DNA from: Clostridiales bacterium
GTDB taxonomy: Bacteria; Bacillota; Clostridia; Christensenellales; Borkfalkiaceae
Assembly: GCA_015069295.1 (NCBI GenBank)
Contig: SVIW01000001.1
Span: forward strand, 337,249-401,248
Direction: 5' to 3'
Length of the DNA stretch: 64,000 bases
Of the stretch, positions 1 to 64,000 are shown piece by piece (position 1 is the stretch's first letter; every line of letters begins with the position of its first letter). Both the position numbers and the translations under genes were made by a program. Under the pieces are notes generated by a model that saw nothing but the letters and a program-made list of their open reading frames with translations, had not been told where the DNA came from and searched no databases.

Positions 1-168
1 TGGTATGTCCTTTTTGTGGTGGGCAGAGGGGCAGAGGTGCATTCTCGCCTGCGGCGAGAGCGTCGTCGACAAGGATTATCTCATAAAAAAACATACCGCC
101 CGTTGCTTGTCTCCTCGCGCGAACCACCGATAATACGGGCTTCGTTGCGACACCTCGACTACACACAC

Positions 169-200
169 AAAAAGGACATACCTTTTGGTATGTCCTTTTT
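169..200 (-). terminator. intrinsic terminator downstream of tRNA-Thr/tRNA-Tyr
   Basis: AAAAAGGACATACCttttGGTATGTCCTTTTT inverted repeat with A/T tracts. Confidence 0.8.
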
Positions 201-201
201 G

Positions 202-286
202 TGGTGGGCAGAGGTGGATTCGAACCACCGAAGTCGAAGACGTCAGATTTACAGTCTGATCCATTTGGCCGCTCTGGAATCTGCCC
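202..286 (-). tRNA. tRNA-Tyr (anticodon GTA)
   Basis: Reverse complement GGGCAGA...CAGACTGTAAATCTG...long variable arm...GGTGGTTCGAATCCACC TCTGCCC A CCA; encoded CCA. Confidence 0.95.
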
Positions 287-309
287 ATATTTAGATGTAG
301 CTTTTGTTG

Positions 310-385
310 TGGAGCCGGTGATTGGACTCGAACCCACAACCTGCTGATTACAAATCAGCTGCTCTGCCAATTGAGCTACACCGGC
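310..385 (-). tRNA. tRNA-Thr (anticodon TGT)
   Basis: GCCGGTGTAGCTCAATTGGCAGAGC...CTGATTTGTAATCAG...GGTTCGAGTCC..CACCGGCTCCA cloverleaf. Confidence 0.95.
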
Positions 386-536
386 GTGTGGTGCCTTGGG
401 GTTATCAGCGGAATTTTGCGATGTATCGCAAAAGCATCGTCGCTCGATAAACACTAAAAAAGAATTATATCCTTCCTTTTCCGCTCCTCACGCGAACCAC
501 CGATAACGCGGGATTCGGGAGTTACCCAAAGTATTA

Positions 537-570
537 CAAAAATTTTATTCCCGCAGGGAACTAAATTTTT
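537..570 (-). terminator. intrinsic terminator downstream of tRNA-Asp/tRNA-Phe
   Basis: AAAAATTTtaTTCCCgcAGGGAActAAATTTTT inverted repeat. Confidence 0.7.
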
Positions 571-571
571 G

Positions 572-647
572 TGGTGCCTTGGGGCGGAATCGAACCACCG
601 ACAGGCAGATTTTCAGTCTGCTGCTCTACCAACTGAGCTACCAAGGC
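572..647 (-). tRNA. tRNA-Phe (anticodon GAA)
   Basis: GCCTTGGTAGCTCAGTTGGTAGAGCAGCAGACTGAAAATCTGC...GGTGGTTCGATTCCGCCCCAAGGCACCA. Confidence 0.95.
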
Positions 648-653
648 ATATTA

Positions 654-730
654 TGGCGACCCAGAACGGGCTCGAACCGTCGACCTCCAGCGTGACAGGC
701 TGGCGCTCTAACCAACTGAGCTACTGGGCC
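654..730 (-). tRNA. tRNA-Asp (anticodon GTC)
   Basis: GGCCCAGTAGCTCAGTTGGTTAGAGCGCCAGCCTGTCACGCTGG...GGTTCGAGCCCGTTCTGGGTCGCCA. Confidence 0.95.
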
Positions 731-762
731 ATAATCTTGCGCTCACAAACAAGTGCTCGTAT

Positions 763-791
763 ATAATAATCTATTTACGCATTTTTGTCAA
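763..791 (-). promoter_or_regulatory. sigma-A type promoter for tRNA-Asp/Phe unit
   Basis: TTGACA-N17-TATTAT on minus strand directly upstream of tRNA-Asp; preceded by AAACGC. Confidence 0.8.
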
Positions 792-920
792 GCGTTTTTT
801 TTGGGTTTTTCAATAATTTTTTCAGGATTTTAAAACTTTTTTGCAAACGCCTTTTTTATAAAAAGGCAGGCAAACGTTTTTACGAAAAAAAACCGTTCAA
901 CGCGTACCTGCCCCCTTCGT

Positions 921-2111
921 TTATTTTTTATAGAGCTTCGCCAAACCGCCCTCTGCCGTCTCGCGATACGAACGGTTTAAATCTTTGCCCGTTTCGTACA
1001 TTGTTTGCACAACGAGGTCGAAAGATATTTTTCTGCTATCCGATAAAAAGTAGGCAAGCGACGCCGCGTTGATCGCGCGCATTGAAGATACGGCGTTGCG
1101 TTCAATACAAGGAATTTGCACCAAACCGCAAATCGGGTCGCAGGTCAGACCTAAATGGTGCTCCATCGCAACCTCTGCAGCGTACTCTATTTGCCCTAAA
1201 TTCAAGCCCTGTAACTGTGCAAGCGCTGCCGTCGCCATCGAACAAGCGCTGCCAATTTCCGCCTGACAGCCGCATTCTGCGCCCGAAATAGAAGCATTGG
1301 TCTTGATCAAATTCCCGATAAGCCCCGCCGTCGCCAAAGCGTTGATAATTTCTTCGTCCGTATATCCTCTTCGTTCTTTCGAATAGGTAAGTACCGCAGG
1401 CAAGACTCCGCAAGCCCCGCAAGTAGGCGCGGTAACGATCGTGCCGCCCGACGCGTTTTCTTCGCTGACGGCAAAAGCGTACGCGCAAACCAGACGGTTT
1501 TCTCTTGCCTCTGCGCCTTCGTTTTGCACGACGCCGTCGTAAAGAACTTTTGCACGGCGCTCCACCTCCAATCCTCCGGGCAATATTCCCGTCTTGGAAA
1601 CCCCGCGTTTTACCGCAGCTTGCATCGTTTTCCAAACTTCTTGAAGATACTCCTTTATCTCTTCGCCTTCACATTCAAAAACGTAATCGCAAAGGCGCAT
1701 ATTCTTTTCTTCACAATATTTACGGATATCGGTCAGCTTGTTTAAGGGATACACTTCTTTCCCTTCCACGTCCGCTCTTCCCTCCACGCGGATTGCGCCC
1801 CCGCCGATGCTGTAAACACGCATTTGCGCGGTTTTTGCCCCACCCATGTACGCGATGAGCTCCATTGTGTTGGGATGCGCACACTCCGTTTCAACGTCGT
1901 ATTTGAGCTTTACGTTCGGCAAAACGCTTTCTATAACTCTGCCCGTACCGTGTCCCTCGCCCGTTTTTGCAAGCGAGCCGAACAAACGCACGACGAAGCT
2001 GTCTGCCTGCGGATTTTCCGATAAAAACAGCTTACAAGCCTGTTCCGGACCGATGGTATGCGAGGAAGAAGGACCTTTCCCGATTCTGTATAATTCTTTT
2101 AACGAGCGCAT
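921..2111 (-). CDS. sdaA: L-serine ammonia-lyase, iron-sulfur-dependent, single chain
   Basis: N-term SLKELYRIGKGPSSSHTIGPEQA, CGACGVLPAVL and GLTCDPICGLVQIPCIERNA motifs of SdaA. Confidence 0.93.
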   Translation of the reverse strand: MRSLKELYRIGKGPSSSHTIGPEQACKLFLSENPQADSFVVRLFGSLAKTGEGHGTGRVIESVLPNVKLKYDVETECAHPNTMELIAYMGGAKTAQMRVYSIGGGAIRVEGRADVEGKEVYPLNKLTDIRKYCEEKNMRLCDYVFECEGEEIKEYLQEVWKTMQAAVKRGVSKTGILPGGLEVERRAKVLYDGVVQNEGAEARENRLVCAYAFAVSEENASGGTIVTAPTCGACGVLPAVLTYSKERRGYTDEEIINALATAGLIGNLIKTNASISGAECGCQAEIGSACSMATAALAQLQGLNLGQIEYAAEVAMEHHLGLTCDPICGLVQIPCIERNAVSSMRAINAASLAYFLSDSRKISFDLVVQTMYETGKDLNRSYRETAEGGLAKLYKK

Positions 2112-2139
2112 AAACCGCCTCCGTTTTCGTTCTGTAAAC

Positions 2140-2168
2140 AGTATAGCATATTTTCACAAGTTTGTAAA
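2140..2168 (-). promoter_or_regulatory. promoter for serine dehydratase
   Basis: TTTACA-N17-TATACT upstream of the 2111 start. Confidence 0.6.
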
Positions 2169-2207
2169 TAAGCTTTTAAAAGAAAGCAAAAAAATTTTCC
2201 TAACCGT

Positions 2208-2242
2208 AAAAAAATACCCGCAAAAAATTGCGGGTATTTTTT
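2208..2242 (-). terminator. terminator at end of ribosomal protein superoperon (bidirectional)
   Basis: AAAAAATACCCGCAAaaaaTTGCGGGTATTTTTT. Confidence 0.85.
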
Positions 2243-2248
2243 ATACGA

Positions 2249-2755
2249 TTAAACCAATTCGATAATAGCGGTTTCAGCGCCGTCGCCGCGACGTTCGCCG
2301 AGAAGGTAAATTCTCGTATAACCGCCACCCTGACCAAGTTCTTCTTTACGAGCTGCATATTTGGGAGCAATCTCGTTGAAGAGTTTGTCCATCAAGGGGT
2401 GCTGAACGTCAGCCGTTCTTGCCTTGAATTCGCTCTTCTTTTCATTGAAGCCCTTGATTTCTTGAAGGTCATAGGTCTTCGCCATAATTGCACGGCGAGC
2501 TGCAAGTTTCTTCGCGCCGTCTTTTACGTTGGTTACGACGATTTCCTTGCCCTTGCTGTCTTTCTTCGTTACTTCGTATTCGATGTTATCATCATAGCTG
2601 TTTACAGCCTTCGTGATAAGCTTTTCAACGTAAGATCTCAACTCTTTCGCTTTTTCAGCGGTCGTTTCGATTTTTCCGTACCAAAGGAGTTGGGACGCAA
2701 GATTTCTCAAAAGTGCGTTTCTTTCTTTGGACGTTCTTCCCAATTTTCTGGGCAT
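2249..2755 (-). CDS. rplQ: 50S ribosomal protein L17 (long form)
   Basis: MPRKLGRTSKERNALLRNLASQL...GGGYTRIYLLGERRGDGAETAIIELV. Confidence 0.96.
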   Translation of the reverse strand: MPRKLGRTSKERNALLRNLASQLLWYGKIETTAEKAKELRSYVEKLITKAVNSYDDNIEYEVTKKDSKGKEIVVTNVKDGAKKLAARRAIMAKTYDLQEIKGFNEKKSEFKARTADVQHPLMDKLFNEIAPKYAARKEELGQGGGYTRIYLLGERRGDGAETAIIELV

Positions 2756-2759
2756 AATT

Positions 2760-3710
2760 TTAATCCTCCTGTTGTTTTAATGCGAGGCCGTAAGATTCGA
2801 GTTTTTGAATAACTTCTTCAAGCGACTTTCTGCCGAGGTTTCTTACCTTCAACATATCGTCTTCCGTCTTCTTCGTCAAATCTTCAACCGTGTGAATGTT
2901 CGCTCTCTTCAAGCAGTTGTAAGAACGTACCGAAAGGTCCATTTCCTCAATTGCCATCTTAAGAATTTGTTGCTGCTTGTCGTCTTCCGTCTTAACGAGG
3001 ATATCCATACCCTTAATCGTTTCGCTAAGGTTCACGAACAAACCGATATGATCTTGCATAATCTTCGCGGCAAGAGAAATGATTTCCTTACCGGAGAAGG
3101 TACCGTCCGTCCATACTTCCAGCGTCAATTTGTCATAATCGACCGCTTGACCTACGCGCGTAGGTTCTACCGTATAGTTTACTTTCTGTACGGGCGTATA
3201 GATAGAATCGATTGCAATATAATCGATAACGGGTTTCTTGTTTTCTTTTGCGGGTCTGTACCCTCTGCCTCTGCCAATCGTCAGTTCGATATCCAGCTTT
3301 GCGCCTTCATCGATCATGCAGATATACTGATCGCCATTGATAACTTCGATTTCCGCATCAATGTTAAGATCTTTGCCAGTTAAAACCGCAGGACCTTCCT
3401 TGCAAATATGCAGTACTTTTTCATAATCCTTATCGATTATCTTCGTCTTAATAGCAAGCGTTTTGAGGTTAAGAATAATTTCCGTAACGTCTTCTTTAAC
3501 GCCTTCTACAGCGGATAATTCGTGTTTTACGCTGCCGTCAAGGAACTTGATGCCTTCTACCGCTGCACCGGGCAATGCGGAAAGAAGGATACGTCTAAGA
3601 CAGTTTCCGATAGTAAGACCGAAACCTTTCTCCAAGGGCTCGCAAACTACTTTTGCATAAAAGTCGTCGTTTTCAAGCACCTCGAGTTTGGGCATATCCA
3701 TTTCGATCAT
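2760..3710 (-). CDS. rpoA: DNA-directed RNA polymerase subunit alpha
   Basis: alpha-NTD (EPLEKGFGLTIGNCLRRILLSALPGAAV) and alpha-CTD (LSVRSYNCLKRANIHTVEDL). Confidence 0.97.
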   Translation of the reverse strand: MIEMDMPKLEVLENDDFYAKVVCEPLEKGFGLTIGNCLRRILLSALPGAAVEGIKFLDGSVKHELSAVEGVKEDVTEIILNLKTLAIKTKIIDKDYEKVLHICKEGPAVLTGKDLNIDAEIEVINGDQYICMIDEGAKLDIELTIGRGRGYRPAKENKKPVIDYIAIDSIYTPVQKVNYTVEPTRVGQAVDYDKLTLEVWTDGTFSGKEIISLAAKIMQDHIGLFVNLSETIKGMDILVKTEDDKQQQILKMAIEEMDLSVRSYNCLKRANIHTVEDLTKKTEDDMLKVRNLGRKSLEEVIQKLESYGLALKQQED

Positions 3711-3732
3711 TATGTTACCTCCTGATATTCAA

Positions 3733-4320
3733 TTATTTGGAGTACAATTCGACAATCATGTGCTCTGCAATCTGGCTGTCGATATCTTCTCTCGTGGGAA
3801 GCGCTAATACTTTACCTTCGAGTTTTTCTCTGTCAAATTCAACCCATTTCACGATGAAAGGAGCTTTCGATTCTTTAATCGCCGTGAAATATTTGTTGCT
3901 CTTCTTGCTTTCCTTAACGCAGATCGTATCGCCGGGTTTTACCATATAGGAAGGAATGTTTACTCTTCTTCCGTTTACGTAGAACTGCGCGTGGGAAACA
4001 AGCTGTCTTGCCTGCAAACGAGTCGTTGCAATGCCCATTCTGTAGATAACGTTGTCCAATCTTCTTTCCAAAAGGATCAACATATTTTCACCCGTAACAC
4101 CCTTCATACGGTCTGCCATATCGTAGTAATGACGGAACTGCTTTTCGCTGATGTTATAGATGAATTTCGCTCTCTGTTTTTCACGAAGCTGCAAGCCGTA
4201 TTCGCTGATCTTGCCCTTTCTTACGTTCGTTCTGATCGACTTTTTAAAGCAACCGACAGCCGTAGGATCCAAGTCAAGGAATCTGCATCTTTTCAATCTG
4301 TTATATTTATTGATAGCCAT
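3733..4320 (-). CDS. rpsD: 30S ribosomal protein S4
   Basis: S4 domain [40 protein letters not shown]. Confidence 0.97.
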
Positions 4321-4340
4321 AACTTTTCATTGCCTCCTGA

Positions 4341-4739
4341 TTAAACTCTACGACGTTTCGGGGGTCTGCATCCGTTGTGAGGGATGGGAGAAACGTCCGA
4401 AATCAACGTGATTTCCAATTCGCAGGTGGAAAGCGCGCGGATTGCAGATTCTCTGCCTGCGCCGGGACCCTTAACGTATACTTCTACCGTTTTAAGACCG
4501 TGTTCTTTCGCTGCTTTTGCTGCGGTTTCCGCTGCCATCTGCGCTGCGAAAGGCGTACCCTTTCTGCTGCCCTTGTAGCCAAGCGCGCCTGCGCTGGACT
4601 GGGAAATTGCGTTGCCGCCCATATCCGTTACCGTTACGATCGTGTTGTTGAACGTAGACTGAATATGAACTTGACCTTTGTCAATCTTCTTAATTTCTTT
4701 ACGCTTACGAGAAGCGACTTTTTTCTTTACTTCTGCCAT
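4341..4739 (-). CDS. rpsK: 30S ribosomal protein S11
   Basis: [41 protein letters not shown]...[13 protein letters not shown]. Confidence 0.97.
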
Positions 4740-4761
4740 AATTATTTATCGCCTCCTCGAA

Positions 4762-5130
4762 TTACTTCTTCTTACCTGCAATCGCGCGTGCAGGACCTTT
4801 ACGGGTACGAGCATTTCTCTTCGTGCTTTGACCGCGTACGGGCAAGCCCTTTCTGTGACGGATGCCACGATAGCAACCGATTTCCATAAGGCGCTTGATG
4901 TTGAGGGAAACTTCGCTGCGAAGTTCACCTTCTACTCTAAGGTTGTGATCGATATATTCTCTCAATTTGGAAACGTCGTTTTCATCGAGATCCTTTACTC
5001 TCGTATCAGGATTGATGCCCGTTTCCGCGAGAATCTTTTTGGAAGTCGTAAGACCGATCCCGTAAATATAGGTAAGACCGATTTCGACTCTCTTTTCTCT
5101 GGGTAAATCCACACCGGCAATACGTGCCAT
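4762..5130 (-). CDS. rpsM: 30S ribosomal protein S13
   Basis: [26 protein letters not shown]...; ORF-track start at 5274 is upstream of the real ATG at 5130. Confidence 0.96.
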
Positions 5131-5413
5131 AGATTTCTGTCCTCCGTTTGTTTTTAATTCTTTTTGTTTTTTAGGTATATAGCGAACAAATGCAACCGCG
5201 CTTGGCAGTGGAAAATGCCGTACGCACCGCACCGTATTGTTTTCAAAGCCCAGCAACGTTATAACCTTGTCCAAACGGTTAAAAAACGTAGACTTTTAAA
5301 CGCAACAAAACTGAATTTCCACAATTTTGCGGAAAATCAGCCTCATTTTTTCTATTCGTTTTTCGGAAAAACATCGCTTTTTACGCGACATCCCCCAAAT
5401 TACGGCAATTATA

Positions 5414-5443
5414 ATTTTACCATATATTGTAAAGGGATGTCAA
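5414..5443 (-). promoter_or_regulatory. internal promoter upstream of rpsM
   Basis: AAACGCTTGACA-N18-TAAAAT on minus strand, about 290 bp upstream of the rpsM start. Confidence 0.7.
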
Positions 5444-5473
5444 GCGTTTTGCGACATATTTTTTAACTAAATT

Positions 5474-5590
5474 TTAGCCTTGTCTTTGCTTATGGCTCTT
5501 GCTCTTGGAGCAGATAACCATTACTCTACCGTTTCTTTTAATAACTTTGCACTTATCGCACATAGGTTTTACAGAAGGTCTGACTTTCAT
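5474..5590 (-). CDS. rpmJ: 50S ribosomal protein L36 (not in ORF track)
   Basis: Translation [38 protein letters not shown]. Confidence 0.97.
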
Positions 5591-5630
5591 TGTAATTTTC
5601 TCCTTGTTAATTAAACTCTTTCGTCGTCGA

Positions 5631-5852
5631 TTACGACTTGCTACGCCACGTGATTCTGCCTTTCGTCAGATCATACGGGCTCATTTCCAATTTCACCGTA
5701 TCGCCTTCGATGATTCTGATATAGTTCATTCTCAGCTTACCGGAAATATACGCCGTGATAATGTGACCGTTGGAAAGCTGTACTTTGAAGGTTGCATTGG
5801 GCAACGCTTCGATTACTTTACCTTCCGCTTCGATTACGTCGTCTTTGGACAC
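5631..5852 (-). CDS. infA: translation initiation factor IF-1 (GTG start)
   Basis: [46 protein letters not shown]...GRITWRSKS. Confidence 0.96.
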
Positions 5853-5894
5853 AGAAACTCCCTCCGATTTTTAATCTTTGTTTTTATCTTTTTC

Positions 5895-6638
5895 TTACAA
5901 AGTAAGAATTTCCACTCCGTCTTCGCGCACCACCAAAGTGTTTTCATAATGCGCGGCGGGCTTTCCGTCGAGCGTTACTGCGCTCCAACCGTCGTTTAAA
6001 AGCTTTACCTTCCACGTACCGAGCGCAATCATTGGCTCTACGCACAGCACCGTACCTGCACGCAAACGCATTCCCGTACCGAATTTGCCGTAATTGGGGA
6101 CGGACGGGTCTTCGTGCATTTCTTTACCGATACCGTGTCCCGTATACGAACGGATAACGCCGTACCCAAACGATTCTGCGTGTTTTTGCACCCGATACCC
6201 GATATCGTACAGCGGCGTACCTGCCTTGAGGTTTTCTATCCCTTTAAAAAAACATTCTTCCGTTACTTTAACAAGCTGCTTTACTTCGGGCTTTACAGCG
6301 CCGACGCAAAAGGTACGGCAAGCGTCTCCGTGATATCCGTTTTTGTAGGCGCAAAGGTCTACGCTAACGATATCGCCGTCACGAATTTCGCGGTCGCCCG
6401 GAATCCCGTGCACCACCGTTTCGTTGACCGAAATACAAGCCGAAGCGGGAAATCCACCGTAACCAAGGCAAGAAGGATATGCGCCCTCCGAACGAATAAA
6501 CCGCTCGATAAGCGTATCCAATTCCTTCGTCGTCATACCCGCCTCTATCTTCGTACCTACGAACTGTAAGGTGTCTTTTACGATACGGCAGGGTTCGCGC
6601 ATCAATTCGATTTCTCTTTCGCTTTTTACGTGGACCAT
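5895..6638 (-). CDS. map: type I methionyl aminopeptidase
   Basis: SVNETVVHGIPGDREIRDGDIVSVDLCAYKNGYHGDACRTF, GHGIGKEMHEDPSVPNYG. Confidence 0.96.
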   Translation of the reverse strand: MVHVKSEREIELMREPCRIVKDTLQFVGTKIEAGMTTKELDTLIERFIRSEGAYPSCLGYGGFPASACISVNETVVHGIPGDREIRDGDIVSVDLCAYKNGYHGDACRTFCVGAVKPEVKQLVKVTEECFFKGIENLKAGTPLYDIGYRVQKHAESFGYGVIRSYTGHGIGKEMHEDPSVPNYGKFGTGMRLRAGTVLCVEPMIALGTWKVKLLNDGWSAVTLDGKPAAHYENTLVVREDGVEILTL

Positions 6639-6641
6639 AGT

Positions 6642-7271
6642 TTATTTCATCGAATCCAGTTTCTTCGATACTTCTGCAAATACTGCCTCAGGAGTCGTAT
6701 TACCGCCGACGTTGAAGAGCAAGCCTTTTGCCGTATAGTATTCGATAAGAGGCGAAGTCTGTGCGTTATACACGTCAAGACGGCTTTGTACCGTTTCGGG
6801 ATTGTCGTCCTTTCTCTGATACAGTTCGCCGCCGCAGCGCGAGCAGTTCGTTTCGCCGTTCAATCTGGAAATATGATAGCTTTCGCCGCAATCCTTGCAA
6901 ACTCTTCTGCCGCACAAACGGTCGAGAAGGAGGGAGAAATCCACGTCAATATTGATAACGAGATCAATCTTCGTGATTTTATCCAACGCTTCTGCTTGTG
7001 CAATCGTGCGAGGGAAACCGTCAAGCATATAACCGTTTTTGCAGTCTTCTCTTGCGATGCGTTCCTCTACGATTTTGCAGGTAACTTCGTCGGGAACAAG
7101 CTGTCCCTTATCGATGTACGATTTTGCAAGCAACCCGATGGGGGTTTCGTTTTTAATGTTTTCTCTGAAAATGTCGCCCGTGGAAATATGCGGCAATTTG
7201 TAGGTATCGGAAATTCTCGAAGCCTGCGTACCTTTGCCTGCGCCGGGCGCGCCGAGTAAAATAATGTTCAT
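6642..7271 (-). CDS. adk: adenylate kinase (zinc-binding LID)
   Basis: MNIILLGAPGAGKGTQA; DGFPRTIAQAEAL; LID Cys residues CxxC...CxxC. Confidence 0.97.
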   Translation of the reverse strand: MNIILLGAPGAGKGTQASRISDTYKLPHISTGDIFRENIKNETPIGLLAKSYIDKGQLVPDEVTCKIVEERIAREDCKNGYMLDGFPRTIAQAEALDKITKIDLVINIDVDFSLLLDRLCGRRVCKDCGESYHISRLNGETNCSRCGGELYQRKDDNPETVQSRLDVYNAQTSPLIEYYTAKGLLFNVGGNTTPEAVFAEVSKKLDSMK

Positions 7272-7360
7272 ATTCGTTGCCTCCCCTTGGATAATCTATG
7301 TATTCTTGGTTTAGCCAGCGCCTACGCCCGTATTCATACGGGCGTATACGCTATTCGTTC

Positions 7361-8695
7361 TTATTTCAAGAAACCTTTATAGTTCTTCATCATCAACTGC
7401 GCTTGCAACTGCTTTTCGAATTCCATTGCGCAGGATACTACGATGAGGATACCCGTCGTAGAGAATACGTTGACAAGTTCCATACCTGCCCACGCGAACG
7501 CAACCGAAGGAATGAATGCAACCAAGGAAAGATAAATCGCTCCGAACAACGTAATACGGTTGGAAATCTTTTTAAGGTACGCTTCCGTCGCCTTACCGGG
7601 ACGAATACCCTGAATGAAACCGCCGTTTTGCTGAATGTTCTTGGAAATATCTTCAGGATTGAACTGCATCTGCGCATAGAAGAAGGAGAATGCAAAAATC
7701 AAAACGCACAATACGAGCGTATAGACGAATGCACCCCAACCCGTTGCCGACGCGGACATCCAGTTGCTCCACCAATTCGCAAAAGAGTTGTCGCCGCCGT
7801 TGATCATACTTGCAATCATCTGCGGGAAGCTGAGAATCGAGAACGCGAAGATCAAGGGCATAACGCCGCCGCCTGCGATTCGAATAGGAATCGAGGAAGA
7901 CTGACCGCCGTACATCTTTCTGCCGCGAATCTGTTTTGCGTACTGTACGGGAACTTTTCTTTCGGAAAGGTCTACGTATACGATTGCAAAGAAGATTACT
8001 GCGCAAACGAGCGCGAACGCAACCAAGCCCCAAGCCGCCGAAGCGGGTTCACCCGTTTCAAGTCCGAAGATGATGCGGAACTGGTTCAAAATCTGCGTGC
8101 CTGCCGTCGAGATGATACCGACGAAAATGATCATCGACTGACCGTTGCCTACGCCGTAGTCGGTGATTCTTTCACCAAGCCACATAACGAGGATTGCGCC
8201 TGCCGTGTAAACGATTGCCATAAAGGCACCCGCTAGGAATTTGCTATCGCCAAAGAGGTTGTTCATAATAGCGCCTTCCGTTTGGTTTGCAAAGTTAATG
8301 ATAATACCGACGGATTGAATAACTGCAAGGACAATCGTAAGATATCTCGTATATTGCGAAATCTTCTTTCTGCCCTCTTCGCCCTGTTTAGACAGTCTTT
8401 CCAACGCAGGAATACCTACGGAAAGAAGCTGCATAATAATGGACGCATTGATGTAAGGCCCGATACCCAACGCAAACACGGTACCCTGACCAAGCGCACC
8501 ACCGGTAATACTGCTCATCAACGCAAGGAAATCATTGCCCGTGCCAGATTTAAACGCTTCGTTAAAAACCGTCGTGTTAAGACCGGGAACAGGAACGAAA
8601 CAACCGATACGGAAGACAAGCAGCAAAAGGAGCATCATATAGACTTTACGTCTAATCTCCTTTACTTTTAATGCATTAATTATTGTCTGTAACAT
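7361..8695 (-). CDS. secY: preprotein translocase subunit SecY
   Basis: multi-TM; PGLNTTVFNEAF, GIGPYINASIIMQLL, QQNGGFIQGIRPGKATEAYL. Confidence 0.97.
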   Translation of the reverse strand: MLQTIINALKVKEIRRKVYMMLLLLLVFRIGCFVPVPGLNTTVFNEAFKSGTGNDFLALMSSITGGALGQGTVFALGIGPYINASIIMQLLSVGIPALERLSKQGEEGRKKISQYTRYLTIVLAVIQSVGIIINFANQTEGAIMNNLFGDSKFLAGAFMAIVYTAGAILVMWLGERITDYGVGNGQSMIIFVGIISTAGTQILNQFRIIFGLETGEPASAAWGLVAFALVCAVIFFAIVYVDLSERKVPVQYAKQIRGRKMYGGQSSSIPIRIAGGGVMPLIFAFSILSFPQMIASMINGGDNSFANWWSNWMSASATGWGAFVYTLVLCVLIFAFSFFYAQMQFNPEDISKNIQQNGGFIQGIRPGKATEAYLKKISNRITLFGAIYLSLVAFIPSVAFAWAGMELVNVFSTTGILIVVSCAMEFEKQLQAQLMMKNYKGFLK

Positions 8696-8820
8696 TTTTT
8701 TCTCCGTTTATCGTTTATTGGCGCGTAAGGTTCGAAAAATCGAATTTTACGCGTGGGGAGAAATAACGCGAACTACGGAAAACCCCTTTTTCAAGCAGTT
8801 TTCCGTGTCGCCATTTTTCT

Positions 8821-9267
8821 TTAAAGGGTCTCCGCCGTGCCCTGTGCCGCTTCGATTGCAGCCTTTGCGGACGCGGAATATTTCGCCGCTTTTACCGTAA
8901 GCGCTACGTTCAATTCGCCACCGCCCAAAACTTTGAGACCGCTGTTGTTCTTCACTTCTTTTGCAAGGCCGTTTGCCATTACGAAACCGTAATCAACAAC
9001 GGTGCCTGCAGGAAGTTCTGCAAGGTCGGAAAGGTTTACGATAACGTAAACTTTCTTGCCGTTATGGGTGAAGCCTCTCTTGGGCACACGACGTGCGATA
9101 GGCATTTGACCGCCTTCAAAACCGGGACGTACGCCACCGCCGGAACGAGCCCACTGACCTTTGTGCCCTTTACCGGAGGTTTTACCCGTGCCCGAACCGA
9201 TACCGCGACCGAGTCTTTTCGTCGATCTGGTTGCTCCCTCTGCGGGAGAAAGAGTATCTATTCTCAT
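8821..9267 (-). CDS. rplO: 50S ribosomal protein L15
   Basis: MRIDTLSPAEGATRSTKRLGRGIGSGTGKTSGKGHKGQWARSGGGVRPGFEGGQMPIARRVPKRGF. Confidence 0.96.
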   Translation of the reverse strand: MRIDTLSPAEGATRSTKRLGRGIGSGTGKTSGKGHKGQWARSGGGVRPGFEGGQMPIARRVPKRGFTHNGKKVYVIVNLSDLAELPAGTVVDYGFVMANGLAKEVKNNSGLKVLGGGELNVALTVKAAKYSASAKAAIEAAQGTAETL

Positions 9268-9278
9268 AATCAATCTCC

Positions 9279-9458
9279 TCAAATGTTTTCTACTTTGACG
9301 AGGTGTTTAACTTTCGTCAACATACCGCGGATTGCGGGCGTATCCTCAAGCTCTTTCGAGGAACGGATTTTCTTAAGACCGAGCGCCGCAACGGTACCTT
9401 TTACCGAAGCAACCTGGCCAATCGTGCTTTTTACAAGCGTAACTTTGATCTTTGCCAT
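9279..9458 (-). CDS. rpmD: 50S ribosomal protein L30 (not in ORF track)
   Basis: Translation MAKIKVTLVKSTIGQVASVKGTVAALGLKKIRSSKELEDTPAIRGMLTKVKHLVKVENI*. Confidence 0.96.
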   Translation of the reverse strand: MAKIKVTLVKSTIGQVASVKGTVAALGLKKIRSSKELEDTPAIRGMLTKVKHLVKVENI

Positions 9459-9476
9459 GTCTTATCCCTCCGTTTC

Positions 9477-10004
9477 TTAGCTAAGAATTTCTTCAACGGT
9501 CTTGCCGCGAAGCGCTGCAACCTGTTCTACGGTCTTGAGTTCTTTCAAGCCTTCGATAGCCGCTTTTACGCAGTTACCGGAGTTCTGGCTGCCGTGGGAT
9601 TTCGTTCTGATATTTTTAATACCAACTGCTTCCATGACCGCACGAACGGGACCGCCTGCGATAACACCGGTACCTTCTGCTGCGGGCATCATCAAAACTG
9701 CGCCGCGGCCGAATTTACCAATAACCTGGTGGGGAATGGTACCGTCAACGATAGATACGGGAACCATATTCTTCTTTGCTCTCAAAGTAGCCTTTTCGAT
9801 TGCTTCGGGAACTTCTTTTGCTTTACCCGTTGCAACACCGATTTTACCGTTGCCGTCGCCTACGATGACAAGTGCGGCAAAGCGCATGTTCTTACCACCT
9901 TTAACAACCTTGGTTACACGGTTTACTTCGATGAGCTTTTTAATCAAACCATCGTCTTCAGCCTGTCTTCTTTGAGGTCTTCTTTCTCTTTTTTCGTCTG
10001 CCAT
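9477..10004 (-). CDS. rpsE: 30S ribosomal protein S5
   Basis: [43 protein letters not shown]. Confidence 0.96.
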
Positions 10005-10016
10005 TGTACCCACTCC

Positions 10017-10400
10017 TTAGAATTTAAGTCCGGCTTCTCTTGCGCCGTCTGCGACTGCCTTTACACGACCGGTGTAAAGATAACCGCCTCTGTCGAATAC
10101 GACCGCCTGAACGCCTTTTGCCATTGCTCTTTCAGCAGCAACTGCGCCGACAATTTTAGCAGCTTCCGTCTTGTTCAAGCCTTCAACCTTCGCTTTTACT
10201 TCTTTGTCCATCGTGGACGCTGCAGCAAGCGTTACGCCGCCTTTTTCGTCGCCCTTACGGTCGTCGATAATTTGTACGTAAATGTGGTTAAGACTTCTGT
10301 ATACGTTCATACGGGGCATATCTGCCGTACCCGTAACCGTCTTTCTGACGCGTGCGTGGCGTCTCTGTCTGACTGCATTTTTATCAATTTTAGAAATCAT
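10017..10400 (-). CDS. rplR: 50S ribosomal protein L18
   Basis: [37 protein letters not shown]...[26 protein letters not shown]. Confidence 0.96.
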
Positions 10401-10413
10401 ACTTTAACGCTCC

Positions 10414-10962
10414 TTATTTCTTACCTTTACCGGACGTCTTACCTTCCTTATGTTCTACGTATTCGCCCTTATAGCGGATACCGTAGCCGTGATAAGGTTC
10501 GGGTACTCTGATCGCACGGATATTCGCAGCGATTTGGCCAACGAGTTCCTTGCTGATACCGGAAACGTTTACTTCCGTCAGCGAAGGGCATTCGAATTTG
10601 ATGCCTTCGGGTGCTACGAATTCTACGGGGTGGGAGAAACCAACGTTCAAAACAAGTTTGTTGCCTTGAACAGCCGCTTTCCAACCTACACCTTTGATTT
10701 CCAACGTCTTTACAAAGCCTTCCGTTACGCCTACAACCATACCGTTGATAAGCGCGCGGTACAAGCCGTGCTTTGCGTTGGTGGCAGCGCTGTCGTCAAG
10801 CGCTTTTACCAAAAGGGTAGCGCCTTCCACTTCGATGCCGATGTTGCCGACGATTTCTCTCGTCAAGGTGCCCTTAGCGCCCTTAACGGTTACGATACCG
10901 TCTTTGAAATCTACCGTTACGCCTGCGGGAAGCGCGATGGGCATTTTACCGATTCTCGACAT
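10414..10962 (-). CDS. rplF: 50S ribosomal protein L6
   Basis: MSRIGKMPIALPAGVTV...VPEPYHGYGIRYKGEYVEHKEGKTSGKGKK. Confidence 0.96.
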   Translation of the reverse strand: MSRIGKMPIALPAGVTVDFKDGIVTVKGAKGTLTREIVGNIGIEVEGATLLVKALDDSAATNAKHGLYRALINGMVVGVTEGFVKTLEIKGVGWKAAVQGNKLVLNVGFSHPVEFVAPEGIKFECPSLTEVNVSGISKELVGQIAANIRAIRVPEPYHGYGIRYKGEYVEHKEGKTSGKGKK

Positions 10963-10977
10963 TGTCCATTACCTCCC

Positions 10978-11367
10978 TTACCAGATGTAGCAAAGGACTT
11001 CGCCGCCTACGTTGGCTGCCTTCGCCTTCTTACCCGTCATAATACCCTTGTTGGTGGAAAGGATAACCGTTCCGAAACCGCCAAGGATTCTGGGCATATT
11101 TTCTACACCTGCGTACGTACGCAAGCCGGGCTTGGATACTCTCTGCAAGCCGCTGATGACCGATTTCTTGTCTTCGTATTTAAGCGTGATCGCGATTTTG
11201 CCGTTGTAGCCGTCTTCTACGAGCTTAACGTCTTTAACCCAACCCTCTACTGCGAGGATTTCAGCAATCGCTTTCTTTTCGTTGGAAGCGGGGATTTCCA
11301 CCGTTTCCTTCTTTGCCGTGATCGCGTTTCTAATTCTTGTAAGCATATCTGCGATAGGATCCGTCAT
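10978..11367 (-). CDS. rpsH: 30S ribosomal protein S8
   Basis: [28 protein letters not shown]...[26 protein letters not shown]. Confidence 0.96.
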
Positions 11368-11382
11368 TTTTCTTACCTCCTA

Positions 11383-11568
11383 TTACCAGCTCGACTTCTT
11401 AACGCCGGGAATTTCTCCCTTGTACGCAAGATTACGGAAGCAGATACGGCATACACCGTACTTTCTCAAAACCGCGTGAGGTCTTCCGCAGATGGTGCAT
11501 CTCGTATAAGCTCTCGTAGAGAACTTAGGCGTCTTTTGCTGTTTATTAATCATTGACTTCTTTGCCAT
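11383..11568 (-). CDS. rpsN: 30S ribosomal protein S14, zinc-binding (type Z)
   Basis: [38 protein letters not shown] with CxxC...CxxC. Confidence 0.96.
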
Positions 11569-11580
11569 GTTCGTTTCTCC

Positions 11581-12138
11581 TTACTTCTTGAAAGGCATAC
11601 CGAGCGCGCGAAGGAGCTCTCTTGCCTCTTCATCGGTGTTTGCGGTCGTAACGATTGCTACGTCCATACCTCTGATCTTTTCTACCTGATCGTACGTGAT
11701 TTCGGGGAAGATCAGTTGTTCTTTCAAACCTACCGAGTAGTTGCCGCGTCCGTCGAACGCTTTATCCGACACACCGCGGAAGTCGCGGAGTCTGGGAAGC
11801 GCGATGGATACGAACTTGTCATAGAAGTTGTACATTCTTTCGCCGCGAAGGGTAACTTTGATACCTACGGTCTGACCTTCTCTTACCTTGAAGTTAGCGA
11901 CGGATTTCTTCGCCTTCGTCAAGATGGGCTGCTGACCGGAAATCAATTTGATTTCGTTTTCGGTTACCTGAATGGATTTCGCGTTGTCTTTGATATCGCC
12001 GAGACCCGTATTGATAACAATCTTAACGAGCTTGGGGCATTGCATTACGGATTTGTATCCGAATTTTTTCATAAGATAAGGTACTACTTCTTTTTCGTAC
12101 TTTTCTTTTACTCTGTTCTTATAAACTTTTTCTGCCAT
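11581..12138 (-). CDS. rplE: 50S ribosomal protein L5
   Basis: [22 protein letters not shown]...[34 protein letters not shown]. Confidence 0.96.
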
Positions 12139-12152
12139 CTTAACTTACCTCG

Positions 12153-12578
12153 TTAGTTGTTTTCCGTTGCTTCGGGAGCCGCTTCGGTCTTAACCGCGCG
12201 CTTTCTCGTTCTCTTCTTAGGCGCTTCTTCCGCAGCCGCAGCAGCTTTTGCAGCAGCCTTCTTCGAATACGCCTTATCAAGAACCGCACCGCATTTGCAT
12301 ACGCGAACCTTCTTGCCGTCTACGACTGCGTGCTTAATTCTCGTTGCTTTACCGCAAGAGGGGCATACAACCATAACGTTGGACGCGTCAATTGCACCGG
12401 GGATTTCTACGATTTTGCTCGTTTCGTTCGCCTTTCTTGCTTTTTGATGCTTCTTCTGAATGCGAACGCCTTCTACCGTTACCGTATTCGCCTTAGGGGA
12501 CGTGGCAAGGACTTTTCCCTGTACGCCTTTATCTTTACCGGCAATTACAAGTACGTTATCATTTACTTTTACGTTCAT
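12153..12578 (-). CDS. rplX: 50S ribosomal protein L24 with C-terminal Ala/Lys/Glu-rich extension
   Basis: NVKVNDNVLVIAGKDKGVQGKVLATSPKANTVTVEGV...; tail AAAKAAAAAEEAPKKRTRKRAVKTEAAPEATENN. Confidence 0.95.
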   Translation of the reverse strand: MNVKVNDNVLVIAGKDKGVQGKVLATSPKANTVTVEGVRIQKKHQKARKANETSKIVEIPGAIDASNVMVVCPSCGKATRIKHAVVDGKKVRVCKCGAVLDKAYSKKAAAKAAAAAEEAPKKRTRKRAVKTEAAPEATENN

Positions 12579-12599
12579 TGTTTTAGTCCTCCTGACAAA

Positions 12600-12968
12600 T
12601 TACAGAACTTCGGGAGCAAGGGAGATAATCTTCATATAGTCTTTATCTCTCAATTCTCTCGCAATCGGCCCAAAGATACGGGTACCCTTGGGTTGTTTTT
12701 GGTTATCGATGATAACGGCTGCGTTTTCGTCGAATTTAACGAACGTACCGTCTGCTCTTCTGATACCCTTTGCGCTTCTTACGATGACTGCCTTTACTAC
12801 GTCGCCTTTCTTAACCGCGCCGCCGGGCGTAGCCGTCTTTACGGACGCTACGATAACGTCGCCGATGTTACCGGTCTTACGGAAGGAGCCACCCAATACT
12901 CTGATACACATCAATTCTTTTGCGCCGCTGTTGTCAGCCGCTTTCAGTCTCGATTGAGGTTGAATCAT
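12600..12968 (-). CDS. rplN: 50S ribosomal protein L14
   Basis: [28 protein letters not shown]...[28 protein letters not shown]. Confidence 0.97.
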
Positions 12969-12982
12969 TTTATCTGTCCTCC

Positions 12983-13237
12983 TTACTTAGCCTTTTCGAT
13001 CAGCTCGGCAACTCTCCAATTCTTGTCCTTGCTAAGCTTTCTCGTTTCAACGATACGTACCTTGTCGCCAACGCCGTATTCGTTGTTTTCGTCATGCGCT
13101 TTATAACGCTTACTGGTCGTGATAGTTTTCTTATAGAGGGGGTGCTTGCTCTTGTCGCTAACCAAAACGATAACCGTCTTGTCCATCTTATCGGATACAA
13201 CAAGCCCTACTCTTTCTTTTCTCAAATTTCTTTCCAT
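12983..13237 (-). CDS. rpsQ: 30S ribosomal protein S17
   Basis: [57 protein letters not shown]. Confidence 0.96.
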
Positions 13238-13252
13238 GATTGTTGTCCTCCG

Positions 13253-13447
13253 TTACGCTTTGAGTTCTCTTGCGCGGATTTCCGTGTTTACACGCGCAAT
13301 GTTTCTCTTGCAGGTTCTGATGGAAATGGGGTTATCAAGCTGGCCGGACGCCTGACGGAAACGAAGATTGAAAAGTTCGCTCTTAAGTTCCGCGAGCTTT
13401 GCTACGAGCTCTTCACTCGTCATCTCTTTCACTTCTTTAGCTTTCAT
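13253..13447 (-). CDS. rpmC: 50S ribosomal protein L29
   Basis: [55 protein letters not shown]. Confidence 0.96.
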   Translation of the reverse strand: MKAKEVKEMTSEELVAKLAELKSELFNLRFRQASGQLDNPISIRTCKRNIARVNTEIRARELKA

Positions 13448-13896
13448 TATTGTTCACCGCCTTCAGCCGTTTCTACCTTCGTTTCTACGACTTCTTTCTT
13501 AACAAACTTGCACTTTACGGGAAGCTTATGCGATGCAAGACGCATTGCTTCTCTTGCTACTTCTTCGCTTACGCCCGACATTTCGAACATAACGCGACCG
13601 GGTTTTACGACAGCTACCCAGTATTCTACAGAACCTTTACCGGAACCCATACGCGTTTCAGCGGGTTTCTTGGTGATAGGCTTGTGGGGGAAGATGTCGA
13701 TCCAAACTTTACCGCCACGCTTGATGAATCTCGTCATTGCGATACGCGCTGCTTCGATTTGGTTGGATTTGATCCAGCCAAGTTCTTCGGATACAAGACC
13801 GTATTCGCCGTAAGCGATTACGTTACCCTTCTGCGCTTTACCTTTCATCGTGCCACGATGCTGTCTACGTCTTTTTACTCTCTTAGGAATTAACAT
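13447..13896 (-). CDS. rplP: 50S ribosomal protein L16
   Basis: [25 protein letters not shown]...[33 protein letters not shown]. Confidence 0.96.
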
Positions 13897-14558
13897 TACT
13901 GTTCGCCTCCTTCTGCCTTCTTAGCGCTCTTAATCACTTCGCCTTTGTAGATCCAGCACTTAACGCCGATCATACCGAAGGTGGTGTGCGCTTCTGCGAA
14001 GCCGTAATCGATATCTGCGCGAAGCGTCTGAAGAGGAATCGAACCCTCGTGATACTGTTCGCTTCTTGCAATTTCTGCACCGTCAAGACGGCCGCTGACC
14101 ATCATCTTGATGCCCTTAACGCCCGCTCTCATCGAACGACCGATTGCCTGCTTCATACAACGTCTGAAAGACATACGCTTTTCAAGCTGTGCCGCAACGC
14201 CTTCTGCAACGAGCTGTGCGTCGCAATCGGGCTTTCTTACTTCGGTAATGTTGATGCTAACCGCTTTACCGTTCGTAAGCTTTGCAAGGTCTTTCTTGAT
14301 AACTTCTACTTCGCTGCCAGCCTTACCAATGATAACGCCGGGACGAGCCGTGTAGATGCTAACGACGATTCTCGTAGCAGCACGTTCGATAAGAATCTTG
14401 CTGATTGCCGCCGCATAGTACTTCTTCTTCAAGAAGGTACGGATTACGTTGTCTTCTTTCAGGAATTTGGAGAATTCTTTTTTATCTGCATACCAAGTGG
14501 TGTTCCAATCCTTGATAACGCCGACTCTCAAACCGTGAGGATTAACTTTCTGTCCCAT
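13896..14558 (-). CDS. rpsC: 30S ribosomal protein S3
   Basis: [29 protein letters not shown]...[15 protein letters not shown]. Confidence 0.96.
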
Positions 14559-14560
14559 TG

Positions 14561-14962
14561 TTATACTTCTCCTTCCAATTTCTTAACGTCCAAAATAACC
14601 GTGATGTGGCTGGTTCTCTTCAAGATTGCGTGCCCTCTGCCTTTGGAGACGGGTTGCATTCTCTTCAACATTACGCCGCCGTCTGCGAAGCATTCTGCAA
14701 CGTAAAGGTCGTTCTTGTCCATACCCATGTTATTTTCCGCATTTGCCGCTGCAGACATAAGAACTTTCTTAACTGCAAGCGCGCTGCCGTTTACACTGTA
14801 ATCGAGGATCGCTTTCGCTTCCTTATAGCTCTTCCCGCGAATCAAAGCAAGAACCGTTCTTACTTTGTAAGGCGAAACTCTGATATATTTAGCAACTGCG
14901 TAAGGGCGCTTTTCTTTTCTTTCTGCTACCCTTTCCGTCTTTTTCTTCATATTACTTGCCAT
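14561..14962 (-). CDS. rplV: 50S ribosomal protein L22
   Basis: [32 protein letters not shown]...[18 protein letters not shown]. Confidence 0.95.
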
Positions 14963-14976
14963 TATCTTTTATCTCC

Positions 14977-15255
14977 TTATCTGCCGGGGCTGGTCGTTTT
15001 AGCCGTGTGGCCGTGGAACGTTCTGGTGGGAGCAAACTCGCCGAGCTTGCAGCCAATCATATCTTCCGTTACGTATACGGGCACGTGCTTACGGCCGTCG
15101 TATACTGCGATCGTGTGCCCTACGAAATCGGGGAAAATGGTAGATGCTCTCGACCAGGTCTTGATAACTTTCTTTTCGTTCGCTGCGTTCATAGCCAAGA
15201 TACGGCTCATGAGTTTCGCTTCGACGTAAGGTCCTTTCTTAACACTTCTAGACAT
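14977..15255 (-). CDS. rpsS: 30S ribosomal protein S19
   Basis: [15 protein letters not shown]...[47 protein letters not shown]. Confidence 0.97.
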
Positions 15256-15270
15256 TTATATATCCTCCGA

Positions 15271-16101
15271 TTAGTTAATTCTCTTAAGAATGAACTTGTT
15301 GGTTGCATTCTTCTTCTTTCTCGTCTTATAGCCGAGAGCGGGTTTACCCCAAGGCGTCAAAGGACCAGCGTGCCCGATAGGAGACTTACCTTCACCACCA
15401 CCGTGAGGGTGATCTACAGGGTTCATAACCGAACCTCTTACTTCGGGTCTCAAACCGAGGTATCTTGCCTTACCTGCTTTACCGAGGGAAACGAGTTCGT
15501 GGTCAACGTTACCAACCTGACCGATCGTTGCGCGGCATTTCAAGAGAACGTATCTCATTTCGCCACTAGGCATACGAAGAGTCGCATACTTGCCTTCTAC
15601 TGCCATGATTTGCGCGGAGATACCTGCCGAACGTGCGATCTGACCGCCTTTACCGGGCGTGAGTTCGATGTTGTGTACCATCGTACCTACGGGAATGTTT
15701 TCAAGGGGAAGCGCGTTGCCTACCTTGATATCTGCGTTTACGCCGCTCATAATCTTGTCCCCTACGTTAAGACCTACGGGAGCAAGGATATACGATTTTA
15801 CGCCGTCTGCGTATACGATTAACGCGATGTGTGCGCTACGGTTGGGGTCATACTGAATGCTCTTTACCGTTGCGGGGATATCGTCTTTCAATCTCTTGAA
15901 GTCGATGATACGATATTTTCTGCGGTTACCGCCGCCGATGTGTCTGGTCGTGATACGACCCATATTGTTACGACCGCCGCTATGACGTTGGTCGTGCATC
16001 AAGGATCTTTCGGGCTTTGCGCCGACCGTCAAATCGTCGTTGGTCAAAACCGTTACGAAACGACGACCTGCCGACGTGGGTTTATACGATTTAATAGCCA
16101 T
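15271..16101 (-). CDS. rplB: 50S ribosomal protein L2
   Basis: [18 protein letters not shown]...[43 protein letters not shown]. Confidence 0.97.
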
Positions 16102-16119
16102 TTTCTTTTTTCTCCTCCA

Positions 16120-16410
16120 TTAAGTCAAAGAATCGAAGAACTCGATGGACTTGCTATCTTCCTTGAGGGTTACGATAGCCTTCTTACGGTCGGGAGTGTA
16201 CCCTTCGTATCTGCCCATTCTCTTCAATTTGCCCTTGCAGGTAACGGTGTTTACGCTTGCAACCTTCACGCCGAAAAGCTTTTCGACTGCCAATTTGATT
16301 TCCGTTTTGTTTGCGTCTTTCTTTACGATGAACGTATATTTCTTATCCGCGATACCGTCGTAACCTTTTTCGGTGAGGACGGGTTTCAAAATAATATCTT
16401 CTGCAAACAT
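16120..16410 (-). CDS. rplW: 50S ribosomal protein L23
   Basis: [55 protein letters not shown]. Confidence 0.95.
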
Positions 16411-17033
16411 TAGCCATTTACCTCCTGGAATTTCTCAACCGCAGCTTTCGTCATAACGATCTTTTGGTTGACAACCACGTCGTACGTGTTCAGCTGTTCA
16501 AGGGGCAACGTTTCAAGCTTGGGAAGGTTTGCCGCCGCGCGGATTACGTTGATATCGTTGTTGTCAAGTACGACGAGAGCCGTCTTGTCCAAACCGATTG
16601 CCTTTGCAAACGCCGCCATTTCTTTCGTCTTGGGAGCGGAAACTTTCAACTCGTCCACAACGATGAACTCGCCGTCAGCAACTTTCTTGGAAAGTGCAGA
16701 CAAGAGCGCAACGCGCTTTGCTTTTACGTTCATCTTCTTGGAGAAGTCGCGGGACTTGGGTGCGAATACTACGCCGCCCTTGATCCACTGAGGAGCGCGG
16801 ATGGAGCCTTGACGAGCACGACCCGTGCCTTTCTGTCTCCAAGGTTTGATACCGCCGCCTCTTACTTCCGTTCTCGTGAGGGTGGATTTTGTACCCTGTC
16901 TTTCGTTTGCAAGACGGGTAACGACTGCCTGATGGATAAGGGGCTCGTTATATTCTACCGCGAATACGTTGTCGTTGAGCTCGATGCTGCCGACTTCGGA
17001 GCCTTTCATATTTAATACTTTAATAGCCGCCAT
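16410..17033 (-). CDS. rplD: 50S ribosomal protein L4
   Basis: [45 protein letters not shown]. Confidence 0.96.
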
Positions 17034-17048
17034 TGTCTTTCACTCTCC

Positions 17049-17684
17049 TTATTTGCTCTTTACGCTGTCCGCGATGGTAACGATGCTACCTTTAGATCCG
17101 GGGATAGCGCCTTTGATGAGGATCGCGTTTCTATTTAAATCTACGCGAACGACTTCAAGGTTTTGAATCGTAACGTTATCCACACCGTACTGACCAGCGA
17201 GGTGTTTGTTCTTGAAAACTCTCGAAGGGGCAGAGATGGGACCCATAGAACCGGGTTCTCTGTGTACAGGACCGGTACCGTGCGTCATCTTCAATCTGTG
17301 TTGATTCCACTTCTTGATAACACCCGTGAAACCGTGCCCTTTCGTTACGCCCGATACGTCAACCTTGTCCCCTGCCGCAAAAACGTCAGCTTTGAGTTCG
17401 GTACCAACCGTATAGGTTTCCGCGTTGTTCACTCTGATTTCTTTCAACACTTTGTGGGGTTTTACGCCTGCTTTTTTGAACTGACCGAGCTGGGGTTTCG
17501 TCAACGCCTTTTCGTTCACTTCGATGAAGCCGAGCTTCAATGCAGCGTAACCGTCGTTTGCAACCGTCTTAACCTGTACGACGGGGCAAGGACCTGCTTC
17601 TACTACCGTAACGGGGATCAACTTCCCGTCTTCTGCAAAGATTTGGGTCATCCCAACTTTGCGACCGATGATTGCTTTATTCAT
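17049..17684 (-). CDS. rplC: 50S ribosomal protein L3
   Basis: MNKAIIGRKVGMTQIFAEDGKLIPVTVVEAGPCPVVQVK...HRLKMTHGTGPVHREPGSMG. Confidence 0.97.
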   Translation of the reverse strand: MNKAIIGRKVGMTQIFAEDGKLIPVTVVEAGPCPVVQVKTVANDGYAALKLGFIEVNEKALTKPQLGQFKKAGVKPHKVLKEIRVNNAETYTVGTELKADVFAAGDKVDVSGVTKGHGFTGVIKKWNQHRLKMTHGTGPVHREPGSMGPISAPSRVFKNKHLAGQYGVDNVTIQNLEVVRVDLNRNAILIKGAIPGSKGSIVTIADSVKSK

Positions 17685-17756
17685 TGATAAAGTTCACTCC
17701 TTGTAAATTTTTTATTCTCGAATACCTTTGAAAGTATTTCTCGGCAATTTTGTGGA

Positions 17757-18056
17757 TTAGAGCTTGATCTTGATGTCGACGCCTGCAGGGAGGTGGATCG
17801 AATCAAGAAGCTTTGCGTTGGGGGAATAGATATCGATGATTCTCTTATACGTTCTCATTTCGAACTGTTCGCGAGAATCCTTGTATTTGTGCGGGGAACG
17901 AAGAATCGTTACGATTTCTCTTTCCGTGGGAAGAGGAATAGGACCGCTGATTTTCGCGCCGCTCTTCTTCATCGTTTCCACGATGCGGCTTGCCGCTTCG
18001 TCTACAAGTTCGTGGTCGTATGCCGCTAACTTAATTCTGATTTTCTGTACTGCCAT
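17757..18056 (-). CDS. rpsJ: 30S ribosomal protein S10
   Basis: [70 protein letters not shown]. Confidence 0.97.
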
Positions 18057-18300
18057 TTTGTTACTCCTTTTAGTTTATACTAACATTTTATTTCGCTGTA
18101 TCAACCTATCCGTGTGTATCGAGTCTTTTTGCAAAATAAAAACACTCTTTCTTTTTGCCCGAGCGTTCTTACGCAAAGCCTCGGTTAGTCGCAGGAATCG
18201 AGTTCCCACTTTTGTCAACGGAAATTATCTGCCAAGACGGCTTTTGTCTTGGATTTGCAGTAACTTCCCGCATCAACCCATACACGCGCTATTACACAGC
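18057..18300 (-). promoter_or_regulatory. structured 5' leader of the S10 operon (candidate ribosomal-protein leader)
   Basis: ~240 nt untranslated leader between promoter and rpsJ; hairpins at 18232-18252 (CCAAGAC...GTCTTGG) and 18159-18184 (CCGAG...CTCGG). Confidence 0.5.
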
Positions 18301-18305
18301 CTAAC

Positions 18306-18335
18306 TATAATAACACACTCGTCAACCCTGTGTCA
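18306..18335 (-). promoter_or_regulatory. promoter of the S10-spc superoperon
   Basis: AAACGCTTGACA-N18-TATTAT. Confidence 0.8.
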
Positions 18336-18481
18336 AGCGTTTGAAACAACTTTTTTAAAAAATTTTTTCGCGTCTTTATAATGGATTTTCCTAGCCAAGT
18401 ATTTCCATATTTTTCCTTTATTATACCTACGTATTTACACACGCGCGTATAATATATACAATATTGTCGCGCGCGTAAAAA

Positions 18482-18512
18482 GCAAAAAAGAAACGGGGCT
18501 TAAAAACCCCGT
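18482..18512 (-). terminator. terminator downstream of HAD phosphatase
   Basis: minus strand ACGGGGtttttaagCCCCGT followed by TTCTTTTTT. Confidence 0.8.
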
Positions 18513-18517
18513 ACTTA

Positions 18518-19159
18518 TTAAATTTTCAGCAAATCGGGGAACGCACGCACGTAGCCGTCGGCAATACGGCAAAGCTCCTCTTCGTTTTCCTTTGCCGTTT
18601 CTTCGTATACGCCAATCGTAGACATTCCCGCCCGTTTCGCCGCTTTGATTACGTGGATACTATCGTCCACCATTACGCAATCGGAAACGTCGGCAAAAAG
18701 ACTGCGCGCAACCTTTGGATACATTCTCTCGTCCGATTTTAACAACCCGAAATCTTCCGCCGACCAAACGTTGTCGAATAAATCGAACACGCCGTTATTT
18801 TTCAAACAAGCGTCGGTAAATAAATGCGGACTTGCCGTTAAAACGTTTAAGCTTGCGCCCTCTTTCTTTAACTGCCGCAGAGTTTCTTCCACACCGCGTT
18901 TCAAAGGGATTTCCTGCGCATAGACCACGGATAATTTTTCCGTAAAGTTTGCGTATATCTCCTGCGGGGTAAGCGGCACGCCCAACCTTTCGGCGTAATA
19001 ATTGGCAATCCCTTTAAACCCAAGCGGCGTCAATATCTCCACGATATCTTCTCCGTAGGAAACGCCGTATTCGTCCAATACCAACAATACCTTTTTTACG
19101 GCAGGCTCCATCGAGTCAACCAACGTACCGTCCAAATCAAAAATGTACTTTTTTTGCAT
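18518..19159 (-). CDS. HAD family hydrolase (phosphoglycolate phosphatase-like)
   Basis: KYIFDLDGTLVDSMEPAVKKV; LNVLTASPH; CVMVDDSIHVIKAAKRAGM. Confidence 0.88.
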   Translation of the reverse strand: MQKKYIFDLDGTLVDSMEPAVKKVLLVLDEYGVSYGEDIVEILTPLGFKGIANYYAERLGVPLTPQEIYANFTEKLSVVYAQEIPLKRGVEETLRQLKKEGASLNVLTASPHLFTDACLKNNGVFDLFDNVWSAEDFGLLKSDERMYPKVARSLFADVSDCVMVDDSIHVIKAAKRAGMSTIGVYEETAKENEEELCRIADGYVRAFPDLLKI

Positions 19160-19210
19160 ATTTTAACCGTTTTTAACTGCATTCATCGCGTACACGGTAC
19201 CCGCAAACGC

Positions 19211-21043
19211 TTATTTATTGTTCTTTTCCTTAAAGCGAGCTTTTGCACGCAATTCGCTGTCCAAAATCCGTTTTCTGATACGCAAGGACTTGGGCGTAAC
19301 CTCCAACAATTCGTCGTCGGCGATAAATTCAAGACACTCTTCAAGGCTCATTTTGCTGACGGGAATCAGCGTCAAAGCGTCGTCGCTGGAAGAAGAACGG
19401 GTGTTTGTCAAATGCTTCGTTTTACAAACGTTGACGTTGATATCGTCGGCAAGGTTGGTATACCCGACGACCATACCTTGGTATACGGGCGTGCCGGGCG
19501 TGATAAACAAATTCCCTCTGCCCTGTGCGTTGAACAAGCCGTACGCAACCGCTTCACCCGTTTCAAACGCCACGAGCGAACCCGTGTTTCTGCGCTGCAT
19601 ATCCCCCTTGTAAGGCTCGTACGAATAGAAAGTCGTATTCATTATCCCTTGCCCTTTGGTGTCGGTTAAGAATTCGCTCTTATATCCAAACAAGCCGCGG
19701 GAAGGAACGGTAAATTCAAGGCGCATACGGTTTCCGATTGCCGTCATCTGCACCAGCGTACCTTTGCGGTTACCCATCGCCGAGAAAACGGGGCCCGTCA
19801 TATCTTCGGGCACGTCCGCAACGAACCGTTCGATAGGCTCGTGGCGAACCCCGTCGATTTCTTTATACAAAACCTTAGGCGTGGATACTTGGAATTCGTA
19901 TCCCTCTCTTCGCATCGTTTCAATCAAAATAGAAAGGTGCATTTCCCCTCTGCCGCAAACGCGGAAGCTGTCCGCATAGTCGGTGTCGTTTACTCGCAAG
20001 GAAACGTCTCTAAGAAGCTCTTTATACAATCTGTCGCGAAGCTGACGGGTGGTTACGAATTTCCCTTCTTTTCCCGCAAACGGGCTGTCGTTTACGGAGA
20101 AAGTCATCTCCACCGTCGGGTCTTCGATTTTCACGAATTGCACGGGCTCTACCTTCGTAGGCTCGCACACGGTATCCCCGATGCTCAATCCGTCGATACC
20201 CGAAAACATTACGATATCCCCCGCCTGCGCGCGTTCTACCGATACCCGTTCCAAGCCCTCGATTTGATAGAGGTTGGCAATTTTGCAGTTGGTACGCACC
20301 TTGTCGGGCTCGTTAAAATTACAAATCGAAACGGGCTCGTTCGCGCGAATCGTGCCCCGCTCAATTCTACCGATACCGATTCTGCCGACAAACTCGTTAT
20401 AATCGATACAGGAAACGAGCAGCTGTCCCGCGCCGTCCACGTCCATTTCCATAGGCGGAATGGTGTTTAAAATGGTATCAAAAAGCGGGTTGAGGTTTTC
20501 CTCCTGCTTGTCGGGAGTCAAAGACGCCGTACCTTGTCTGCCGCAGCAGTACACGATCGGGCTGTCCAACTGTTCGTCCGAAGCGTCTAATTCCATCATC
20601 AAAAGCTGCATTTCCTCTACAACCTCGGCAATACGCGCGTCCGGTCTGTCCACTTTGTTGATGACGATAATCATTTTTAACCCAAGCGCAAGGGCTTTTT
20701 GCATAACGAAACGAGTCTGCGGCAAAGGTCCTTCCGCGCTGTCCACGAGAATAATCGCGCCGTTTACCATTTTCAATACGCGCTCTACCTCGCCCGAGAA
20801 ATCGGCGTGCCCCGGCGTGTCGATAATGTTGATTTTTACCCCGTTATAGTGCGCCGAAGTATTTTTCGCCAAAATGGTAATACCGCGCTCTCTTTCCAAA
20901 TCCCCAGAGTCCATTACTCTGTCCTGCACCTGTTGATTTTCACGGAATACCCCGCCTTGCGCCAACATTTCGTTGACGAGGGTGGTTTTGCCGTGGTCAA
21001 CGTGCGCGATAATCGCCACGTTTCGCAAATCTTCTCTAATCAT
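19211..21043 (-). CDS. typA: ribosome-dependent GTPase TypA/BipA
   Basis: VAIIAHVDHGKTTLVNEML; INIIDTPGHADFSGEVERVL; EFTVPSRGLFGYKSEFLTDTKGQGIMNTTF. Confidence 0.96.
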   Translation of the reverse strand: MIREDLRNVAIIAHVDHGKTTLVNEMLAQGGVFRENQQVQDRVMDSGDLERERGITILAKNTSAHYNGVKINIIDTPGHADFSGEVERVLKMVNGAIILVDSAEGPLPQTRFVMQKALALGLKMIIVINKVDRPDARIAEVVEEMQLLMMELDASDEQLDSPIVYCCGRQGTASLTPDKQEENLNPLFDTILNTIPPMEMDVDGAGQLLVSCIDYNEFVGRIGIGRIERGTIRANEPVSICNFNEPDKVRTNCKIANLYQIEGLERVSVERAQAGDIVMFSGIDGLSIGDTVCEPTKVEPVQFVKIEDPTVEMTFSVNDSPFAGKEGKFVTTRQLRDRLYKELLRDVSLRVNDTDYADSFRVCGRGEMHLSILIETMRREGYEFQVSTPKVLYKEIDGVRHEPIERFVADVPEDMTGPVFSAMGNRKGTLVQMTAIGNRMRLEFTVPSRGLFGYKSEFLTDTKGQGIMNTTFYSYEPYKGDMQRRNTGSLVAFETGEAVAYGLFNAQGRGNLFITPGTPVYQGMVVGYTNLADDINVNVCKTKHLTNTRSSSSDDALTLIPVSKMSLEECLEFIADDELLEVTPKSLRIRKRILDSELRAKARFKEKNNK

Positions 21044-21082
21044 ATACAACTACTCCTTAACGTAAAACTTTTCAACCCTATT

Positions 21083-21111
21083 ATTTTAATACTTTTGTCC
21101 GCAATTGACAA
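21083..21111 (-). promoter_or_regulatory. candidate promoter for typA
   Basis: TTGTCA-N17-TAAAAT. Confidence 0.55.
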
Positions 21112-21150
21112 GGAAATCACAGTCCTTTCGGAAAATATTTTTTATATTTT

Positions 21151-21190
21151 ATAAAAAATTCCGCAAAGCGGTAGGCTTTGCGGTGATTTT
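21151..21190 (-). terminator. terminator downstream of dfrA
   Basis: CCGCAAAGCctaccGCTTTGCGG followed by AATTTTTTAT on minus strand. Confidence 0.85.
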
Positions 21191-21196
21191 TTGCAT

Positions 21197-21697
21197 TTAT
21201 AAAGACTTGACCGCCCTGTTTTCATAACGGGCAAAACGGATTATATAACCGTTGTCCTCGATAGGCTCCCCTTCGTCCACGCAGACGAAATTTTCCATCT
21301 CGTCGAGGTTGGGGAAAAACACCTCCGCACCGCCGATAGCGTCCACTTTCGTTACCAAAACGCCGTGGCAATAGGGCAACAACTCTTTATACACCTCTCC
21401 CCCGCCAATGACGTAAATATCCTTATCTTCGCGCACTTTCATCTCGGCTTTTAACTGGTCGTACGAGCGAACGATAACACAGTCATCGCGTACCTGCCCC
21501 CTCGAAAGCACGATATTCTCGCGGTTTTTTAAGGGTTTTTGGTTAGGGAAAGAACGCAGGGTATTCCCGCCCATTACGACGGTATGCCCCATCGTCGTTT
21601 CCCTGAAAAATTTCATATCCTTGGGGAGGGAAAACATCATATCGTTTCCCTTGCCGATACCCCACTTTTTATCGGCGTGTACGATTGCGTAAATCAT
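21197..21697 (-). CDS. folA: dihydrofolate reductase
   Basis: MIYAIVHADKKWGIGKGNDMMFSLPKDMKFFRETTMGHTVVMGGNTLRSFPNQKPLKNRENIVLSR. Confidence 0.93.
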   Translation of the reverse strand: MIYAIVHADKKWGIGKGNDMMFSLPKDMKFFRETTMGHTVVMGGNTLRSFPNQKPLKNRENIVLSRGQVRDDCVIVRSYDQLKAEMKVREDKDIYVIGGGEVYKELLPYCHGVLVTKVDAIGGAEVFFPNLDEMENFVCVDEGEPIEDNGYIIRFARYENRAVKSL

Positions 21698-21727
21698 AAT
21701 CTTCCTTTCACTACACGTTACTTTTGC

Positions 21728-21871
21728 AACGCAGAGCGTTACGACAACGCCTTACGGCGTAAAGCGCAACCTGTGGTTGCTTTCCTTGGGCTATTACCCG
21801 CCTCACGGCGGCGCTTGACAGCGAGTCTTTAAGGCTTTGCCTTAAAAATCCACAAGGGACTATGCCCCTTG
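21728..21871. repeat. array of six consecutive short inverted repeats between thyA and dfrA
   Basis: AACGCagaGCGTT; ACGCCttacGGCGT; GCAACCtgtGGTTGC; CCGCCtcacGGCGG; TTTAAGGCtttGCCTTAAA; CAAGGG...CCCTTG. Confidence 0.75.
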
Positions 21872-21880
21872 ACCCCACAT

Positions 21881-22711
21881 TTAAATTGCTACGGGGATTT
21901 TGCTTTCCAACTTTTCATACTCGTAATCGACAAGTTTGAAGCTATCTACCGTAAAATCGTAGAAATTGGTAATGCTTTCGTCTACGATAAGCTTGGGTGC
22001 TTTATGGCGGGGTTTTGATAAAACCTCTTTGACAAGCGGAATATGCCGATCGTAAATGTGTGCGTCCGCAATAACGTGTACCAGCTCGCCTGCTTTGAGT
22101 CCCGAAACCTGCGCCAACATAATCAACAAAACCGCGTACTGCACTACGTTCCAATTGTTCGCCGTCAGCATATCGTTGGAGCGTTGATTTAAGATACCGT
22201 TGAGAGTATCCCCCGTAACGTTAAAGGTCATCGAATACGCGCAAGGGTACAAGTTCATCTCGTGCAGGTCTTGGAAATTGTAGATATTCGTCATAATACG
22301 ACGGCTGGACGGGTTGTGTTTTAAATCGTACAAAACTCTGTCCACCTGGTCGAATTCACCCTCTTTGTATTGGTGTTTTACCCCCAACTGATAACCGTAG
22401 GCTTTCCCAATCGAACCCGTTTCGTCCGCCCACGAATCCCAAATATGCGAATTTAAGTCGTGGATATTGTTGCTCTTTTTCTGCCAAATCCAAAGTAGCT
22501 CGTCCACGCAGGATTTAAACGCCGTACGGCGCAGGGTCAAAATGGGAAACTCTTCTTGTAAATTATACCGATTGACAATCCCGAACTTTTTAACGGTGTG
22601 CGCGGGCGCGCCGTCTTCCCAACGGGGACGGACGGGCAGGTCGGTGTCCCAAAACCCGTTGTCCATAATATCTTGCATATTTTGTGCAAAGATTTCGTCA
22701 GCTCTACTCAT
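21881..22711 (-). CDS. thyA: thymidylate synthase
   Basis: PRWEDGAPAHTVKKFGIVNRYNL; PSSRRIMTNIYNFQDLHEMNLYPCAYSMTF; NQRSNDMLTANNWNVVQYAVL. Confidence 0.95.
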   Translation of the reverse strand: MSRADEIFAQNMQDIMDNGFWDTDLPVRPRWEDGAPAHTVKKFGIVNRYNLQEEFPILTLRRTAFKSCVDELLWIWQKKSNNIHDLNSHIWDSWADETGSIGKAYGYQLGVKHQYKEGEFDQVDRVLYDLKHNPSSRRIMTNIYNFQDLHEMNLYPCAYSMTFNVTGDTLNGILNQRSNDMLTANNWNVVQYAVLLIMLAQVSGLKAGELVHVIADAHIYDRHIPLVKEVLSKPRHKAPKLIVDESITNFYDFTVDSFKLVDYEYEKLESKIPVAI

Positions 22712-23027
22712 TTCCTTTCTCCTTACAATCTGTTACTTCGATATAAAAACTTACGGGACGGAATCCGTCGTTACAGGATATCATCGCCGATTTTTCGTTT
22801 TTCATCCATCCGTCGTAAAAATTGCCGCCGCCCCGCGCCAATTCCTTGACAAAATACGCCATACTCTCCCAAGCGCTGTCGCAAAGCCCGTCGGGCTTTT
22901 GCCCGTTTTTCGAAAAGAAGATTTGCCCCTCCTCTATCTCGCAGGCGTGCTGTATGGGATTTTCGTATTTTTCTATCAAATCCGAATAGGACGCTTTTTT
23001 CACGACGGTAATTTTACAAGTATACAA
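22704..23027 (-). CDS. TIGR04076 family protein of unknown function
   Basis: CKITVVKKASYSDLIEKY...FSKNGQKPDGLCDSAWESMAYFVKELARGGGNFYDGWMKNEKSAMISCNDGFRPVSF. Confidence 0.75.
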   Translation of the reverse strand: MYTCKITVVKKASYSDLIEKYENPIQHACEIEEGQIFFSKNGQKPDGLCDSAWESMAYFVKELARGGGNFYDGWMKNEKSAMISCNDGFRPVSFYIEVTDCKEKGNE

Positions 23028-23061
23028 TTCTTCTCGCCCTACCCTTTATTTTATCCCGTTT

Positions 23062-23090
23062 ATTATACCACAAAGCCGCCCTTTCGTCAA
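23062..23090 (-). promoter_or_regulatory. promoter for TIGR04076-thyA-dfrA
   Basis: TTGACG-N17-TATAAT. Confidence 0.75.
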
Positions 23091-23128
23091 GGTTTCGAAA
23101 AGTTTTTTTAGATTATTTTATTAAAAAG

Positions 23129-23157
23129 TTGACAAATGTAGAAAAATTGGGTATTAT
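23129..23157 (+). promoter_or_regulatory. promoter for pgk-tpiA-gpmI
   Basis: TTGACA-N17-TATTAT. Confidence 0.8.
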
Positions 23158-23199
23158 ATATCTGTACGATAAAAAAAGTGAAAGGAGAATTCTTATTCT

Positions 23200-24516
23200 A
23201 TGAACAAGAAAACCGTAAAAGACGTAGAAGTAAAGGGCAAAAAAGTCCTCGTTAGATGCGATTTTAACGTACCTATGAAAGACGGCGTTATCACCGACGA
23301 AAACCGTATCATCGGCGCGTTGCCCACTATCAAATACCTTATGGAACAGGGCGCAAAAGTCGTGCTTTGCTCGCATATGGGCAAGCCCCACAACGTTTTT
23401 GATGCGAAGCTCGAACTCAATAAAAAGGAAAAAGGCAAAGTAGCGGCGCTTCCCGCAGAAGAACAGGCAGCGGCTACGGAAGAATTCCTTGAAAAAGCAA
23501 AAAAAGACGTCAAGAAACTTTCCCTCGCGCCCGTAGCGGCTCGTCTTAACGAGCTTTTGGGCGGTAAAGTAAGCTTTGCTTCCGACGTTATCGGCGAAGA
23601 CGCAAAGGCAAAAGTTGCGGCTTGCAAAGAAGGCGAATGCGTACTTTTGGAAAACCTTCGCTTCCACAAAGGCGAAGAAAAGAAAACCCCCGAATTTATG
23701 CAGGCGCTCGCAAGCTATTGCGAAGTATACGTAAACGACGCGTTCGGTACGGCGCACCGTTCCCACTCCTCTACCGCGGGTATCGTGGAAGAAGGCTTGG
23801 TAACGACGGCGGCTTGCGGTTTCCTCATTGAAAAAGAACTTTCCGTTATGGCAGATACTTTGGAAAACCCCGAAAGACCTTTCGTTGCTATCCTCGGCGG
23901 TGCAAAAGTTGCGGACAAGCTGAACGTTATCTCCAACTTACTTGAAAAATGCGACACCCTCGTTATCGGCGGCGGTATGGCGTACACCTTCCTCAAAGCG
24001 AAAGGCGGTAAAATCGGCAACTCGCTCGTTGACGACGAAAAGATCGACTATTGCCTTGAAATGCTGAAAAAAGCAGACTCCCTCGGCAAGAAGATTCTTC
24101 TTCCCGTGGATACCGTTGCGGCAAAAGAATTCCCGAACCCCATCGACGCGGTTATCGAAACGACGGTCGTTGCAAGCGACGCTATTCCCGACGATATGAT
24201 GGGTCTTGACATCGGTCCTAAGACGAAAGAATTGTTCGCAGCGGCGGTTGCTTCTGCAAAATCGGTCATTTGGAACGGGCCTATGGGCGTGTTCGAAAAC
24301 CCCATTCTTGCAGAAGGCACGAAAGCGGTTGCGCAGGCTTTGGCAGACGTACATGGCAAAGCTACGACGATCATCGGCGGCGGCGACAGCGCGGCGGCGG
24401 TACAGGTACTCGGCTTTGCAGATAAGATGAGCCATATCTCCACGGGCGGCGGCGCTTCCCTCGAACTGTTCGAAGGCAAGGTACTTCCCGGTATCGCTTG
24501 TCTTAACGATAAATAA
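23200..24516 (+). CDS. pgk: phosphoglycerate kinase (with extra Lys/Glu-rich segment)
   Basis: [52 protein letters not shown]. Confidence 0.96.
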
Positions 24517-24603
24517 AAAGTAGTGTAAGAAGAGGGCAACGCGTTTGCCCTTTCCTTGCGTTTGATTAAAAAATTATTAAAATACACGTAGGAGTATATA
24601 GTT

Positions 24604-25350
24604 ATGAGAAGACCTATTATTGCAGGCAACTGGAAAATGAACAATACCGCTTCCGAAGGCGTTGCGCTTGTGAAAGCAATCGCTCCCCTCGTTACGGAAG
24701 CAAACTGCGACGTCGTCGTTTGCGTTCCCGCAATCGATATCCCCGCGGTTAGCGAAGCTTTGAAAGGCACGAACATCAAGCTCGGTGCAGAAAACGTACA
24801 CTTTGCGGAAAAAGGCGCGTACACGGGCGAAATCTCCGCGGCAATGCTACTCGAATACGGCGTAGAATACGTCATCATCGGGCACAGCGAACGCCGTCAG
24901 TACTTTGCGGAAACGGACGAAACGGTAAATAAGAGAACGTTGACTGCACTCAAAGCTGGGCTTACCCCCATCGTTTGCGTTGGCGAATCCTTGGAAGAAA
25001 GAGAAACGGGCAAGACGGAAGAAGTTTTGGCTACGCAGATCCACGAAGGGCTTAAAGATATCGAAGACATCACCAAAATCGTTATCGCATACGAACCCGT
25101 TTGGGCTATCGGTACGGGCAAAACCGCTACGGCAGACCAAGCAAACGAAACCATCGCTTTCATTCGTAAAACGGTTGGCGAAATGTTCTGCCCTAAATGC
25201 GCGGAAGCGCTCCGTATCCAATACGGCGGCAGTATGAACGCAGGCAACTGCAAGGAACTTATGGCAAAGCCCGAAATCGACGGCGGTTTGATCGGCGGCG
25301 CTTCCCTCAAAGCCCCCGACTTTGCTGCAATCGTAAATTTCGACAAATAA
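24604..25350 (+). CDS. tpiA: triosephosphate isomerase
   Basis: [61 protein letters not shown]. Confidence 0.97.
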
Positions 25351-25440
25351 TCCATTGAAACTATACGGGGACAGGTTCGCGCTCAACGCATACCTGCCCC
25401 CACCATTTTGTATTTTTTTGTATTTTTCAGGAGAATAATT

Positions 25441-27012
25441 ATGAAAAAACCTTATGCAATTATTATTATGGACGGGTACGGCATCAATCCTTCGGAAAAC
25501 GGAAACGCAATCGTCTGCGACGGCAGCAAATACGTCAACGAGCTGAAAGAAAAATACCCTCACGCACAGCTTGGCGCAAGCGGTATGTCCGTAGGTCTTC
25601 CCGACGGGCAGATGGGCAACAGCGAAGTGGGACACCTCAACATCGGCGCGGGCAGAATCGTCTACCAAGACCTTACGAAAATCACGAAAGATATCCGCAA
25701 CGGCGAATTCTTCAAAAACGAACAACTCCTTCACGCTATGCACGCAGCCAAAGACGCGGGTAAAAAATTACACCTCTACGGCTTGGTTTCCACGGGCGGC
25801 GTACACAGCCACACCGAACATCTCTACGCTTTGGTAGAAATGGCAAAAAAAGAAGGGCTTGACAACGTATATATCCACGCGTTCACGGACGGGCGCGACG
25901 TTGCCCCCACCTCCGGCGCAGCCTTTTTGAAAGATTTGCAGGCTAAGTTAGACGAACTGCATTTTGGTAAAATCGCTTCCGTTGCAGGCAGATATTACGC
26001 AATGGACCGCGACAACAACTGGGACCGTGAAGAAAAAGCCTACGATATGCTCACGCTCGGCACGGGCGTACAATTTGAAGGCAGCGCGGAAGCGGCGGCA
26101 AACGCTTCGTACGCAAACGGCGTAACGGACGAGTTTATCCTGCCCACCAATTTGACGGAAAACGGCAAGCCCGTTGCTTTGATTGAAGCGGGCGACAGCA
26201 TTATTTGCTTTAACTTCCGTCCCGATAGAGCCAGACAAATTTCGAGAATGTTCTCGCAAAAGGAGTTCCCTTTCACGGACGCAAAAACGGGCGCAACGCT
26301 TGGTTTTGAAAGAAAGACGGGTTTCCTCGCTCCCACTTACGTCGGCTTTGCGGTGTACGATTCGTCCTTTGAAAACGTCGGCGTGGCGTTCCCCCCCGAC
26401 GAAATCACGAACACCCTGCCCCAGTATATCTCTTCGCTTGGATTAAAGCAGTTGCATATCGCGGAAACGGAAAAATACGCGCACGTAACCTTCTTCTTCA
26501 ACGCAAAATTAGAAGCGCCGGTTGAGGGCGAAACCCGTATCGTTATCCCCTCTCCGAAGGTTGCTACCTACGATTTGCAGCCGGAAATGAGCGCGTATCC
26601 CGTAACCGAAAAGGTTTTGGAAGAACTTGACAAAGGCGAATACGACGTCGTGATTTTGAACTTTGCAAACTGTGATATGGTCGGACACACGGGCGTGATG
26701 GACGCGGCGGTAAAAGCGGTACACGCGGTAGACGAGTGCGTGAAGAAAGTAACGGACAAAATCCTTGAAATGGGCGGCAGCGCGCTCGTTACGGCTGACC
26801 ACGGCAACGCCGATCAGATGATCGCAGACGACGGCAAAACGGCGTTTACCCAGCACACCACCTTCCCCGTACCCGTTATCCTCGTTTCCGAAGAATATAA
26901 AAACGCTACCTTGCGCGAAGACGGCGTGTTGGCAGACCTTGCCCCCACCCTCCTCGACATTATGAAATTGGCACAACCCAAAGAAATGACGGGCAAAACG
27001 CTTATTCGATAA
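25441..27012 (+). CDS. gpmI: 2,3-bisphosphoglycerate-independent phosphoglycerate mutase
   Basis: KPYAIIIMDGYGINPSENGNAI; GMSVGLPDGQMGNSEVGHLNIGAGRIVYQDL; VTADHGNADQM; ATG at 25441 after AGGAG. Confidence 0.96.
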   Translation: MKKPYAIIIMDGYGINPSENGNAIVCDGSKYVNELKEKYPHAQLGASGMSVGLPDGQMGNSEVGHLNIGAGRIVYQDLTKITKDIRNGEFFKNEQLLHAMHAAKDAGKKLHLYGLVSTGGVHSHTEHLYALVEMAKKEGLDNVYIHAFTDGRDVAPTSGAAFLKDLQAKLDELHFGKIASVAGRYYAMDRDNNWDREEKAYDMLTLGTGVQFEGSAEAAANASYANGVTDEFILPTNLTENGKPVALIEAGDSIICFNFRPDRARQISRMFSQKEFPFTDAKTGATLGFERKTGFLAPTYVGFAVYDSSFENVGVAFPPDEITNTLPQYISSLGLKQLHIAETEKYAHVTFFFNAKLEAPVEGETRIVIPSPKVATYDLQPEMSAYPVTEKVLEELDKGEYDVVILNFANCDMVGHTGVMDAAVKAVHAVDECVKKVTDKILEMGGSALVTADHGNADQMIADDGKTAFTQHTTFPVPVILVSEEYKNATLREDGVLADLAPTLLDIMKLAQPKEMTGKTLIR

Positions 27013-27021
27013 ATACTTTCC

Positions 27022-27052
27022 AAAAAGGGCGGTTTTACACCGTCCTTTTTTG
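27022..27052 (+). terminator. terminator downstream of gpmI
   Basis: AAAAAGGGCGGttttacaCCGTCCTTTTTTG. Confidence 0.75.
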
Positions 27053-27091
27053 TGAAATCGAAAAAAAATCAAAAATTGCCGTAAAAAACAG

Positions 27092-27120
27092 TTGCGATAT
27101 TCCGTTAAGTATGGTATAAT
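27092..27120 (+). promoter_or_regulatory. promoter for secG
   Basis: TTGCGA-N17-TATAAT. Confidence 0.7.
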
Positions 27121-27184
27121 CAATAGGTAATTTTGGAAAACGGCGGATTGCGCCGTCAAAAGAAAAAGGAACGGATTAAAAAAT

Positions 27185-27493
27185 ATGTTGAATTTTTTAC
27201 TTGCAAGTTATAAATCCCCGACGCACCAAACCGTCCACGACGTTTTGTGCATTACGCTTATCGTTTTGATGGCAGTCGCCGCGCTTACTGCAATTATTCT
27301 CGTTTTGTTGCAACCCAGCAACTCCTCGGGCATTGACGCTTTGGGCGGGTCGAGCGAAACTTTCTTCGGGAAAAATAAAGGCAAATCGATTGAAGCAAAA
27401 TTGAAGAAATGGACTTGGATTTGTATGGCAGTCCTCGTTGTATTCTCCGTTGCATTCTTCGTCGTATTGAAACTTCCCGTTTTCTTCGCATAA
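27185..27493 (+). CDS. secG: preprotein translocase subunit SecG
   Basis: two TM; VLLQPSNSSGIDALGGSSETFFGKNKGKSIEAKLKKWTWICM; upstream of rnr-smpB. Confidence 0.93.
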   Translation: MLNFLLASYKSPTHQTVHDVLCITLIVLMAVAALTAIILVLLQPSNSSGIDALGGSSETFFGKNKGKSIEAKLKKWTWICMAVLVVFSVAFFVVLKLPVFFA

Positions 27494-27509
27494 TTATCAT
27501 CAAATACAC

Positions 27510-27540
27510 AGGCGGCTTTTTTCGACAAGCCGCCTTTTTT
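27510..27540 (+). terminator. terminator/attenuator downstream of secG
   Basis: AGGCGGCTTttttcgacAAGCCGCCTTTTTT. Confidence 0.85.
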
Positions 27541-27577
27541 ATTGAAAACCTCTACATACTGTAAAAGGAGGTGTACT

Positions 27578-29707
27578 ATGAGTTTGAAAAATTTACTGCT
27601 CGACCGTTTTCAAGACGGGACGCTGGCAAATAAAACTTCTTTGGAAATTTGTAAGATTTTACAACTCCCCTATCGCGAAAAAGGCAGGTTAGAAACCCTT
27701 TTATCCCGCCTTGTGGAAGAGGGTACGCTATACCAAAACAACGGGGGCAGGTACGGAACGAGCGAACAATTAGGTTTGATTAAAGGCGTGCTTTCGGGAC
27801 ACGAACGCGGGTTTGCCTTCTTAATTGCAGACGACAAAGAAAGCTATCCAAACGACTTTTTTATTCCGCACAGAGCTTTACGCGGCGCGCTGCACGGCGA
27901 CACCGTTCTCATCGAACGGGCGTTTGGCGGGGAAGGCGACGAGGGAAAAGTAGTGCAAATTTTACAACGCAATCCCGCCAAAATCGTGGGCGTATTCCGC
28001 CGCGACCGTCGGGCGGGCTATCTTATCCCCGACGAAAAGAAATTCTCGACCGAAATTTATATCCCCCTTTCCAACTGTTCTCATATCAAAAACGGCGTGA
28101 AAGCGGTGGCTAAAATCACTTCTTATCCGCGAGGCAAAGCCCCCGGCGGGGAAATTATTGAGGTTTTAGGGGACGAAGACGACTTTTTCGCCGAAGAATT
28201 ATCAATTATCCGCTCGTACGATTTAAAAGAAGAATTCCCCTCGCACGTGGAAAAAGAAGCGAAACGGCAAGAAGAACGGGGCATACTGCACGAAGATTTT
28301 ATCGGGCGCGAGGATTTTCGCGAAAAACTTATCGTTACCATCGACGGAGAGGACACGCGGGATATCGACGACGCGATATCCTTGGAAAAGGACGGTAAGG
28401 ACTATCTTTTGTCCGTGCACATCGCAGACGTCAGCCATTACGCCCCCTATCGCTCGGCTTTGGACGAAGAAGCTTTCGAGCGGGGCACGAGCGTATATTT
28501 CCCCGACCGCGTTTTGCCAATGCTCCCTCGCCCTCTTTCCAACGGAATTTGTTCGTTGAACGAAAACGAGGATAGACTGACCCTTTCTTGCGTGATGCGT
28601 ATTGACAAAAACGGAACGGTAAAAGACAGCCGTATCGTCGAAGGAATTATCCGTTCAAAATTCAAAATGACCTATAACGAAGTGGAAGATATTTTAAACG
28701 GCGAAGAAAAAGTTTGTGAAAAATACGCGCTCGTTAAAGACACGGTAGCCTTGTTTGCCGAACTGACCCATATTTTAAAGGCTATGCGCGAAAAGAAGGG
28801 TAACGTTTCGTTGGAGGTTAAAGAGGCAAAAATTATTCTCACCAACAAAAACGAAATTGTAATTCCCGATTATAAACCGCTGTTTTCTTACGAGATTATC
28901 GAAGCGTTTATGGTACTCGCCAACGAAACGGTCGCCGAATATATGCGTTCGATAGAAGCCCCCTTTATCTATCGAATCCACGAAAAGCCCAGTATAGAAA
29001 AAGCGGAAACTTTCCGCAATTTTGCCCAAGCGTTGGGGTTGCAGGCACGCTTTTCCGCCGACGACGTAAAACCGTACGACTATCAAAAATTGTTAAAATC
29101 CGCGGAAAATCTGCCCGTATTTTCCATCGTCAACCGCGTTATGCTGCGTTCGATGCAAAAGGCGCGCTATTCGTCGGAAAATCTTGGACACTTCGGTTTG
29201 GCAAGTAAATGCTATTGCCATTTCACTTCCCCCATCCGCAGATATCCCGACCTTTGCATCCACCGCATTATCAAAGAAATTTTACACGGCGGATATGAAA
29301 AGGCAAGACTACGCTACGGCGGGTTCGTCGAACAAGCTGCAAAGCAATCTTCCGAGCGGGAAAGACGGGCGGCGGACGCCGAACGGGACGTGGACGATTT
29401 GTATACCGCGATGTATATGAGCGAGCATATCGGCGAGACCTACGAAGCCGTCGTATCGGGCGTAACCTCTTTCGGACTGTTTGCCGAGCTGCCCAATACC
29501 GTTGAAGGCTTTATCCCCATTGAAAGCCTTTACGGCGAGTTTTCCTTCGACGCAGATCGTTTCCGCTTGGTCGGAAAGGGAGCTATTTATACGATCGGCG
29601 ACGCCGTAAACGTCAAGGTCGTAGACGTAGATTTTGAACGCAGACGGACGGAATTTCGCTTGCTTCCCCCAAAACAAGCCACCCACGTACGCAACGAAAC
29701 CAAATAA
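27578..29707 (+). CDS. rnr: ribonuclease R
   Basis: RNB motifs VTIDGEDTRDIDDAISLEK, YAPYRSALDEEAFERGTSVYFPDRVLPMLP; C-terminal S1 domain; RBS GGAGG before ATG at 27578. Confidence 0.96.
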   Translation: MSLKNLLLDRFQDGTLANKTSLEICKILQLPYREKGRLETLLSRLVEEGTLYQNNGGRYGTSEQLGLIKGVLSGHERGFAFLIADDKESYPNDFFIPHRALRGALHGDTVLIERAFGGEGDEGKVVQILQRNPAKIVGVFRRDRRAGYLIPDEKKFSTEIYIPLSNCSHIKNGVKAVAKITSYPRGKAPGGEIIEVLGDEDDFFAEELSIIRSYDLKEEFPSHVEKEAKRQEERGILHEDFIGREDFREKLIVTIDGEDTRDIDDAISLEKDGKDYLLSVHIADVSHYAPYRSALDEEAFERGTSVYFPDRVLPMLPRPLSNGICSLNENEDRLTLSCVMRIDKNGTVKDSRIVEGIIRSKFKMTYNEVEDILNGEEKVCEKYALVKDTVALFAELTHILKAMREKKGNVSLEVKEAKIILTNKNEIVIPDYKPLFSYEIIEAFMVLANETVAEYMRSIEAPFIYRIHEKPSIEKAETFRNFAQALGLQARFSADDVKPYDYQKLLKSAENLPVFSIVNRVMLRSMQKARYSSENLGHFGLASKCYCHFTSPIRRYPDLCIHRIIKEILHGGYEKARLRYGGFVEQAAKQSSERERRAADAERDVDDLYTAMYMSEHIGETYEAVVSGVTSFGLFAELPNTVEGFIPIESLYGEFSFDADRFRLVGKGAIYTIGDAVNVKVVDVDFERRRTEFRLLPPKQATHVRNETK

Positions 29708-29719
29708 GGACGAAATAAA

Positions 29720-30172
29720 ATGAAAATTATCGCAACCAACAAAACTGCCTCGTTTGAATATTTCATCGAGGAAAAATACGAAGCGGGTATCGTTTTAGAG
29801 GGCAACGAAGTAAAATCCTTACGCGCGGGAAACGTGAATATGAACGACTCGTTTTGCTTTTTGCGCGACGGCGAAGTGTCCGTAAAAAATATGCATATCG
29901 CCCTGTACGACAAATCGGACGCGTTCAGCACCAAGGACACCCGTCGGGACAGACGGCTTTTGCTGCATAAAGGCGAAATTGCAAAAATTGCAGGAAAAAT
30001 CAATCGGCAAGGCTATACCCTCGTCCCTTTAAAGCTCTATTTTAAAGATTCTCTTATTAAAATGGAAATCGCCCTTTGCCGAGGAAAACACACCTTTGAC
30101 AAAAAACAAGCGATTGCAGAGCGAGACATCAAACGCGCCGCCGACCGCGACATCAAGAACGCAGGATTTTAA
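29720..30172 (+). CDS. smpB: SsrA-binding protein SmpB
   Basis: FEYFIEEKYEAGIVLEGNEVKSLRAGNVNMNDSF...RDRRLLLHKGEI...DKKQAIAERDIKRAADRDIK. Confidence 0.96.
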   Translation: MKIIATNKTASFEYFIEEKYEAGIVLEGNEVKSLRAGNVNMNDSFCFLRDGEVSVKNMHIALYDKSDAFSTKDTRRDRRLLLHKGEIAKIAGKINRQGYTLVPLKLYFKDSLIKMEIALCRGKHTFDKKQAIAERDIKRAADRDIKNAGF

Positions 30173-30181
30173 AAACGTTTA

Positions 30182-30207
30182 AAAAACACGCCGTACGGCG
30201 TGTTTTT
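30182..30207. terminator. terminator between smpB and the convergent gene
   Basis: AAAAACACGCCGTACGGCGTGTTTTT perfect palindrome. Confidence 0.85.
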
Positions 30208-30211
30208 CTTT

Positions 30212-30874
30212 TCACGGACGGTAACATCCCCGCCGCCTTATCTCCACCAAATGGTACTCTTTTTTCCATTCCACGTCCAAATAAATAGGACTTTGCGGAG
30301 AAGCAAACAGTAAACTCCCGTCTATCTCCGCCGCCAACGAATACCCTTGCGCGCAAAAGAGAATGGGAACTCCGTAGCAATACGCGTACGCGCGCAAAAG
30401 CACCGATTGCACGCTGTCGTATACCCTGCCAAAGGGACAAAGGATACATTCCGCGCCGCAAAGAGACAGCGAACGCACGACGTCGGGAAAGAGTAAATCC
30501 TCCGCCACCGCCACCCCGATTTTGCCTATTTCGGTATCGTATAATTTTACCGCGCCGCCGCTGTTTACTTCGCCGTCTACGGCGTGCAGCATATCGGAAA
30601 TCCCCAATATTTTCCCTTTCTCCGCCACCACGACCGATTTGCGCTTTAACCCGCGCGTATCGGTAATACAGCCGCAAACGACGAGGTTTTTACAAGTTTT
30701 CGAAAGAGTTGCCACACGCTCGAAATATCCGCTTTCCCCTTTTAATTCTTTTTCATAGCAAACCTCGCCAAGCCCGTTAAATCCAAACAAAAGGAGATCC
30801 GCCAATCTTTCCCCTTCGGATATCTCCTTTTCAAAATCGTATACTTTCCCTTTGCTTATAAATCCAACCCGCAT
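30212..30874 (-). CDS. carbon-nitrogen hydrolase (nitrilase) fold protein, probably catalytically degenerate
   Basis: IGKIGVAVAEDLLFPDVVRSLSLCGAECILCPFG aligns by eye with nitrilase IGVAICYDLLFPELxRxLAxxGAxxIxxP; ATG at 30874 after GGAGGG. Confidence 0.75.
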   Translation of the reverse strand: MRVGFISKGKVYDFEKEISEGERLADLLLFGFNGLGEVCYEKELKGESGYFERVATLSKTCKNLVVCGCITDTRGLKRKSVVVAEKGKILGISDMLHAVDGEVNSGGAVKLYDTEIGKIGVAVAEDLLFPDVVRSLSLCGAECILCPFGRVYDSVQSVLLRAYAYCYGVPILFCAQGYSLAAEIDGSLLFASPQSPIYLDVEWKKEYHLVEIRRRGCYRP

Positions 30875-30948
30875 AAACCCTCCACCCTCTTCTTCTCTAT
30901 TATATCCGCAAAAATGAAAAATGGTTACTCTTTCCAATTTTTTTTACT

Positions 30949-30989
30949 ATACTGTATAAAGCGAAGCTTTCTTGGCGATACTGTATAAA
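30949..30989 (+). repeat. direct repeat ATACTGTATAAA (two copies, 29-bp period)
   Basis: ATACTGTATAAA at 30949-30960 and 30978-30989. Confidence 0.7.
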
Positions 30990-31000
30990 AGGAGGACGGT

Positions 31001-31087
31001 ATGTTTTGGATCGGATTATCCGTCGGGTTGTTAATCGGCGCAAATTTCGGAGTTTTGCTAATGGCTCTTTTCAAATACAAAAATTAA
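31001..31087 (+). CDS. 28-aa single-TM small protein (DUF3789-like)
   Basis: MFWIGLSVGLLIGANFGVLLMALFKYKN*; AAGGAGG RBS 10 nt upstream; followed by terminator. Confidence 0.7.
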   Translation: MFWIGLSVGLLIGANFGVLLMALFKYKN

Positions 31088-31091
31088 AACA

Positions 31092-31128
31092 AAAAATTTA
31101 GGTCGGCAAATTACCGACCTAATTTTTA
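31092..31128. terminator. bidirectional terminator
   Basis: AAATTTAGGTCGGcaaattaCCGACCTAATTTTT. Confidence 0.85.
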
Positions 31129-32232
31129 TTTGCTGTATTTTTTCACGATTTCCTGCATCTTAGGCAGTTGTCTTATCATATCCTTAGCCAAAACCAAATG
31201 GCATTTCGCGCGCACGAGATTTTGGTCGGGATAATGGATTTTGAAATATCGATCCCCGTTCAGATAATCGGTTAAAAAGCGCACCCCGCATTCCGCCGTC
31301 ATCGCAATCGCGCCAAGCGCCAACGAATCCCGTTCCGCGTCCGTAATCGAATCGCCGAGCATACCGACGAATCCCCGCGTAAACGCCTCGTATTTTTCCA
31401 AATCGATAGCGACCTTCTCCAAATCTTTTTCGTCCTCTTCGCCCGTGGACGCCGCCACGCGAATCGCGTCGCCGAAGTCAAAAGCAACGAGCCCCGGCAT
31501 TACCGTATCCAAATCAATAACGGACAAATGCTCTAACGTTTCCGAATCAAAAAGAATATTGCTGGTTTTCGTGTCGTTGTGGGTAACGCGCAAGGGTAAT
31601 ACCCCTTCTTTTTGCAGCTGATAAGGCTTTATCGCAACTTCCTCAATGCTTAAATAGCCCGCGATAACGTCCTGCACCGATTCCGCGCGATCAACGGCGT
31701 TTTCTTTTATCGCGTCTCGAAAAGCGTTATACCGCCGAATGGTGTTGTGGAAATGCGGAATGACGATGCTCAGCTTTTCCACGGGATAATCGGAAAGATA
31801 CAATTGAAATTCCCCAAACGCTTTTCCCGATTCCTCGATAACCTTTAAATTGTCCGTCTTTTCAAAGCAAACAGAATTGTTGATATAGCGACAACAGCGC
31901 CAAAAACCGCCGTCATCCATAAAGGTATAGTATTCTCCGGCTTCCGTTTTTGAATAATGCAATACGTTACGCTTTGCCGTGCCGTATTTTGCCTTAATCT
32001 TCGCGCGAATAAATTCGGTTACGGAAGAGATATTGTCCATTACGCTGATAGGGTCGCGGAAAACGTAGGTATTCACCCGTTGTAAGATATAATCTTTCAG
32101 TTCACCGTCTCGAAAAAAGTACACCCTATACGTCGTATTGATATGCCCGCTGTTGACGACTTCAAAAAAACGATATTCCCCTTGAAGCCCAAAACGGTCG
32201 CACACTTCTCTAATTTGCTTTTCCACGTTCAT
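31126..32232 (-). CDS. phosphotransferase family protein, N-acetylhexosamine 1-kinase-like
   Basis: NSGHINTTYRVYF...YILQRVNTYVFRDPISVMDNI; RVTHNDTKTSNILFD; VIDLDTVMPGLVAFDFGDAIR. Confidence 0.8.
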   Translation of the reverse strand: MNVEKQIREVCDRFGLQGEYRFFEVVNSGHINTTYRVYFFRDGELKDYILQRVNTYVFRDPISVMDNISSVTEFIRAKIKAKYGTAKRNVLHYSKTEAGEYYTFMDDGGFWRCCRYINNSVCFEKTDNLKVIEESGKAFGEFQLYLSDYPVEKLSIVIPHFHNTIRRYNAFRDAIKENAVDRAESVQDVIAGYLSIEEVAIKPYQLQKEGVLPLRVTHNDTKTSNILFDSETLEHLSVIDLDTVMPGLVAFDFGDAIRVAASTGEEDEKDLEKVAIDLEKYEAFTRGFVGMLGDSITDAERDSLALGAIAMTAECGVRFLTDYLNGDRYFKIHYPDQNLVRAKCHLVLAKDMIRQLPKMQEIVKKYSK

Positions 32233-32311
32233 ACTAAGCCCTTTTACTTTCCCCTAATGTAGTTTAACTTTTCGCTATATCTTCCTAATCCTTACGACCA
32301 ATAGTACGTTT

Positions 32312-32340
32312 ATTATATCATATGCAAAAAAACTTGTCAA
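32312..32340 (-). promoter_or_regulatory. promoter for NahK-like kinase
   Basis: TTGACA-N17-TATAAT. Confidence 0.85.
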
Positions 32341-32414
32341 GTCTTTTCAAGTTTTTGTTTCTCCTTTCCAAAAAAAAGCGCATAACCGCCTATTATTTAC
32401 AAATACTCCTTTAT

Positions 32415-33287
32415 ATGAACACGACGTTTTTTAAACCGTTTTTTCTTTTCAACGCAACCCTGCTAGTCTCCTTTTGCGCGTGCAGCCCAAAATCAAATAT
32501 TGAAAGCAGTTCTATTCCCCAGCAGAATATAACGCAAAACGAAGGAGTTTCCGATGCGGAAAACGAAATATCTTCCCCTCCCCTTCTTCCTGCGGAAACG
32601 GATATTTGGGACGTTTCCGACGTCGATATATCGGAAATCGCGCCCGATAAAAAATTGATTTCCTTCACCTTCGACGATTCCCCCTCGCGCAGCTTGGAAA
32701 ATATTTTGTCCGTCTTCGCCTCCTTTAACGAGGAAAATCCCGATTGCAAAGCAAGCGCCACCCTGTTTTGCAACGGTTATCTTTTCGACGCGCAAAACGC
32801 CCACCTTTTAACCGCCGCCTGCGCCTTGGGCTTCGAGCTGGGAAACCACACGCAATCCCACAAAGACTTGACCACGTTGGACGAAGAAAAGCTGCGAAGA
32901 GAAATTGACCAAACGGATATTCTGCTTTCTAAAATCGACGGAAAGCCTCGGCATCTCTTACGCGCGCCCTTTGGAAAGGCAAACGACGAGGTAAAAGCCT
33001 GCTCTCCCGTTCCGTTAATCGATTGGACGATTGACACCATCGATTGGACGGGCGTCTCTGAGGACGCCATTTACCGCGCCGTCTTTGACAACCGTTTTTC
33101 GGGCGCAATCGTGTTAATGCACGACGGATATCAGCATACCGTAGACGCGTTGAAACGGCTTTTACCCGATTTAAAAGCGGACGGATATCAAGTCGTTTCC
33201 GTTTCAAAAATGGCAAAAGCGCACGGCTGTAACTTACAAAAAGGCAAGCACTACATTCGCGCGCGCAAACAAAATTCTTCTTCCTAA
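32415..33287 (+). CDS. polysaccharide deacetylase (NodB domain), secreted/membrane-anchored
   Basis: ISFTFDDSPS; LGNHTQSHKDL; RAPFGKA; LIDWTIDTIDW; IVLMHDGYQH; hydrophobic N-terminus. Confidence 0.88.
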   Translation: MNTTFFKPFFLFNATLLVSFCACSPKSNIESSSIPQQNITQNEGVSDAENEISSPPLLPAETDIWDVSDVDISEIAPDKKLISFTFDDSPSRSLENILSVFASFNEENPDCKASATLFCNGYLFDAQNAHLLTAACALGFELGNHTQSHKDLTTLDEEKLRREIDQTDILLSKIDGKPRHLLRAPFGKANDEVKACSPVPLIDWTIDTIDWTGVSEDAIYRAVFDNRFSGAIVLMHDGYQHTVDALKRLLPDLKADGYQVVSVSKMAKAHGCNLQKGKHYIRARKQNSSS

Positions 33288-33290
33288 CGA

Positions 33291-33318
33291 AAAAAAAGAG
33301 GCGTTCGCCTCTTTTTGT
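33291..33318. terminator. terminator
   Basis: AAAAAAAAGAGGCGttCGCCTCTTTTTG. Confidence 0.75.
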
Positions 33319-33322
33319 TTTC

Positions 33323-34153
33323 TTAAAACGGTTCTTTTACGTAGCGATGGAAAAATTCGATACAGTCGTTTACCCAGCGCGCCGCTTTTTGCGTTTCTCC
33401 CATTTGCGTACAAATTTCTTTATCGCCAACGGACAACCCGTGCCGCCCCGTAGGATAGATATGCAGCTCGTAAGAAATCCCCTGCTTATCCAACGCCCAA
33501 GCGTACCGAATGGAATTATCCGTAGGCACAAGCTCGTCTTCTGCCGTCGCCCAAATAAAGGCAGGCGGCGTATCTTTATTGGCCGCTTCGTCCAAATTCA
33601 ACGTCTTTAAAAGCTCCGTTTTCGCCTCGTCCGTATATCCGTCGAGCAGATTTTCAAACGAAGAGAAATGCCCGTGTATACTGGAAATAACGGGATAACA
33701 AAGCCCCGTCGCCGTAGGCTTACAATCAAGCTCTACCCCCGCTTTTTGCGAAACGTTTTGATGTTCTACCGCAAGGTTACCCGTCAAGTGCCCGCCCGCA
33801 GAAAAACCAATCACGAAAACCTCGTCGGGGTTTACGCAAAACTCCTCCGCGTGCTTTTTAACGTAATCCACCGCGCAAGAAAGCTCGAAAAGCTGTTCGG
33901 GATAACGAACCTTATCCGGAGCGCAAAGATAGGTCAAAACGAAGGTCTGAAAGCCTTTCGCCAAAAACTGCGCAGCCACAGGCTCGCCCTCGCGCTTGCT
34001 GACCATACCGTATCCGCCGCCGGGAACAACGATTACCGCAGGACGTTTCCAATCCGTCTCAATATCAAACGGCATATCCATTAAAATACACTGTAAAACA
34101 CCGCCCTGCAAAAAGGAATAGTTATCTTTTAAATTTACCGAATACGCCTTCAT
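33323..34153 (-). CDS. alpha/beta hydrolase (acetyl esterase/BD-FAE-like)
   Basis: PAVIVVPGGGYGMVSKREGEPVAAQFLAKGFQTFVLTY; VIGFSAGGHLTGNLA. Confidence 0.87.
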   Translation of the reverse strand: MKAYSVNLKDNYSFLQGGVLQCILMDMPFDIETDWKRPAVIVVPGGGYGMVSKREGEPVAAQFLAKGFQTFVLTYLCAPDKVRYPEQLFELSCAVDYVKKHAEEFCVNPDEVFVIGFSAGGHLTGNLAVEHQNVSQKAGVELDCKPTATGLCYPVISSIHGHFSSFENLLDGYTDEAKTELLKTLNLDEAANKDTPPAFIWATAEDELVPTDNSIRYAWALDKQGISYELHIYPTGRHGLSVGDKEICTQMGETQKAARWVNDCIEFFHRYVKEPF

Positions 34154-34161
34154 AAGCTACC

Positions 34162-35487
34162 TCAATTAAAAAACTCGTTATACGTCGCGCGCAAACACGC
34201 CTCGTAATCGTCGTTTCGAATCCCAACGATGATACTCAACTCGTTTGAACCTTGGTCAATCATATTGACGTTGATACCCGCGTTTGACAGCGCCTTGAAA
34301 AGACGGGCAGAAATACCGACGTTTCTCGCCATACCGTGCCCTACCGTCGCCACCAACGCAATATCGTCGTGCACGATGAGTCTATCGGGAGTCGCCACCT
34401 CGGCAATTTCCGCAATCACCTCGTCAAGCACCCCGTTTTTCAAAAACTGATTTTCAATAATCAAAGACATCGTATCGACGCTGGAAGGCAAATGTTCAAA
34501 AGAAATCCCCCGTCTTCCGATAACGTCCAAAACTCTTCTAACGTAGCCGACCTCTTCGTTCATAAAGGATTTTTCAATGGTAATCGAAGTAAAATCCTTT
34601 TTCCCCGCAACCCCGGTAACCACGTAGCTACGCACGCCGCGCGATTCCGTTTTTACGATATACGTACCCTTGTCTTCGGGACGGAAAGTGTTGCAAATAC
34701 GAATGGGAATCCCTGCGCTGCGCACGGGAAAAATCGATTCGCTATGTAATACGTTTGCGCCCATATACGAAAGTTCTCGAAGCTCTTGATAGGTAAGTTC
34801 GGGAATCCATTTCGGCGATTGAATAATGCGAGGATCGCAAGCGTAAAAACCGCTGACGTCCGTCCAGTTTTCATACAGCGAAGCCATCACGGATCTTGCC
34901 ACGATTGAACCGGAAATATCGCCGCCGCCCCGCGAAAAAGTTTTTACTTTTCCGTCTGCGCCCAAGCCGTAAAAGCCGGGAATTACCGCGCGGGGATATT
35001 TCGACAATACCTTTTCCCCAAGCTCGAAAGTCTTTTCCTGATCCAAAATTCCGTCTTTATTAAAACGCACGAATTCGGTTGCGTCCACGAACGGAACGTC
35101 CAAAACCGCCGCCATAATTTTAGCCGCCAAAAACTCGCCGCGAGAAGCGCAATAATCCCTGCCCGCGCCGTTTACGATTTCTTTTTCCGCTTCGTCCAAG
35201 CCCTCGCTAATACGCAAATCCTTGCCGATTTCCGCCTCGATATTGGTAAAACGAACGCGGATTTTTCCAAAGGTTTCTTGAAACGCCGCAAGGTTTCCCG
35301 CCTCGATTTCATCGGCGCACTTGTATAACAAATCGGTTACTTTAATATCCCCGCTAAAACGTTTTCCCGGCGCGGAAACCACCACGTAACGCCGCTCCGT
35401 ATCCGCCTTTACAATCTTAGCGGCGGAAAGAATAACGTTTCCGCTTGCCATCGACGTACCGCCGAATTTACACACCTTTACTCCCAT
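34162..35487 (-). CDS. lysC: aspartate kinase, monofunctional with ACT domains
   Basis: MGVKVCKFGGTSMASG; FSRGGGDISGSIVA; WTDVSGFYACDPRII; C-terminal ACT repeats. Confidence 0.92.
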   Translation of the reverse strand: MGVKVCKFGGTSMASGNVILSAAKIVKADTERRYVVVSAPGKRFSGDIKVTDLLYKCADEIEAGNLAAFQETFGKIRVRFTNIEAEIGKDLRISEGLDEAEKEIVNGAGRDYCASRGEFLAAKIMAAVLDVPFVDATEFVRFNKDGILDQEKTFELGEKVLSKYPRAVIPGFYGLGADGKVKTFSRGGGDISGSIVARSVMASLYENWTDVSGFYACDPRIIQSPKWIPELTYQELRELSYMGANVLHSESIFPVRSAGIPIRICNTFRPEDKGTYIVKTESRGVRSYVVTGVAGKKDFTSITIEKSFMNEEVGYVRRVLDVIGRRGISFEHLPSSVDTMSLIIENQFLKNGVLDEVIAEIAEVATPDRLIVHDDIALVATVGHGMARNVGISARLFKALSNAGINVNMIDQGSNELSIIVGIRNDDYEACLRATYNEFFN

Positions 35488-35536
35488 AAAAACTCCTTTC
35501 ACGAACGTCCGTCCGCTGCTTTCTTCTATTCTCTCT

Positions 35537-35641
35537 TTATACGTTTAACGCCAAAACGATCAAAAGCGCCAGCCCCAAACAAATGACTTTAATCCAAAAT
35601 TTCGAAATGAACAAGTTCTTTAAAAATCTACCGAATTTCAT
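35537..35641 (-). CDS. 34-aa single-TM ORF overlapping the cdaA stop (ATGA); resembles the CdaR/YbbR N-terminal anchor only
   Basis: MKFGRFLKNLFISKFWIKVICLGLALLIVLALNV*; not in ORF track; gene order cdaA-ORF-lysC. Confidence 0.65.
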   Translation of the reverse strand: MKFGRFLKNLFISKFWIKVICLGLALLIVLALNV

Positions 35642-36513
35642 CTGTTACCTCCACTGCGCTTTTTATCCGTCAACGGCATATCCTGCCAATAATAATCTTT
35701 CAACGCGTCCATCAGCATATCGTAATCGGCATAGCGTACGACGTTCCCCTGCTTGACGATAGAAATAATCCCCGTTTCTTCGGAAACCACCAGCGAAATA
35801 ACGTTTGCCACTTCCGTAATCCCGATCGCCGCGCGGTGGCGCGTGCCGTATTCTTTGGGATAGCTCGTCTTCTGCGTCAAGGGCAAGAAACAGCCCGCCG
35901 CTTGGATTTTATGCCCGTGGATAATCAGCGCCCCGTCGTGTAACGGCGCCTTGGGGAAGAAAATCCCTTCGATTAGCTGCGTAGACACCTCTGCATCAAT
36001 TCCAACCCCGCTTTGCAATACCTGCTTGGGAAGGCTGCCTTTGGATAATACAATCAGCGCGCCAACGTTGTTTTTCGACATATTTTGCAACGCCTTCACG
36101 ATATTGGCAATACAACGCTCGGTATCCGCCTGCGAACGGATTTCCGTACCGCCGCCCAAGCTCTTTTCCGTGCCCGTCGGCTTTTGCGTATGCACGTCCC
36201 AAAACATCTTCTTGACCTCGACGGCAAACAAAATTAAAAGCGCCGCCGAAACGAACAACACGTACAACAATAAGGTCTGCGACGTCATAATACCGCTGTC
36301 GAAAACGCGCATCGCCACGCCCGCGACAATCAACAACCAATACACCACCATCAGCTTGGTCGCGTCGTTATCCCGCAAAACCTTCGACACAAAAAAAACG
36401 ACCGTAAACAACAGAACGATTTCCATTGCAAACAGCACTCCAAAGGAGTTGAAAAACGCGTTTATCTTTTCCAACAACGTGGAAAATTGCACGCTCAACG
36501 CCAAAGTTCCCAT
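35638..36513 (-). CDS. cdaA: diadenylate cyclase CdaA
   Basis: N-terminal TM helices; DisA_N motifs LHDGALIIHGHKI and GTRHRAAIGI; ATG at 36513 after GGAGGCGAC. Confidence 0.94.
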   Translation of the reverse strand: MGTLALSVQFSTLLEKINAFFNSFGVLFAMEIVLLFTVVFFVSKVLRDNDATKLMVVYWLLIVAGVAMRVFDSGIMTSQTLLLYVLFVSAALLILFAVEVKKMFWDVHTQKPTGTEKSLGGGTEIRSQADTERCIANIVKALQNMSKNNVGALIVLSKGSLPKQVLQSGVGIDAEVSTQLIEGIFFPKAPLHDGALIIHGHKIQAAGCFLPLTQKTSYPKEYGTRHRAAIGITEVANVISLVVSEETGIISIVKQGNVVRYADYDMLMDALKDYYWQDMPLTDKKRSGGNR

Positions 36514-36637
36514 AGTCGCCTCCCTTTCTCGTTCGCTTTCACGTACGCGCACGTGCGCACGTTATATAGTGAACGGATTCCGTCAGTATTATTATATAAA
36601 AAAACGTTATAAAAATAAAGTGTTTTAGCAAAAGTTT

Positions 36638-37654
36638 TTACTTTTTTTCAAAAAAGAGTTGCATCGTTACCGATTTTAACGCCGCGTCCGAGGTCAATTC
36701 GCCGCATTTTATCCCGCTTATCGCCCCGTAAACCGTTTGATAAGCAGAAAGCAGCCCCGTTTTTGTAAACTTCGCCGCTTGCTCGCGGTTTTTCTTAACG
36801 GGATATTCTTTCATTCCCAAGGCGATTGCCACCTCTCTGTCGCTCCCCTTACAAACGGAAACCTCGTACAAGCCCTTAAAATAAGACGCCAACGAAGAAA
36901 GCAGGGCAGTTTCGTTAAAACCGCGGCTCGTAAGCTCTTTTATGATTTTCATATATTCCGAATAATTTTTACGCGCCAGCGCGTTCGCAAGCTCGAAAAT
37001 CTTATAATCGGCGTCAGGGTATACGAGCAAGTCAACCAACTCGTCGGTAATCCGTTCAAGCTTTTGCGCCTCGCAATAAGAAAGCAGTTTCTCCGTTTCC
37101 TTTGCCACGCGGGACATATCCCCTACGCAATAAGAAACGATTTTCCCGCAAGTAATTCCGTCCGCGTACACCCCCGCGCGCTTGCAGGTAAGGTATATCC
37201 ATTTTTTTATCGTTTCCTCGTCCGATCTTGCGCAATCGACGTAAGTAACGCTCGGTTTTTTAGACAAATCCGCGCCGCCCTTCTCTCCGTCTTTCGTCTT
37301 TTTCGCCTTAGAGGTGTTGACAATCATCAAAATCGTGTGCGTCGAGGGCGTTTCAAACAAAGGCTTTATATACTGCTCGTAATCCTTCTCGCTGGGGTAA
37401 AACTCGGTTATTTTAACGAAACGCTTTTGACTGATAAAAGGAAAACAACGCACGGCGTCCGCCAACGCTTTCAATTTCTCCCCTTTCAACGCCCCTCCGT
37501 CAAAGGAAACGTAATCGAGGGTAGGCTCTTGCAAAAAGCGCTCTTTTAAAAGGGCAAAGCCCTTTTCGTGAAAATAGACTTCCTCGCCCTCGAAAAGGTA
37601 AATTGGACAGGCGCCGTTTTCGTCCGTGAACTTTTTAAATTCGACGTATTTCAT
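36638..37654 (-). CDS. holA: DNA polymerase III subunit delta
   Basis: CPIYLFEGEEVYFHEKGFALLK; ...LARKNYSEYMKIIKELTSRGFNETALLSSLASYFKGLYEV. Confidence 0.85.
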   Translation of the reverse strand: MKYVEFKKFTDENGACPIYLFEGEEVYFHEKGFALLKERFLQEPTLDYVSFDGGALKGEKLKALADAVRCFPFISQKRFVKITEFYPSEKDYEQYIKPLFETPSTHTILMIVNTSKAKKTKDGEKGGADLSKKPSVTYVDCARSDEETIKKWIYLTCKRAGVYADGITCGKIVSYCVGDMSRVAKETEKLLSYCEAQKLERITDELVDLLVYPDADYKIFELANALARKNYSEYMKIIKELTSRGFNETALLSSLASYFKGLYEVSVCKGSDREVAIALGMKEYPVKKNREQAAKFTKTGLLSAYQTVYGAISGIKCGELTSDAALKSVTMQLFFEKK

Positions 37655-37689
37655 CGTCAAGCCTCCCCGCCCAAATTTTCTATAAGGAC

Positions 37690-37718
37690 ATTATAACATC
37701 TTTTTTTGAAAAAGGCAA
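37690..37718 (-). promoter_or_regulatory. promoter for holA
   Basis: TTGCCT-N17-TATAAT. Confidence 0.7.
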
Positions 37719-37743
37719 GAGTATTTTTCTCTTTCCCGTATTA

Positions 37744-39390
37744 TTATACGGGAAAATTAATAACGAGTATAATCGTGAAAAAAGCCGCAAAGCACAGCAG
37801 AGCAAAATATCTGCGCCACCTTTTCGATACGTTCCATTTATCGGAAAGAAAAGTTCCGCCCAAATAATAGCAAATTACGCCGCCGGCAGGCACGGAAATA
37901 CCGCGGATTGCAAACGAGGAAAACTCGGTCGCCTCAAACAAAAGCAAAAGCGCCGACCAAAGAACGGACGGCAAGTATAAAATTACGCCCGCCCAAGCCG
38001 TCGGTAATAAACAGGCAAGCCAAACCGCCGCCAGCAAGAAAGCAAATCCCGCGCTGAGTATCGGCACGAAAAGGAAATTGAGCAGCAATCCCCAACCCGA
38101 AAGATAGCCGTAAGCGTTTAGAAGTACGGGCGCCGTAGCAATTTGCGCCGCCAACGTTATCGATATCGTGGAAATAGTCGCCTTTACCAGCCGTTCCCCA
38201 ATCGTCGGCGGCAAAGTATCCCCGTGCTTTAACATCGCAAGCTCGGACGGAGTATATTTCCTTGGAAAGCGTTTTTTCACTCTTGCATAGCCTTCGTCGC
38301 ATACCTGCCTTATCGGTCTTTGCAAAAACGCGATTCCCAAACAAGCCGAAAAGGAAAGCTGAAAGCCAACCTCAAACAACGCCGCGGGCGAAATTGCCAA
38401 GACGACGATTCCCGCCAAACCGAGCGATTCGAGAAAATCCGTTTTTAAAAGGGCAAGCTTGGAGGCGTAAGCGAAAAGACAAATCACCATAGCGCGTACC
38501 ACCGAATCGGAAAACCCGCAAATCCCCGCGTAAAAAACCAACGTCGTCGACAACAGCAAAAATCTTACCAACTTAGGCAAGCCCCGAAAAATCGTTTTCT
38601 TGAAGAGCGTCAAGCAAAAAGCGTACAACGCCCCGACGTGCAGCCCAGACACGGCGAAGACGTGCGCAATTCCGCCGTAGCGAATATTTTCAAGCAATCC
38701 GCTCTCTATTTTCGACGAATCGCCCAAAAGCGCCGCTACGCTAACGTCAGCGGGCGTTTCGTCCATCCCTGCGTAAATCACCTCTTCCATACGATTGCGT
38801 ACGCTGGAAAAAAGATTAAACTCTTCCCCTATACGGACGCAGCTTTCGACGTCGTTAAACGAAAAGCAAATTTTATCGCCAATCTCTTTCGCGCGAAATC
38901 CGTAACGGTCAAAATATTCCGTATCCGTAGAGACGAGTCCGCGCAGTAAAAGCTTGTCTGATAAACGGACGTTTTCACAATACGAGGCGGGCAGGTACGC
39001 ATTCATCCTTCCGTCTACCTGCGTTTCGCCGATAATTAAATCGTCCAAAACCAAGCTTATTATCTCCCCGTTTTCCCGTCTTTCCACCACCGTAGCCACC
39101 ACGTACGTTTCCTCGTGATAATAGGGCTGATTTTTAAAATCTCGTAACTGCAAAGAAAAGGACATCGTGCCCGCCGCAAACGACGCAAGCAACAAGGCTA
39201 CGCGTATAAATTTCTTAAAAACCATCTCTTTGTTTGGACAAAAGAAAAACGGCGTCCCCGCCAACGGCAGCAATAAAAACAACCACCACGCGGAAACTCC
39301 GTTAAACTTATGCAAATAATAAAAAAGTATTCCAAAACAGAACGACGAAGCGGAGAAGAAAAGAGGACGAAAATTAAACAGCTTGTCCAT
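37744..39390 (-). CDS. comEC: ComEC/Rec2 family competence protein (membrane part, no beta-lactamase domain seen)
   Basis: AVSGLHVGALYAFCLTLF; VFYAGICGFSDSVVRAMVICLFAYASKL; ends after last TM helices. Confidence 0.85.
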   Translation of the reverse strand: MDKLFNFRPLFFSASSFCFGILFYYLHKFNGVSAWWLFLLLPLAGTPFFFCPNKEMVFKKFIRVALLLASFAAGTMSFSLQLRDFKNQPYYHEETYVVATVVERRENGEIISLVLDDLIIGETQVDGRMNAYLPASYCENVRLSDKLLLRGLVSTDTEYFDRYGFRAKEIGDKICFSFNDVESCVRIGEEFNLFSSVRNRMEEVIYAGMDETPADVSVAALLGDSSKIESGLLENIRYGGIAHVFAVSGLHVGALYAFCLTLFKKTIFRGLPKLVRFLLLSTTLVFYAGICGFSDSVVRAMVICLFAYASKLALLKTDFLESLGLAGIVVLAISPAALFEVGFQLSFSACLGIAFLQRPIRQVCDEGYARVKKRFPRKYTPSELAMLKHGDTLPPTIGERLVKATISTISITLAAQIATAPVLLNAYGYLSGWGLLLNFLFVPILSAGFAFLLAAVWLACLLPTAWAGVILYLPSVLWSALLLLFEATEFSSFAIRGISVPAGGVICYYLGGTFLSDKWNVSKRWRRYFALLCFAAFFTIILVINFPV

Positions 39391-39432
39391 TATCTTCTCC
39401 GTCCCTTTTAACATTCTCTTTTCCTCTTTCGT

Positions 39433-40401
39433 TTATTCTAAATACTGCGAAACCGTATACGACAATTTATCCAAAATCTCTTCCACGTCGCCAAACAACA
39501 TACAGCCCGCCGCGCGCACGTGCCCGCCCCCGCCGTATACCGCGGCAATTTTATTGACGTCAGCGTATTCTTTCGACCGCAAGGAAATTTTGTATTGCCC
39601 TTTCTTCACTTCCATAACCGAAGCCGCAACCTCTACGCTGTCCACGTTCAAAGGAAAGTCCACGAACCCTTCCGTCATACCGTTGTCCGCACCGCATTCT
39701 TCCATCGCTTGCTTCGTAATCACAATCACCGCAAACCGATCGTCGTGATAATAACGGATTTTCGACATCGTTTTGGCAAACAACGCCGCCCGCGCCTTGG
39801 CTTGCTTTTTAAACAGGTTGTATTGATAATAGCGGATATCCGCCCCTGCCTTGACAAGCTCCGCCGCCAATAAAAAGCACTCTTCATCCACGTCGTCGTG
39901 CGAAAAAATCCCCGAATCGGTCAATAACCCAATCAATAAATACTCGGCAATTTTCTTATTCAATTCTACCCCAAGCAATTTTATCAACGCCGCTACGTTC
40001 ATACAGTTTGCAGAACATTCGCGCACGTAATTATCGTTTGCATAACGGGTGTTGGAGATATGGTGATCGATATTGACAGTATCGATACGCAAGCGTTTCG
40101 CCTTTATAAATTCTTCTACCAAAGCCCCCAATCTTTGCTCGTCGCTGCAATCGACGCAAACGAACAAGTCATACCCTTCGCTTGGTTTTTTCTTCACCTT
40201 TTCAATTCCGTCGATAAACGCCAAATTAGAAGGTAAATCGGATTCAACGCATACCTGGTTAGGGATTTTTAAAAAATCAAGCGCCGTAGAAAGCGCCAAC
40301 GCGCTGCCGTAGGCGTCTCCGTCGGGGCGCATATGGCAAACGATTAAAACCCGTTTCGCCCTTTTCATTTTATCCGCAATTTTTTGCAAAGTATTTTCCA
40401 T
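39433..40401 (-). CDS. nrnA: DHH family phosphoesterase (bifunctional oligoribonuclease/PAP phosphatase-like)
   Basis: CHMRPDGDAYGSALALSTAL; VCVDCSDEQRLG; NIDHHISNTRYANDNYV; GGGGHVRAAGCML. Confidence 0.9.
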   Translation of the reverse strand: MENTLQKIADKMKRAKRVLIVCHMRPDGDAYGSALALSTALDFLKIPNQVCVESDLPSNLAFIDGIEKVKKKPSEGYDLFVCVDCSDEQRLGALVEEFIKAKRLRIDTVNIDHHISNTRYANDNYVRECSANCMNVAALIKLLGVELNKKIAEYLLIGLLTDSGIFSHDDVDEECFLLAAELVKAGADIRYYQYNLFKKQAKARAALFAKTMSKIRYYHDDRFAVIVITKQAMEECGADNGMTEGFVDFPLNVDSVEVAASVMEVKKGQYKISLRSKEYADVNKIAAVYGGGGHVRAAGCMLFGDVEEILDKLSYTVSQYLE

Positions 40402-40451
40402 ACAAGTTCCTTTTATATGGGAAAAACGCGTATAAGTACGCGTTTCCCATT

Positions 40452-40817
40452 TTATTCTTCGTCCGTATCTTTGTGTATCTTTTTAAATAACTCGTCCATT
40501 TTTGCGCCGTATACCATACTGCCGTCCATACGGAAGGTCAAAGCGGGCACGGTACGCATCCGCATTACTTGCGAAAGACGATGACGGATATACCCGGCGT
40601 TTTCCTGCAACGCCTTAAACGAAGTCTTGCTCTCTTCCTCGTTTTTGCCGTAGATACTAACGTAGACGATCGCCGTCTTTAAATCGGGCGCAACGTCCAC
40701 CTCCGTTACGGAAATCAAACCGCCAAGCCCCACCATCTTGTCTTTGCCAAGACGGATAATTTCACTAATTTCTTTTTGGTATTCCCCGTTCAAACGGGAA
40801 GTTCTCGACACCTTCAT
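40452..40817 (-). CDS. rbfA: ribosome-binding factor A
   Basis: MKVSRTSRLNGEYQKEISEIIRLG...SVTEVDVAPDLKTAIVYVS...LSQVMRMRTVPALTFRMDGSM; starts at infB stop. Confidence 0.94.
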   Translation of the reverse strand: MKVSRTSRLNGEYQKEISEIIRLGKDKMVGLGGLISVTEVDVAPDLKTAIVYVSIYGKNEEESKTSFKALQENAGYIRHRLSQVMRMRTVPALTFRMDGSMVYGAKMDELFKKIHKDTDEE

Positions 40818-43474
40818 TACGCTTTGATTTCCTCCGTAACGTAACATTCGATAATATCGCCTACGCGAATTTCGTTAAAGCCGTCGATTGCGCAACCGCA
40901 TTCATACCCGTAGTTGACCTCTTTCACGTCGTCTTTAAACCGCTTCAACTGTTTTACGCCGCCCTCGCAAATCATAATATCTTCGCGATAGATACGCAAT
41001 TTACCGCCGCGAACGATCTTACCGTCGATAACGTAGCAGCCCGCAATCGTGCCAACGCCCGTGATATTGAACGTCTGACGTACTTCGCATTTGCCCGTAA
41101 GCGTTTCTTTCAGCTTGGGCGCAAGCATACCTTTAAGCGCCGCTTCCATATCGTCGAGCAATTCGTAAATGATACGATAGCTTCTGACGTCCACCTTCGA
41201 AGTTTCCGCAAGCTTCTTCGCCTTCGTATCGGGACGAACGTTAAACCCGATGATAATCGCGTTTGCGCTGTCGGCAAGCATTACGTCCCCTTCGTTGATA
41301 GCGCCCGCCGCCGAGTGGATAACCTTCACGCGCACTTCTTCGTTGCTCAGCTTTTCAAGCGACTGTTTTACCGCCTCTACGCTGCCCTGTACGTCGCCCT
41401 TGACGATGAGGTTGAGATTCTTCATCTTGCCTTCTTCTACCTGCGCAAAAATATCGTCGAGCGAAACGCGGCTCTGTTCTTTAATCATACTTTCGCGCTG
41501 ACGGTTCTTTCTTTCCTCTTGTACCTGCTTCATAAGCGCCTGATCGACCGCCATAATGCTGTCGCCTGCGTTGGGTACGTCCTCCATACCGAGAATAGAT
41601 ACCGCCATCGACGGTCCTGCGCTCTTGACCGCTCTGCCCTTGTCGTCGAACATCGCGCGCACGCGTCCCATCGTCGTACCGGAAAGAATGTTATCGCCCG
41701 TTTTCAAAGTACCCGTTTGTACGATGATACTTGCCACGGGACCCTTGCCCTTATCCAGCTTCGCTTCGATAATCGTACCCTTTGCCTGACGGTCGGGGTT
41801 CGCGGTAAGCTCTTGCATTTCCGCCACGAGGTTGACCGAATCGAGCAATTCGTCAATACCCATACCCGTTTTTGCGGAAATGGGAATGACCATCGTATCC
41901 CCGCCCCATTCTTCGGGCACGAGCTCGTATTGCATAAGCTCCTGCTTAACGCGGTCGGGATTGACCTCGTATTTGTCCATTTTGTTCATCGCCACGATAA
42001 TAGGCACGTTTGCCGCCTTAGCGTGGTTGATTGCTTCTACCGTCTGCGGCATAATACCGTCGTCCGCCGCTACCACGAGAATAACGACGTCGGTTACCTG
42101 CGCGCCGCGCGCACGCATCGCCGTAAACGCCGCGTGTCCGGGCGTATCAATAAAGGTAATTTGCTTGCCTTTTGCCGTAACCGTGTACGCACCGATGCTC
42201 TGCGTAATACCGCCCGCTTCCCCTGCCGTAACGGAGGTTGCGCGGATTTTATCCAGCAAGGAAGTCTTACCGTGGTCTACGTGTCCCATAACGGTAACGA
42301 CGGGCGCACGGGGAACAAGCTTGCTTTCATCCTCTGCAACGACGGTATCCATCAATACTTCCTCCGCCGTCTTTTCGGGTTTATATTCAAGATCGATGCC
42401 CATATCGGCAGCCATAAGCGCCGCGTTATCGTAGTCAATCGAATCGTTAATCCCTTTCATAATCCCTTCTTTAAAGAGACGTTTGGTAATTTCTACCGCC
42501 GACACGCCCAATTTTTCAGAGAGCACTTTCAAAGGAATTTCCTGCGTCGTAACGACCGCGTGTTCGATTTTAATCGTCGGAATCTCTTGGCGTTTCTGCT
42601 TCTTCGGCGAACGCACTTTTCTATAACCCGACTTATCCTCGTCAAAATCCTCCACCGTCATACCTTGCTGTTTGATAAGGGTACGCTTGGAAAGCGGTTT
42701 CTTTTCCGTATACGTCTTTTCAAACGTCTTTTTCTTTGCAGGCGCAGAGAAGGATTTGCTATCCCTTACAGGCGCGATAGGCGCGATGGGCGCCGCCCCT
42801 GCCGTCGGACGGGCAGGCTTTGCCCCAAGCGCAGGTTTTGCGCCAAACGGCTTTTCCCCTCTAACCGGTCTATCTCCCGCAGGACGGGGACGGTAGGTCG
42901 AGCTCGCCGCGTTTTCCGTACCCGGCTTCGCCACGTATACGCCTTGTTCCTGTCCGTTGCGGAAATATCTGGGAGCGCGAGGCGCGGCGGGCGCAGCGGG
43001 CGCTTTGGGTACGAACGTACGGGTTTCAGGCTTTTGCTCCGCCTTTTCTACTTTCGCCGTCTTCTCTTCCGCTTTTTTCTCCTCTTTCGGCTCTTCCGCG
43101 ATTTCAGCAGGCGCTAAGTTCACTTCTTCCGCCGCAGGAGCTTCTTCTACGACGGGAGCGGGTTCTTCCGCTTTTTTCTTCGTCGTTTTCTTTTTCGGCT
43201 TTTCCGTTTCGGGTTCGGATTCTTTTGCCTTTTCCGCTTTTTCAGCCGCCGCGGCTTTTGCCGCCTCCTCCGCTGCAAGACGCGCTTCTTCTTGCGCTCT
43301 CGCCGCAGCCTCCGCAGCTTCGCGTTCCGCCTTTTCAGCCTCTAACGCGGAAAGTTTCTTTAAAATCTCCGAAAGGCTTTTTTCTGTGGAAGAAAGACGC
43401 TTTTGCAGCCCGCCAAGCTGCGTTTCGTCCAAAAGTCCCAATATTTTTTCCACATTCTCGTATTTCTTTGCCAT
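40817..43474 (-). CDS. infB: translation initiation factor IF-2
   Basis: PVVTVMGHVDHGKTSLLDKIR; FIDTPGHAAFTAMRARGAQ; IVAMNKMDK; long charged N-terminal region. Confidence 0.97.
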   Translation of the reverse strand: MAKKYENVEKILGLLDETQLGGLQKRLSSTEKSLSEILKKLSALEAEKAEREAAEAAARAQEEARLAAEEAAKAAAAEKAEKAKESEPETEKPKKKTTKKKAEEPAPVVEEAPAAEEVNLAPAEIAEEPKEEKKAEEKTAKVEKAEQKPETRTFVPKAPAAPAAPRAPRYFRNGQEQGVYVAKPGTENAASSTYRPRPAGDRPVRGEKPFGAKPALGAKPARPTAGAAPIAPIAPVRDSKSFSAPAKKKTFEKTYTEKKPLSKRTLIKQQGMTVEDFDEDKSGYRKVRSPKKQKRQEIPTIKIEHAVVTTQEIPLKVLSEKLGVSAVEITKRLFKEGIMKGINDSIDYDNAALMAADMGIDLEYKPEKTAEEVLMDTVVAEDESKLVPRAPVVTVMGHVDHGKTSLLDKIRATSVTAGEAGGITQSIGAYTVTAKGKQITFIDTPGHAAFTAMRARGAQVTDVVILVVAADDGIMPQTVEAINHAKAANVPIIVAMNKMDKYEVNPDRVKQELMQYELVPEEWGGDTMVIPISAKTGMGIDELLDSVNLVAEMQELTANPDRQAKGTIIEAKLDKGKGPVASIIVQTGTLKTGDNILSGTTMGRVRAMFDDKGRAVKSAGPSMAVSILGMEDVPNAGDSIMAVDQALMKQVQEERKNRQRESMIKEQSRVSLDDIFAQVEEGKMKNLNLIVKGDVQGSVEAVKQSLEKLSNEEVRVKVIHSAAGAINEGDVMLADSANAIIIGFNVRPDTKAKKLAETSKVDVRSYRIIYELLDDMEAALKGMLAPKLKETLTGKCEVRQTFNITGVGTIAGCYVIDGKIVRGGKLRIYREDIMICEGGVKQLKRFKDDVKEVNYGYECGCAIDGFNEIRVGDIIECYVTEEIKA

Positions 43475-43478
43475 AGGT

Positions 43479-43811
43479 TCAGTTGTTTCCTCCCGAATAT
43501 AATTTAAGTTGAGGTTCGACGCCGACGAGCGAAAGGATCGCCGACGCAAGATGTTCGTCCGTAACCGCCGCCACTTTTACGGCGGGCCGATGTAATACTT
43601 CGCCCAAAACGTTTTCCGCCATCATCAAAAGCGGACAAGCGAATTTTTCCTTCGCGTTTATCGCGGGCTTTAAAGAATTTTTTCCCGCGCTGCCGTCGGC
43701 AAGCAACAGTTTTATTCCCTTCTTTTGTCTTTCTATCATCTCCGCACCGAACACGATTTTGCCCGCGCGGATACAAAAACCAAGGTAGGTTTCCAGCTTA
43801 CTCTTTTCCAA
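43479..43811 (-). CDS. ylxQ: ribosomal L7Ae family RNA-binding protein (YlxQ-like)
   Basis: YLGFCIRAGKIVFGAEMIERQKKGIKLLLADGSAGKNSLK; position between infB and ylxR. Confidence 0.87.
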   Translation of the reverse strand: MEKSKLETYLGFCIRAGKIVFGAEMIERQKKGIKLLLADGSAGKNSLKPAINAKEKFACPLLMMAENVLGEVLHRPAVKVAAVTDEHLASAILSLVGVEPQLKLYSGGNN

Positions 43812-44070
43812 CGCTGCCCTCCTCGAAGCCTGCGTATACCAAAGCGGAAACGTCCGAAGAAAAGGCGCGATTTAACAAACGTTTCGTCTGTAATTTTTTC
43901 AAACACTCCTCATTCCCGCAAACGTAAGCCCCGCGTCCGGGCGCTTTCCCCGTCGGGTCCAAACGAATTTCTCCGTCCGCGCTTTTTACCACTCTCGTCA
44001 TCTCGCGCTTGCTTTTCATCTCACGGCAAGCAATACACATACGCAAGGGCACGTTTTTATTTTTCGGCAT
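43798..44070 (-). CDS. ylxR: YlxR/DUF448 family RNA-binding protein
   Basis: PLRMCIACREMKSKREMTRVVKSADGEIRLDPTGKAPGRGAYVCGNEECL. Confidence 0.93.
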   Translation of the reverse strand: MPKNKNVPLRMCIACREMKSKREMTRVVKSADGEIRLDPTGKAPGRGAYVCGNEECLKKLQTKRLLNRAFSSDVSALVYAGFEEGSVGKE

Positions 44071-44092
44071 ACCCGCCTCCTTCACAAAAAGC

Positions 44093-45187
44093 TTATTCTT
44101 CGCTTTCGTCCGTTTCCTCGTTTTCAATCGCCGCCAAAACCTCGGCAGCCTCGGGGGAAGACGCGCTCTTTACGTCAATCTTCCAACCGGTCAAACGAGC
44201 CGCAAGACGCGCGTTTTGTCCGTCTCTGCCAATCGCCAACGAAAGCTTGTCGTCGGGCACGATTGCCATTGCGCTGCGTTCGCCGCGCGCCGTTACGGAA
44301 AGTACCGTTGCAGGCGACAAAGCCTTATAGATAAACGCCAAGGGGTCTTCGTTCCAAAGAATGATATCGATCTTTTCCCCGCCGAGTTCTTCCACAACCG
44401 CGTTCACACGCGCGCCGCGGTTACCAACGCAAGCGCCGACCGCGTCCACGCGCGCGTCGTTGGACAAAATCGCCATCTTGGTACGGTGTCCGGGTTCGCG
44501 GGCGATTTCCTTAATTTCTACAATCCCTTGCGCAATTTCGGGTACTTGTTCTTCAAAAAGCTTCTTTACCAAGCCTTGCGCCGTACGGGATACGACCACC
44601 TGCGAATTTCTGCCGTTGTTCTTTACGCGTTTTACAAACACCTTCAACTTTTCGCCAACGACGTATCTTTCACTGGCAACACGGTCCTGCGGAGGCATAA
44701 CGCCTTCGATTTTCTTGTCGCCGATTTCTACGTACACGTTACGATCGTCGATTTTACGGATAACCCCTTCCATCAACTCGCCTTCTTTATCCGAAAATTC
44801 AGAAAGCGTATTATCGCGTTCCGCCTCGTGCAATTTTTGCAGAATAACCTGCTTAGCCGTCTGCGCCGCAATACGCCCGAAATCTTTGGGAATAAAGCTT
44901 TTTACGATGGTATCTCCCACCTGATATTCGGGGTTGATTTCCTGCGCTTCTTCCAAAGAAATTTCCTTGTCCTTATCCGTTACTTCTTCTACGATATAAC
45001 GAGTCGCACGGAATTCAATCGTACCCAATTCCGCGTTGAGAGAAACGGCGATTTCCGCCCCGCCCTCGAACTGTTTTTTGTACGCGGACGCAAGCGCGTT
45101 TTCAAGCGTTGCGATAAACGCTTCTTCGCTGATGCCTTTTTCCTTTACCAAATCGGTAAGCGCCGCAAAAAACTCTTTGTTTTCCAT
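44093..45187 (-). CDS. nusA: transcription termination/antitermination protein NusA
   Basis: NusA NTD, S1, KH domains: DARVDAVGACVGNRGARVNAVVEELGGEKIDIILW; AIGRDGQNARLAARLTGWKIDV. Confidence 0.96.
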   Translation of the reverse strand: MENKEFFAALTDLVKEKGISEEAFIATLENALASAYKKQFEGGAEIAVSLNAELGTIEFRATRYIVEEVTDKDKEISLEEAQEINPEYQVGDTIVKSFIPKDFGRIAAQTAKQVILQKLHEAERDNTLSEFSDKEGELMEGVIRKIDDRNVYVEIGDKKIEGVMPPQDRVASERYVVGEKLKVFVKRVKNNGRNSQVVVSRTAQGLVKKLFEEQVPEIAQGIVEIKEIAREPGHRTKMAILSNDARVDAVGACVGNRGARVNAVVEELGGEKIDIILWNEDPLAFIYKALSPATVLSVTARGERSAMAIVPDDKLSLAIGRDGQNARLAARLTGWKIDVKSASSPEAAEVLAAIENEETDESEE

Positions 45188-45244
45188 TGTTTTCAGTCTC
45201 CTGTTGAATTTTCGTAAATTTATGTTTAATTTTTTATCCGTATC

Positions 45245-45706
45245 TTAATCGAATTCGATTGCCCGACAAATCTTGGCAATTTTCGCCTTTTCCAATTTAA
45301 GCTCTTCACCCTTGTCTTCCAAATATACGCAGGTTTCATCGTGCCCTTTTAAAACCGCCTCGATAAACTTTTTCCCTTTTAACGGCGCGTAGAGTTTCAC
45401 TTCCACCTTTTCGCCGATACATTTTTTATAATCGCGGTCGGTTTTCAACGGTCTGTCCAAGCCGGGACTGGACACGTTGAGGGTATACGGCGCGCCGAAC
45501 GTCGGGTCTACTTCGTCCAAAACGGGGTCGATGGCGTTATGGAATTTTTCACAAGTATTGAGATCTACGCCGCCCTCGATATCGATATAGACCGTCAAAG
45601 CAGGCTCTCTGCCCTGTTTAAATTCGATTTCCACAATCTCAATCGACAATTCGTCCGCAATAGGCTGCAAGGCGTTTTGTATCTCTTCGATAGGTTTTAC
45701 TTTCAC
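45245..45706 (-). CDS. rimP: ribosome maturation factor RimP (GTG start)
   Basis: DIEGGVDLNTCEKFHNAIDPVLDEVDPTFGAPYTLNVSSPGLDRPLKTDRDY. Confidence 0.94.
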   Translation of the reverse strand: MKVKPIEEIQNALQPIADELSIEIVEIEFKQGREPALTVYIDIEGGVDLNTCEKFHNAIDPVLDEVDPTFGAPYTLNVSSPGLDRPLKTDRDYKKCIGEKVEVKLYAPLKGKKFIEAVLKGHDETCVYLEDKGEELKLEKAKIAKICRAIEFD

Positions 45707-45726
45707 GCTTTTTACCCCTTATAGCA

Positions 45727-45758
45727 TTATTGAGAGTGGCGCAAACCACTCTCAATAA
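45727..45758 (-). promoter_or_regulatory. 13-bp perfect hairpin in the rimP-nusA-infB 5' leader
   Basis: TTATTGAGAGTGG-N6-CCACTCTCAATAA, no U-tract, between promoter and RBS. Confidence 0.65.
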
Positions 45759-45783
45759 ACCTTACGTATTATCAAGTATTAAC

Positions 45784-45812
45784 ATTATATCATTATTATA
45801 CGCAATTTGCAA
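45784..45812 (-). promoter_or_regulatory. promoter for rimP-nusA-ylxR-ylxQ-infB-rbfA
   Basis: AAACGCTTGCAA-N17-TATAAT. Confidence 0.85.
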
Positions 45813-45856
45813 GCGTTTTTCACAGGTTTTGGCAATTTTTTTGTCTCCCTTTCCCC

Positions 45857-46969
45857 TCAAAGCAGCCCTTCCGCGCGCATATCCTCGTACGCGCATTCCA
45901 CGAGCCTTAAATGCTCGCCCGTAAAAACGCGGGGCCATTCTAAAATATGCATACCGATTACGACAGAAATCTGCTTTTCCGAGTCCACCATAAGATAGGA
46001 GCCCGCCGCGCCGTCCCAACCGAACTCCCCTTTGGGCAGCCCCCATTCGGTCGGCTTTAATCTCGTCCGTACACCCAACCCGTAGCCGTAATCTTCGCCT
46101 TGAATACAGGTAAACGTATTGTTGACCGATAGAGAAGAACGCTCCGTCCTAATAAGGTCTAACGTTTCTTTTTTCAATAAGCGGTACCCGTCGGCGGAAA
46201 CGCCGCCGCAAGCAAGCGTAGCGGCAAATTTCGCATAATCGTCCACGCAGCTGATTACGCCCGCGCCGCCACTGTCGTGATTCTCGCTGAAAACGTGCAT
46301 ATTTTTCTTTTCCGCCGGCGTAAATCCACCCTCTTGGGTACAAGCATACACGTCGAAAATTTCCGCGCCCGTTCTATGGAAAAACGAATTTTGCATACCC
46401 AGGGGCTTAAAGATTACTTCGTCCATATATTCGGAAAAGCGTTTCCCGGCGACCACCTCGACCACCGCGCCCAAGACGTCGTGGCAAAGACTGTACTCAA
46501 AGCGTTCCCCCGGCTTGAATAAAAGGGGAGTTTGAATATACCGCCCGACAATCTCTCGCGTGGAGGGCGCGGGATTGTTTTTAAGAAGCTCTACAATCGG
46601 CGGCGTACATAAATTATACGAAAGCCCCGCCGTCATCGTCAAAAGCCGCTCGATTGTAATTTCGCCCTTCGCCGACCTTTCTTTTCCGTTTGACAGCCAA
46701 AACGCCTGCTCGTATTCGGGAAGATACTTTTCCACCGTATCGGACAAAGCCAATTTTCCCTCTTCCACAAGCCGCATTACGCAAGCCACCGTCAGGGGTT
46801 TCGTGCAGGAATACAAAGCCAAGAGTTCCTTACCGTTCGCCTCGCCATTCGCAGAGGAAACGCAACGAAAAAGGGGGGTATATCCGCGTTGAATACAAAA
46901 ATCAAGATACGGAATTCCCTTGTCTTTAATTAACTCTTCAATATAATTTTTTGTCCTTTCGCCTTTCAC
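45857..46969 (-). CDS. serine hydrolase of beta-lactamase/esterase superfamily
   Basis: LYSCTKPLTVACVMRLVEEGKLALSDTVEKYLPEY (SxxK); FEYSLCHDVLGAVVE; GWDGAAGSYLMVD. Confidence 0.85.
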   Translation of the reverse strand: MKGERTKNYIEELIKDKGIPYLDFCIQRGYTPLFRCVSSANGEANGKELLALYSCTKPLTVACVMRLVEEGKLALSDTVEKYLPEYEQAFWLSNGKERSAKGEITIERLLTMTAGLSYNLCTPPIVELLKNNPAPSTREIVGRYIQTPLLFKPGERFEYSLCHDVLGAVVEVVAGKRFSEYMDEVIFKPLGMQNSFFHRTGAEIFDVYACTQEGGFTPAEKKNMHVFSENHDSGGAGVISCVDDYAKFAATLACGGVSADGYRLLKKETLDLIRTERSSLSVNNTFTCIQGEDYGYGLGVRTRLKPTEWGLPKGEFGWDGAAGSYLMVDSEKQISVVIGMHILEWPRVFTGEHLRLVECAYEDMRAEGLL

Positions 46970-46976
46970 AAACCAC

Positions 46977-48551
46977 CTAATTTAAATATCCTTTTGCCTT
47001 TACCAACTCGATAAACACTTTCGCCGTTACGCACGCGTCGTCGAAAGCACGGTGATGATTAAACGTAAGCCCGTAGTAATCGGCAACGGTATTCAGCTTA
47101 TAATTCGCCAATTTCCCGCGCAGCACCTCTTGCGCTAAGGAAAGAGTATCGTACTGTTTTTTATCGAACATATACCCGTGCTGTTCGCCGTAATATTGCA
47201 CGAAACGGTAGTCAAACCCGACGTTATGCCCCACGAGCAAAGCGCCGTCTGTAAACTTGTAAAAATCCGCCAGCACTTTATCCACCTCGGGCGCGCCGAC
47301 GAGGTCGGCGTCGGTAATCCCCGTCAGGTTGATAATCTCCCTCGACAGCCGATCGGGACAAGCGATAAAGGAAGAGAATTTTTCTACCATTTCCCCGTTT
47401 ACGATTTTCACCGCGCCAAGCTCGATAATTTTATCCATTCTGCCCATCGCGGGGTTGTTGTTTAACCCCGTCGTTTCGATATCGAAGCAAACGAAAACGT
47501 TATTTTTCAAATCCGCGGGCTTGGAAAGATCGTCGAAAAACCCCGTCTGCTTATAATCGGTATACGGCTGCGGGAACACGGTATGGTAAAATTTCGGTAC
47601 GGGCTTTCCCTTTCTCGCCACGGGCTCAAAGCCTGCGGGCGGCTGCCCGTAATTGATTTTCGCCGCTTTAAACGAACGCGAGCCTCTGTACTCCTCGTTT
47701 TCGCCCGTTATCACGATATTGTCCCCTATCTTGATTTCACGAACTTTTTCCACCGTCGCTTTCTTGGGGAAATAGGTCGTGCGGAGATTTGCCGTCCCGT
47801 CCGTAAGCGAGAGGGAAAACCTCGTCTTTTCCACGTCCTCGCCCGTCCTTTCGTTGTGGCGAACGTATTTAATTTCTTCAATATAAGTAACTTTTCCGCA
47901 GACGGAATACGGTTCTTCCAGCTGATGACAGTCCGCCATATATACCGCTTGTTCGATCGGAAAATCCGCCCCGTCGATTTTTTGATATTCACATACGGGG
48001 AAACGCCGAATTTCCACCGCCGCAATCTCTTCTTTATCTTCGGGAACTTCGTTTAAAATCGAGGTGTCTAAGGGAGCTTTTTCCACGATGCGCACGTTGC
48101 CGTAAAAACTGCCGCAAAACCCGCTCATCAAATACCTGCTTACCTCGTCCAGTATTTTTCCCGAAGAAAAAAGCGACTGTTCTCCCGACGCGATATCCAC
48201 GTAAAAATGTGCGCCGGAAGAAAGCATTTCCACCTCGATGCTACCCTCTTCTAAAAACGCCGCCGCGGCAGGAAAGGTCTTTTGCATATACGAAAAAATC
48301 TTCTCTTTGACCGTTTCAGCGTCAGGGACGCGCTTTACGATTTTGACCGTAGCAGAAAATCCGTCCGGCAAAAACTCCGCGCATATCTTCTTTGCTTGCG
48401 CCTCTTCCAGCGCCGAATACGTCTTGTCCGTTACCAAGAAAAACTCGACCTCGCCCGTTTTCTTCTCTACGGTCAGTCCGCACAAAATCGCGTTTTTTAA
48501 TCCGTTTAATTGTCGTATCTTCGCAAGATACTCCTCTACTTTATTCGCCAT
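46977..48551 (-). CDS. PolC-like N-terminal/OB-fold/3'-5' exonuclease protein without polymerase domain
   Basis: VFVCFDIETTGLNNNPAMGRMDKIIELGAVKI...HNVGFDYRF...HHRAFDDACVTAKVF (DEDDh exo); upstream OB-like KVTYIEEIKYVRHNERTG...RFSLSLTDGT; located between ispG and rimP. Confidence 0.75.
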   Translation of the reverse strand: MANKVEEYLAKIRQLNGLKNAILCGLTVEKKTGEVEFFLVTDKTYSALEEAQAKKICAEFLPDGFSATVKIVKRVPDAETVKEKIFSYMQKTFPAAAAFLEEGSIEVEMLSSGAHFYVDIASGEQSLFSSGKILDEVSRYLMSGFCGSFYGNVRIVEKAPLDTSILNEVPEDKEEIAAVEIRRFPVCEYQKIDGADFPIEQAVYMADCHQLEEPYSVCGKVTYIEEIKYVRHNERTGEDVEKTRFSLSLTDGTANLRTTYFPKKATVEKVREIKIGDNIVITGENEEYRGSRSFKAAKINYGQPPAGFEPVARKGKPVPKFYHTVFPQPYTDYKQTGFFDDLSKPADLKNNVFVCFDIETTGLNNNPAMGRMDKIIELGAVKIVNGEMVEKFSSFIACPDRLSREIINLTGITDADLVGAPEVDKVLADFYKFTDGALLVGHNVGFDYRFVQYYGEQHGYMFDKKQYDTLSLAQEVLRGKLANYKLNTVADYYGLTFNHHRAFDDACVTAKVFIELVKAKGYLN

Positions 48552-49596
48552 CTAACAACAACCTTATTTCTTTCAAAAATTCCTCTTCGGCAGTCTCTAT
48601 ACCCACCTTTTTAAAGGGTTCGCCCTTTTTAAAAATAAGACAAGCCCCGTTGCCGCCCGCAATTCCCAAATCGGCGTCCCTCGCCTCGCCGGGCCCGTTG
48701 ACGACGCACCCCATCACGGCGACCTTCGCCCGCTTTTTATATCCTTGCACAAAGGCGGTAACCTTGTTTGCCAATTCCATACTCTCCCAAGCGCAGCGCC
48801 CGCAGGTAGGGCAAGACACCACCTCGACAAACTCCTCGTCTTTCCCGCACGCGCGCAAAATATGCTTTGCCGCGTACACTTCTTTCACGGGGTCGTCCGT
48901 CAACGAAACGCGAATCGTGTCTCCTATTCCTTGCAACAGCAAACTGCCGATACCGACCGCGCTTTTTACCACGCCCGCCTCGTAGCTCCCCGCCTCGGTT
49001 ACCCCAAGATGTAACGGGTACGAAGTCAAATTAGACAGCAGCAGGTACGAGTCTACGGTCAATTTTACGTCCGAAGCCTTGACGGAAATAACGACGTCCT
49101 CCACCCCGAACTTTTCCAAAATCCCCACGTTATACAGCGCGCTTTCCACCAACGCGCGAGGACTTTTTCCGTACTTTTCCAAAAATCCCTTTTCAATACT
49201 CCCCGTGTTTGCGCCCACGCGCACGGGAATACGATGCGCCTTGATACAGTCGGCAACGAGTTTTATTTCCTTTTCTCCACCGATATTGCCGGGATTGATA
49301 CGCACCTTGTTCGCCCCGTTTTCAATCGCCATTATCGCAAGCTTGGGGGAAAAATGAATATCCGCCACCAAAGGCGTACGGATTTTTTCCACGACGGATT
49401 TTACCGCCAAAGCGTCCGCCTCGTCGGCAATTGCCACGCGCACGATCTCGCAGCCCGCGTTTTCAAGCGCGCGAATTTGTTCGACTGTCTTTTCCACGTC
49501 CGCCGTTTTCGTCGTCGTCATCGATTGGATTTTTACCCGTTCTCCCCCGCCGATCTTCACACCGCCGATAGAAACGAGTTTCGTCTGCTTGTTCAT
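48541..49596 (-). CDS. ispG: flavodoxin-dependent (E)-4-hydroxy-3-methylbut-2-enyl-diphosphate synthase
   Basis: GERVKIQSMTTTKTADVEKTVEQI; VRINPGNIGGEKE; VSCPTCGRCAWESMELAN; VMGCVVNGPGEARDADLGIAGG. Confidence 0.96.
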   Translation of the reverse strand: MNKQTKLVSIGGVKIGGGERVKIQSMTTTKTADVEKTVEQIRALENAGCEIVRVAIADEADALAVKSVVEKIRTPLVADIHFSPKLAIMAIENGANKVRINPGNIGGEKEIKLVADCIKAHRIPVRVGANTGSIEKGFLEKYGKSPRALVESALYNVGILEKFGVEDVVISVKASDVKLTVDSYLLLSNLTSYPLHLGVTEAGSYEAGVVKSAVGIGSLLLQGIGDTIRVSLTDDPVKEVYAAKHILRACGKDEEFVEVVSCPTCGRCAWESMELANKVTAFVQGYKKRAKVAVMGCVVNGPGEARDADLGIAGGNGACLIFKKGEPFKKVGIETAEEEFLKEIRLLLDGE

Positions 49597-49609
49597 AACG
49601 CCCCCAAGG

Positions 49610-50089
49610 TCAATTTTTCTCTTTCTTTTCCGCCTTGTCCGCTTTCATCATTTGCTTAAGCTCGGACATAAACGAGGACAAATCCTTAAAGGAACGGTAT
49701 ACGGAAGCGTAGCGCACGTACGCAACCTCGTCCACCTTTTTCAAGCGTTCCATAACCATTTCGCCGATGGCTTTGGTCGTGATTTCGCTTTCCATACTGT
49801 TGTAGACCTGCTTGGAAATATCCTCGACCATTTCGTCGATTACCGACATCGGCACGGGGCGTTTTTCACAGGATTTAATAATCCCGTTGCGGATTTTTTC
49901 CGCGTTAAAAGATTGGCGAGTTCCGTTGTTTTTCACCACCAAAACGGGAATCACTTCTATCGTTTCATAGGTCGTAAATCTCCGCCCGCAACCCGTACAT
50001 TCTCTTCTTCTTCGAATCGCCTTATCGTCGTCTGCCGAGCGCGAATCCACTACTTTACTTTCCGTACAATCGCAATATAAACACTTCAT
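49610..50089 (-). CDS. nrdR: transcriptional repressor NrdR
   Basis: [45 protein letters not shown]-cone. Confidence 0.97.
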
Positions 50090-50124
50090 ATTTCACCTTT
50101 TCAACGCGTACACGGTGTCCCCGT

Positions 50125-51432
50125 TTACGATTTCTTCCCCTTTCTTTCCCGTATTTTCGTTACTTCCCGTTCGTACCCGTTTTCGCTCGGCGTATAATAC
50201 ACCTTGTCTTTCAGCGAATCAGGCAAGTACTGCTGCTCGACGTACCCGCCGTAATTGTGCGGATATTTATACGCCGCGCTGTTTTTCTTATCCTCGCTTG
50301 AACCAAAACTATTGTCCTTTAAATAGGGCGGCACGTTGTCGTCGGGACAGTTTCTCGCGTCCGCTTTCGCCGCGTACATAGCGTTGACGACGGAATTACT
50401 CTTCTCCGCCTCGCAAACGTAAATTATCGCCTCGGACAAGGGAATCATCGCTTCGGGATAGCCTATCTTTTCCAAAGCGTACATTGCAGAAGTCGCTATT
50501 TGCAACGCGCGCGGGTCTGCCATTCCCACGTCCTCAGCCGAATGTACCACCAACCGCCGCGCAAGCAGCATCGGGTCGCAACCGCCCTCAATCAAGCGCA
50601 TCGCGTAATAGAGCGCGGCATTCGCGTCGCTCCCCCGCAAGGACTTACAAAACGCGGAAAGGAAATCGTAATACGAGTCTTCGTTGTACGAAAGCGCCCG
50701 TCTTTGTATCGACTGTTCGGCGTCGGTTAAGGTAATTTCTATCCTCCCCTCGCTATTGGGCGCCGTCGTCAAAGCGGCAAGCTCTAAAGCGTTGTACGCC
50801 GAGCGCAAATCCCCGCCCGCCATGCGTGCGATATGCGCAATCGCTTCCTTCGTCGCCGTTACGTTTTGTTTTCCAAGCCCCTTATGGCGGTTTTTTATCG
50901 CCGCGTTTAACGCCCCGACGATATCCTCGTCCGTCAAGTGCTTAAACTCGAACACCCGACAGCGGGAAACGATAGCAGGGGTCATCGAAGCGTACGGATT
51001 CTCCGTCGTCGAACCGATAAAAATAATCGTACCTTGCTCGATAGCGGGCAGCAACGAATCGCTTTGCGTTTTGCTAAACCGATGACACTCGTCCAGCAAA
51101 AGATAGGTGCGCTTGTTAAAAAGCTTTAAATTATCCCGTGCCTTATCCACCGCTTTTTTTACGTCCGCAACGCCCGCGTTGACGGCGTTCAGCTTGATAA
51201 ATTCGCCGTTCGTCCGCAAAGCGATAATATTGGCAAGAGTCGTTTTCCCGCAACCGGGCGGGCCCCAAAAAATACAGCTCCCCAGCCGATCGGTCGCAAT
51301 GGCGCGGCGCAGAAGCGAGCCTTCCGCAACGATATGCTTTTGCCCGATAAATTCGTCCAGCGAATTGGCGCGCATTCTTTCCGCGAGCGGTTTCGCTTTT
51401 TCTTCGTTGTTGTTAAAATCAAATAAATCCAT
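50125..51432 (-). CDS. rarA: replication-associated recombination protein RarA/MgsA (AAA+)
   Basis: IFWGPPGCGKTTLANIIA; LLLDECHRFSKTQSDSLLPAIEQGTIIFIGSTTENP. Confidence 0.95.
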   Translation of the reverse strand: MDLFDFNNNEEKAKPLAERMRANSLDEFIGQKHIVAEGSLLRRAIATDRLGSCIFWGPPGCGKTTLANIIALRTNGEFIKLNAVNAGVADVKKAVDKARDNLKLFNKRTYLLLDECHRFSKTQSDSLLPAIEQGTIIFIGSTTENPYASMTPAIVSRCRVFEFKHLTDEDIVGALNAAIKNRHKGLGKQNVTATKEAIAHIARMAGGDLRSAYNALELAALTTAPNSEGRIEITLTDAEQSIQRRALSYNEDSYYDFLSAFCKSLRGSDANAALYYAMRLIEGGCDPMLLARRLVVHSAEDVGMADPRALQIATSAMYALEKIGYPEAMIPLSEAIIYVCEAEKSNSVVNAMYAAKADARNCPDDNVPPYLKDNSFGSSEDKKNSAAYKYPHNYGGYVEQQYLPDSLKDKVYYTPSENGYEREVTKIRERKGKKS

Positions 51433-51443
51433 ACTTTCTTCCG

Positions 51444-52223
51444 TTACCGTAAAGCTTTTTTTATGGAGGGCGCGTTGGCTTTGCCAATCTCATAGCCCTT
51501 ATCGTATGCAAACTGCAAACGCTTTAATTTGTACTGATTCATATCCCCCAAGTCGGGTTCTAACCAAAAATCGATGATTTTTTCGTTATCCTTTCTTTTT
51601 CTGCGCGTCTTATAATTATCCAAAATATCGAAGGTATCAAAGACGACGCTCAAAGTCCCCGGATGCTTTTCCTTACTGCAAGCCTTTTGCCCCAAGACGT
51701 CCACCGCCACCACGATATCCGCGCCCATCGCCTTGACCTGCGGAACGGGTACCCGCTCTAAAATCCCCCCGTCAATCAAGCGCATCCCCTCCTTTTCCAA
51801 AGGATGAAACACGGCGGGAATCGTCGCAGACGCCACTACCGCGTCCAATACGCTCCCTTCTTTACACTCGACAATCGATTGCGTGCACATATCCACCGCC
51901 ACCGCGCAAAAAGGGATTTTTAAATCGGAAAAATACGCCTCTCCCAAATACCGTTTCAAAAGATTTCGCATTTTGTCCGTACCGAAAAGTCCGCCCCGAC
52001 GGTGTTTCACGGAAAGCAAATCCCGCAAATGCAATCCAAGAACCGCCTTGCGGATTTCCGCCGCCGTCAACCCGTAAGCATACGCCGCACCCACGACGGC
52101 GCCCATCGAAGACCCCGCAATATACGAAGGAGCTACGCCTTCTTCCTCCAACGCCTGCAAAAAACCGATATGCGCCACGCCGCGGCTGCCGCCCGCGCTA
52201 AGCGCCAAACCCAATGTTTTCAT
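51444..52223 (-). CDS. patatin-like phospholipase family protein
   Basis: LALSAGGSRGVAHIGFLQALEEEGV; IAGSSMGAVVGAAYA (GxSxG); LIDGGILERVPV. Confidence 0.92.
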   Translation of the reverse strand: MKTLGLALSAGGSRGVAHIGFLQALEEEGVAPSYIAGSSMGAVVGAAYAYGLTAAEIRKAVLGLHLRDLLSVKHRRGGLFGTDKMRNLLKRYLGEAYFSDLKIPFCAVAVDMCTQSIVECKEGSVLDAVVASATIPAVFHPLEKEGMRLIDGGILERVPVPQVKAMGADIVVAVDVLGQKACSKEKHPGTLSVVFDTFDILDNYKTRRKRKDNEKIIDFWLEPDLGDMNQYKLKRLQFAYDKGYEIGKANAPSIKKALR

Positions 52224-52280
52224 TATTTTTCCTCCTTTCTATCTATGTAGTATGCGAAAGAAAGGAAAAATATTTTCGTT

Positions 52281-53141
52281 TTAGTCTTCCATACAACGAT
52301 ATGCGCCGAGAAGTTTACATTCCAACGTATTCTCTTGAATCGCCGACAGCATTTTTTCTACTTCCGGCGAAGCAATATCACATTCCGCCTCGATAAAAAA
52401 CCGATAATCCCCCGGCCGATTTTTCACGGGTCGGCTTTCGATTTTCGTCATATTTATCGAATACCTTGCAATGACTTGCAACAACTCTATCAAGCTACCC
52501 GGACGGTGCGGACAAACGGCGGAGAAGAAAATCTTTTTACTCGTTCTCGGCAAATTCGCTTCCCCACGCTTAATCAAAAGGAAATGCGTAAAATTATTTT
52601 TCTCGTCCGAAATACAGTCCTCTCCCATCACGAACCCCGCGCGCAAATTTTCGGTATGCGCGCCGACGATTGCCGCGCTTTTCCCCGATTCGTCCTCAAA
52701 GGCACGGGAAAGCCCAAACCCCGTCGATTCCGTCTCCCGAAGCGCCGCAAAGGGCAGTTCTTTACTCAAAAACGCCGCGCACTGGTCGAGCGCTTGACGG
52801 TGCGAATACACTCTGCCAATCTGCGAAAAATTTACACCCTCTTTATACACCAAACGGTGGTCGATACGGATAACCGTCTCTTTCATCGCGTACAGATTTT
52901 CCGCGTCCTGCAACAAATCGAGATTTTGCGATACGCCCCCTTGCAAGCTGTTTTCAATGGGAATTGCCGCCGCGTCCACTCTGCCGTTTTCCACCGCCGC
53001 CAATACTTCGGGGAAATTGCGGAAGGGCACGCATTCGTCCCAATCCGCAGCCGACTTTTTCACCGTCGCTTCCTTTTCCAAAAATCTCTTTGCCGCAAGG
53101 TGCGAATAGCTCCCTTCGGGCCCTAAAAACGCAATTTTCAT
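52281..53141 (-). CDS. pheA: prephenate dehydratase with ACT domain
   Basis: MKIAFLGPEGSYSHLAAKRF; AAIPIENSLQGGVSQNLDLL; KIESRPVKNRPGDYRFFIEAE. Confidence 0.94.
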   Translation of the reverse strand: MKIAFLGPEGSYSHLAAKRFLEKEATVKKSAADWDECVPFRNFPEVLAAVENGRVDAAAIPIENSLQGGVSQNLDLLQDAENLYAMKETVIRIDHRLVYKEGVNFSQIGRVYSHRQALDQCAAFLSKELPFAALRETESTGFGLSRAFEDESGKSAAIVGAHTENLRAGFVMGEDCISDEKNNFTHFLLIKRGEANLPRTSKKIFFSAVCPHRPGSLIELLQVIARYSINMTKIESRPVKNRPGDYRFFIEAECDIASPEVEKMLSAIQENTLECKLLGAYRCMED

Positions 53142-53153
53142 AACTCCACTCCT

Positions 53154-54176
53154 TTATACCTGTTCTGCAATATTGAGAAGCAATCTTTCCGTATCCTCCC
53201 AGCCAAGGCAAGGGTCGGTAATCGATTTCCCAAACACTTCGTCGTGCTTTTGCGAGCCCTCGACAAGGAAGCTTTCAATCATAAACCCTTTCACAATCTT
53301 TTTAAACGCTAAGTCAAACCGTCTGTTTTGCATAACCTCTTCGGCAATACGGATTTGCTGTTTGAATTGCTTGCCCGAATTGGAATGATTGCAATCGATA
53401 ATAATCGCAGGGTTTTCCAGCTTACTCCCTCTATACATCTCTTCCAGCTGCATCACCGTCTCGTAATGGAAATTGGGCACGTCCATACCCGCTCCGTCCA
53501 CGCCGCCGCGCAAAATCGCGTGCGCGTAAGGATTGCCGTCCGAACTGACCTGATAATTGCGGTATTTAAAAACCTGCGGGCTCTGCGCTGCAAAAATGGA
53601 ATTGACGAGCGCAATAATATTCCCGCTCATCGGGTTTTTCATACCCACGGGCGCGTCGATACCGCTTGCCACCTGTCTATGTAATTGATCCTCTACGCTG
53701 CGCGCTCCGACCGCGTGATAGGACAAAAGATCCTCTACGTACGCCGTGTTTTCGGGATAGAGCATTTCGTCCGCCGAGGTCAAGCCCGATTCGTTAATTG
53801 CCGCCAAATGCAAAGCGCGAATACTGCGAATCCCTCTTGCGATATCCGCCGCTCCCTCGGGGTCGGGCTGCAAGAACATCCCCTTATACCCCACCCCCTT
53901 AGTACGGGGTTTGTTGGTATAAACGCGGGGAACAATCACCAGCTTGTCTTTGACTTTTTCGTTTAACTTCCCAAGCCGAGAAATGTATTCGAGCGTAGGC
54001 GCGGGCTCGTGCGCAGAGCAAGGCCCTACGATGACGAGCATTTTATCGTTTCTGCCCGCAATCGTATCGCGAATTTCTTCGTCGCGTTCTTTCTTTATTT
54101 TTTTCATCTCCGCCGTCATCGGCGTTTCCGAAATAAACTCTTCGGGTTCGGGAATAAAATACTGCTTTTCCAACAT
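53154..54176 (-). CDS. aroF: 3-deoxy-7-phosphoheptulonate synthase (class I)
   Basis: KMLVIVGPCSAHEPAPTLEYISRLGKL; VPRVYTNKPRTKGVGYKGMFLQPD; VDCNHSNS-type IIDCNHSNSGK. Confidence 0.94.
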   Translation of the reverse strand: MLEKQYFIPEPEEFISETPMTAEMKKIKKERDEEIRDTIAGRNDKMLVIVGPCSAHEPAPTLEYISRLGKLNEKVKDKLVIVPRVYTNKPRTKGVGYKGMFLQPDPEGAADIARGIRSIRALHLAAINESGLTSADEMLYPENTAYVEDLLSYHAVGARSVEDQLHRQVASGIDAPVGMKNPMSGNIIALVNSIFAAQSPQVFKYRNYQVSSDGNPYAHAILRGGVDGAGMDVPNFHYETVMQLEEMYRGSKLENPAIIIDCNHSNSGKQFKQQIRIAEEVMQNRRFDLAFKKIVKGFMIESFLVEGSQKHDEVFGKSITDPCLGWEDTERLLLNIAEQV

Positions 54177-54192
54177 AACCAAAGCTCCTTTT

Positions 54193-54687
54193 TCAATTCT
54201 CTTTCGTAGGCGTTCTCTTTTCAATATACGCCTTTACCTTTTCGCTGACGTACTCGTCAATCGGCGTTTTAAAATGCAAACTGTTTCTTACTATAGACGA
54301 GCTGACGTGCAACAGTTCCTGCGGGCAGGGCAAGTACACCGCCGTAAGCTCGGGGTCGAGTTTTCTACTTGCGTAAAAGTTGGCGTTTTCAAAATCCAAA
54401 TCCACGCCGTTTCGAATCCCCCGCAAATAGATTTTTGTGTTTTCCCTTTTTAAAAGTTCGGCTACCGTGCCTTCAAAATCTATAATTTTTACCCGCGGAT
54501 CGCCCATATCCAAAGCCAACATTTCCTTGCGCTCTTCCGTTGTAAAATACGGAGTTTTCAAGGGGTTGACCATTACGGCAACCACCACCTCGTCAAACAT
54601 CTGCAAAGCCGTTTCAACGAGAGTTTTATGTCCCAAAGTCGGCGGGTCGAAAGAGCCCGCAAACACGCATTTTCTTTTTTCCGTCAT
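54193..54687 (-). CDS. coaD: pantetheine-phosphate adenylyltransferase
   Basis: CVFAGSFDPPTLGHKTLVETALQMFDEVVVAVMVNPLKTPYFTTEER; SSSIVR. Confidence 0.96.
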   Translation of the reverse strand: MTEKRKCVFAGSFDPPTLGHKTLVETALQMFDEVVVAVMVNPLKTPYFTTEERKEMLALDMGDPRVKIIDFEGTVAELLKRENTKIYLRGIRNGVDLDFENANFYASRKLDPELTAVYLPCPQELLHVSSSIVRNSLHFKTPIDEYVSEKVKAYIEKRTPTKEN

Positions 54688-55232
54688 TCTTGCACCCTCC
54701 TAAAAAAGGTGATATACGTCTTGCCGTATTTTCGCTCGTCGTATTTTTCCAAGCCCGCAACTTCGCCCTCAAAGGGACGGTCGCGCTCGTATACCGCAAT
54801 CCCGTTTTCCGACAAAATCCCTCTTTGCGCAATTTTTTCCAAGGCTTTTACCCCAAAATCAAAGCGGTAGGGCGGGTCGATAAAAATAATATCAAATTGC
54901 CCGCGCAAACCTTCCAAACAAACGAGATAATCACTGCCGGAAAGCTTTGCCTCTTCTCCCACGCCGATTTTTAAGCTTGCTAAATTTTTCTTAACGATGG
55001 CAAGACTTTCTTTCGAGCAATCGTTAAAAACAATCTCTTTTGCGCCGCGGGAAAGACTTTCCAAACCCAGCGCACCGCTGCCGGCAAACAAATCCAAAAC
55101 GCGTGCCCCGTGCAGCTTTAAAGCAAGAATATTAAACAGCGATTCCTTCGCCCGATCGGAAGTGGGGCGCACGTCGTCGCCTGCAAATTCCGCCAAGACT
55201 CTACTTCTGTATTTTCCGCCGATAATTCTCAT
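54684..55232 (-). CDS. rsmD: 16S rRNA (guanine(966)-N(2))-methyltransferase RsmD
   Basis: MRIIGGKYRSRVL; RPTSDRAKESLFNIL; VLDLFAGSGALGLESLSRGAKE; IFIDPPY. Confidence 0.95.
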   Translation of the reverse strand: MRIIGGKYRSRVLAEFAGDDVRPTSDRAKESLFNILALKLHGARVLDLFAGSGALGLESLSRGAKEIVFNDCSKESLAIVKKNLASLKIGVGEEAKLSGSDYLVCLEGLRGQFDIIFIDPPYRFDFGVKALEKIAQRGILSENGIAVYERDRPFEGEVAGLEKYDERKYGKTYITFFRRVQE

Positions 55233-55273
55233 AAAACCACCAAGATTATCCTTTCAATGCGTACCTGCCCTTA

Positions 55274-56005
55274 TTATTTGCGTTTTTTAGGCTTTGTACC
55301 GGGCAATCCGCCGTAATTGATTTTCTTTGTCTTTTGCGCCGCCGCCTCCGCTTGCTTGTCCGCAATCATTTGTTGGCGCAAATTTTTGTTGCGGCGCGCG
55401 TACGCACCCGCTATGTAAAACCCGCCCGAAACACCGATGGGGATAAGTGCAAACAGCAGGGAAAGGAAATAACTGATTCCCGCGCCCGTCGCGACGTTAG
55501 CGCAATAGATAGGCAATACCGACCAACCCGAAAGAATAAACCCGACAACCGCCGTACCCGTAAGCTCTCCGTCGATTTTCGATTGCTGACACCCGAAAAT
55601 AATACCGACGACAATCGTTACCAAAGAGATAATGCCGCCAACGACAAACCCCTTCCAAATACGGTATTCTTTTGCGTATTTATGGTTGGACATTTTATAT
55701 TCGTTGCCGTACACGTCCTGCGTAGCGCGTTTTACGTTCCCCGAAACGAGCATTTCGTAATGCGTGCCGCCCTGCGCCCAACCAATCAACGCGTTATACG
55801 CCGCCGCACAAACGATACAAACGCCCGTCCATACCTTGTCCGCAGACGACCACTTTGCCAATTCCCCCTCTTTCACGTCGCTGTACACGATCATCATCAA
55901 AATCGTGCCCGCGCAAAGGTACATAAACAACGCGGGGAGTGCGGATTTTACCATCTCCCAAACGTATCTGCCGCCTCTTTTTAACTTCTTTTTAATTTGT
56001 GCCAT
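55274..56005 (-). CDS. uncharacterised multi-pass membrane protein
   Basis: ORF with about five or six hydrophobic segments and Lys-rich cytosolic tails (KKINYGGLPGTKPKKRK); no family recognised. Confidence 0.6.
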   Translation of the reverse strand: MAQIKKKLKRGGRYVWEMVKSALPALFMYLCAGTILMMIVYSDVKEGELAKWSSADKVWTGVCIVCAAAYNALIGWAQGGTHYEMLVSGNVKRATQDVYGNEYKMSNHKYAKEYRIWKGFVVGGIISLVTIVVGIIFGCQQSKIDGELTGTAVVGFILSGWSVLPIYCANVATGAGISYFLSLLFALIPIGVSGGFYIAGAYARRNKNLRQQMIADKQAEAAAQKTKKINYGGLPGTKPKKRK

Positions 56006-56031
56006 ATTGCTTCTCCCAAATTTCTTTCGTT

Positions 56032-56637
56032 TTATTTTTCACAAGCACACAAAATCGTCTGCTTGTCCGTTACGATCGCGTCCAAACGCTTGTCCTCTTG
56101 CGTGTGCGGAATCGTATTGACGATTTGAAAATCAAAACAAAACCCAATCCGTTTCGCCGTCGGATACTTTTCAAAATACCGATCGTAATAGCCGCCGCCG
56201 TACCCCAGTCGGTTCCCTTCGTTGTCCACCGCCAAAAGCGGCGTTATTACCACGTCGGGCGCGGCGTTAAGGATTTCTCCCAAAGGCTCGCGTATGCCCA
56301 GTTTAGAAAGCGTGAAATCTTTCCCGTACTCTACGGCAAGCATTTCGCCCTTTTCAAGCCTTGGACAATACACCTCGTACCCCTCTTCTTGTAGGCGTTC
56401 TATCAAGCCGTCCGTAGCAAGCTCGGAAGAAAAGGAAAGATACACAAACACCTTTCTCTTCGTCCCTGCTCCGTCCTTTTTCAAAAACTCCAACAAATTC
56501 TCCGTAGCAAGCGAAGCTTTTACGTCCCGATTTTCGTTTTCCGCCCGCCGCCCTTTCATATAGGCGCGCAAGCCTTTTTTCCGTTCCTCCACCCCGCTAT
56601 GCGGCGTGGTTACAAACCGTAAATTATTCGTAGTCAT
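56032..56637 (-). CDS. 5-formyltetrahydrofolate cyclo-ligase
   Basis: VEERKKGLRAYMKGRRAENE; PLLAVDNEGNRLGYGGGYYDRYFEKYPTAKRIGFCFDFQIV; start uncertain. Confidence 0.88.
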   Translation of the reverse strand: MTTNNLRFVTTPHSGVEERKKGLRAYMKGRRAENENRDVKASLATENLLEFLKKDGAGTKRKVFVYLSFSSELATDGLIERLQEEGYEVYCPRLEKGEMLAVEYGKDFTLSKLGIREPLGEILNAAPDVVITPLLAVDNEGNRLGYGGGYYDRYFEKYPTAKRIGFCFDFQIVNTIPHTQEDKRLDAIVTDKQTILCACEK

Positions 56638-57679
56638 ACACAAACTCCGCACGCCTCGTCGCCGCACACAAAACCTCGTAGGAGATCGTGCCCGTCGCTT
56701 TTGCAATCTCGTCCGCGTCCATCATCACGGGAGTCCAAACGCCCCGCCGTCCGCCCTTACAAATACAAGCGTCCATACACAAGGGCTGTATGCGTTTTTT
56801 AGCGGCGATTCCGTTTTCCTTTCGTCGCAAGAAACCGTCCGCATACCCAAACCGCCGCACTGAAACTCTTTTCAATCCCTCGGTGTCCGCCACTCCGTAC
56901 CCAGCGCCGCCGTAAGAATACTTCCTTACCGCCGCCGTCGCCGCATAGACGGTCATTCCCTTTTCCAAGCAGAGCGCCTTTCCGACGCTTTTCGCTCTTC
57001 CTTGCAGTCCGTCGGGCAAATACCCGTACAAGCCTATCCCCACGCGCAACATATCAAAGGCGTATTCTTTACCCAATAACGCGCCGTAGGTCGCCCCCAA
57101 ATGCGCTGTTAAAGAGGGAAAATACCGTTTGCATACCGCAAGCATTCGCACGAACCTTTCCCGTTGAGAAAAAGAAGTTTCTTGTGCGCAAGTGTACAAA
57201 TGCGAATATAGACCCTCCACCCGCACGCAAGGATTTGCCTGCAAATACTTACAAAGCTTTCCTAGCGAAAACACGTCGCAGCCGTAGCGGTTCATACCCG
57301 TATTGACCTTTATATGTACCCGCAAGGACAACTGAAATTTTCGACAGAACTCCACGCACAGCTTCGCCGTATACAAATCGGGTACGCTGGCAATTAACCC
57401 TGCCGCACCGATTTCGTAGACGTCCTCTTCACAAAGCGGCGGAGTAAACACCAACACGTCCTTCCCCTGCGCCGCCGCGCGGATTGCCAAACCCTCTTCC
57501 CAAAGCGCCACCGCGAAACAGTCTACCCTACCCGACAGCGCCGCCACGACTTCTTCCGCGCCGTGTCCGTACGCGTTTGCCTTTACCACGGCGCAAAGCC
57601 GTTTCCCCGTCAACGCGGAAAACTTTTCCGCGTTGCGGCGTATTGAACCCAAATGTATTTCCGCCCTTACTTTTTGCAT
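56624..57679 (-). CDS. alr: alanine racemase
   Basis: LCAVVKANAYGHGAEEVVAAL; HIKVNTGMNRYGCD; MLRVGIGLYGYLPDG. Confidence 0.94.
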   Translation of the reverse strand: MQKVRAEIHLGSIRRNAEKFSALTGKRLCAVVKANAYGHGAEEVVAALSGRVDCFAVALWEEGLAIRAAAQGKDVLVFTPPLCEEDVYEIGAAGLIASVPDLYTAKLCVEFCRKFQLSLRVHIKVNTGMNRYGCDVFSLGKLCKYLQANPCVRVEGLYSHLYTCAQETSFSQRERFVRMLAVCKRYFPSLTAHLGATYGALLGKEYAFDMLRVGIGLYGYLPDGLQGRAKSVGKALCLEKGMTVYAATAAVRKYSYGGAGYGVADTEGLKRVSVRRFGYADGFLRRKENGIAAKKRIQPLCMDACICKGGRRGVWTPVMMDADEIAKATGTISYEVLCAATRRAEFVYDYE

Positions 57680-57721
57680 TCTTTATCGTATGCGCAAAGA
57701 CGGAAAAAGAGTACCTTTTGT

Positions 57722-58423
57722 TTATTTACTGAAAATAATACGGTGGCAGTTGTCGCACTCAATCGTCTCCCCGCCCGTCAATTTACTTCTTGCCGCAAGG
57801 GGCGGTTCCATACTACAGAACGGGCACCTCGTCCCCGCAAGCTCCCCGATAATCGGAAAAATACGCTCCTTTCTCTTCGTTTGATAAATTTCCATAACGT
57901 TTGCGGGCACGTCTACCGAAAGCGCGGAAAGCTGCGTTTCCAATTCCTTACGCTCAGGCTCGCGCGCCGCCTTTACCGCCTTGTATTTTTCCGAAACTTC
58001 GCCGTACTGTTTCTGCGCGGAAATAACCTGCTTTTTCAACTTTTGATATTCTGCGTCCAAAGCCTTAATATTCGCCGCCAAAGCGTTGATATCCACGCGC
58101 AGTTTCTTCAATTTTTCCACGATCGACTGCGCTTTTTTCTGATAGAACGCAATATCCGCGCCCCCCGTTACCAGCTCGTCAAGATGCTCGAAATCCTTCA
58201 AGGTTTCTTCCGTCTGCTCGTACTTAGCCGCAAGTGCCGCCGCCTCCGCCTTCAACGAAGTCGCCTTTACCTCTAACGAGTCCAACTTTTCAGGCGCCGT
58301 TTCCAAAAACTTTTTCACCTTTACGTATTCCTTTCTCTCGTCGCAGCCTGCGATTTCCCGTTCGAGCTTATACAATTTCGTATCGAGCTCTTGATACTTT
58401 AAAATAGATTGTAACTGTGCCAT
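57722..58423 (-). CDS. coiled-coil protein with C4-type zinc ribbon (DUF164-like)
   Basis: long coiled coil then CPFCSMEPPLAARSKLTGGETIECDNCHRIIF. Confidence 0.87.
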   Translation of the reverse strand: MAQLQSILKYQELDTKLYKLEREIAGCDERKEYVKVKKFLETAPEKLDSLEVKATSLKAEAAALAAKYEQTEETLKDFEHLDELVTGGADIAFYQKKAQSIVEKLKKLRVDINALAANIKALDAEYQKLKKQVISAQKQYGEVSEKYKAVKAAREPERKELETQLSALSVDVPANVMEIYQTKRKERIFPIIGELAGTRCPFCSMEPPLAARSKLTGGETIECDNCHRIIFSK

Positions 58424-58438
58424 ATAACTCTCCTCCCG

Positions 58439-59248
58439 TCAAAACAAATCTTCTTCGTGATATGTGCACGAAAGCGAAATTTTTTGACAGATTTTTTGAT
58501 AATATTTTTTAAAGCCGTAGCTTTCCGACGCGTAGTGGGTCAGTACGATTACCGCCATACCCCGCTCTTGCGCCATTGTCAACAAATGGTGTTTAAAATC
58601 GGAAGAAACCATAAGGTCCGCTCCCGAAGCCGCGGCAAACGCCACCGTTTCCTCGTCCGCGCCCGCCCCGCAAAAGGAAGCGATTTTCTTTATTTTTTTA
58701 TCCGCTTTTCCATAACTTAAAATACGCGCAGTCGAAAAAATCTTTTTTAAATTTTCCGTCAAAGCAGACAGCGGAATTTCCTCTACGCAATACGCTCTGC
58801 CGTACCCGCCGTCCTCCAAACAATGCATTCTTTCTTCTTTTGCAGGCGTTTCTTGTCCGTTTGCGCAAAAGCGAATCCCCTTCGCCAAATTTTCGTCGAT
58901 ACCGTCTTTTGCAACGTCCAAATTCAAATGCATCGAAATTACGGAAATCCCGTTTTTAATGCAGCGAATCAGCTTCGTTCCCACCACGGCGGGGTCGTTT
59001 ATCAAAACGTCCGATATCTTGCCGTAAATAGCGGGATGATGGGTAACGATAAGCTTTGCTCCCGTTTCAATCGCTTCGTCGATTGCCCCTTGCGTTAAAT
59101 CGAGGGAAAAAAGGATTTTTTCAATCTCTTCCCCCGAGTCCACCAACACGCCGCTGTTATCGTACGCGTGAAAGCGCGCGCAATATTCGTCGCTGAGCGC
59201 CTTGGGCGCAATCTCGTCCAAGACCTTGTAAATTTCATTTAATTTCAT
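58439..59248 (-). CDS. Nif3-like dinuclear metal center hexameric protein
   Basis: DNSGVLVDSGEEIEKILFSLDLTQGAIDEAIETGAKLIVTHHPAIYG; SMHLNLDVAKDGIDENLAKG. Confidence 0.92.
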   Translation of the reverse strand: MKLNEIYKVLDEIAPKALSDEYCARFHAYDNSGVLVDSGEEIEKILFSLDLTQGAIDEAIETGAKLIVTHHPAIYGKISDVLINDPAVVGTKLIRCIKNGISVISMHLNLDVAKDGIDENLAKGIRFCANGQETPAKEERMHCLEDGGYGRAYCVEEIPLSALTENLKKIFSTARILSYGKADKKIKKIASFCGAGADEETVAFAAASGADLMVSSDFKHHLLTMAQERGMAVIVLTHYASESYGFKKYYQKICQKISLSCTYHEEDLF

Positions 59249-59909
59249 TATTTAACACTCCGCATAAACGTTCGAGCCGTTTTTTCAATTCTTCGCGGCT
59301 TTCCTCTTGCAGCGCAGGTTCTCGTAAGTATTTGCGCAAATTGGACGCCTGCTTTTGCGTGCGCTTTAAAAACGCCTCGCCGCGCTCTTTTAAATTCTCT
59401 TTCCCAAACTCGTACTCCGCGTCCGTGTACGGAAAAAGCTGCTCTCCCGCGCCGCCGACGAGTACGTCGTAGAATTTTCCGTCCTCGAAGGTAAAATCCC
59501 GTTCGATATACCCGCCGTTTTCCAAGATATATCTACGAAGCTTTTCCGTATCGTGCATCGGCTGAAAGACGAAACGCTTGGGCATAAACCCGTACTTTTC
59601 ATCGGACAATATCCCGACAATCTCGCTGCCGCCCATTCCCGCAATTAAGACCTCGTCCGTGTCCTTCGGTACGCCGACGAACCCGCCGCCAAGCACGGGA
59701 ATTGCTTTCCCCGCGCGTATATACGCCGCCAACAGCTTTTCCGCTTTCGCCAAACTGCCTTTGCTGATATCGGACAAAATCGCCCGCTTGCAAAGCCCGC
59801 GCTGTAACATATACTCCGAACAATACCCGTGGTCGCATCCGACGTCCGCAAACGTCTCCGCCTTTTCCAGTAGCGAGCACAGGGCATCAATACGTTTTCC
59901 GTAACTCAT
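59235..59909 (-). CDS. trmK: tRNA (adenine(22)-N(1))-methyltransferase TrmK
   Basis: KRIDALCSLLEKAETFADVGCDHGYCSEYMLQRG; EVLIAGMGGSEIVGIL. Confidence 0.92.
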   Translation of the reverse strand: MSYGKRIDALCSLLEKAETFADVGCDHGYCSEYMLQRGLCKRAILSDISKGSLAKAEKLLAAYIRAGKAIPVLGGGFVGVPKDTDEVLIAGMGGSEIVGILSDEKYGFMPKRFVFQPMHDTEKLRRYILENGGYIERDFTFEDGKFYDVLVGGAGEQLFPYTDAEYEFGKENLKERGEAFLKRTQKQASNLRKYLREPALQEESREELKKRLERLCGVLNNEIK

Positions 59910-60964
59910 TATTCGAGGAAATCTTTCAACTTTTTACTGCGGGAAGGATGACGGAGCTTTCTCAAAGCTTTCGCTTCGATTTGGCGGATACGTTCTCTCG
60001 TAACGTTAAATTCTCTGCCCACCTCTTCCAGCGTTCTGGGTTTGCCGTCGTCGATACCGTAGCGCAAACGCAAAACCTTTTCCTCTCTGGGGGTCAACGT
60101 ATCCAGCACGCCGAGGAGCTGTTCTTTGAGCATCGTAAACGCTACCGAATCGCTGGGAGTGGTCGTCTTTTCGTCCTCGATGAAATCTCCCAAATGGCTG
60201 TCTTCTTCCTCGCCGATAGGCGTTTCCAAGGACACGGGGTCCTGCGCTATTTTTTGGATTTCGCGCACGCGTTCTTCCGTTACGCCCATTTTTTCCGAAA
60301 TTTCCGCAGGCGTGGGCTCTCTGCCCAGCTCCTGCAAAAGAAGTCTTTGCACACGGGTCAATTTGTTAATCGTTTCGACCATATGCACGGGAATACGAAT
60401 GGTACGCGCCTGATCGGCGATAGCACGGGTAATCGATTGACGAATCCACCACGTTGCGTAGGTGGAAAATTTAAAGCCCTTTTGATAATCGAATTTTTCC
60501 ACCGCTTTCATCAAGCCCAAGTTCCCTTCCTGAATCAAATCCAAGAAAAGCATACCGCGGCCGACGTAACGCTTTGCAATGGAAACGACAAGACGGAGGT
60601 TTGCCTCGGAAAGCCGTCTTTTCGCCGCTTCGTCCTCTTCCTGCATACGCTTTGCCAAATCGACCTCTTCCTCCGCTGAAAGCAGGGGCACCCTACCGAT
60701 GTCCTTTAAATACATCTTTACGGGGTCGTCCAAACCGATATCGGAAAGCGCCTGTTCAAAGAGCTCTTTATCCCTTTGGTCCTCGTCTACGATTTGGATA
60801 CCCTCTTCCGCCAACGATTTGTACACGTAGTCCATCTGCGTTGCGTTCGTGTCGTATTTCTCCATAATATCGCAAAGCGCGTTGGTGGAAATGCTCCCCT
60901 TCTTTCCGTAGTTGCTGACGATGCCCGCCAAGATTTCATTGAGTTTTTGATCGGATATATTCAC
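59909..60964 (-). CDS. rpoD: RNA polymerase primary sigma factor (SigA/RpoD)
   Basis: [79 protein letters not shown]. Confidence 0.97.
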
Positions 60965-61000
60965 CTTTTTATCCTCCGTTTATACAATCCAAATTCTTTA

Positions 61001-62803
61001 TTATTTTAATTTTCTTTTCCTTTTCAACGCTTCGCCGAGTTCTTTCGTTACCGCCCGACGTTCGTTCTCGTCCGTAGCCGCCGCGTACCGCGCGTTCAGC
61101 TTTGCGATTTCTTCTTCCAACTGCGCCTTTTGCAGCGTTTTTAAGCTGTCGTTAAAAAACCGCTCCGCCGTTTCGCCCAACAACTTGTCCCCGTAATTAA
61201 AATCGAGAATGGCGTTAAATTCTTTGCTGTTTTCGTCCAAGATCTCAAACAGCTCGGTGGGGCGAATCCGTTCTCCCGCCTTTTCCCTATCCGTAATATA
61301 CCCCGCGATAAGGATATGCGTTTCGTCGTAGAACGACAAGCTTTCGATGGGCACGTCCTTGGCGTACGGCGCTGAAAAAAGCTTTGCCGCCAAGATGAAA
61401 CGTTTGGCTTTTAAATGCTTGTCCGTCGCCCTATCCGCCTCGGCGATTTTTTCCACCTGCGGAGTCGCCGTTTCTTCCGTTTTTATGCTTTGCAAATCCC
61501 GCTCTAAGGCGTGATAGGTAACCCCCGTTTTATCCCGAAGCTTTTTCAAAAGCTCCTCTTTTACGCTCTCTCGTTCCGCCGTCCGCACGATGGCGAGCGC
61601 CTGCGCGATAAACTGACGCTTGTCCTCCGTACGGGTCAGGTCGAATTTCCGCTCTAACGCGTGCAAACGGTAATCGATAACGGGCATTGCGGCGTCCAGA
61701 CATTTTTGGTAGGCGTCCGCGCCCTGCCTTGCCACGTCGTCGGGGTCGAGTCCGTCGGGCATCGGCACTACGCGCACCTGAATCCCCGCTTCTTCCAAAA
61801 TCTCCAAGCCGCGAAGGTCGGCTTTTTGTCCTGCAAAGTCGCCGTCGTAGCTGACCAGCACGTTATCCGTGTACCGTTTTATCAGCCTTGCCTGCTCTTT
61901 GGTCAACGAAGTGCCCATTGAGGCGACGACGTTTTTAAAGCCCGCTTGATAGAGGGAAATGGTATCCATATACCCCTCGACCATAATCACTTCTTTTATC
62001 GGCTGCTCCCGCTTTAACTTTTTCAAGAGATTGACGTTGTACAGCGTCTTGCTCTTGTCAAACAGCATCGTTTCCTTAGTGTTTTTGTATTTCCCAAAGT
62101 CCACCTTTTTCAAGACCCTGCCGCCAAAGCCGATTACCTCGTCAAAGGCGTTGATAATCGGGAAAATCAGTCTGCCGCCCTGCGCATCGAACAGTCTTCC
62201 GTTCTTTTGGCTGGGGGCAAGCACGCCGCTGTCCACAAGGTCCTCTTTAAAATATCCCTTCCCCGCCAAATACTCGGGCAAGGAATAAAAATCCAAAGAC
62301 GCGCCCAAGCCGAACTTTTTCACCGTCGTCGGGGAAAGCCCGCGCCGCGCGATATAGGCAAGATGTTCTTCCGCGCGCTCGTCTCCGCTGTACAGATTGG
62401 AAAGATAGAATTTTGCCGAATCGAGCAATATTTTCGCCATATTGTCCCGCTTTTTCTTCTTCCGCAGGGATTCTTCCGTATCGAAATTGTTTTCCGGCAC
62501 GGTCATTTTCGCCCGCGCCGCCAAAATCCTTACCGCACCCATAAAATCCGTCGATTCGATTTCCTGCACGAATTTGATGACGTCGCCCGACTCTTGACAG
62601 CCAAAGCAGTGATAGAACTGTTCGCCCTCGTTGACGGCAAAAGACGGAGTCTTTTCGTGATGGAAAGGACAGCAAGCCCAATAGTTTCCGCCCTTTCTAT
62701 CGACCGCGACGTAGCTGCGGATAACCTCTACGATATCGTTTCTTTGTTTTAGGTCCCTTAAAAACGAAGCAAACTCCGATTCGAAACCTCTTCCTCCGCT
62801 CAC
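61001..62803 (-). CDS. dnaG: DNA primase (GTG start at 62803)
   Basis: CCPFHHEKTPSFAVNEGEQFYHCFGCQESGDVIKFV; GYMDTISLYQAGFKNVVASMGTSLT; GGAGGTATTACGTG RBS/start. Confidence 0.95.
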   Translation of the reverse strand: MSGGRGFESEFASFLRDLKQRNDIVEVIRSYVAVDRKGGNYWACCPFHHEKTPSFAVNEGEQFYHCFGCQESGDVIKFVQEIESTDFMGAVRILAARAKMTVPENNFDTEESLRKKKKRDNMAKILLDSAKFYLSNLYSGDERAEEHLAYIARRGLSPTTVKKFGLGASLDFYSLPEYLAGKGYFKEDLVDSGVLAPSQKNGRLFDAQGGRLIFPIINAFDEVIGFGGRVLKKVDFGKYKNTKETMLFDKSKTLYNVNLLKKLKREQPIKEVIMVEGYMDTISLYQAGFKNVVASMGTSLTKEQARLIKRYTDNVLVSYDGDFAGQKADLRGLEILEEAGIQVRVVPMPDGLDPDDVARQGADAYQKCLDAAMPVIDYRLHALERKFDLTRTEDKRQFIAQALAIVRTAERESVKEELLKKLRDKTGVTYHALERDLQSIKTEETATPQVEKIAEADRATDKHLKAKRFILAAKLFSAPYAKDVPIESLSFYDETHILIAGYITDREKAGERIRPTELFEILDENSKEFNAILDFNYGDKLLGETAERFFNDSLKTLQKAQLEEEIAKLNARYAAATDENERRAVTKELGEALKRKRKLK

Positions 62804-63822
62804 GTAATACCTCCTAACGAAAACGTTTCGGGGATAAACAACCCCTCGAATACGCTGATTGCGTATCTGTCCGTCATACCCGACAGATAATCGCATACTA
62901 CCCGCTCTTTATCCGCGTTTTCCAAAAGCCGCAGATAGGGCGGGGGCAATTTTTCAACGTTTTTCATAAAATACGCAAACATTTGCGCCAACATTCTTTC
63001 CGAACGCTCCTGTATCGACTTGTTTGCCAACTCGTATACCCTCTCGAACATAAACGAGCGCAGTTCGTGAATCGCCGAAGACATCTCCTTAGACATCCGT
63101 ACGAAAGGCTTGCCGTAGGAAAATTTCCAAATATCCGTAATAGCGGAATTGATTCGTCCTTTCGTACCCTGCCCCAGCACCTCAATCGCGCTCTTGGGCA
63201 AATCCTCGTTTTTTAAAATCCCCGCGCGAATGGCGTCTTCAATGTCGTGATTGATATAGGCGATACGGTCGGCAAGCGAAACCGCCTCCCCTTCCAAGGT
63301 CGCGGGCGTACCCGTACTCTTATGTTGCAAAATCCCGTCTCGAACCTCGGCGGTAAGGTTAAGCCCCTGCCCGTCCTTTTCAATGATATCCACGACGCGG
63401 ATAGACTGTTCGTTATGCAAAAACCCGTGCGAAGAGAGTTTGTCCAAAACTCTTTCACCCACGTGTCCAAAGGGGGTATGCCCCAAGTCGTGCCCCAAAG
63501 CAATCGCTTCGGCAAGGTCCTCGTTTAAGCGCAGCGAACGGGCAATCGAGCGGGCGATTTGCGACACGTCAAGTGTATGCGTTAAACGGGTAATGTAATG
63601 ATCGCCCTGCGGAGAAAAGAACACCTGCGTTTTGTTTTTCAACCGCTTGAACGAATTACTGTAAATAATCCTATCCCGATCCCTTTGAAAGTCGGTGCGG
63701 AAATCGCAACGTTTTTCTTCCCGCGCTCTACCCAGCGTGTCCGCCGAGTGCATTGCGTAGGGCGAAAGCGTTGCTTTTTCGTTGGCGTAAATACGCTCTC
63801 TTACGCAAGTATATTCTTCCAC
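62800..63822 (-). CDS. dgt: deoxyguanosinetriphosphate triphosphohydrolase-like protein
   Basis: FKRLKNKTQVFFSPQGDHYITRLTHTLDVSQIARSIARSL; ALGHDLGHTPFGHVGERVL; YINHDIEDAI. Confidence 0.94.
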   Translation of the reverse strand: MEEYTCVRERIYANEKATLSPYAMHSADTLGRAREEKRCDFRTDFQRDRDRIIYSNSFKRLKNKTQVFFSPQGDHYITRLTHTLDVSQIARSIARSLRLNEDLAEAIALGHDLGHTPFGHVGERVLDKLSSHGFLHNEQSIRVVDIIEKDGQGLNLTAEVRDGILQHKSTGTPATLEGEAVSLADRIAYINHDIEDAIRAGILKNEDLPKSAIEVLGQGTKGRINSAITDIWKFSYGKPFVRMSKEMSSAIHELRSFMFERVYELANKSIQERSERMLAQMFAYFMKNVEKLPPPYLRLLENADKERVVCDYLSGMTDRYAISVFEGLFIPETFSLGGIT

Positions 63823-63960
63823 CGTAATCGCCTCCTTTCCCTTATCTTTTCTATTCCGTCGTATTATATATACGGTGATTTGTCAAACTAAGTGCAACAC
63901 TTTTTAAGAAAAAGTTCAAATAAATCTTGTGGTTTTTGGAAATTTAATATCTTTTTCGGT

Positions 63961-63988
63961 CTGGCGTTAATTAACGCCAGATTTTTTT
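63961..63988 (+). terminator. plus-strand intrinsic terminator with no plus-strand gene upstream
   Basis: CTGGCGTTAATTAACGCCAG perfect palindrome followed by ATTTTTTT. Confidence 0.7.
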
Positions 63989-64000
63989 CGAGCGTTTTCA

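Follow-up and report, generated by a model that had tools for sequence, protein, structure and literature searches.

Behind the diadenylate cyclase gene cdaA, the 64,000-nucleotide stretch of DNA analysed here (the window) encodes a microprotein of 34 aa that is almost certainly an old, selected and sensor-less derivative of CdaR, as judged from its descent and from the selection acting on it. As a whole, the locus is best explained by this anchor-only derivative acting on CdaA, a reading to which we would give a probability of about 0.6.

The cdaA locus

The cdaA gene (35638..36513, minus strand) encodes a product of 291 aa with a DAC domain (PF02457, E 8e-40) and, judging by eye from hydropathy, three hydrophobic N-terminal segments. 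Its TGA stop lies inside an ATGA at 35638-35641, the ATG of which (35641-35639) opens the microprotein reading frame (35537..35641, minus strand), as the initial annotation had noted. The frame reads MKFGRFLKNLFISKFWIKVICLGLALLIVLALNV, 34 codons followed by a stop, and is preceded at a distance of 5 nt by the Shine-Dalgarno sequence GGAGGT (35647..35652, minus strand). The product has the build of a CdaR anchor without YbbR: a basic, amphipathic and putatively cytoplasmic segment (MKFGRFLKNLFISKFWIK; 35588..35641, minus strand) leads into one membrane helix (35540..35587, minus strand), in which two small residues, C21 and A25, follow the last Lys by three and seven positions (+3 and +7). The basic segment follows the positive-inside pattern, and the N-terminus is therefore predicted to lie inside. 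No Pfam or NCBIfam family matched the microprotein above cut-off. The Pfam match to phospholamban (E 0.042) was below cut-off and was attributed to composition. A promoter scan at the cdaA locus gave a score that was not above shuffles.

Downstream, the microprotein adjoins lysC (34162..35487, minus strand), an aspartokinase gene with AA_kinase and ACT domains, whose ATG at 35487 lies 49 nt past the microprotein stop and which has an alternative start, GTG, at 35502. The initial annotation took this arrangement as a feature of the locus, which is true mainly within this genus, but most relatives have a DUF1015-like gene in that place. The source genome is 1.62 Mb in size and 96% complete. Relatives of its CdaA occur in gut Clostridia including Candidatus Borkfalkia and Candidatus Scatosoma, and Borkfalkia is placed within Christensenellales in the NCBI taxonomy. 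The family of the microprotein-bearing genomes, which we take to be Borkfalkiaceae, is referred to below as the Borkfalkiaceae-like family.

Descent from the CdaR anchor

A resemblance of the microprotein to the basic N-terminus and transmembrane helix of CdaR had been seen by eye, and profile methods now confirm it. A search profile built solely from microproteins of the Borkfalkiaceae-like family gave 37 matches in the six frames of 248 genomes of the order, comprising 27 short and 10 long open reading frames (ORFs). For every short one with both coordinates listed, the position was immediately behind cdaA. The long ones are ORFs of 429-501 aa from YbbR-positive genomes that were matched at their N-termini, and for 6/10 the coordinates confirmed that the match and the YbbR domains share one ORF. 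Beyond its own family, the profile recovered short ORFs behind cdaA in f32 and f19, and long ORFs of YbbR-positive families in f11, f13 and f31. Direct profile-profile alignment with hhalign gave E 3.5e-10 for microproteins of the Borkfalkiaceae-like family against CdaR anchors of sister families and E 1.5e-11 for the microproteins of other families against CdaR anchors, and neither score was matched by any of 200 block shuffles in which the basic-helix-tail layout was preserved.

The microproteins and the CdaR anchors have the motif N-x3-K-x2-(A/S)-x3-(A/G) in common. At the +3 and +7 positions counted from the last Lys, 76-80% of the microproteins of the Borkfalkiaceae-like family have small residues, as do 67-78% of other microproteins and 95-100% of CdaR anchors, and these two positions are the only feature shared across the helices. 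Helical periodicity of conservation was significant in the CdaR anchors (p 0.03), borderline in the microproteins of other families (p 0.08) and not significant in the microprotein helix of the Borkfalkiaceae-like family (p 0.54). A search of solved structures returned no match for the anchor, nor for a full CdaR of the order.

Loss of YbbR in the order

The initial annotation described the 34-aa peptide as having no YbbR domains and left it to be seen whether full YbbR repeats occur in relatives or elsewhere in the genome. PF07949 (YbbR) is absent from the peptide, from its source genome and from all 151 genomes of the Borkfalkiaceae-like family; in the order it is present in 90/248 genomes. 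As the positive controls of these searches behaved as expected and the stop is at the identical position in dozens of species, there is a negligible probability that this assembly has lost the rest of a full cdaR to a sequencing error or a local truncation, and this reading, with the peptide itself conserved, was rejected.

When the DNA following cdaA was read at 80 loci across the order, three states emerged. A full CdaR of about 414-453 aa is found in nine families (f4, f5, f7, f11, f13, f17, f21, f23 and f31), the anchor only in seven (f1, f9, f18, f19, f20, f29 and f32) and neither in eight (f3, f6, f8, f10, f14, f16, f24 and f30), and from a few f32 and f1 members the anchor is missing as well. 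A single f16 genome (G342) has a YbbR match at a contig end, possibly through contamination. A CdaA tree of 125 rows was built by a quick search, with SH-aLRT as its sole support measure and with f20 and f30 on long branches. In it, a branch with support 100 separates the full-CdaR rows from all other rows, and only 6 changes are needed for the three states. Outside the order, class-wide profile matches are ORFs of 249-505 aa in all but two cases, which argues for full CdaR as the ancestral state; the two short ORFs (G672, at E 3e-4, and G651, at E 6e-4) seem to be chance matches. Taken together, the six changes and an ancestral full CdaR point to one ancestral truncation of CdaR in the order followed by about five losses. 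Across a broad group of gut Clostridia, sequence comparison thus shows CdaR cut down from some 430 to some 35 aa, with the membrane helix as all that is kept.

A separate observation concerns the near-complete small genomes (0.8-1.3 Mb) of family f28 (G177, G200, G220, G238, G255, G269, G281, G293, G304, G315, G325 and G335), in which no CdaA match was found and from which CdaA-type c-di-AMP synthesis has possibly been lost.

Conservation among relatives

Conservation of the short ORF, which the initial annotation had raised as a question, proved to be extensive. An ORF of 31-49 aa with a basic N-terminus and a single helix lies behind cdaA in 86 of the 90 genomes of the Borkfalkiaceae-like family with readable sequence there, the exceptions being L100, L102, L109 and L135. 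The same was found at 63/63 readable loci in a separate scan of genome_contigs, some of which may come from genomes also in the set of 90. By manual inspection, the microprotein of L116 is present but shifted by ~120 nt, and that of L152 is present but lacks a strong Shine-Dalgarno sequence. The Shine-Dalgarno sequence, start and length are nevertheless retained over the seven anchor-only families. In 35/90 family genomes the start and the stop of cdaA overlap, in the form of ATGA or GTGA. The median net charge ahead of the helix is +4 (n=144 microproteins), and the C-terminus is reached a median of 17 residues past the last Lys/Arg.

The gene that comes after the microprotein in the 90-genome set varies, being DUF1015-like in 46 genomes, lysC in 22 and another gene in 18. 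In most YbbR-less families a DUF1015-like gene (PF06245) stands directly behind cdaA, or behind cdaA and the microprotein (L215-L274 in the YbbR-less families, together with most loci of the Borkfalkiaceae-like family), and its start often overlaps its upstream neighbour. DUF1015 could be linked to c-di-AMP.

Selection on the microprotein and on CdaA

Maximum likelihood codon estimates for 45 distinct microprotein sequences of the genus gave an omega of 0.11-0.115, and omega = 1 was rejected by 315 log-likelihood units (lnL -2892.7 vs -3208.1); the median pairwise Nei-Gojobori omega was 0.30. These values indicate that the microprotein is under purifying selection and, with the same layout in nearly all family genomes, that its ORF is not a product of chance. 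In the same species, CdaA had an omega of 0.127 in its membrane domain and 0.043 in its DAC domain, which puts the microprotein under the same degree of constraint as the CdaA membrane domain. At the amino-acid level, identity was 0.64 in the microprotein, compared with 0.55 in the CdaA membrane domain and 0.88 in the DAC domain.

As selection acts on the amino-acid sequence, it is very unlikely that the ORF is a leader or coupling ORF of which the translation, rather than the product, matters for the cdaA mRNA or the next gene. The ATGA overlap with cdaA and the closeness of the next gene in several lineages would suit such a role, but the downstream gene differs between genera and the product is homologous to a protein domain.

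The loss of YbbR has been accompanied by a release of the CdaA membrane domain, which in the window lies at about 36210-36480 on the minus strand. Within families, the ratio of membrane-domain to DAC-domain divergence is 1.0-1.6 where CdaR is full and 2.2-3.5 where YbbR is absent, whether or not the microprotein is present, an increase of about twofold across all YbbR-less families. Although membrane-domain differences of around 0.75 approach saturation, the trend is the same in less diverged families (membrane/DAC differences of 0.42/0.14 in f14 and 0.44/0.19 in f32 vs 0.27/0.23 in f21 and 0.12/0.10 in f23). Similarly, the CdaA_N profile (PF19293) has no match in the window CdaA at E up to 1, whereas full-CdaR relatives match at about 37-38 bits. 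One f32 protein matched weakly (25.6 bits), and the others tested were unmatched. The DGA and RHR motifs were intact in 125/125 CdaAs examined.

This relaxation in all YbbR-less families, at least five losses on the CdaA tree and the four family genomes from which the microprotein is missing are what would be expected of a relic, that is, an anchor that lingers after YbbR loss with little or no function and disappears piecemeal. Such a history is improbable given an omega of 0.115, the firm rejection of omega = 1, the translation signals and length kept in seven families and the conservation in all but those four of the 90 family genomes. The initial annotation had offered a remnant of cdaR as one possibility; its descent from cdaR stands, but purifying selection and retention in seven families mean that it is more than a decaying remnant.

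The c-di-AMP genes of the source genome

The wider c-di-AMP system of the source genome looks reduced but catalytically intact. An intact glmM (TIGR01455, 540 bits) is found outside the cdaA operon, on contig C15 and not on C1. No c-di-AMP riboswitch was found in the source genome or near the locus, and the genome contains no GdpP-type GGDEF domain and no PgpH 7TMR-HDED domain. It does contain TrkA_C domains, which are possible c-di-AMP receptors. A DHH-DHHA1 phosphoesterase of the NrnA/DhhP-like type (39433-40401, minus strand), which is part of a same-strand cluster of infB, rbfA, DHH, comEC, holA and cdaA, is a candidate for the breakdown of c-di-AMP or pApA.

A proposed role beside CdaA

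The contact between CdaR and CdaA runs through the transmembrane domains of both proteins (PMC10243994, PMC8573169), which occur as natural CdaA-CdaR fusions in some streptococci (PMC10243994). CdaA activity depends on oligomers (PMC10243994, PMC8573169), and CdaR has been reported as an activator in some studies and as a repressor in others (PMC8573169). Based on this transmembrane contact and oligomer dependence, the microprotein would be co-translated with CdaA via the ATGA overlap, insert N-in/C-out and pack its small-x3-small face on the CdaA membrane domain. It would then serve as a sensor-less subunit of the CdaA oligomer, with a part in its assembly, its stability or its basal activity, and what the YbbR domains once supplied as extracellular input would be gone.

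On balance, we lean towards the microprotein binding and modulating CdaA, in line with the minimal transmembrane regulator that the initial annotation had offered as its other possibility. Its position behind cdaA is fixed though the next gene varies. Against a role at CdaA, eight families and a few members elsewhere lack the microprotein with their CdaA motifs intact, and in YbbR-less CdaAs the membrane domain evolves fast and CdaA_N matches are weak or missing. Since the membrane domain is fast with or without the microprotein, the old constraint has not been kept by it; as such, the microprotein does not hold the old CdaA interface fixed and may bind a re-evolved one. Alternatively, it could be a functional single-helix protein with another partner, such as a transporter or a protease, and a merely inherited linkage to cdaA, in keeping with a CdaA membrane domain that is no more constrained where the microprotein is retained. 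We regard this as unlikely, because the microprotein stays with cdaA while other neighbours change, shares bases with the stop codon of cdaA in many of the genomes and stems from a CdaR whose known partner is CdaA (PMC10243994). Returning to action on CdaA, it stands at about even odds that a one-time loss of the whole CdaR sensor, in the common ancestor of a large gut-clostridial clade, turned the ~35-aa helix into a subunit dedicated to CdaA within the membrane, where it sets oligomerisation and the basal output of c-di-AMP.

Comparison with known systems

The microprotein resembles CdaR/YbbR proteins in being encoded immediately behind cdaA with an overlapping start and in having a basic N-terminus and an N-in helix, as well as in the motif N-x3-K-x2-A/S-x3-A/G and the homology of the anchor profiles. 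It differs from its full relatives of 414-453 aa in having no YbbR domain and thus no extracytoplasmic sensor, and as this is the defining feature of YbbR proteins, it is not classed as one although it descends from CdaR. The locus also departs from the cdaA-cdaR-glmM operon in that glmM is not part of the operon. The streptococcal CdaA-CdaR fusions (PMC10243994) provide evidence of a CdaR anchor working beside the CdaA membrane domain, but they keep YbbR, whereas here the anchor is a separate YbbR-less peptide.

A literature search, in which subscription papers were scarcely covered so that its negatives are weak, found no YbbR-less CdaR, no diadenylate-cyclase microprotein and no work that takes apart what the helix and the YbbR domains of CdaR each contribute. 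The microprotein is a further case of a conserved microprotein arising by domain loss, here behind the cyclase of an often essential second messenger, and it makes the role of the helix testable apart from the sensor domains. If the proposed action on CdaA is true, the regulatory role of the anchor is separated from extracellular sensing.

KdpF-type accessory subunits, which are about 30 aa long, have one helix and are encoded in the operon of a membrane complex, are similar in size, helix number and operon position, a likeness that serves as a lead only; their origin is different, as the microprotein arose from a regulator by domain loss. A further comparison is offered by the eight CdaA-only families of the same order, which share the divergent membrane domain, the intact DGA and RHR motifs and a genome with no YbbR, but have no microprotein after cdaA. 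With the helix kept in seven families and dropped in eight, the order provides natural material for testing the helix alone.
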